Assembly (NCBI GenBank): GCA_018830485.1
Contig: JAHJRQ010000014.1
Location: forward strand, 1-32,336
Direction of reading: 5' to 3'
Source of the DNA: Pseudomonadota bacterium
GTDB lineage: Bacteria; Desulfobacterota; Desulfobulbia; Desulfobulbales; Desulfurivibrionaceae
Length of the DNA: 32,336 nucleotides
A program made the translations under genes and the position numbers. Below are positions 1 through 32,336 of the stretch, in pieces; within the stretch, counting starts at the first letter, position 1; the number at the start of each line of letters is the position of its first letter. The notes under the pieces were generated by a model that saw only the letters and a program-made list of their open reading frames with translations, ran no database searches and was not told where the DNA came from.

Positions 1-186
1 ACAAGCCTTAAAGACCCGTTATTCTTCAACAGAGATTCTGATCTCTTTAATGCAATAAAAACTCCCGAAGCTTAAAGCTCCGGTTTCTTGGGGCCCATCT
101 TCTACTTTGCTCACTATTCAGTTTTCAATGATCGCTGCGCCAAGGTGGCTGACCCGAAGTCAGTCTCGGCCTCCGTCGTTGCGGAG
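1..186 (-). other. rRNA operon leader with boxA-like antitermination site
   Basis: The transcript from the promoter at 193-221 has a leader of at least 186 nt. Reading leftward it holds a small CTGAC/GTCAG hairpin around 150-165 and then GATCATTGAAAAC (133-121), which resembles the boxA-type antitermination element of bacterial rRNA leaders. A terminator-like hairpin follows (54-83), then a 6-bp hairpin (AGAGAT 31-36 with ATCTCT 41-46). No 16S sequence is reached before the edge. There is no supported coding region in 1-378. Confidence 0.6.
54..83 (-). terminator. Terminator-like hairpin inside the rRNA leader
   Basis: On the minus strand 83-65 can fold into a nearly perfect stem (CCGGAGCTT against AAGCTTCGG, with one G-T pair), followed by GAG and five T residues (61-57). 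It lies about 100 nt after the predicted start site and downstream of the boxA-like site. That order would let antitermination decide passage into the 16S gene. It could equally be an RNA-processing structure. Confidence 0.4.
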
Positions 187-192
187 AGCGGC

Positions 193-221
193 AAATTAGT
201 CGATCCGTCCCCCCACGTCAA
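193..221 (-). promoter_or_regulatory. rRNA operon promoter (leftward)
   Basis: On the minus strand a -35 box TTGACG (216-221) and a -10 box TAATTT (193-198) are separated by exactly 17 bases. An A/T-rich tract upstream (222-262) resembles an UP element, and the bases after the -10 are GC-rich, as in stringently controlled rRNA promoters. Transcription would start near 186 and run off the left edge. The rRNA assignment rests on the boxA-like leader downstream and on a 5S gene of the same orientation at the other end; the 16S gene itself lies outside. Confidence 0.75.
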
Positions 222-296
222 CCCTATTTTTTACTTTTTATTCGCTACGCATTAAAAAGCACGGTAATCCATTGAAATAAATTGGATATTTTCTTA

Positions 297-326
297 TTGA
301 CCGCCTCCCCTGGTTTGTGAATTAAT
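297..326 (+). promoter_or_regulatory. Probable amrS promoter
   Basis: TTGACC (297-302) is followed after 18 bases by ATTAAT (321-326), with more A/T-rich -10-like sequence down to 340. It reads away from the rRNA promoter, so the two units are divergent. A 5-bp hairpin (CAGGC 353-357 with GCCTG 363-367) lies just before the amrS ribosome binding site. Confidence 0.4.
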
Positions 327-378
327 ACTATTATATATACGTCTCGCACATACAGGCCCATTGCCTGGGAGGGTGACC

Positions 379-1395
379 ATGCACGAAGCGCTCTTTTACA
401 AACAAGCCCCCGACACCCCCGGGCAGGTCCGCTGCCTGCTCTGCCATCACCATTGCCTGATCGGCGAAGGAGGCCGCGGGATCTGCAGGGTCCGGGAAAA
501 TCAGGGCGGGATCCTTTACAGCCTCAACTACGGCCGCCTGATCAGTGAAAACATCGACCCCATCGAAAAAAAACCCATCTTTCACCTGCTGCCCGGCTCC
601 CTCTCCTATTCCATTGCCACGGTGGGCTGCAACTTCCACTGCAAACACTGCCAGAATTACGAGATCTCCCAGTATCCCTCCCTCCATGGCGGAGAGATTG
701 CCGGCGCCCTGCGCACCCCGGCGGAAGTGGTGGCAGCGGCGCAGCGGGCCGGCTGCCGGTCCATCAGCTATACTTACGTGGAGCCCACCATCTTCTACGA
801 GTTCGCCCTCGATACCGCCAAGCTGGCGCAGGAAGCAGGACTAAAGAACATCTTTGTCAGCAACGGCTACACCGGCCCGGAAGCCACCCGGGAACTGGCT
901 CCGTACCTGGACGCCAACAACATCGACCTCAAGGCTTTCACCGACACCTTCTACAAGGAGGTGTGCGGCGCCAGGCTGCAACCGGTCCTGGACACGATCC
1001 GACTCATGCAGGAACTGGGGGTTTGGGTGGAGGTCACCACCCTGGTGATTCCGGGCTGGAACGATTCGGATGGGGAACTCACCGACATCGCCCGTTTCAT
1101 CAAAAGCCTTTCCGCCGACATCCCCTGGCATGTCACCCGCTTCTGGCCCACCTACAAGATGACCGACCGCCCCCCCACCCCGCACCACACCCTGGTCCGC
1201 GCCAGGGAGATCGGTCTGGCCGAGGGGTTGCGCTATGTCTATGTCGGCAATATCCCCGGCGACACCGGCGAAAACACCCTCTGCCCGAACTGCGGAAAGC
1301 TGATCATCGAACGGTCCGGCTTTGCGGTAAAACAGCAACAGATGACCAAAGGAAAATGCAACCACTGCCAAGGAACCATTGCCGGCATTTTTTAA
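379..1395 (+). CDS. amrS: AmmeMemoRadiSam system radical SAM enzyme
   Basis: This is a 338-residue radical SAM protein of the AmrS type. The 4Fe-4S/SAM motif CxxxCxxC is at Cys84, Cys88 and Cys91. An N-terminal cysteine cluster (Cys19, 22, 26, 36) and a C-terminal zinc-ribbon-like pair of CxxC motifs (Cys302/305 and Cys327/330) match the family layout. In many genomes such enzymes are encoded with AMMECR1-like and Memo-like proteins; neither partner gene is here, and the precise reaction is unsettled. ATG 379 is preferred over an in-frame TTG at 361 because GGGAGGG (367-373) lies five bases before it. The next gene begins 161 bp on, behind its own promoter, so amrS is probably monocistronic. 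Confidence 0.9.
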   Translation: MHEALFYKQAPDTPGQVRCLLCHHHCLIGEGGRGICRVRENQGGILYSLNYGRLISENIDPIEKKPIFHLLPGSLSYSIATVGCNFHCKHCQNYEISQYPSLHGGEIAGALRTPAEVVAAAQRAGCRSISYTYVEPTIFYEFALDTAKLAQEAGLKNIFVSNGYTGPEATRELAPYLDANNIDLKAFTDTFYKEVCGARLQPVLDTIRLMQELGVWVEVTTLVIPGWNDSDGELTDIARFIKSLSADIPWHVTRFWPTYKMTDRPPTPHHTLVRAREIGLAEGLRYVYVGNIPGDTGENTLCPNCGKLIIERSGFAVKQQQMTKGKCNHCQGTIAGIF

Positions 1396-1462
1396 CCACC
1401 CCTTTTGGCAGGCAAGGACAACCCTCCCACGATTCCACAGCGTCCCGGCCCTGTAATTCTTA

Positions 1463-1491
1463 TTGACGAAAAAGCCCCAATCAGTTTTAAT
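1463..1491 (+). promoter_or_regulatory. Promoter of the waaA-carA-carB unit
   Basis: TTGACG (1463-1468) and TTTAAT (1486-1491) are 17 bases apart, upstream of waaA. Transcription would start near 1498 and give a leader of about 60 nt. This is pattern matching only. Confidence 0.5.
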
Positions 1492-1556
1492 ACTTTGATT
1501 TTTATCTGAGGTCTGCAACCGGCATATTTTCTCGCACAGAAAGGGCCCATTACTCC

Positions 1557-2876
1557 TTGCTATATACTCTGTATCAACTCTTCGGCTGGCTCTTTTTCAT
1601 TGTCATTTCCCCTTTTGCCTGTGTGTTTCTAGGTTTTTCGGGCAAACATCGCCAGGGTTTGAGGCAACGCCTCGGCCATGTGGAAGATGTGCAACTTGAC
1701 GAAGAGAAACCCGTCCGCATCTGGCTGCACGCGGCCTCTGTCGGAGAGATTCAGGTTGCCAAGGTGCTGATCGCCGAATTCAAAAGACAGTTGCCCGAGG
1801 CCTCCATCGTTGTCTCCACCGGAAATCGGCACGGCCTTGCCGTGGCAGCCCAGGTACTGCCCGAGGATGTGCCCTGTTTTTTCGCTCCGCTTGACCTCAT
1901 CGGCATTGTCAACCGGACCCTGGAAACAATCCGGCCTACTATATATGTCTGCCTGGAAACCGAACTCTGGCCGAACATCATCCGGCAGGCGCAACACCAC
2001 GGAGCCAAGCTGTTTCTCCTGAACGGCCGCCTCTCGAAAAATTCGTTTGCCGGGTACAGAAAGATAAAAAGCTTCATGCAAGATCTGCTCTCCTGCTTCA
2101 CCAAGATTTCCGTTATCCAAGGTGATGACGCCAAGCGATTTCGGGCCTTGGGCGCAGACCCTGCCAGCATACGGATCCTGGGCAACGCAAAATACGATCA
2201 GACCATAATGCGGGCAGAGCCGAACATGGCCGGACGCTACCGGCTGATGCTGAATGTCCATCCGCAGCAACCGGTGCTGGTTACCGGCAGCACCCACACC
2301 GGCGAGGAAGCGATGCTGATCGAAGTGTTTCGCTCCCTGCAGCAGCGCCTCCCCGACCTGGTCTGGGTGATTGCCCCCCGGCATCTGCGGCGTCTCACCG
2401 AGATCGAAAAGCTTTTTGCCGACCAGGGGATTGCCACCATGCGGTTGCGTCAGGTTCAGGAGCAAGGCCGCAGCACGGATGTGGTGCTGGTCGACACCAT
2501 GGGTGAACTGGCAGGCCTCTATTCTGTGGCCACCTATGTTTTCTGCGGCGGCAGCCTGGTGGATCGCGGCGGCCACAATGTGCTCGAGGCCGCGGCCTGG
2601 GGAACCCCGGTCTTTTACGGCCCCCACATGGCGGATTTTTCCGATGCCAAGGCATTGCTTGAGGCGGAAAACGCCGGGTTCTGCGTAAAAAACCCTCGGG
2701 AACTCACCCGCCTGCTGCTCTACTTTATTGAAAAGCCTGAAGAATATGCCGTGGCGGGGCGAGGCGCCCTCAAGGTCGCGGGCAGACAACAGGGTTCGGC
2801 CAAAAAGCAGGTGGCGCTCATTAAAGAGGATCTGCATTCCGTGACGCATTCATCGTGCGCACATTCGACAACTTAG
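1557..2876 (+). CDS. waaA: 3-deoxy-D-manno-octulosonic acid (Kdo) transferase
   Basis: This glycosyltransferase (family GT30) moves Kdo from CMP-Kdo to lipid A at the inner face of the cytoplasmic membrane, the first step of lipopolysaccharide core assembly. The 439 residues are close to the usual 425. An N-terminal membrane anchor (about 5-27) is followed by the conserved HAASVGEI (58-65, with the catalytic-type Glu64), ETELWPN (134-140), a GSTHTGEE block near 244, an APRH block near 270, and a C-terminal donor-binding segment with GHNVLEAAAWGTP. The start is TTG 1557: the frame is open upstream only to a stop at 1488, no in-frame ATG exists there, and the encoded N-terminus fits the family. 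The ribosome binding site (AAGGG, 1541-1545) is weak. carA follows after 16 bp. Confidence 0.93.
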   Translation: MLYTLYQLFGWLFFIVISPFACVFLGFSGKHRQGLRQRLGHVEDVQLDEEKPVRIWLHAASVGEIQVAKVLIAEFKRQLPEASIVVSTGNRHGLAVAAQVLPEDVPCFFAPLDLIGIVNRTLETIRPTIYVCLETELWPNIIRQAQHHGAKLFLLNGRLSKNSFAGYRKIKSFMQDLLSCFTKISVIQGDDAKRFRALGADPASIRILGNAKYDQTIMRAEPNMAGRYRLMLNVHPQQPVLVTGSTHTGEEAMLIEVFRSLQQRLPDLVWVIAPRHLRRLTEIEKLFADQGIATMRLRQVQEQGRSTDVVLVDTMGELAGLYSVATYVFCGGSLVDRGGHNVLEAAAWGTPVFYGPHMADFSDAKALLEAENAGFCVKNPRELTRLLLYFIEKPEEYAVAGRGALKVAGRQQGSAKKQVALIKEDLHSVTHSSCAHSTT

Positions 2877-2892
2877 AGGTTAGGGAATTTCT

Positions 2893-4005
2893 ATGAAAGC
2901 ACTTATCGCCCTTGAAGACGGCACTATTTTTGAAGGAAGATCCTTCACCGGCTCCGGAGAGACCAGCGGCGAAATCGTATTCAACACCGGAATGAGCGGT
3001 TATCAGGAGTTGCTCACCGATCCGTCCTACAAGGGCCAGATCGTCACCATGACCTACCCGCTCATCGGCAACTACGGCGTCAATCCCGAGGACATGGAAT
3101 CGGACCGGGTGCAGGTCGAGGCGTTCCTCATCAAGGAATACAATGCCATCCCCAGCAATTTCCGCGCAACCGGCACGCTGGCCGATTTCCTCAAAAAGGA
3201 CAACATCCTCGGAGTCGAGGGCATCGACACCCGGGCGCTGACCCGGCACATCCGTAATGCCGGGGCCTTGAAGGGCATTGTCTCCACCGAGGATCTCGAC
3301 CCAAAATCCCTGATCCGGAAGGCCAAGAACTCCCCCGGCCTTGTCGGCCGCGATCTGGTCCGGGAAGTGACCTGCGCCGAGCCCTATGGCTGGCGGGACA
3401 ACCAACCTGCCCCAGGCAGCAATTTCAGTACAGCCGCGCCCGGCAAATACAAGGTTGTCGCCTATGATTTCGGCCTGAAATACAATCAGCTCAGACTCCT
3501 GGCCGAGCGGAACTGCTCCGTGCAGGTGGTTCCCTGCACCGCCACCGCCGACGAAATCCTGGCCATGAAGCCGGACGGGGTCTTTCTTTCCAATGGCCCC
3601 GGCGATCCCGCCGGCATTCCGGGGATTGTCGATAATATCCGGGCGCTTTTCGGCAAAACGCCCATTTTCGGCATCTGCCTGGGCAACCAGCTTCTCGGCC
3701 TCGCCTACGGCGGCACCACCTACAAACTCAAATTCGGCCATCGCGGCGTCAACCAGCCGGTCAAGGATCTCCTCACCGGCAAAATTGAAATAACCTCGCA
3801 AAATCACGGCTTCTGCGTTGATTCAACCACCCTGAATCCGGATGATATTGAGCTGACCCATATCAATCTCAACGACAAAAGCGTCGAAGGCATGCGCCAC
3901 CGGAAATATCCGATATTCTCCGTGCAGTACCATCCGGAAAACGCCCCTGGCCCGCATGACTCGCTGTATCTTTTTGACAGATTCATCGACATGATGCAGC
4001 CGTAG
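2893..4005 (+). CDS. carA: Carbamoyl-phosphate synthase, small (glutaminase) subunit
   Basis: CarA splits glutamine and passes ammonia to CarB for carbamoyl phosphate, the precursor of pyrimidines and arginine. The 370 residues comprise an N-terminal CPSase small-chain domain (about 1-150) and a class I glutamine amidotransferase domain (about 185-370). The catalytic triad is visible: Cys262 in the FGICLGNQ nucleophile elbow, with His347 and Glu349 in QYHPEN. The oxyanion-side motif SNGPGDP is at 233-239. The gene lies 16 bp after waaA, with AGGG upstream of ATG 2893, so it is probably cotranscribed with waaA. The gap to carB is 133 bp, longer than usual for this pair. Confidence 0.97.
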   Translation: MKALIALEDGTIFEGRSFTGSGETSGEIVFNTGMSGYQELLTDPSYKGQIVTMTYPLIGNYGVNPEDMESDRVQVEAFLIKEYNAIPSNFRATGTLADFLKKDNILGVEGIDTRALTRHIRNAGALKGIVSTEDLDPKSLIRKAKNSPGLVGRDLVREVTCAEPYGWRDNQPAPGSNFSTAAPGKYKVVAYDFGLKYNQLRLLAERNCSVQVVPCTATADEILAMKPDGVFLSNGPGDPAGIPGIVDNIRALFGKTPIFGICLGNQLLGLAYGGTTYKLKFGHRGVNQPVKDLLTGKIEITSQNHGFCVDSTTLNPDDIELTHINLNDKSVEGMRHRKYPIFSVQYHPENAPGPHDSLYLFDRFIDMMQP

Positions 4006-4042
4006 CCGCAGGCACAACCCGGCAAACAACAAACGATCATTC

Positions 4043-4102
4043 GCCGTTGCAACAACGGCATAAAGAGCCGCAAGGAAAGGAACCGATCTTTCGCAACGGC
4101 TC
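4043..4102 (+). promoter_or_regulatory. Alternative hairpins between carA and carB
   Basis: GCCGTTG (4043-4049) pairs perfectly with CAACGGC (4053-4059) across a 3-nt loop. A second hairpin uses GAGCCG (4065-4070) with CGGCTC (4097-4102) and an inner GAAAG/CTTTC stem (4075-4079, 4088-4092). The segment GCCGTTGC (4043-4050) can instead pair with GCAACGGC (4093-4100), which would break both. There is no T-tract, so this is not a plain terminator. It may adjust the CarA:CarB ratio or be a processing site. Confidence 0.35.
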
Positions 4103-4138
4103 CTAAATTGACATAACCACTAGCAGGTAAGAAATCCG

Positions 4139-7354
<3,216 letters not shown>

Positions 7355-7542
7355 CCCGCCTGCCGCGCAAAAAAGAGTGGTTCGCCGCAGCCCCTCCTCT
7401 GGACTTTCTCCGGCGTCTGCCTTATGGTGAGACAGTAACACTCCGCACGGCTCCATAACCGGATAATGCGGCTGAACACACAATATCTGACATGTTTCGC
7501 AGGAGTCTCCCTGCGATTTGCACACAATGAGGGAGGTTCTGC
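7355..7542 (+). other. carB-ftsH intergenic region with hairpin
   Basis: These 188 bases hold no gene. TCGCAGG (7497-7503) and CCTGCGA (7510-7516) form a 7-bp stem with a 6-nt loop, 14 bases before the ftsH ribosome binding site GGGAGGT (7531-7537). No T-rich terminator follows carB. I found no convincing -35/-10 pair, although ATAATG near 7463 could be part of a -10 box. Confidence 0.35.
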
Positions 7543-9372
7543 TTGAATAGCTTTTATAAAAACTTGTCCATGTGGCTGGTAATCGGCCTCACCATGATTC
7601 TGCTCTTCAACCTGTTCAACAAACCACAGACCTCCGTGGTGGAAATGAGCTACAGCGATTTCCTGACCAGCGTTGAATCCGGGCAGATTTCCTCTGTGGA
7701 CATCCAGGGAGATGCGGTTACCGGCAAGGGCAGCAACGGCAAGGATTTCAAGGTCATCACCCCCCCCGCCGACTCGGAGCTCATTCCCCACCTGCGCAAG
7801 GCCAAGGTCAATATCCTGGTCAAACAGAAGGAAGAGTCCCCCTGGTACGTCACCGTCCTGATCTCCTGGTTCCCCATGCTGCTCCTCATCGGCGTCTGGA
7901 TCTTCTTCATGCGCCAGATGCAGGGCGGCGGCGGCAAGGCCATGAGCTTCGGCAAAAGCCGGGCCCGCCTCCTGGACAAGGACCAGACCAAGGTAACCTT
8001 TGCCGATGTCGCTGGCATTGAAGAGGCCAAGGAAGAGCTTTCCGAGATCATCGATTTCCTGAGAGATCCCAAGAAATTCACCCGGTTGGGCGGTCGCATC
8101 CCCAAGGGCGTCTTGCTCGCCGGTTCGCCGGGCACCGGCAAAACCCTTCTGGCCAAAGCCGTTGCCGGCGAGGCAGAGGTCCCCTTCTTTTCCATCAGCG
8201 GCTCCGATTTTGTCGAGATGTTCGTTGGCGTGGGTGCAAGCCGGGTGCGGGATCTCTTCATCCAGGGCAAGAAAAACGCGCCCTGCATCATCTTCATCGA
8301 CGAGATCGACGCAGTGGGCCGCCACCGTGGCGCAGGATTGGGCGGCGGCCACGATGAGCGCGAACAGACCTTAAACCAGTTGCTGGTCGAGATGGACGGC
8401 TTTGAATCCAACGAAGGAGTCATCATCATCTCCGCCACCAACCGTCCCGATGTGCTCGACCCTGCCCTGCTGAGGCCCGGCCGCTTCGATCGCCAGGTGG
8501 TGGTGCCGGTGCCGGACGTGAAGGGACGGGAAAAAATCCTCGAAGTCCACGGCCAGAAAAAGGCTATCTCGGAAGACATCAACTGGGAGGTCATCGCCCG
8601 CGGCACCCCCGGCTTTTCCGGAGCCGATCTGGAGAACATGGTGAACGAGGCCGCGCTGCTTGCAGCCCGTGCCGATGCGGAAAAGATCACCATGGTCCAC
8701 ATGGAGCAGGCCAAGGACAAGGTAATGATGGGGGCAGAACGCCGCAGCATGATCATCACCGAAAAGGAAAAGGAAATCACCGCCTACCACGAGGCAGGAC
8801 ACGCCCTGGTGGCCATGCTGCTGCCCGGCACCGATCCCATCCACAAGGTGACCATCATCCCCCGGGGCCGCGCCCTGGGACTTACCCAGCAGCTGCCGGT
8901 GGACGAGAAACACACCTATGCCCGGTCTTTTCTCCAAAACAATCTCTGCATCCTGCTCAGCGGCAGGGTGGCGGAGGAGCTGATCTTCGGCGAAATCACC
9001 ACGGGCAGCGGCAATGACATCGAGCGCTGCACCCAGTTGGCCCGGAAAATGGTCTGCGAATGGGGCATGAGCGAAGAGATGGGCCCCCTGTCTTACGGCA
9101 AGAAGGAAGAACAGATCTTCCTGGGCCGGGAAATCGCCCAGCACCGCGACTACAGCGAATCAACCGCCGTCCGGATCGACGACGAGGTCAAGTCCATTGT
9201 CCTGAAGGCCAACGAAAAGGTCCACCAACTGCTTTCGGAAAACATTGCGGTGTTGCGAGCCATTGCCCAGGCGCTCCTTGAAAAGGAAACCCTCGGCCTT
9301 GAAGATATCGAGGCACTCATGGGACGCGACAGCAAAACAGCAGCCCCGGCGGAGACTCCAGCGGAGCAATAA
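7543..9372 (+). CDS. ftsH: ATP-dependent zinc metalloprotease FtsH
   Basis: FtsH is the membrane-anchored AAA+ protease that removes misassembled membrane proteins and short-lived regulators. The 609 residues show an N-terminal membrane helix (about 10-26), a periplasmic FtsH-ext domain (about 30-100) and a second helix (about 103-123). The AAA module has Walker A GSPGTGKT (194-201), Walker B IIFIDEID (249-256) and the second region of homology around 299-317. The zinc site is HEAGH (416-420) with a third ligand Asp492. Translation starts at TTG 7543, five bases after GGGAGGT; the N-terminus begins right before the first membrane helix, as in relatives. folP and cyaA follow on the same strand. 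Confidence 0.97.
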
Positions 9373-9416
9373 ACCCGCCGGACAACCGATGCTTCTGCTT
9401 GCACCTTCCAGCACCT

Positions 9417-9460
9417 TGAGCCCTTTGGCGGTCCACCCGCCCAAAGGGCTCACCCTTTTA
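9417..9460 (+). terminator. Hairpin between ftsH and folP
   Basis: TGAGCCCTTTGG (9417-9428) and CCAAAGGGCTCA (9441-9452) form a perfect 12-bp stem that can be lengthened through CGG/CCG with one bulge. CCCTTTTA follows. The T-tract is short and the folP ribosome binding site begins two bases later, so it may work as a partial terminator that lowers folP expression or as an mRNA-end stabiliser. Confidence 0.55.
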
Positions 9461-9471
9461 CAGGACACCCC

Positions 9472-10311
9472 TTGCAGATACAAACCAAACACGCACCCAT
9501 AGCCTTTGGCCTCCGTCCGCTGGTCATGGGCATTCTCAACGTCACCCCGGATTCTTTTTCCGATGGCGGCCGCTTTACCCGGGCAGAAGCCCTCTCCTCC
9601 CAGGTCAAGTCCATGCTGGAGAGCGGGGTTGACCTCATTGATGTCGGCGGCGAATCAACCCGCCCCTATGCGGAAGCAGTGTCGGAACACGATGAGCTGC
9701 GCCGGGTTCTTCCCGCCATTGCCTGCATCCGCGAACTGCATCGCAGCATCCCGATTTCCATTGATACGACCAAGGCGGAGGTAGCCCGCCAGGCCCTGAC
9801 AACAGGGGCGGATATCATCAATGACGTGAGCGGCCTGCGCTTCGACCCGGAAATGGTCCGGGTCGCCATTGACCTTGAGGCGCCGGTCATCCTCATGCAT
9901 ATGCGCAAAACTCCCAAAGACATGCAGGACGAACCGGTGTACGATGATGTTGTCGGGGAGATCATGGATTTTCTGGCTGAGCGCATATCCTGGGCAACAC
10001 AACAGGGGCTTGACCGGGAGCAGATTATTGTTGACCCCGGACTGGGGTTCGGCAAAACTATAGAGCATAACCTGACAATTCTCAAACATTTACAGGCGTT
10101 CAAAAAGCTGGCATGCCCGCTCCTCGTCGGACATTCCCGCAAGAGTTTCATCGGGAGGCTGCTTGGCCTTGAAACCCGGGACCGCGATCTCGCCACGGCG
10201 CTGATTTCTTCCTACTGCGCCGCGCAGGGAGCGGATATCCTGCGCGTGCATGACGTCGGCAAAACAGTGCAGGCGGTTCGACTGCATGAGGCCATACGCC
10301 AAGCGACCTAA
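9472..10311 (+). CDS. folP: Dihydropteroate synthase
   Basis: FolP joins p-aminobenzoate and hydroxymethyl-dihydropterin pyrophosphate in folate synthesis. The 279-residue TIM barrel shows the family signatures in order: NVTPDSFSDGG (23-33), GGESTRP (59-65), IDTTKAEVA (98-106), NDVSGLR (117-123), DPGLGFGKT (188-196) and HSRKSF (221-226). The start is TTG 9472, with AGGAC at 9462-9466 as ribosome binding site; the first ATG in frame (Met19) would cut into the barrel. ftsH-folP adjacency is common across bacteria. Downstream, cyaA begins after 133 bp. Confidence 0.95.
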   Translation: MQIQTKHAPIAFGLRPLVMGILNVTPDSFSDGGRFTRAEALSSQVKSMLESGVDLIDVGGESTRPYAEAVSEHDELRRVLPAIACIRELHRSIPISIDTTKAEVARQALTTGADIINDVSGLRFDPEMVRVAIDLEAPVILMHMRKTPKDMQDEPVYDDVVGEIMDFLAERISWATQQGLDREQIIVDPGLGFGKTIEHNLTILKHLQAFKKLACPLLVGHSRKSFIGRLLGLETRDRDLATALISSYCAAQGADILRVHDVGKTVQAVRLHEAIRQAT

Positions 10312-10444
10312 GACGTTGCAGCCCTCGCTCCGTAAGGCAACAAGGCCATCCGCCGGATGACCCAAACGAGATCCCGCGCACCAAAACAGTGGCCAGGAAT
10401 ACAGAGATACTCTCTTGCCGCCCTTAAAAGGAATCGACCGCCCC

Positions 10445-12442
10445 ATGGAGACCAAACCGGAACCCGCCGCGAGCTCCTTTCAACAAAAGGTAACCCGCTA
10501 CCTCCAATACAATGAGGAACGGAAAGCCAAGGCGATGCTTTTCAACCCGCACCAGGGCAATCTCCTGCTCAAGGTTCTTCCTTATTTGCTCCACAGCAAC
10601 TATCCTGACCTCCCCGGGTTTATCGATGACGCGAACTGCCCCTACGGCATCCACCTCTTCAACCCGGCGGAAGAATTTCCCCACGAACTTTTTCGCCGCT
10701 ATTTCCCCAATTCTTCCGCCATGCGCACGGATAGGCCTTCCCCCTTTACCGATAAACCCTGCATCCATTCCCTGAAAACCATCGGCAGCATCGGCACCAT
10801 CGCCCAATCGGCGATTTCCGACTGCGATTACTGGGTCAGCATCCGCAAGGGAGATCTCGGGGAACAAGGGTTGCGGCTTTTGCAGGAGAAGTGCAAGGCC
10901 ATCGAAGAATGGGCCGAGAAACGGGGCTCGGAAGTCCACTTCTTTCTCATGGACATAGACCAGACCCGGGAAAACAACTTCGAAGCCGAGACAGACGAGG
11001 AATCCGCAGGCTCCTCCATCAAGCTCCTGCTCAAGGATGAGCTTTTCCGGACCCATATTCTGGTGGCCGGAAAAATGCTCCTCTGGTGGTTCATTCCGCC
11101 GGGCCTTACCGAAGGCGAATACCGGACCTTTGTCCAGAATCTCGTCTCACGCAACAAGATCCGCGCCAACGATTTCGTCGATCTCGGCTATCTCTCCGAC
11201 ATCCCCAAGGCGGAAATCTTCGGAGCCTGCCTCTGGCAGATGAACAAGGCGCTGGACAGCCCGTTCAAGTCGGTGATCAAATTTGCCTATCTCGAACTGC
11301 TCCTGCGCGGGGAAACCACAACCCTTCCCCTCTTCTCGGATCGGGTAAAATGCCTGGTGACCTATCCGGAAAAACTGGCCGGAACCGAACAGGGCGCCAT
11401 GGATCTGGCCGAGATTGACCCGTACATCCTGCTGGCCCGAGACATCATCGCCTTTTACACCCAGGAGAAAGCCGAACAGAAGCGCGCTTCCCTGATCCAG
11501 GAATGCATGTTTCTCAAAACCCTTGAGGGATTTGAATCACAAAAAAACACCAAGTTCGGCCAGACCAGCCACCTGAAGGCAACCATGGACATGATGCAGG
11601 CCTGGCACCTTCTCCCGGAAAATTTCAGCCATTTCCTGCGATTCCGCAACTGGAAGTACAAGGAACTCATCGCCTTTGGCGCCAAGGTCCACGATTACCT
11701 CATCGAAACCTACAAAAGGCTGCGCTGGATCTTTAAAAGTTTCGGGGCGGACACCGGCCTGACCATTACCGAGCGGGACATCTCCATCCTTGGCCGCAAG
11801 CTTTTCACCTTTTATGAGCAAAAGCCCGACAAGATCGACTATATCCGCAGTGTTTCCCGCGATCTCATGGCGCAGGAGCATATCACCATCCATATCACCA
11901 AATACGAGGGGGTTTTTTACTACTATGCCTTTCAGGGGCAGCTCGACCACGAAACGGTGAAAAGCAATGTGGATTCGGTGATCAAGCGGGAAGACAATCT
12001 GGTCCGGCTCATTGTCTGGCTCCTGGTCAACGGCATTCTTGCCGCCAAAACCCAGCTCCATCTGACAAAGAATTTCCTGCCCATCGACCTGGTGGATATC
12101 CAGAAGCTCACCGAACTGCTGATAAAGACCTTTCCCATTATCCATTTTTCCCGCATCTCCCCGGCAAACCTGCTCAAGCGGGAAAAGGTGCTCCGGGCGC
12201 TGGCCATCGTCAATTTCGAAAAGGAACCGGTAAAGGGATCGAAAACGCTGAAATCGACCATGGTTACGGAAAACAGCTACGGCGAATATTTCATCCAGGA
12301 GTACACCACGCCAATCCAGCTCAAGAACGCCATGCGCATCCTGCTCACCCAGCATTATGTAAGCCGCTGGAACAACAACCTGGAGGTTTTCATCCCGGCC
12401 CAGGATGAACAGAGCTATCTCAAAACCCTCATCGAACGCTGA
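10445..12442 (+). CDS. cyaA: Class I adenylate cyclase
   Basis: The protein resembles the enterobacterial class I (CyaA) adenylate cyclase, which makes cyclic AMP from ATP. In the 665 residues the nucleotidyltransferase signature is intact: Gly114-Ser115 followed by Asp126 and Asp128, the pair expected to bind metal ions. Other blocks that line up with E. coli CyaA include LLQEKCKAIEEWAE, a VHFFLMD segment, and GACLWQMNKALDSPFKSV. The N-terminal half is well conserved; the C-terminal half is shorter and diverged (E. coli CyaA has about 848 residues), so glucose-type regulation through that region cannot be assumed. ATG 10445 has AAGGA at 10428-10432; an in-frame TTG at 10415 would add ten residues but has no good binding site. 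The 3' end may overlap or closely adjoin the next small gene. Confidence 0.88.
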   Translation: METKPEPAASSFQQKVTRYLQYNEERKAKAMLFNPHQGNLLLKVLPYLLHSNYPDLPGFIDDANCPYGIHLFNPAEEFPHELFRRYFPNSSAMRTDRPSPFTDKPCIHSLKTIGSIGTIAQSAISDCDYWVSIRKGDLGEQGLRLLQEKCKAIEEWAEKRGSEVHFFLMDIDQTRENNFEAETDEESAGSSIKLLLKDELFRTHILVAGKMLLWWFIPPGLTEGEYRTFVQNLVSRNKIRANDFVDLGYLSDIPKAEIFGACLWQMNKALDSPFKSVIKFAYLELLLRGETTTLPLFSDRVKCLVTYPEKLAGTEQGAMDLAEIDPYILLARDIIAFYTQEKAEQKRASLIQECMFLKTLEGFESQKNTKFGQTSHLKATMDMMQAWHLLPENFSHFLRFRNWKYKELIAFGAKVHDYLIETYKRLRWIFKSFGADTGLTITERDISILGRKLFTFYEQKPDKIDYIRSVSRDLMAQEHITIHITKYEGVFYYYAFQGQLDHETVKSNVDSVIKREDNLVRLIVWLLVNGILAAKTQLHLTKNFLPIDLVDIQKLTELLIKTFPIIHFSRISPANLLKREKVLRALAIVNFEKEPVKGSKTLKSTMVTENSYGEYFIQEYTTPIQLKNAMRILLTQHYVSRWNNNLEVFIPAQDEQSYLKTLIER

Positions 12443-12467
12443 CCGCCACGAACAGCCGGCCAAAACC

Positions 12468-12749
12468 GTGAAGATAGAATTCTACCGCACCATCCTCTGC
12501 CCGCGCTGCCTCTATGTAAGCCGCATCCTGAAAAAGATCGTTGCCGACGCACCGCGCCTCGAGCTTGAAACCATCGAGGTCGCCACCAACCTCACCCGGG
12601 CCCGCCAGGCCGGCATCACAACCGTGCCCGCGATCAGAATCGGCAGCCGGACCCTCACCGGCCTCATCCTCACCCCGCAAAAAATCCGGAGTTTTATCGA
12701 ACAACATCTATCGGATGATGCTTCCGGACACACCCGCTCCGGTTATTGA
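12468..12749 (+). CDS. Small thioredoxin-fold (glutaredoxin-like) protein
   Basis: This 93-residue protein starts on a beta strand and carries a CPRC redox motif about ten residues from its start. A TVPAIRI segment further on contains the cis-proline typical of thioredoxin-fold proteins. That supports a thiol-disulfide or thiol-binding function; the substrate is unknown. GTG 12468 is chosen because the fold begins there. An ATG at 12405 would add 21 poorly structured residues and overlap cyaA by 38 bases. Neither start has a strong ribosome binding site, so translational coupling to cyaA is likely. Its stop (12747-12749) overlaps the end of the convergent permease gene, and no terminator separates them. 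Confidence 0.7.
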   Translation: MKIEFYRTILCPRCLYVSRILKKIVADAPRLELETIEVATNLTRARQAGITTVPAIRIGSRTLTGLILTPQKIRSFIEQHLSDDASGHTRSGY

Positions 12750-13501
12750 ATCAAACGCCGCCTCAAGAGATACCCGGCCAGCCACACTGCACAGCCGGTG
12801 GCCAGAAGAGAGCCGACGATTTTCATGAGGATCGGCTCGCCGAAGCGTCCGTAGCAGAGGATGCGGGACAGGCTGACGATGGGGGTGAGAGGCAGGATTT
12901 CCAGAATCCCCCGCACCGGCGGGGCCATGGTCTGCACAGGGAAGAAGATCCCGGAGAAGAGGAAGAGCGGAGTGATGACCAGCGAGGTGAAGTAGTTGAA
13001 GAAATCGTAATTCTTCGCCAGCGCCGTCATGATCAGGCCGCAGGCGGAGAAGAACATGCCGGAGAGAAACAGCACCGGCAGCAGGGCAACGACCCACGGA
13101 GAAGGAATCACGCCGAAAAGGGGCAGGGCCGCAAGCATGATGACCCCGGCCAGCATCCCCTTGCTCGCCCCCCAGACAATCTCCCCCAGGACCAGATCCG
13201 CAACCCCGAGGGGGGTCATCAGAATAGCCTCGTAGGTCTTCTGCACGGTGAGCCGGGTATAGGAACCATAGGTTGTTTCAAGGGCGGCGCTGTACATCAC
13301 TGCTGAGGCCGCCAGCCCAGGCGCGATGAACTGCAAATAGGTCAAGCCCTCCACCGCCGCCATGTCCCGGCCGAGGCCGTAGCCCATGGCCAGGAGGAAG
13401 AGCAGGGGCTGCCCCAGATTGCCGATCAGGGTGGCCAGGATGTGCTTTTTCCAGACCCGCCCGTTGCGCAGCCAGATTGTCCAAAAGGAAAATCCGTTCA
13501 T
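12743..13501 (-). CDS. ABC-2 type exporter permease, NodJ-like
   Basis: The 252-residue protein has about six hydrophobic helices and the ABC-2 permease layout. The N-terminal block WKKHILATLIGNLGQPLLFL with MGYGLG after it is like NodJ-family exporters. It should form the membrane channel for the ATPase encoded immediately upstream. ATG 13501 overlaps the TGA of that gene in an ATGA arrangement, which fixes the start and indicates translational coupling; an earlier in-frame start at 13570 is inside the ATPase gene and less likely. The substrate is unknown; NodJ in rhizobia exports lipo-chitin oligosaccharides, but relatives in non-symbionts handle other amphiphilic or drug-like compounds. 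Confidence 0.85.
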   Translation of the reverse strand: MNGFSFWTIWLRNGRVWKKHILATLIGNLGQPLLFLLAMGYGLGRDMAAVEGLTYLQFIAPGLAASAVMYSAALETTYGSYTRLTVQKTYEAILMTPLGVADLVLGEIVWGASKGMLAGVIMLAALPLFGVIPSPWVVALLPVLFLSGMFFSACGLIMTALAKNYDFFNYFTSLVITPLFLFSGIFFPVQTMAPPVRGILEILPLTPIVSLSRILCYGRFGEPILMKIVGSLLATGCAVWLAGYLLRRRLIQ

Positions 13502-14463
13502 GACTCTCTCAACGACCTGCCGGTGAGCTGAATAAATAGGTCCTCCAGGTTGGCCGGACGCCGCACCCAACTGCCTGCTTCACCCAGCACCTTCACCAGG
13601 CGGGAACAATCCTCCCGGGCATAGACATAGAGCTTGTCCCCCACCCTTTCCTGCGTGGCATTGCACTCCTTAAAAGATGCTGCCAGCGCGTCGAGCTCGG
13701 CAGCCGTGCCATCCACCTCAAACACCTCCAACCCGACCATATCCGTGATGAGCTGTTGCGGTTCGCCCTGGACCACCACCTGGCCATGGTCCAGAATCAG
13801 CACCTGCTGGCTCAACCGGGAAACCTCCTCGAGATAATGGCTGGTCAGGAGCATGGTGGTACCCTGGGCCTGGAGGATGGCAAGGCGCTCCCAGATCAGA
13901 TGCCGGGCCTGGGGGTCGAGTCCGATGGTGGGCTCGTCGAGGATTAGAAGATGGGGCTCGTTGATCAGGGCGCGGGCCAGAAGCAGCCGCCGCCGCTGGC
14001 CCCCGGAGAGATGCTCGATGATCTCGTCGCGCCGGTTGTGCAGGGCAAAAAAATGCAGCAACTCTTCAACCCGCGCCCGGACAAGACGGCGCGGGATCCG
14101 GAAATACCCGGCATAGGTACGCAGGTTCTCTTCCACGCTCAAGTCCGGATCAAGGCTGTCCGCCTGGGGCACCACCCCGATGCGGGCCTTGATTTGCCGG
14201 TGGAAGCGCGGCGCCTCCAGATCAAAAATCCGGATCTCGCCCGCGCTTTTTTCCACCAGACCGAGGAGCATATTGATGCAGGTGGTTTTACCTGCTCCGT
14301 TGGGGCCAAGAAAGCCAACACACTGGCCCCGCTGGATGGCAAAGGAGATATTGTCCACAGCGAGCCGCCCGCCGAACCGTTTGGTGAGGCCGGTGACGGA
14401 AACAACGGTCTGACTGGCAGGAAAAACAGGAGCCGAATCTTGCTGGGAGGTTGCCTGGATCAT
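13498..14463 (-). CDS. ABC exporter ATP-binding protein, NodI-like
   Basis: This 321-residue ATPase energises the NodJ-like permease. Its nucleotide-binding domain shows Walker A GPNGAGKT (53-60), Q-loop Gln100, signature LSGGQ (152-156), Walker B LLILDEP (172-178) and H-loop His209. The C-terminal ~80 residues form the accessory domain usual for drug- or lipid-type ABC-2 exporters. ATG 14463 is preferred to an in-frame ATG at 14535, which would add 24 residues and run into the divergent chrB promoter. The ribosome binding site is weak. It is divergent from the chrB-type cluster; whether they share control is unknown. Confidence 0.87.
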   Translation of the reverse strand: MIQATSQQDSAPVFPASQTVVSVTGLTKRFGGRLAVDNISFAIQRGQCVGFLGPNGAGKTTCINMLLGLVEKSAGEIRIFDLEAPRFHRQIKARIGVVPQADSLDPDLSVEENLRTYAGYFRIPRRLVRARVEELLHFFALHNRRDEIIEHLSGGQRRRLLLARALINEPHLLILDEPTIGLDPQARHLIWERLAILQAQGTTMLLTSHYLEEVSRLSQQVLILDHGQVVVQGEPQQLITDMVGLEVFEVDGTAAELDALAASFKECNATQERVGDKLYVYAREDCSRLVKVLGEAGSWVRRPANLEDLFIQLTGRSLRES

Positions 14464-14516
14464 GGCGCCACTATACCCGATGCTCGGCCCTTCCCTCAAA
14501 AAAAATTGCCCGGCGC

Positions 14517-14562
14517 TTGACAACATAAAACACATGCTATACTATCATAATAACAGTTGACA
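14517..14562 (+). promoter_or_regulatory. chrB-type cluster promoter with repeated TTGACA boxes
   Basis: TTGACA (14517-14522) is followed after 15 bases by an extended -10 box, TG at 14535-14536 and TATACT at 14538-14543. A second TTGACA lies at 14557-14562, and both are followed by related A/T-rich bases (TTGACA-AC-ATAA and TTGACATAA), 40 bp apart. One copy covers the -35 region and the other the early transcript, so they could be operator half sites. AAGGAG then precedes the chrB-type ATG. Confidence 0.5.
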
Positions 14563-14580
14563 TAACACAAGGAGTACATC

Positions 14581-15543
14581 ATGGACTGGCTGCTACTCAT
14601 CCACCAGATACCCGCGAAACCCGCCTATTTTCGGGCCAAGATATGGCGCCGGCTGCAACAGCTTGGCGCGGTGGCGATCAAGCAGTCGGTGTACGCCATG
14701 CCCCGGCAGGAACAGGCCCTTGAGGATTTGACCTGGATCGTCAAGGAGATTACCGACGGTGGCGGCGAGGCAACAATGATCGAAGCCCGTTTTCTCGAAG
14801 GGTTGAGCGATCAGCAGGTTATCGGCCTGTTCCACGCCGCCAGAGGCGGAGATTACGCAAGGATTCTCGCCGAGGCCCAGGCCTTGCAGAAGGATTGGCG
14901 TTGCAAGGCAGAGGAATCCGCAACCGACTGCCTTCTCGAATTCAAAAGCCGACTGGAAAAACTACGGAAGCAGTTCACCGAGGTGGTGCGGATCGATTTT
15001 TTCAAGGCCTCGGAGCAGCTCCAGGCCGAGACAGCGCTTCGCGGTCTCGAAACCACCCTCATCGAGTCCCGGACACCGGAACAGACCGCTTCTGGCAAAG
15101 GCGGCGGGGTTGCCGGTCTGACCGGCAAAACCTGGGTGACCAGAAAAAATCTCTATGTGGACCGAATCGCCTGCGCCTGGCTGGTCCGGCGCTACGCCGA
15201 CCCGGAGGCCCGCTTTAAATTCGTGGACAGCGGCCGATACTCCCCTGGCCCGAATGAAATCCGCTTTGACATGGCCGAGGCGGAATACACCCACGTCATG
15301 GACAAATGCTCCTTTGAGGTGATGGTGGAGCGATTTGGCCTCACCGACCAGGCCCTGACCCAGGTGACCAGGATCATCCACGACATCGACCTCAAGGAGT
15401 CGGCTTTCGCTCTCCCGGAAACCCCGGGAATCCAAGCGCTTCTCGACGGCATCACCGCCACCACCGAGGACGACCTGGAACGCATCGACCGGGCCAGCAC
15501 CGTACTGGACTCCCTGCTGGCTTTTTTTACAAACAAAAAATAA
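14581..15543 (+). CDS. chrB: ChrB-domain protein (chromate-resistance type regulator)
   Basis: The 320 residues have the two parts of ChrB proteins: an N-terminal ChrB_N-like domain (about 2-170) beginning WLLLIHQIPAKPAYFRAKIW, and a ChrB_C domain (about 186-310) beginning VTRKNLYVDRIACAWLVRRY and continuing with HVMDKCSFEVM. In well-studied chromate operons ChrB senses chromate and controls the exporter ChrA. No chrA is visible here; instead an MFS exporter closes the cluster. Function in chromate response is therefore a family-level guess. ATG 14581 has AAGGAG eleven bases before it and opens a tightly spaced five-gene run with gaps of 2-41 bp. Confidence 0.82.
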   Translation: MDWLLLIHQIPAKPAYFRAKIWRRLQQLGAVAIKQSVYAMPRQEQALEDLTWIVKEITDGGGEATMIEARFLEGLSDQQVIGLFHAARGGDYARILAEAQALQKDWRCKAEESATDCLLEFKSRLEKLRKQFTEVVRIDFFKASEQLQAETALRGLETTLIESRTPEQTASGKGGGVAGLTGKTWVTRKNLYVDRIACAWLVRRYADPEARFKFVDSGRYSPGPNEIRFDMAEAEYTHVMDKCSFEVMVERFGLTDQALTQVTRIIHDIDLKESAFALPETPGIQALLDGITATTEDDLERIDRASTVLDSLLAFFTNKK

Positions 15544-15562
15544 CAGCCGAGGAGGAAACACC

Positions 15563-15856
15563 ATGCCCCCAACCGAAAACCATTTTGAAACCAGCCTGAA
15601 AAGAACCGGCAAGGACTACGCTGACCTGCACCGCTGGATCGACGACGCGGACAACAAGAACGAGCGCCACGACTTTACCCGCATCTGGGATTTCGGGCCA
15701 CAGATCGCCGCGCAGTTCGGCGAAGAAGGGGTGCGGGAGTACATCGAGCACCTGCGCGAGGACATGGAGAAGAAGTTCAAGAAGATCAGGCACCAATACA
15801 AGGACGTCATGGCCGAGGCCCAGAGCTACTTCGGCATCGCGGCAAAGGAGGAATAA
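15563..15856 (+). CDS. Conserved-looking 97-residue protein of unknown function
   Basis: I do not firmly recognise this protein. It is hydrophilic and helical, without signal peptide or cysteines. An N-terminal DYADLHRWIDDAD segment (residues about 18-30) with a following RHDF is faintly like DUF6915 proteins, but I would not rely on it. The C-terminal third is charged and likely helical (REDMEKKFKKIRHQYKD). GAGGAGG lies just before ATG 15563, the gap to the chrB-type gene is 19 bp and the next gene's ribosome binding site overlaps its end, so it is clearly translated as part of the cluster. Confidence 0.75.
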   Translation: MPPTENHFETSLKRTGKDYADLHRWIDDADNKNERHDFTRIWDFGPQIAAQFGEEGVREYIEHLREDMEKKFKKIRHQYKDVMAEAQSYFGIAAKEE

Positions 15857-15858
15857 GC

Positions 15859-16725
15859 ATGGACTACCGCATCGCGCAAAAGGATATCGAGACTCTCCGC
15901 ACCGCAGGGATGACCGAAGCCGACCTGAACCACTCCCTGAAGGTTGCAAACAAGGCATTGGAGATCGCCCGACGCACCGGGGCCACGCTGGATCTGGAAC
16001 TGGTTGGCCGGGGCGCGCTGTTCCACGATCTGGGCAAGACCGTGACCCACGAGATCAGCCACGGCAGGATCGGCGCGGAGCTGGGCGCCAAGCTGGGGTT
16101 GCCCCAGGCGGTCACCGTGATCATGGAAAAACACATCCGGGGCGGCTTGACCGAGCCGGAGGCAGTGGAGTTAGGGCTGCCGGTCAAGGACTACACCCTG
16201 AACCGATTGGAGGAACGGATCATCATCTACGCCGACCGGCTGGTGGACATCATCCACGACGGCATTGTGGAAATCAAGGAAGAGGCCGAAGCGGAGGCCC
16301 GCTTTGTCGAGATTCTCAACGAATATCCCAAATACGGCAAGAACGAGATCACCCTGCGCCGTTACCTGGGATACCACGAAGAAATCCAAGGACTGATCAA
16401 CGGGCGGATCATCGATGCGCCACGACTCAAAGGGATGCTGGCCAAGGACGCAATCACCCTGCTGGATGTTCGCCGCAAGGCAGACCGCGAGACTGCACCG
16501 GATATGATCCCAGGCGCGGTTTGGCGCGACCCTGAGCAGGTGCAGCAGTGGGCCGGAGAGATAGCGAAAGATACCCAGACCGTTATCTACTGCGCCCGGG
16601 GCGGTTCGGTGAGCCAGTCGGTAACGAACACGCTTCGGGAAAAAGGCCTTGCTGTTGCCTATCTCGATGGCGGTCTCAAGGCCTGGACCAAGCACGGAGA
16701 AACCCTTAATTCCAGTGTCAGGTAA
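15859..16725 (+). CDS. HD-domain phosphohydrolase fused to a rhodanese domain
   Basis: This 288-residue protein joins two domains. The HD domain (about 20-180) has the metal-binding set His25, His56-Asp57 (in FHDLGK), His92 and Asp126, as in small HD hydrolases acting on nucleotides or related phosphoesters. The rhodanese domain (about 190-280) has the active-site loop Cys245-ARGGS, the cysteine that carries persulfide sulfur. Both active sites look intact. The fusion suggests coupling of hydrolysis to sulfur transfer, or that one domain senses for the other; this is inference. AAAGGAGG ends seven bases before ATG 15859 and overlaps the previous stop codon, showing tight coupling. Confidence 0.85.
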   Translation: MDYRIAQKDIETLRTAGMTEADLNHSLKVANKALEIARRTGATLDLELVGRGALFHDLGKTVTHEISHGRIGAELGAKLGLPQAVTVIMEKHIRGGLTEPEAVELGLPVKDYTLNRLEERIIIYADRLVDIIHDGIVEIKEEAEAEARFVEILNEYPKYGKNEITLRRYLGYHEEIQGLINGRIIDAPRLKGMLAKDAITLLDVRRKADRETAPDMIPGAVWRDPEQVQQWAGEIAKDTQTVIYCARGGSVSQSVTNTLREKGLAVAYLDGGLKAWTKHGETLNSSVR

Positions 16726-16766
16726 GGCGCACAGGCAAACATACAACCCAACTCTGGAGAGAAACC

Positions 16767-17003
16767 ATGACCGACAAGAAATGCACCACAACGGAAGAGA
16801 TCGAAAACACCCTGGCCTGCTCCGCTTTCGCGGAAGAAGGCGTACCATGCCCACTCTGTAGCACTAAAGAGGCAGGCGTTGCGGCCAAAAATGCCGCCCC
16901 AAGCGGGAAAGAATCCATTTTGGACTCGGTGGAGGATGATTTTGCCTGCACCGCTTTTAGTGACCAGAACGAGAAATGCCCCACCCACAAGGACAGAAAA
17001 TAG
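16767..17003 (+). CDS. Cysteine-rich 78-residue protein with internal duplication
   Basis: The protein is made of two related units. TLACSAFAEEGVPCP (15-29) and DFACTAFSDQNEKCP (58-72) share the pattern AC[S/T]AF followed by CP, each with nine residues between the cysteines, and are 43 residues apart. Cysteines are at 6, 18, 28, 31, 61 and 71. There is no signal peptide, so it should be cytoplasmic; the paired cysteines suggest metal or sulfur binding, possibly as a partner for the rhodanese encoded before it. I know no named family for it. GGAGAG (16756-16761) precedes ATG 16767 at good spacing. The longer overlapping frame that leads into the MFS gene is not the real reading frame here. Confidence 0.75.
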   Translation: MTDKKCTTTEEIENTLACSAFAEEGVPCPLCSTKEAGVAAKNAAPSGKESILDSVEDDFACTAFSDQNEKCPTHKDRK

Positions 17004-17007
17004 GCAA

Positions 17008-18186
17008 ATGACCGTTTCCCCATTCAAATTGCTCTGCGGGGTGGGGCTGCTGGCCATCTTCAGCAGCACCATCTCCAAGAGCCCGGCGCTTCCCCTGTTT
17101 GTCAGCCACCTCGGCGGTGGGCCTGCCGCAATCGGCCTGATTGCCTCGATCTCCGCCTGCACAGGCATCCTGTTCAGCTTTCCGGCAGGCATCCTCTCGG
17201 ACAGGATCGGCCGCAAACACATGCTCCTTTTTTCTGCCCTTGTATTCGCCACCGCCCCTTTTCTCTATCTGACGGTCCGGGAAGTATGGCAGCTGGCCTT
17301 GGTCCGCTTCTACCATGGACTGGCCACTGCCATCTTCGTGCCAGTGGCCATGGCCATGGTCTCGGATCTTTTCCAAAAAGGGAGGGGTGAAAAGATGGGC
17401 TGGTTTTCCACCGCCACCCTTTTGGGCCGTTTTTTGGCTCCGGCCATGGGTGGTGCGATTCTCGGCTTTTACACGACTCAGCAAACAACCGGCTTCCACA
17501 TCCTCTACTTTATTTGCGGGGCCGCCGGGCTTGCCGTTTTCTGTAGCGTATTTTTTCTTCCCGACCTCAACACAGAACGCCAGAAAAGTCCTGTCCCTCA
17601 CCCTCATTGGCGCGAGAGCATCAAAGAAATTTTGAGAAACCGGGCCATCATGCTGACCTGCGGCGTGGAAGCGGCCATCCTCTTCGCTTACGGCACATTT
17701 GAAACCTTTCTCCCGGCCCACGCTCTCTCGGCGGGACTCAACCCGTATCAGGTCGGCCTGTGCCTTTCCTCCCAGATCCTCACCATCGCCTTGGCAAAAC
17801 CTGTCCTGGGTCGCTTCTCCGATCGCCACGGCAGACCAGGGCAAATCTTATTCGGTGCGGTTGCCGCAGGCATCTGCATCGCTTTTTTCGCACTGGCCGG
17901 TTCCTTTGTACCCCTGCTCGCCTTGAGCATCCTCTTGGGGTTGACCATCTCGGTGGTCACCTCGGCCAGCGCCGCCCATATCGCGGATTTGAGCAAAAAC
18001 GGCGCACAGGGTTCCGCCATGGGTATTCTTGGCTCCATCATGGATATGGGACACAGCCTTGGCCCCCTGATAGGTGGCCTTCTTGCCGCCTCTCTTGGCC
18101 TGCCCGCCTCTTTTCTTGGCGCCTGCATAATTTTGGCAGCGGCGAGCCTGTTGTTTGTTCTCTCCCAAAACACACCAGCAGCCTGA
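17008..18186 (+). CDS. Major facilitator superfamily (MFS) exporter
   Basis: The 392-residue protein has about 12 hydrophobic helices. The loop after helix 2 carries the MFS motif A in the form GILSDRIGRKHM, and a related GRFSDRHGRPGQ lies at the equivalent position in the second half. It is most like proton-driven drug or small-molecule exporters. In this cluster it takes the place of an efflux pump, as ChrA does in chromate operons; the substrate cannot be read from sequence. ATG 17008 lies four bases after the stop of the cysteine-rich gene. An upstream in-frame ATG at 16879 would overlap that gene out of frame and encode an implausible basic leader, so it is rejected. Confidence 0.87.
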   Translation: MTVSPFKLLCGVGLLAIFSSTISKSPALPLFVSHLGGGPAAIGLIASISACTGILFSFPAGILSDRIGRKHMLLFSALVFATAPFLYLTVREVWQLALVRFYHGLATAIFVPVAMAMVSDLFQKGRGEKMGWFSTATLLGRFLAPAMGGAILGFYTTQQTTGFHILYFICGAAGLAVFCSVFFLPDLNTERQKSPVPHPHWRESIKEILRNRAIMLTCGVEAAILFAYGTFETFLPAHALSAGLNPYQVGLCLSSQILTIALAKPVLGRFSDRHGRPGQILFGAVAAGICIAFFALAGSFVPLLALSILLGLTISVVTSASAAHIADLSKNGAQGSAMGILGSIMDMGHSLGPLIGGLLAASLGLPASFLGACIILAAASLLFVLSQNTPAA

Positions 18187-18235
18187 ACATCCATCCCTCT
18201 CTCCCGCAGAAACACCGGAAACTTTCAAGGAAATC

Positions 18236-18264
18236 TTGAGGGAACCACAAATCGTTGTTACTGT
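18236..18264 (+). promoter_or_regulatory. Possible cysE promoter
   Basis: TTGAGG (18236-18241) and TACTGT (18259-18264) are 17 bases apart in the 138-bp gap before cysE. The match is only moderate, so cysE could also be read through from the MFS gene; no terminator was seen in the gap. Confidence 0.3.
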
Positions 18265-18324
18265 CTTACTCCATGTTCCGCTGTTGAATTTTTTTGCTAT
18301 TGGCAACGATCCGGAGGACACGCC

Positions 18325-19311
18325 ATGCCCAAGACAAAACAAATCCCCCATGCCCAGAATGAGGCCTGCCCTAAGGAGCATCCGGTCACCTCCGACTTCA
18401 GGAGCCGACTTCCGCACATAGTCGATCAGGTAGTGGACACCTGCTACAACAATACCTGTTTTGAGCATGTGGAAGCAGAACCCCTGCCCAGCCGCCAACA
18501 TGTCATCGATATCCTCGAATCCTGCCGTGACATCCTCTTCCCCGGTTACTTCCGCAACCAAGGCATCGACAGGGTCAGCCTCAAATACCAGTTGGGATTG
18601 GAAATCTCCGGACTCTATGAAAAACTGACCCGCGAGATCACCAACGCCATCCGGCACGAGTGCCTCCGCCACGACACAAGCTGCCAGCACTGCGAGGACG
18701 CAGGCAAGGAAAACGCTTTCAAGTTCGTCAACTCGCTGCCCGACTTGCGGGCAATTCTGGCCACAGACGTGCGCGCTGCCTACGAAGGCGATCCTGCCGC
18801 CGGCAGTTTTGATGAAATCATCTTCAGCTATCCCGGCATTTACGCCATTATGGTCTACCGGGTTGCCCACGAACTCTATACCCTCGGGGTTCCGATCCTG
18901 CCCCGCATCATGAGTGAGCACGCCCATACCATTACCGGCATCGACATCCACCCGGGCGCCACCATAGGCGGTTCGTTTTTCATCGACCACGGCACCGGCG
19001 TGGTTATCGGCCAGACCAGCACCATCGGCCAGCGAGTCAAGCTCTATCAGGGCGTCACCCTGGGCGCCCTCTCCTTCCGCCGGGACGAATCCGGCGCCCT
19101 GGACCGGAGCAGCAAACGCCACCCCACCATTGAGGACGATGTCACCGTCTATGCTGGCAGCACCATTCTTGGCGGCGACACCGTCATCGGCGCACGATCG
19201 GTCATCGGCGGCAATACCTGGCTCACCCAGTCCGTTCCGCCCGACACCAAGGTTCTGCTCAAATCTCAGGAATTGATCATGAAAACCACGCAAAACCAGC
19301 AGGTAAAATAA
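18325..19311 (+). CDS. cysE: Serine O-acetyltransferase
   Basis: CysE acetylates serine to O-acetylserine, the acceptor of sulfide in cysteine synthesis. The 328 residues include a longer helical N-terminal region than in E. coli (273 residues) and a C-terminal left-handed beta-helix of hexapeptide repeats (about 200-310). The catalytic pair Asp221-His222 (in FFIDHGTG) and His266 (in KRHPTI) are at the expected places. GGAGG lies eight bases before ATG 18325. Its position just after the chrB/rhodanese cluster may be chance or may reflect a need for cysteine during the same stress. Confidence 0.93.
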   Translation: MPKTKQIPHAQNEACPKEHPVTSDFRSRLPHIVDQVVDTCYNNTCFEHVEAEPLPSRQHVIDILESCRDILFPGYFRNQGIDRVSLKYQLGLEISGLYEKLTREITNAIRHECLRHDTSCQHCEDAGKENAFKFVNSLPDLRAILATDVRAAYEGDPAAGSFDEIIFSYPGIYAIMVYRVAHELYTLGVPILPRIMSEHAHTITGIDIHPGATIGGSFFIDHGTGVVIGQTSTIGQRVKLYQGVTLGALSFRRDESGALDRSSKRHPTIEDDVTVYAGSTILGGDTVIGARSVIGGNTWLTQSVPPDTKVLLKSQELIMKTTQNQQVK

Positions 19312-19620
19312 CGCTGAGTTGAGCAGCTTGCCGGATTTTATGCCCTTTTGAGGGGTATAAACGAAACTTATGCCTTTTGGGTGAAAAAACTGGATATTCT
19401 TTAAAACTTCGTTTAGATTGTTAAATTCAGTAAGAATAGCACTTGACTGGCTGCTTTTAACTCCTCGTATTTATACGTAAAGAGCTCTCCGCCGTCTGGC
19501 TTTTCTCCTGCCGACAGAAGATATTATTTTGACCGCGCTCACCCTGCCCCGCGCACAACGGATGCGGTCCTGTACAGTTTACCCACTATCAACCCAATCA
19601 GAATGGAAGGAGATGAGTCT
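19312..19620 (+). other. Intergenic region upstream of the pyruvate:ferredoxin oxidoreductase gene
   Basis: These 309 bases hold no supported gene. An imperfect direct repeat, TTATGCCCTTTTGAGGGG (19338-19355) and TTATGCCTTTTGGGTG (19368-19383), has a 30-bp period, about three helical turns. A likely promoter is TTGACT (19443-19448) with TATTTA (19468-19473) at a long 19-base spacing. That would give a leader of about 140 nt. AAGGAG (19606-19611) is the ribosome binding site for the enzyme. Confidence 0.45.
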
Positions 19621-22600
19621 ATGTCCCGGAAAATGGTCACCATTGATGGTAATCAGGCATGTACCCATGTGGCCTACGCCACCAGCGAGATCATCACGAT
19701 CTACCCCATTACCCCCTCCACCCCCATGGCAGCGGAATCCGACACCAAGGCAGCCTCCAAGCAGGAAAACATCTGGGGCTCCATTCCGGTTGTGACCCAG
19801 ATGCAGTCAGAGGGCGGCGTGGCCGGCGCCCTGCACGGCAGCCTGACCACCGGCGCGCTCTGCACCACCTTCACCGCCTCCCAGGGGCTCTTCCTGATGC
19901 TCCCCAACATGTACAAATTGGCCGGCGAGTTGACCCCGACCGTTTTCCATATCACCGCCCGTTCCGTTGCCTGCCAGGGCTTGTCCATCTTCGGCGACCA
20001 CGGCGATGTCATGGCCGCCCGCCAGACCGGATGGGCCATGCTCTGCTCCCAGAACGTTCAGGAATGTCAGGACATGGCGCTGATCGCCACCCAGGCCGCC
20101 CTGCAAAGCCGCATTCCCTTCATGCACTTCTTCGACGGCTTCCGGACCTCCCACGAGATCCAGAAGATCGAGCAGCTCACCTTCGACGACATGCGCAAGA
20201 TGATCGACGAGGATCTGATCGCCGCCCACCGCGAACGCGGCCTCACTCCGGACCGGCCCAGAATCCGCGGCACCGCCCAGAACCCCGACGTGTACTTCAC
20301 CGGCCGCGAGACCGTGAACAAGTTCTACAGCGCTACCCCGACCATCGTCCAGAAGACCATGGACAAGTTTGCCAAGCTCACCGGCCGCAAATACCATCTC
20401 TTTGATTACTACGGCGCCCCGGATGCCGAGGATGTCGTCATCATGATGGGTTCCGGCGCCGAGACCGTGGCCGCCACCATCGAACATCTGGCCAAAAAGG
20501 GCAAGAAGGTCGGCCTGGTCATCGTCCGCTTGTTCCGCCCCTTCGACTCTGCCGCCCTGGTAAAGGCGTTGCCCAAGAAAGTCAAGCGCATCACCGTACT
20601 CGACCGCACCAAGGAGCCGGGTTCCGCCGGCGAGCCCCTGTACCTCGACATCCGCGCCGCAGTCGGCGAGGCGGTTGAGGCAGGCACCCTCAAGAAATCC
20701 CCGATCATCCTGGGCGGCCGTTACGGCCTCGGCTCCGCCGAGTTCACCCCGGCCATGGTCAAGGCGGTTTTCGACAACATGGCGGCCAAGAAGGCAAAGA
20801 CCCACTTCTGCGTCGGCCCGGACGACGATGTCGCCCGCACCAGCCTCAAGTACAACCCCTCCTTCAACATCGAGGGCAAGGATGTCACCCGCGCCATGTT
20901 CTACGGCCTGGGCGCCGACGGCACCGTTGGCGCCAACAAGAACACCATCAAGATCATCGGCACCGAGACCCCGAACAACGCCCAGGGCTATTTTGTTTAC
21001 GACTCCAAGAAATCCGGCTCCATCACCACCAGCCATCTGCGTTTCGGCAAAAACAAGATCGTTGCCCCGTATCTCATCAACAAGGCGAACTTCGTGGCCT
21101 GCCACAACTTCACCTTCCTTGACAAGTACGACATGGTCGGCAACCTGGAAACCGGCGGCACCTTCCTTTTGACCACCACCTTCAACAAGGATCAGGTCTG
21201 GAAGCAGTTGCCCTCCTCGGTCCAGAAGGATCTGATGGAGAAAAAGGCCAAATTCTACATCATCGACGCCATCACCCTGGCCGAGGCCATCGGCCTGGGC
21301 GCCAGGATCAACATGATCATGCAGACCGCCTTCTTCCTGCTCTCCGGCATCCTCACCAAGGATGAGGCGATCAAGTCCATCAAGGACGCGATCAAGAAGA
21401 CCTACGGTAAGAAGGGCGACAAGGTCGTCAACATGAACTACGCCGCGGTTGATACGGCAGTGAACAACATCGTTGAGATCAAGATCCCCAAAACCGCGGG
21501 CGGCCACGAGAAACCGCCCGTTGTTCCCGCCGACGCCCCGGCCTTTGTCAAGGAAGTCACTGCCAAGATGATCGAAGGCAAGGGCGACCAGGTCAAGGTC
21601 TCCCAGATGCCCTGCGACGGGACCTGGCCCACTGCCACCACCCAGTACGAGAAGCGCAACATTGCGGTGCATGTGCCCGAGTGGCTGCCCAAAAACTGCA
21701 TCCAGTGCGGCCGCTGCTCCCTGGTCTGCCCCCATGCCGCCATCCGGATGAAGATCGTCAAGGATAGCGAGCTCAAGAAACTGCCCAAGAGCATGAAGAG
21801 TGTCGATGCTGTCGGCGCCCAGTTCAAGGGAAGCAAAACCCTCATTCAGGTCTTCACCGAAGACTGCTGCGGCTGCACCCTCTGTGTCGACGCCTGCCCG
21901 GCCAAGGAAAAGGCCCTGAAGATGATCGAAAACAACGAGGCGGTTCGCACCCAGGAAATTCCCAATGTTAAGTACTTCCTGAGCCTGCCCGAGGTCGCCA
22001 ATAAGGAAATCGATCCTTCCACCGTCAAGGGCAGCCAGTTGCTCCGCCCCTTGTTCGAGTTCTCCGGCGCTTGCGCCGGTTGCGGCGAAACCCCCTACAT
22101 CAAGCTGGCCACCCAGATGTTCGGCGACCGGATGATGATTGCCAATGCCACGGGCTGCTCCTCAATCTACAGCGGCAACCTGCCAACCACCCCGTATTGC
22201 AAGCGGGCCGATGGCCGCGGCCCGACCTGGGCCAACTCCCTGTTCGAGGACAACGCCGAATTCGGTCTTGGCATGCGCAACACCGCAAACAAATTCGCGG
22301 CCCAGGCTGCCGAGTTGCTGGCCAAGGCCGTGGGAGAAAAACTCATCACCAAGAAAATGGCTGACGAGATGACCTCTGCTTCCCAGAAAACCCAGGACGA
22401 GATCGAAGCCCAACGCGGCAGGGTTGCCAAACTGAAGGAAACCCTTGGCAAGAGCACATCGGTAATAGCTAAACGGCTTCTGCCCATTGCGGACTACCTG
22501 GTGAAAAAATCAGTCTGGATCTTCGGCGGCGACGGTTGGGCCTATGATATCGGCTACGGCGGTCTGGACCATGTGCTTGCCTCCGGCGAGAACGTCAATG

Positions 22601-23166
22601 TTCTGATCATGGATACCGAGGTGTACTCCAACACCGGCGGCCAGATGTCCAAGTCCACCCCGCGTGCAGCAACGGCGCAGTTTGCAGCAGGCGGCAAGAA
22701 GATGCCGAAGAAGGACATCGGCATGATCTTCTCCACCTACGGCAACGTCTATGTGGCCAAGATTGCCCTGGGCGCCAACCCGAGCCAGGTGGTCAAGGCC
22801 TTTGCCGAGGCCGAGGCGTACGAAGGCCCCTCTTTGATCATCGCCTACGCTCACTGCATCAACCACGGCATCAACATGGCCAAGGGCTTTGACCAGCAGA
22901 AGAAAGCGGTAGCCTGCGGCCACTGGCCCCTGTACCGCTACAACCCGGAGCTGGAGGAGCAGGGCAAGAACCCCTTGACCATCGACAGCAAAGCGCCGTC
23001 CATTCCCTTTGAGGAATACGCCTTGAACGAGAACCGCTACCGGGCGCTCAAGATGATGAATCCGGAGCATGCAGACGAACTCATGGCACTGAGCCAGAAG
23101 GACGTGGAAAAATCCTGGAAGTTCCTGGAAGGCCGGGCCAAGGCTCTGGAGCCGGAAAAGAAGTAA
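19621..23166 (+). CDS. nifJ: Pyruvate:ferredoxin (flavodoxin) oxidoreductase
   Basis: The enzyme turns pyruvate and CoA into acetyl-CoA and CO2 with reduction of ferredoxin; it is central to carbon metabolism of anaerobes. All domains are in a single 1181-residue chain: pyrimidine-binding domain I (about 1-250, with the TPITPSTPMAAESD-like segment IYPITPSTPMA), domain II (about 260-400), the gamma-type domain (about 410-640), a two-cluster ferredoxin domain with Cys693/696/699/703 and Cys749/752/755/759, and the TPP pyrophosphate-binding domain with GDG at 970-972 and NTGGQ further on. A CAGCGE segment before the TPP domain supplies the proximal cluster ligands. ATG 19621 is preferred to ATG 19603 because AAGGAG sits between them. 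A strong terminator follows. Confidence 0.97.
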   Translation: MSRKMVTIDGNQACTHVAYATSEIITIYPITPSTPMAAESDTKAASKQENIWGSIPVVTQMQSEGGVAGALHGSLTTGALCTTFTASQGLFLMLPNMYKLAGELTPTVFHITARSVACQGLSIFGDHGDVMAARQTGWAMLCSQNVQECQDMALIATQAALQSRIPFMHFFDGFRTSHEIQKIEQLTFDDMRKMIDEDLIAAHRERGLTPDRPRIRGTAQNPDVYFTGRETVNKFYSATPTIVQKTMDKFAKLTGRKYHLFDYYGAPDAEDVVIMMGSGAETVAATIEHLAKKGKKVGLVIVRLFRPFDSAALVKALPKKVKRITVLDRTKEPGSAGEPLYLDIRAAVGEAVEAGTLKKSPIILGGRYGLGSAEFTPAMVKAVFDNMAAKKAKTHFCVGPDDDVARTSLKYNPSFNIEGKDVTRAMFYGLGADGTVGANKNTIKIIGTETPNNAQGYFVYDSKKSGSITTSHLRFGKNKIVAPYLINKANFVACHNFTFLDKYDMVGNLETGGTFLLTTTFNKDQVWKQLPSSVQKDLMEKKAKFYIIDAITLAEAIGLGARINMIMQTAFFLLSGILTKDEAIKSIKDAIKKTYGKKGDKVVNMNYAAVDTAVNNIVEIKIPKTAGGHEKPPVVPADAPAFVKEVTAKMIEGKGDQVKVSQMPCDGTWPTATTQYEKRNIAVHVPEWLPKNCIQCGRCSLVCPHAAIRMKIVKDSELKKLPKSMKSVDAVGAQFKGSKTLIQVFTEDCCGCTLCVDACPAKEKALKMIENNEAVRTQEIPNVKYFLSLPEVANKEIDPSTVKGSQLLRPLFEFSGACAGCGETPYIKLATQMFGDRMMIANATGCSSIYSGNLPTTPYCKRADGRGPTWANSLFEDNAEFGLGMRNTANKFAAQAAELLAKAVGEKLITKKMADEMTSASQKTQDEIEAQRGRVAKLKETLGKSTSVIAKRLLPIADYLVKKSVWIFGGDGWAYDIGYGGLDHVLASGENVNVLIMDTEVYSNTGGQMSKSTPRAATAQFAAGGKKMPKKDIGMIFSTYGNVYVAKIALGANPSQVVKAFAEAEAYEGPSLIIAYAHCINHGINMAKGFDQQKKAVACGHWPLYRYNPELEEQGKNPLTIDSKAPSIPFEEYALNENRYRALKMMNPEHADELMALSQKDVEKSWKFLEGRAKALEPEKK

Positions 23167-23194
23167 AACATGGCTTGACCAAGTCCTGTTTGGG

Positions 23195-23229
23195 AATCCT
23201 GCCTTGCCTAGCAAGGCAGGATTTTTTTA
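23195..23229 (+). terminator. Rho-independent terminator after the pyruvate:ferredoxin oxidoreductase gene
   Basis: A 12-13 bp perfect stem (ATCCTGCCTTGC with GCAAGGCAGGAT, 3-nt loop CTA at 23208-23210) is followed by seven T residues. It starts 29 bases after the stop codon. Confidence 0.93.
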
Positions 23230-23230
23230 T

Positions 23231-23353
23231 AACTAGTTAGCAGTTAGCGGCACCACATCTGCGTTGGCATCGGCCTGCTCATGTGCAATAGCACACTTCG
23301 CAGACCTCTTACTAGCCTCTGCGGCAGCAGTGAAGCGGCGCTGCTAACGAGTT
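23231..23353 (+). repeat. 123-bp inverted-repeat-bounded element (MITE-like?)
   Basis: AACTAGTTAGCAG (23231-23243) and CTGCTAACGAGTT (23341-23353) are inverted copies matching at 12 of 13 bases. Inside are smaller dyads, such as TGTGC/GCACA around a 4-nt loop near 23285. There is no ORF and no clear target-site duplication. It begins directly after the terminator and ends before the dapL leader, so it looks like an inserted unit. One copy in the window does not prove mobility. Confidence 0.4.
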
Positions 23354-23355
23354 AC

Positions 23356-23408
23356 ATTCCGTAATTATCGCTCCATTACGGAATCAAGCTGAAGAGTTAA
23401 GCTTTTTT
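23356..23408 (+). promoter_or_regulatory. dapL leader hairpins
   Basis: ATTCCGTAAT (23356-23365) and ATTACGGAAT (23375-23384) form a perfect 10-bp stem with a 9-nt loop. Right after it AAGCT (23386-23390) and AGCTT (23400-23404) form a weak stem leading into six T residues (23403-23408), which is terminator-like. The dapL ribosome binding site GGAGG follows at once. An attenuation role is possible; the features of a lysine riboswitch are not present. Confidence 0.4.
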
Positions 23409-23422
23409 ACGCAGGAGGAACA

Positions 23423-24658
23423 ATGACCTTAATAAATGAAAACTATCTCAAACTTAAAGCGGGCTACCTCTTTCCGGAAATCGGCCGCAGGGTAAAAGCC
23501 TTTACCGACGCCAATCCCGATGCTAAGGTAATCCGCCTTGGCATCGGCGATGTGACCCAACCCCTTGCCCCGGCAGTGATCAAGGCTTTCCATGACGGGG
23601 TTGACGACCTGGCCCGGGGGGAATCCTTCCACGGCTATGGGCCGGAGCAGGGATACGACTGGCTGAGCACAATCATCATCGAAAAATCATACCAACCGCT
23701 GGGTGTGGATCTCTTGCCCTCGGAGGTTTTCATCTCCGACGGATCCAAATGCGACAGCGCCAATATCCTGGACATCCTTGCCCTGACAAACAAGGTTGCC
23801 ATCTGCGACCCGGTGTATCCGGTCTATAACGACACCAATGTCATGATCGGCCGTACCGGCGAGGCCAACGAAAAAGGCTACTACGAGGGGCTGGTCTATC
23901 TGCCCTGCACCGAGGCAAACAACTTTACCCCGGCTATCCCCAAGGAAAAAGTTGACATCATCTATCTCTGCTACCCCAACAACCCCACCGGTATGGTGGC
24001 CACCAGGGCAGAGCTGAAGGCGTGGGTAGACTATGCCAATGCCCAGGGCTCGATCATCTTTTTTGACGCAGCCTACGAAGCCTACATCACCGAGCCGGGC
24101 ATACCCCATTCCATCTACGAGATCGAGGGGGCGAAAACCTGTGCCATCGAATTCCGCTCCTTTTCCAAAACCGCTGGCTTTACCGGGGTACGCTGCGGCC
24201 TGACCGTGGTGCCGGTACAACTCACGGCCACGACAACGAGCGGTGAAAAGATCGCCTTGAACCGGTTATGGAACCGGAGGCAATGCACCAAGTTCAACGG
24301 CGTCTCTTACCCGGTGCAGCGGGCGGCAGCCGCGGTTTACTCCGACGAGGGCTGGGCTCAGGTACAAGAAACCATCTCTTTTTACATGGAAAACGCCCGC
24401 CTGATCAGGGAAGGGCTCTCCTCCGCCGGCATCACTTGCTACGGCGGGGTCAATGCACCCTATATCTGGCTCAAAACACCGGAAGGCATGAAGAGTTGGG
24501 ATTTCTTCGACAAGCTGCTCAACGAGTGCCATGTGGTTGGGACGCCGGGCAGCGGTTTTGGACCCAGTGGCGAGGGGTATTTCCGGCTCTCGGCCTTTGG
24601 CTCGCGAGAAAATGTGCAGGAGGCAATACGGAGAATCCAACAGAAATGGGGCAGATAA
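23423..24658 (+). CDS. dapL: LL-diaminopimelate aminotransferase
   Basis: DapL converts tetrahydrodipicolinate directly to LL-diaminopimelate with glutamate as amino donor, a one-step shortcut in lysine and peptidoglycan precursor synthesis found in many Desulfobacterota, chlamydiae and plants. The 411 residues match the family (about 410). The PLP-binding lysine is Lys249 in [20 protein letters not shown] and DAAYEAYI, both typical of fold-type I class I aminotransferases, precede it. The N-terminal [16 protein letters not shown] is diagnostic for DapL against other aspartate-family enzymes. GCAGGAGG precedes ATG 23423. It seems monocistronic. Confidence 0.95.
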
Positions 24659-24675
24659 GATTCCATTGAGCATAC

Positions 24676-24710
24676 ACATAACAAGGCGTCGGCTTGACGC
24701 CTTGTTATGT
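24676..24710. terminator. Perfect 15-bp hairpin between convergent dapL and the AraC-type gene
   Basis: ACATAACAAGGCGTC (24676-24690) and GACGCCTTGTTATGT (24696-24710) are perfect inverted copies around a 5-nt loop. No T-tract follows on either strand. The site lies 18 bases after the dapL stop and 42 bases beyond the end of the opposing gene, so it is probably a shared transcript-end structure. Confidence 0.55.
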
Positions 24711-24751
24711 TGGACACCCCCCGGGATGACCCTTTCCGGAAAGCGCGCCGC

Positions 24752-25747
24752 TCACGTATCAGGCATATCCACCAGTCGCTGAAACTTGCCGCGATACTCG
24801 GTGGGATTCAGGCCGGTATATTTTCTAAAAACACGCCTAAAAAAGCTGCTGTCCTCGTAGCCCACCTTGTAACTGATTTCGTCAAAGGTTTCTCTGCCCG
24901 ACTCCAGAATCTTTTTAGCCTCCTCCACCCGCACCCGCTGCAGGTAACACAGCAACGTATCGCCGGTGGCCGCCTTAAAACGGCGCTCCATGGTACGCCG
25001 GCCCATGCCGTTGCGCCCAGCCAACACTTCAATGTCGATCTCTTCGGAAAACTGCTCTTCAAGAAAATGCTGGCAACGCAAGACGGCATCATCCTTGTGG
25101 TTGCGCTGAAAACGAAAGGGGGTGTAGGGTGCCTGGGAACATCTTCCCATATCATGCGCCAGGGCTTTGCTGCATTCAACCGCCACTTGATGACCGCAGT
25201 ACTTCTCCACCAGATATATGGCAAGGTCAATGCAACTGCTGAAGGACCCCGAACAAAAAATATCACCGGCATCGGTTATGAGCTTTTCCGGCTTGAGGAT
25301 CACCTCAGGATAGAGCTGGCGAAACTCTTCCGCCACCGCCCAATGGGTTGTGGCCTCCTTGCCGTTGAGCAGGCGAGTCAGGGCAAGGACAAAGGAACCG
25401 GTACATATGCTGGCCAGGTGGGCACCCTGCTCATAGTGGCCAATCAGCCAGGGAATCACCGTATTACCGATTCTGACCAAGGAATTTTCGATATGGAACA
25501 CCGCCGGGATAATGATAAGATCTGTCTGCGTGATCTCCCGGATAGAGGCATGCGGCTGTAACGACAGGTTATTATTACAGATAATCGGTTTTCCGGAGAT
25601 GGTCGCAACCTCCACCTCAAAGAATGGGAAAACACTCTGTCCAAAGATACGATTCCATAACACTCCGGCATTGGTGAACACATCCATGGGGCCGGTAATC
25701 GTTGTCGCCGAGGCCCCATCCACGGCCAAGATTGTAACCTTCTTCAT
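24752..25747 (-). CDS. GlxA-type transcriptional regulator (DJ-1/PfpI + AraC domains)
   Basis: The 331-residue protein has an N-terminal DJ-1/PfpI-like domain (about 3-185), with Cys115 at the nucleophile-elbow position in ASICTGSF, and a C-terminal AraC-type double helix-turn-helix (about 222-322) with the usual RRTMERRF and YEDSSFFRRVFRKYTGLNPTEYR segments. Such proteins activate or repress nearby genes in response to unknown small molecules. ATG 25747 follows a G-rich ribosome binding site (GGAGGGGGT). It is divergent from a cytochrome c gene 211 bp away, which is its most obvious candidate target. Confidence 0.9.
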   Translation of the reverse strand: MKKVTILAVDGASATTITGPMDVFTNAGVLWNRIFGQSVFPFFEVEVATISGKPIICNNNLSLQPHASIREITQTDLIIIPAVFHIENSLVRIGNTVIPWLIGHYEQGAHLASICTGSFVLALTRLLNGKEATTHWAVAEEFRQLYPEVILKPEKLITDAGDIFCSGSFSSCIDLAIYLVEKYCGHQVAVECSKALAHDMGRCSQAPYTPFRFQRNHKDDAVLRCQHFLEEQFSEEIDIEVLAGRNGMGRRTMERRFKAATGDTLLCYLQRVRVEEAKKILESGRETFDEISYKVGYEDSSFFRRVFRKYTGLNPTEYRGKFQRLVDMPDT

Positions 25748-25958
25748 ACCCCCTCCCCCCGCAATCTGCGATTGTCGCTCATCGTAGCTCGTCTCACGTC
25801 CGCATCGTACAACAGCGTCCCAGGCAAAGACAAGACGCTGACGGATTTCGCCTCTTCATTGTCGCTAACGACACTGTTCAAGACCAGACACCTCTGTCTA
25901 TACTTTAGAGAAGGAAGGAAAGAATAACTACTTTTTTTGGGGAAAAGGAGAAAACACC
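25748..25958. promoter_or_regulatory. Divergent regulator/cytochrome c control region
   Basis: On the plus strand a -10-like TATACT (25899-25904) lies 55 bases before the cytochrome c gene, but the -35 (GTTCAA, 25876-25881) is poor, as expected for an activator-dependent promoter. On the minus strand TTGTCT and TACGAT about 18 bases apart near 25802-25831 could serve the regulator. A small TGTCG/CGACA dyad with a CTAA loop lies at 25860-25873. Confidence 0.3.
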
Positions 25959-26363
25959 ATGCCACACCGACAGCTCTTTCTCAGCATCTTAATGGTCTCA
26001 GTTTTTTTTGCCGCTTTTTCATTGCCAGCCGAGGCAAAAGATCTCAAGCGTTATGACAAGGGGACCGACAGTTGCCGCATTCTCGGAGGGGATAGTATGT
26101 GGTATGGAAAGGGACGACAACTTTTCGTGGAAAGATGCAAGAGCTGTCACACCCGCACCAACGACAAGGGTGCGCCATTCCTGCATACCGAGTCGAAGGT
26201 TCCCAACGCCTGGGACCGGGTTTTTTATCAAAAATACCCAGCCTGCGCCAAACAAGGTGCATGGAACGGAATAACAATGCAAGAATTGTTGGTGTTAAAC
26301 GATTTTCTCTGGCGATTTGGGGCCACCACCTATGATCCGAAAGACGAAAGCAAGTGTGGCTGA
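25959..26363 (+). CDS. Small exported monoheme cytochrome c
   Basis: This is a 134-residue protein with a signal peptide (about 1-26, ending in an AEA cleavage site) and one heme-binding motif CKSCH (60-64). A Met at 107 (in ITMQEL) could be the distal heme ligand. Further cysteines at 39, 96 and 133 are outside the heme motif and could form a disulfide. It should be periplasmic and carry electrons, but the partner is unknown; no oxidase or reductase gene is next to it. AAAGGAG precedes ATG 25959. It is divergent from the GlxA-type regulator and ends before a bidirectional terminator. Confidence 0.85.
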   Translation: MPHRQLFLSILMVSVFFAAFSLPAEAKDLKRYDKGTDSCRILGGDSMWYGKGRQLFVERCKSCHTRTNDKGAPFLHTESKVPNAWDRVFYQKYPACAKQGAWNGITMQELLVLNDFLWRFGATTYDPKDESKCG

Positions 26364-26371
26364 TAGAATTT

Positions 26372-26392
26372 TTTCTCCTGGTCCAGGAGAAA
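26372..26392 (+). repeat. Short hairpin after the cytochrome c gene
   Basis: TTTCTCCTG (26372-26380) and CAGGAGAAA (26384-26392) form a 9-bp stem with a 3-nt loop, nine bases after the cytochrome stop codon. The T-run precedes rather than follows it, so it is more likely an mRNA-end structure than a terminator. Confidence 0.4.
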
Positions 26393-26419
26393 TAGCGCTT
26401 CACAATGACAGAGCCTAAA

Positions 26420-26464
26420 AAAAAGACATCCTCTCGTGTGCTAAAATAGAGAGGATGTCTTTTT
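26420..26464. terminator. Bidirectional terminator between cytochrome c and tyrS
   Basis: A perfect 16-bp inverted repeat (26420-26435 with 26449-26464; arms carry GACATCCTCTC and GAGAGGATGTC) has A5 at one end and T5 at the other. It can therefore terminate both the plus-strand cytochrome transcript and the minus-strand tyrS transcript. Confidence 0.92.
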
Positions 26465-26527
26465 GTATCTCTTCAAGAGAACAACTGGCAAGATCCCGTT
26501 TCTTCAGAAAAAACGATTCATTGGGTT

Positions 26528-27760
26528 TTACACAAAAATCACCCGGCAAAACCTGCGTTTGCCAACCTTCAGCAATATCTCGCCCTCGGTCTTGACCACC
26601 ATCTCGACATCGCTCACCTTCTCGCCGTTCATCGTCACCGCGCCCTGCTGGATCATACGGCGCCCCTCGCCGCTGCCTTTGACCATTGCCGTATCCACCA
26701 GGAGCTTGGGCAGCCAAACACCGTCCGGAGAAGCAGGCAGAATAAGTTCCGGCATATCCTCCGGCAGTTCGTGCTGGCTGAAAACCCGCTCGAAATTTTC
26801 CTCGGCCTGGCGGGCCATGTCCGCCCCATGAAAACGGGCGGTCAATTCCCGGGCAAGCTGTTGTTTAACAACCTTGGGATGCGCCTTGCCTGATGCCATT
26901 TCGCTTTTCAGCCTGGCTATGTCATCGGAGCAAAGATCGCTCAGCAACTCATAATAACGGAACATCAACTCATCGGAAACCGAGAGGGTCTTGCCGTAGA
27001 TATTGTCGGCAGACTCGGTAATGCCGATATAATTGCCCAACGATTTGCTCATTTTGTTGACCCCATCGAGTCCTTCGAGCAAAGGCATGGTGATGACCAC
27101 CTGCGGCTCCTGTCCCCAGACCCGCTGCAAATCGCGACCCATGAGGAGATTGAACAACTGATCGGTGCCGCCTATCTCCACATCCGCTTTGAGCGCAACG
27201 GAATCGTAGCCCTGGATAAGCGGGTAGAGAAATTCGTGGATGCTGATGGGCCGCTCGTTTTCAAAACGAACCTTAAAATCCTCCCGCTCCAGCATGCGCG
27301 CCACGGTGAGTTGCGAGGCGAGCATGATGAAATCCCTGGACGTAAGGGTATTCAGCCAGGTGCTGTTGAAGACAACCTTCGTTTTCTCCGGATCGAGAAT
27401 TTTAAAAATCTGCTCTTTGTAGCTCTCGGCGTTTTTCTCCACCTGCTCGATGGTCAAAGGTTTCCTGGTTTCCGATTTGCCGGTCGGATCGCCAATCATG
27501 CCGGTAAAGTCGCCGATCAGAAAATTGATCTCATGCCCGAGATCCTGAAAATGTTTCAACTTCTGGATAAGGACGGTATGGCCCAAATGGAGATCCGGAG
27601 CGGTCGGATCAAAACCTGCCTTGATCTTTAACGGCACCCCGGTCGTTGCCGACTTCTCCAGTTTTTTCACAAGATCTGACCGGGAAATCACGTTGACAGC
27701 ACCGCGCTCTATCAGCTCAACCTGTTTTTCAATTGATGTTTTCATGGGGTGGCCATTCAT
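26528..27760 (-). CDS. tyrS: Tyrosyl-tRNA synthetase
   Basis: TyrS charges tRNA-Tyr with tyrosine. The 410 residues show the class I signatures HLGH (58-61) and KMSKS (236-240) and a C-terminal S4-type RNA-binding domain (about 340-405, with [14 protein letters not shown]). The sequence pattern (for example [17 protein letters not shown]) is that of the TyrS2/TyrZ group. ATG 27760 has only a weak GAG upstream; ATG 27745 (five residues later) is where homology in the family usually begins, and is an equally good choice. The gene starts only 13 bases after the T-run of the rny terminator, which is odd and implies readthrough or a promoter inside rny. Confidence 0.95.
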
Positions 27761-27772
27761 TGATGCTCATGC

Positions 27773-27823
27773 AAAAAAAAAATGCTGATGGGATCCAGAC
27801 AAACACGGATTCCATCAGCATTT
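27773..27823 (-). terminator. Rho-independent terminator after rny
   Basis: On the minus strand AAATGCTGATGG and CCATCAGCATTT (arms 27812-27823 and 27780-27791) form a 12-bp stem extended inward by ATCC/GGAT past a mismatch; ten T residues follow (27782-27773). It lies 11 bases after the rny stop and right before tyrS. Confidence 0.92.
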
Positions 27824-27833
27824 CAGAAAATTA

Positions 27834-29393
27834 TTATTTAGCGTATTCCACAGCCCTGGTTTCCCGAATCACGGTTACGCGAATCTGCCCGGGATAGGTC
27901 AACTCCTGCTCGATCTTCTTGACGATATCCTTGCTGACGATCATTGCCTCTGTATCGCTGACCACCCCGCTGTTGACTATAATGCGAACCTCGCGGCCGG
28001 CTTGAATGGCATAGGACTTCTCGACCCCCCTAAAGGAATTGGCAATCTTTTCAAGATCCTCAAGCCGCTTGACATACGACTCCAGCATTTCCTTCCGCGC
28101 CCCCGGACGAGCTCCTGACAGGGCATCGGCGGATTGCACGAGAACATCCAGCACTCCATCGGGCGCAACATCTTCATGGTGGGCGGCAATGGCATGCACG
28201 ATAACCGATGATTCACCATATTTTTTAGCCAGATCAGCACCAATGCTGGCGTGCGATCCTTCGATCTCATGATCAACAGCCTTGCCGATATCATGCAACA
28301 ATCCGGCCCGCTTTGCGCGTTTCACATCGATGCCGAGCTCCGCCGCCATGACGCCGCAGAGAAAGGCGACTTCCAATGAATGCTGCAAGACATTCTGACC
28401 ATAGCTGGTTCGGTACTTGAGCCGACCCAACAGCTTGATCAATTCGGGATTCACGCCATGGGCGCCCACATCAAAGGTTGCCTGCTCCCCGGCCTCCCGC
28501 ATGGTCACTTCAAGCTCCTCGCTCACCTTCTCCACAATCTCCTCGATTCTGGCGGGATGAATACGGCCATCGGTTATCAGCCTTTCGAGGGATTGGCGGG
28601 CAACTTCTCTCCGAACAGGATTGAATCCTGAGAGGATGACCGCTTCGGGAGTATCGTCAATTATGATATCTATTCCGGTTGCGGCTTCAATCGCCCGGAT
28701 ATTTCGGCCTTCACGGCCGATGATCCTGCCCTTCATCTCTTCGTTCGGCAACGGCACGACGGAAACGGTTTTTTCAGCGACATAATCACCGGCGTATCGA
28801 GAAATGGCCAGAGCGATGATGTCCTTTGCCTTTTTATCGGCCTGCAACTTCATTTCATTTTCAATTTTAACCACCATCTTGGCGGCTTCCATCCGGGCTT
28901 CACTTTCAATGCTGTCCGTAAGTTGTTTTTTCGCTTCTTCGCGGGATATCCCGGAAATTTTTTCAAGCTGAACACGCTGCTCTTCGATAACCAGATCGAT
29001 CTCTTTTTGACGACGGGACAGAGCTTCTTCCTCCCGGGCAAACGTCTGTTCTTTTTTCAGAAAATCCATCTCCCGCTTGTCCAGAAAATCCATTTTCCGT
29101 TCAATCTGCTCAAGTTTCTGGATGAATTTCTTCTCTTCCTCAAGAACATCCTTCTTCAGTACCTTGATTTCCCGTTCAGCGTCCTGCTTCAGGGCAAAAG
29201 CTTCATCCTTGCTTTGCAGGACAGCTTCTTTTTTAATTTGCTCTGCTTCTGCCAAAGCATTTTCTATAAGTTTGCGCCCTTGCGCCTCTAAGTTCTCCGT
29301 TCGATCTTCAAGGAATTTCTTACGCACCAGAAAGCCGAGGGCCACTCCACTGCATACGCCAAGTACAATTGCTAATAGTATCTGTACAGTCAC
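27834..29393 (-). CDS. rny: Ribonuclease Y
   Basis: RNase Y is a membrane-bound endoribonuclease that starts mRNA decay. The 519 residues show an N-terminal membrane helix (about 3-22), a long coiled coil rich in Lys/Glu (about 30-195), a KH RNA-binding domain ([10 protein letters not shown] at 222-231) and an HD metal-dependent hydrolase domain (His338, His367-Asp368). Translation starts at GTG 29393 after a GAGGT ribosome binding site. The gene lies downstream of zapA and the 6S RNA gene in the same direction, a neighbourhood seen in other Desulfobacterota, and ends in a strong terminator. Confidence 0.96.
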
Positions 29394-29877
29394 GAAGACA
29401 ACCTCATGTCGAATTTATCTAAAAAACACGCACAATTCCCTGCGGGGAATATGCCGTGATCATGCCTAAAAGGTATGGAAATCAATGTTAAACACAGTAC
29501 GGTCAGGTCTGCACAAATGCCGCCATCCCGTATGTATATGCAGGAAGGGGATCAGGAGGAAACAACAGCGGAAAGGAAAGGTGCTTCAGGGAACGCTCTT
29601 GTCTTGAGACAACTCCTCAAACGACTATTTTTTTTACAAATATCGATATGATATCCCCATAATCAACGGAGAATATTCTGTCGTATGATGCCAACAAGTG
29701 ACCTGAACCACAAATCCATGTACCATTCCCACGTTGAAAAAAAACGGTACCCGCTATCGCTTTTGCATCCTCTTGACGGATAGAACATTATTGCTGTTCG
29801 TTCTACCCCAAGACCTTCGCCACAGACTATTATCTAAATGCCATCCCTATCAAGGAAAGGCAGTATCGGCAACAAAC
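29394..29877 (-). other. Non-coding region between 6S RNA and rny
   Basis: These 484 bases hold no supported gene on either strand. A candidate minus-strand promoter is TTGTTG (29692-29697) and TATTCT (29670-29675) with 16 bases between, which would give rny a leader of about 270 nt. A short TTGTC/GACAA hairpin lies near 29600. A run of eight T on the minus strand (29744-29737) with a weak GGTACC-centred dyad before it may end the 6S transcript. A 73-codon plus-strand frame at 29734-29955 overlaps the 6S gene and lacks any coding sign. Confidence 0.4.
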
Positions 29878-30062
29878 AAATCCCCCGCCATTGAAGTGTC
29901 AGGAAGTGACATCGAACCTAACTACGTTAGGTGGGCGGTACCTGAGTTCCCTTGAAGGAATTCCACCGGAATGGATTCCTTTCCAGAAACAGCAAAGTCG
30001 CCCTCAAAATCAATGTTGGCTCGAGACACTCTCCCAGATCACTAACAAGGCAGGGGAAACCT
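29878..30062 (-). ncRNA. ssrS: 6S RNA
   Basis: 6S RNA binds the housekeeping RNA polymerase by imitating an open promoter. The minus strand here folds in the 6S manner. The closing stem pairs TTTCCCC-GCC (30059-30049) with GGC-GGGGGA (29889-29881). A large central bubble follows and holds a small 3'-strand hairpin, CCTAAC/GTTAGG (29931-29917). Then come a GGGCG/CGCCC stem (30003-29999 with 29937-29933) and an apical hairpin AAGGAAT/ATTCCTT (29981-29955). The bubble strand contains CGAGCCAACATTGATT, similar to the E. coli 6S segment with GAGCCGATATTT. The place right after zapA is the usual one for ssrS. Ends are estimates. Covariance-model support is still lacking. Confidence 0.7.
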
Positions 30063-30071
30063 CTGCACCAT

Positions 30072-30353
30072 TTAAAAATTCTTCTCTATTCTCTCGCTGA
30101 GAAAACTTATTTTTTCCTCAACCCGGTGTTTGTATTCTTCGTATTCCCTTTTCATTTTCACATATTTACTTGCGATGTTCAAGCTGGTTAAAATCCCCAG
30201 CTTATTCGCCGGCAATACATGCTGCGAGGCTTGTCCGGCATTCTCTAGTTGGGTCTTCACCAAAGAAAGAATTTCTTGCACATCTTTTTCCGGGGCATCG
30301 GTATAGAGCGGATACTCCTGGCCAAGCACTTTAAAGGTGACCAATCGTTCCAC
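30072..30353 (-). CDS. zapA: Cell division protein ZapA
   Basis: ZapA binds FtsZ filaments and bundles them at the division ring. The 93 residues fit the family: an N-terminal beta-rich head (VTFKVLGQEYPLYTD, about 5-19) and a C-terminal coiled coil (about 60-93). Translation starts at GTG 30353 with GGTGGT upstream. The 6S RNA gene follows within ten bases of the stop, as in many proteobacteria, and a ZapB-like gene precedes it on the same strand, separated by an inverted-repeat element. Confidence 0.9.
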   Translation of the reverse strand: MERLVTFKVLGQEYPLYTDAPEKDVQEILSLVKTQLENAGQASQHVLPANKLGILTSLNIASKYVKMKREYEEYKHRVEEKISFLSERIEKNF

Positions 30354-30406
30354 TAGGCACCACCATTGAAAGGGTTAACAGAATAACTCCCTGAAAGCAA
30401 TATATT

Positions 30407-30562
30407 TTCTGATTACCACTAATCTTCAGCCGGTTTATTTTCGTCATTCCGGCGGAAGACGAAATGACGTTCCGCAAAGTAAATTTTTGACACAAAACAC
30501 GCAGGATCGAATAGTTAACGCATAACACCCGGGTGCTGGCTGAAGTTCGATGGTAATCAGAA
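30407..30562. repeat. 156-bp inverted-repeat element between the zapB-like gene and zapA
   Basis: The 25-base arms 30407-30431 and 30538-30562 are inverted copies: 12 outer bases (TTCTGATTACCA) and 8 inner bases (CTTCAGCC) match exactly and the 5 between them differ. The interior has a CGTCATT/AATGACG hairpin (7 bp) and the 10-bp palindrome CACCCGGGTG, and no ORF. No target duplication is evident. It fills most of a 222-bp gap in what would otherwise be a compact operon, so an inserted MITE-like unit is likely; a regulatory long hairpin is the alternative. Confidence 0.5.
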
Positions 30563-30575
30563 GATGTTTTCACAA

Positions 30576-30893
30576 TCAGTTGCCAATCAGAACACCTTGT
30601 ACTGGTTCAGCAGGGTCCTTGCCAATACCGTTTGCCGAAGAGAGCGCCCCGAGTTCAAGGGGTGCGGATTTTTCCCACTTTTCAATGGAGCCAAGCAGAC
30701 CGGAAACCCGTTGATGGATATTCTTTTTTTCTTCCTTCAAACGCTTGACCTGTTCCTCAAGATCCTTCTTATCGAGCTCCAACCTGGCAATATCGGCCTG
30801 GAGTTTCACCTTGTCTCCCTGAGCTGAATCGAGGCTGCTCAACATTTTCTCGACATTACTCTCAAGTTTTTTCAAATCTTCTTCATATTCCAT
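30576..30893 (-). CDS. ZapB-like coiled-coil division protein
   Basis: The 105-residue protein is mostly one coiled coil (about 1-75, Lys/Glu/Leu-rich), with a low-complexity tail of about 30 residues. The location just upstream of zapA and the fold suggest a ZapB-type partner that links ZapA at the division ring, but short coiled coils are hard to assign by sequence. ATG 30893 is chosen because AGAGGAG lies six bases before it; an in-frame ATG at 30956 would add 21 residues containing that binding site. A promoter and a short hairpin precede it. Confidence 0.7.
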   Translation of the reverse strand: MEYEEDLKKLESNVEKMLSSLDSAQGDKVKLQADIARLELDKKDLEEQVKRLKEEKKNIHQRVSGLLGSIEKWEKSAPLELGALSSANGIGKDPAEPVQGVLIGN

Positions 30894-30908
30894 ACAGAAC
30901 TCCTCTTC

Positions 30909-30926
30909 TCCCGGAATCATCCGGGA
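30909..30926 (-). promoter_or_regulatory. Hairpin in the zapB-like gene leader
   Basis: TCCCGG (30909-30914) and CCGGGA (30921-30926) form a 6-bp stem with a 6-nt loop, just upstream of the ribosome binding site of the zapB-like gene. It could affect translation. Confidence 0.3.
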
Positions 30927-31025
30927 TGAATAGTATTTACAATCAGAAAAGCCCACGCTCCAGTTTCAGGACCGCGAGCAAAACGACGAAAGCATCTTCC
31001 TCTGACAACTGCTGGAAGAATATGA

Positions 31026-31055
31026 AATTTACTCTTTCGGAAAAAAGAAAGTCAA
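31026..31055 (-). promoter_or_regulatory. Promoter of the zapB-like gene/zapA/6S unit
   Basis: On the minus strand TTGACT (31055-31050) and TAAATT (31031-31026) are 18 bases apart. Transcription would start near 31019 and give a leader of about 125 nt. An imperfect direct repeat (CGGAAAA..GAAAG..TCAA) covers 31038-31055 and 31067-31083, overlapping the -35 region. Confidence 0.5.
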
Positions 31056-31110
31056 GCCATTTATCCGGAAAAGAAAGACTCAATCCGGGTGACACAAGCA
31101 TCTCCGCGCC

Positions 31111-32133
31111 TCACCCCATTCGGATGTCGACTGTATGGGGTGCGACAGTACTCCAGGAAGGGATATGGGTCTGCTGCAAATGGGTGAAAGAGCCAATGCG
31201 CACAAAATCTCCAACCGTGCAGGCGTGTATTTTCACAAAGGAATCAACGCGCACTCCCGAACCGATCTTACAGACCCCGGTGAGTGAGGTGTTTGGATAT
31301 ATAACGGTATCATTTCGAATGGTTACGGTTTTCTCTATGGTTACGGATTCCGGCTGGATGATAGTTACTCCGGAATCCATGAGCAGCGAAATATACCGCC
31401 GCTGCAAGACAGAATGGGCCTGAACCAGTTCACGCCGTGAGTTGACCCCCAAAATTTCCTCACTGTCCTGGCAACAAAATTTATGCACATGAATCCCGTC
31501 GCCCACTGCAATTGCTACAATATCAGTAAGATACACCTCGCCTTGCATGTTGTCTGTCCCAACTCTGTGGAGCGCCTCAAACAGAAATCGCGCGTCAACA
31601 CAGTAAATACCAGCGTTGATTTCCCTGATTTCCTTTTGAGCTGCGGTCGCATCTTTTTCTTCCACAATGCCCGCAATGTTTCCGTGCTCATCGGAGACAA
31701 TCCTTCCATAGTTATGCGGCTCGGCAACGGTGGTCGTCATTACCGTAACAAGCGAAGCACTCTCCAGATGAACGCGCAGGAATTGCTGAAGCGTCTCTGT
31801 TTTTATCAGGGGAGTATCGCCGCAGAGAATAAGAACCGGACCGGTATGCGAGCGCAACTCGCCTTCGCATGCCAGGACAGCATGGCCGGTTCCAAGCTGC
31901 TGTGACTGATGAACAAATGATACGGGGTGTCCGCGCAGTGATTCTTCAACCAGTTGGTGCTGATGACCGGTGACAACGAAATTTCTACCAAGCGCGAGGG
32001 GGTGAACGGCAGCCAATACGTGGTGAATCATCGGGGAAAAAAACACCTCATGCAGCACCTTCGGAATTTCCGATTTCATCCGGGTGCCCTTCCCGGCCGC
32101 CAAGACAAGACCCACAACAGAAGAATACTGCAT
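31111..32133 (-). CDS. Short GlmU-like N-acetylglucosamine-1-phosphate uridylyltransferase
   Basis: The protein has the sugar-nucleotide pyrophosphorylase fold of GlmU: LAAGKGTRM (11-19) with Lys25, QQLGTGHA (78-85), CGDTPL (104-109) and NAGIYCVD (173-180). That predicts UDP-GlcNAc formation from UTP and GlcNAc-1-phosphate. It is only 340 residues long against about 456 for GlmU, and the C-terminal hexapeptide helix stops after about 80 residues. The acetyltransferase active site is missing, so it is probably monofunctional or acts on another sugar phosphate. The next gene is too near for a frameshifted remainder. ATG 32133 is chosen since GGAGGAAGG lies just before it; the in-frame ATG at 32151 precedes that site. 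Confidence 0.82.
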   Translation of the reverse strand: MQYSSVVGLVLAAGKGTRMKSEIPKVLHEVFFSPMIHHVLAAVHPLALGRNFVVTGHQHQLVEESLRGHPVSFVHQSQQLGTGHAVLACEGELRSHTGPVLILCGDTPLIKTETLQQFLRVHLESASLVTVMTTTVAEPHNYGRIVSDEHGNIAGIVEEKDATAAQKEIREINAGIYCVDARFLFEALHRVGTDNMQGEVYLTDIVAIAVGDGIHVHKFCCQDSEEILGVNSRRELVQAHSVLQRRYISLLMDSGVTIIQPESVTIEKTVTIRNDTVIYPNTSLTGVCKIGSGVRVDSFVKIHACTVGDFVRIGSFTHLQQTHIPSWSTVAPHTVDIRMG

Positions 32134-32198
32134 ATACCTTCCTCCACGCAAAAGACCAGCACATTGAACCGAGCCAAAACCATACCCACAAATCGGGC

Positions 32199-32233
32199 AA
32201 AAAAAAACCCTTCCTTTTGAGGGGAAGGGTTTT
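32199..32233 (-). terminator. rRNA operon terminator
   Basis: On the minus strand AAAACCCTTCC (32233-32223) and GGAAGGGTTTT (32214-32204) form an 11-bp stem with an 8-nt loop, followed by T residues to 32199. It lies 14 bases after the 3' end of the 5S gene and ends the operon before the GlmU-like gene. Confidence 0.93.
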
Positions 32234-32247
32234 ACAACAAAAAGTGA

Positions 32248-32336
32248 ATCGGCGGCGACCTACTCTCCCACCAAGCTTCCCTGGCAGTACCATCGGCGCT
32301 GAGAGGCTTAACTTCCGTGTGCGGAATGGGAACGGG
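32248..32336 (-). rRNA. rrf: 5S ribosomal RNA, 3' part (truncated by window edge)
   Basis: The minus strand carries the conserved 5S core and 3' end: CCCATTCCGCACACGGAAG, then AAGCCTCTCAGCGCCGATGG, then GGGAGAGTAGGTCGCCGCC. About 89 of roughly 117 bases are inside; the 5' end and presumably 23S and 16S lie beyond the right edge. The gene points left, like the rRNA promoter at the other end. The exact 3' end is estimated. Confidence 0.95.

Follow-up and report, generated by a model that had tools for sequence, protein, structure and literature searches.

A short insertion with IS1595-family ends and a CGTC-type REP palindrome between a zapB-like gene and zapA

The window, i.e., the whole stretch of DNA that was analysed, is a complete 32,336-bp contig (C11) of a 2.89-Mb host genome (26 contigs, 97.9% complete), and the 154-bp element that it contains between a zapB-like gene and zapA is almost certainly a non-autonomous MITE of the IS1595 family, presumably mobilised by the transposase of an IS1595-type IS. 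The insertion, its target duplication and an IS with matching ends were each identified, and the cargo, a degenerate CGTC-type REP palindrome, arrived in the same step.

The element and its insertion site

The minus-strand gene order is zapB-like gene, zapA, 6S RNA and RNase Y, with the insertion a few bases past the stop codon of the zapB-like gene. Features of the region are as follows.

29878-30059, minus strand: 6S RNA (Rfam RF00013, 51.5 bits, cut-off 46.4)
30072..30353, minus strand: zapA, on the downstream side of the insertion, with 54 bits for Pfam ZapA (cut-off 23.8)
30400..30407, unstranded: left copy of the 8-bp target-site duplication, ATATATTT, in the ancestral form, same as in congeners
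30408..30561, unstranded: probable MITE of 154 bp with IS1595-family ends (multicopy ends; site empty in congeners; ends common to IS1595-family IS)
30408..30431, plus strand: left end, TCTGATTACCA-CTAAT-CTTCAGCC, an exact match to other copies, with 1 mismatch relative to the left end of the IS in congener G003
30442..30469, unstranded: degenerate CGTC-type REP palindrome, CGTCATTCCGGC-GGAA-GACGAAATGACG, from a host-genome pattern search and the definition given in the available part of PMC3733652
30470..30537, unstranded: remaining interior, to which no gene was assigned, resembling the host copy on C10 and MITEs of congeners G002, G004 and G010
30538..30561, minus strand: right end, TCTGATTACCA-TCGAA-CTTCAGCC, the reverse-oriented counterpart of the left end
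30562..30569, unstranded: right copy of the 8-bp target-site duplication, AGATGTTT, with two substitutions
30576..30893, minus strand: zapB-like gene, on the upstream side of the insertion; its Pfam ZapB score of 24.3 bits falls short of the 31.5 cut-off

An earlier note had described a 156-bp inverted-repeat element at 30407-30562 between the zapB-like gene and zapA. The presence of such an element was borne out by its inverted arms, multicopy ends and empty congener sites, while its length was corrected to 154 bp, bases 30407 and 30562 being part of the target duplication and outside the element proper. Arms of 25 bp were likewise found, with 21 matching positions in place of the 20 given before, the 5-base cores CTAAT (left) and TCGAA (right) having one base in common; inverted arms of 33 nt (30399-30431 and 30538-30570) are 79% complementary. 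The interior hairpin of the note was located at 30442-30469, and its view of the interior as non-coding agrees with a MITE that has no transposase coding capacity. The sole listed ORF of at least 60 aa across the element (30331-30573, minus strand, 80 aa) spans both ends and the flanks. The note contained neither the 8-bp duplication nor the IS1595 affiliation nor the identity of the hairpin as a REP. With a length of 154 bp and ends of 24 bp, the element is within the range of MITEs (70-300 bp, with TIRs of 15-30 bp), and its interior at 30470..30537 differs in host copies other than that on C10.

Evidence of insertion was obtained from the same gap in related genomes. Thus, zapA was located in 24 of 28 genomes searched (host included), and the locus was readable in 13 of 16 congeners, a zapA match being absent in congeners G002, G014 and G016. 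The distance from the zapB stop to the zapA start was 60 nt in 12 of these 13 congeners as opposed to 222 nt in the window, which is 60 + 154 + 8. The target AAATATAT (minus strand) was present once, with the element absent, in all 13 congeners, and the window on that strand reads AAACATCT-154 bp-AAATATAT. The gain in length is therefore that of one element plus one duplication, which indicates that the palindrome arrived with the MITE in one 162-bp step. A point against the MITE reading is that the left and right copies of the window duplication are alike at only 6 of 8 bases.

The thirteenth congener, G013, had a gap of 202 nt with the single AAATATAT intact. Its extra DNA (L127 1299-1445) aligned with one dapL-type repeat copy at 75% over a length of 87 nt (with E 4e-11, as computed against a set of seven sequences), which argues that a second repeat family landed beside the same target. 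The spot between zapB and zapA has apparently been used by two unrelated repeat families, the G013 copy being decayed and without inverted arms at the match. In the window, dapL was confirmed at 23423-24658 and the repeat element before it at 23230-23355; as the earlier note had suspected, the latter belongs to a separate repeat family, which had 37 other host-genome matches at E 1.7e-5 or better. Some copies of this family have AAACTGTTCAGCAG-type inverted arms.

The 6S RNA was directly downstream of zapA in the window and in all 13 congener loci, an order that resembles zapA-ssrS of E. coli. The block upstream of zapA, TATTGCTTTCAGGGAGTTATTCTGTTAACCCTTT (window 30354-30400), was nearly unchanged in the 13 congeners and possibly has a regulatory role. 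Since the element lies between the zapB stop and this conserved block, which is unbroken, it probably has little effect on the operon.

The strong predicted fold of the element, which was matched in stability by none of 200 dinucleotide shuffles (z -5.07 for one strand and -4.63 for the other), would also fit a functionally conserved riboregulator or other structured RNA of the zapB-zapA-6S operon with the arms as an RNA stem, and an element between co-directional genes would be transcribed. However, the element was missing from all 13 congener loci that could be read and copies were noted at unrelated loci, no Rfam family was found here at the gathering threshold, and promoter and terminator sites in the element were without clear excess over shuffles (2 as opposed to 1.2 expected and 1 as opposed to 0.8, respectively). 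A regulatory RNA is thus a highly improbable explanation. By the same comparison, the idea that the element brings in a promoter or terminator was rejected.

Copies of the ends and a transposase with matching ends

Among the checks proposed in the earlier note were a genome-wide copy search, comparison of the same gap in relatives and a search for a transposase with matching ends, and the outcome named there as adverse was a single-copy element present in all relatives. The element is multicopy and is missing in 13 congeners, where all readable loci were empty sites, and ends of this kind also border a transposase gene in a congener and in other genera. In the host genome, the ends were found at 21 sites with at most 3 mismatches as opposed to 0 for a reversed-pattern control, which indicates that recurrence of the arms is not due to chance. 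Outside the core, 13 of these sites were exact, 2 had one mismatch, 3 had two and 3 had three. Exact left-right pairs numbered six (C4, C9, C11, C19, C20 and C21, with one change in the right core of C19) and diverged pairs two (C10 and C2); unpaired ends include those on C5 (one left, one right) and C21 (one left).

A BLAST search of 58 genomes identified element matches in 19 (host included), representing 8 of 30 genera. In a phylum-wide search of 395 genomes, a left end in exact form with GTCATT after it was matched in 2, i.e., the host and G047, and this exact form is thus narrow; the G047 match looks like chance. From 42 MITE end pairs (at most 3 mismatches per end, collected with a query that contained the palindrome, related copies being counted as separate), flanking duplications agreed at 8/8 bases in 20, at 6/8 or more in 37 and at fewer than 6/8 in 5. 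Corresponding values for shuffled partners over 2000 trials were a mean of 1.1 (maximum 5) for 8/8 and a mean of 9.5 (maximum 21) for at least 6/8. Chance agreement is raised, as seen in these shuffles, because the duplication flanks are 93% A+T.

A complete IS of 1057 bp, with ends TCTGATTACCACTAATCTTCAGCT and TCTGATTACCATTGAACTTCAGCC and a perfect flanking 8-bp duplication, ATTTTTTT, was identified in congener G003 (JAJZPC010000003.1), so that the MITE has its ends in common with an autonomous element. This IS codes for a 315-aa transposase with matches to Pfam DDE_Tnp_IS1595 (3.9e-30), a zinc ribbon (4.7e-15) and NCBIfam NF033547 (188 bits, cut-off 75). Congener G010 contained a partial transposase copy with a stop within the frame. 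By inspection, no sequence common to the MITE and the G003 IS was evident beyond approximately 26 bp per end, and a simple internal deletion of the IS was rejected for this reason.

At E <= 1e-10, 17 of the 58 genomes contained transposase matches, and of the 17 genomes in the genus, 8 had matches to the Pfam transposase model, some perhaps outside the IS subgroup concerned. Neither sequence search nor the Pfam model gave a transposase match in the 97.9% complete host genome, and current mobility in the host is therefore unsupported. Among the matches listed, the nearest named carriers were Deltaproteobacteria bacterium SKS1.bin10 (the G003 record) and MAGs assigned the names Desulfoprunum, Proteobacteria, Desulfobulbaceae and Desulfocapsa.

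From 359 transposase relatives, the 80 best were taken, and 46 of these 80 were examined. An 8/8 duplication was noted at 25 of these 46 loci and one of at least 6/8 at 31, the ends at these duplicated loci being TCTGATTACC-like or CCTGATTACC-like, while the other 15 lacked an end pair or agreed at fewer than 6/8 bases (the pair was missing at one of them and weaker at the rest). Thus, the same ends bound IS1595-family IS of 1.0-1.1 kb with 8-bp duplications, and from these recurring ends the window element is identified as an IS1595-type MITE.

At all 31 IS loci whose duplications agreed at 6/8 bases or more (from the best 80 of 359), the transposase stop was inside the last 24 nt, and the C-terminus encoded in the right end was often LAEVRW-stop or similar. 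That the right end codes for the transposase C-terminus and stop explains the constant difference between left and right cores. The right end of the window MITE reads, on the plus strand, GCT GAA GTT CGA TGG TAA (A E V R W stop) and is a relic of the transposase C-terminus. Left-right asymmetry of an IS can thus arise from coding, the last transposase codons being in the right end.

The CGTC-type palindrome

A search for the palindrome pattern GTCATTCC[CG]GC-N4-GC[CG]GGAAT, in which 2 mismatches at most were allowed, gave 83 matches in the host genome and 0 for the control, as expected of a dispersed high-copy repeat. This pattern matched the window element at 30443-30465 and 30446-30468, each with 2 mismatches; the CGTC tag and 6 of 8 stem pairs are kept and the CCA tail is gone. 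The CGTC tag, the 8-bp stem with 4-nt loop and the CCA tail are complete in sister copies on C4, C9, C19, C20 and C21.

A GTCATT-type palindrome half was present in 41 of the 42 MITE interiors compared with 0.5% of shuffled interiors. The GTCATTCC type occurred in 34 interiors, 10-12 nt inside the left end, the GTCATTGCGAG type in 5, at a distance of 19 nt from this end, and the GTCATTTCG type in 2, at 45 and 52 nt; one interior had no type. As the query for this set contained the palindrome and expressions for the three types were written after the interiors had been viewed, a search with ends only was run to remove the bias. Of 65 places found, 62 distinct left-like ends, all from the order of the host, were read, and 49 of these had a palindrome within 70 nt (42 strict, 7 loose). 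The 13 ends without a match included 3 MITE right ends, 3 ends of transposase-bearing copies (two of the G003 IS and one of the G010 partial copy), one with a visibly decayed palindrome (C2) and 6 that were unexplained. Among random 70-mers from all collected loci, a palindrome-enriched source, 288 of 4937 matched. Palindromes of the GTCATTGCGAG and GTCATTTCG types were observed in the same IS1595 ends in other genera, at L077, L171, L172, L174, L075 (G045) and at L185, L187 (G032).

Given the CGTC-type REP in the interior and two Y1_Tnp (PF01797) matches above cut-off in the host genome, one with an internal stop, movement as a REP or REPIN was also considered, in which a tyrosine (RAYT) enzyme would take the place of the DDE transposase and the TCTGATTACC arms would be secondary. 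Yet the 8-bp duplications flank the TCTGATTACC ends and not the palindrome, and the same ends bound IS1595 DDE elements; among 48 such loci of sufficient length, the palindrome core was seen within 130 nt upstream of the transposase at only one. In addition, the available part of PMC3733652 reports no case of CGTC REPs on both sides of a tyrosine transposase gene. We consider RAYT-driven movement of the window element to be extremely improbable and retain its assignment as an IS1595-type MITE. A RAYT route may nevertheless exist for some palindromes, given the two Y1 (RAYT-like) matches in the host (G000 C16:19902-20234, with an internal TAG, and C20:26043-26333).

The surroundings of the palindrome were compared at 62 host-genome loci. 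A first clustering lumped 59 of the 62, half-palindromes linking all, and clustering by masked flanks still chained 39; since loci were chained in both, an inverted-arm test was relied on. Outer inverted arms at p <= 0.01 were noted at 16 of 62 loci, i.e., 6 IS1595-type MITEs, 4 loci with TGATGGAC..AACAACTC arms, 3 with CTCTTGCAAAAT-like arms (L292 partly via another repeat), 1 with GGGAACCTT arms (a second locus had p = 0.017) and 2 with other arms. Thus, the palindrome is also inside two to three further kinds of terminal repeat in the host genome. The other 46 loci were above p 0.01, and a TIR-bounded unit is therefore unsupported for most host CGTC palindromes. Ends TATTGCTTCGGTGG / TATTGACCCGGCG were observed around the same CGTC palindrome at L281, L300, L304, L305 and L307 (host), a small element family without significance in the inverted-arm test.

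It is possible, although we are inclined to doubt it, that CGTC REPs spread chiefly as MITE cargo via several unrelated transposases, with palindrome and ends exchanged as modules. Modular exchange is suggested by one palindrome in different ends within one genome and by IS1595 ends with three GTCATT palindromes in different genera.

Proposed origin and relation to known elements

In the mechanism that we propose, a complete IS1595-type IS with the same ends, either earlier in the lineage or in a neighbour, would supply the transposase, and this source IS may have been lost from the host lineage or may be located elsewhere. The transposase would bind the two 24-bp ends and cut the short element, presumably by mobilisation in trans and cut-and-paste, and insertion just past the zapB stop into an AT-rich target would be followed by gap repair that duplicates 8 bp. 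The interior represents cargo, including the CGTC-type REP palindrome, rather than transposase sequence, and a hairpin in the zapB-zapA transcript may well be near neutral.

The NEMIS, RUP and ERIC MITEs have other ends and other transposase families than the window element. Like it, they are of 70-300 bp with TIRs of 15-30 bp, non-coding and gene-adjacent, according to the available part of PMC3733652. In the same part of this source, CGTC REPs consist of a CGTC tag, a stem of 8-9 bp, a loop of 4-5 nt and a CCA tail and are mostly HH dimers. The 200-bp host copies are similar in their CGTC tag, 8-bp stem, 4-nt loop, CCA tail and tags-outside (HH) dimers. A difference is that the palindrome is here enclosed by a transposon that has ends and a duplication of its own, and the window copy has a degenerate stem, with 6 of 8 pairs, and has lost the CCA tail. 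The CGTC-1 dimers of H. neapolitanus are all within 41-bp palindromes, which the available part of PMC3733652 does not term transposon ends. There, Di Nocera and colleagues noted that CGTC REPs seem to be without a dedicated transposase, asked whether RAYTs or other transposases are involved and suggested that a broad spectrum of transposases might mobilise these repeats.

An IS1595-family MITE as such is not new, since an ISHwa6-related example (165 bp, IR 25, DR 8, 7 copies) is given for Haloquadratum walsbyi in the available part of PMC3852290. By these published figures, the latter element is comparable in being non-autonomous, in family and in size, IR and DR, but its host is archaeal and a REP palindrome is unmentioned in that part of the source. 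As described in the available parts of PMC8101967 and PMC12561309, the IS1595 family generates 8-bp duplications, which are A/T-rich in ISApl4. The partner IS agrees with this family in its DDE_Tnp_IS1595 domain, N-terminal zinc ribbon and 8-bp AT-rich duplications, whereas the window element has no transposase; ends of ISApl4 (IS1016 group) are GGGGCTGT as opposed to TCTGATTACC here (PMC8101967, PMC12561309, available parts). No paper that links IS1595 MITEs with REPs was found in the open-licence literature.

The element is ordinary mobile DNA, cleanly documented, and its useful part is the cargo. With IS1595 ends and an 8-bp duplication accompanying the CGTC-type palindrome at its arrival, the transposase question for CGTC REPs becomes directly testable.
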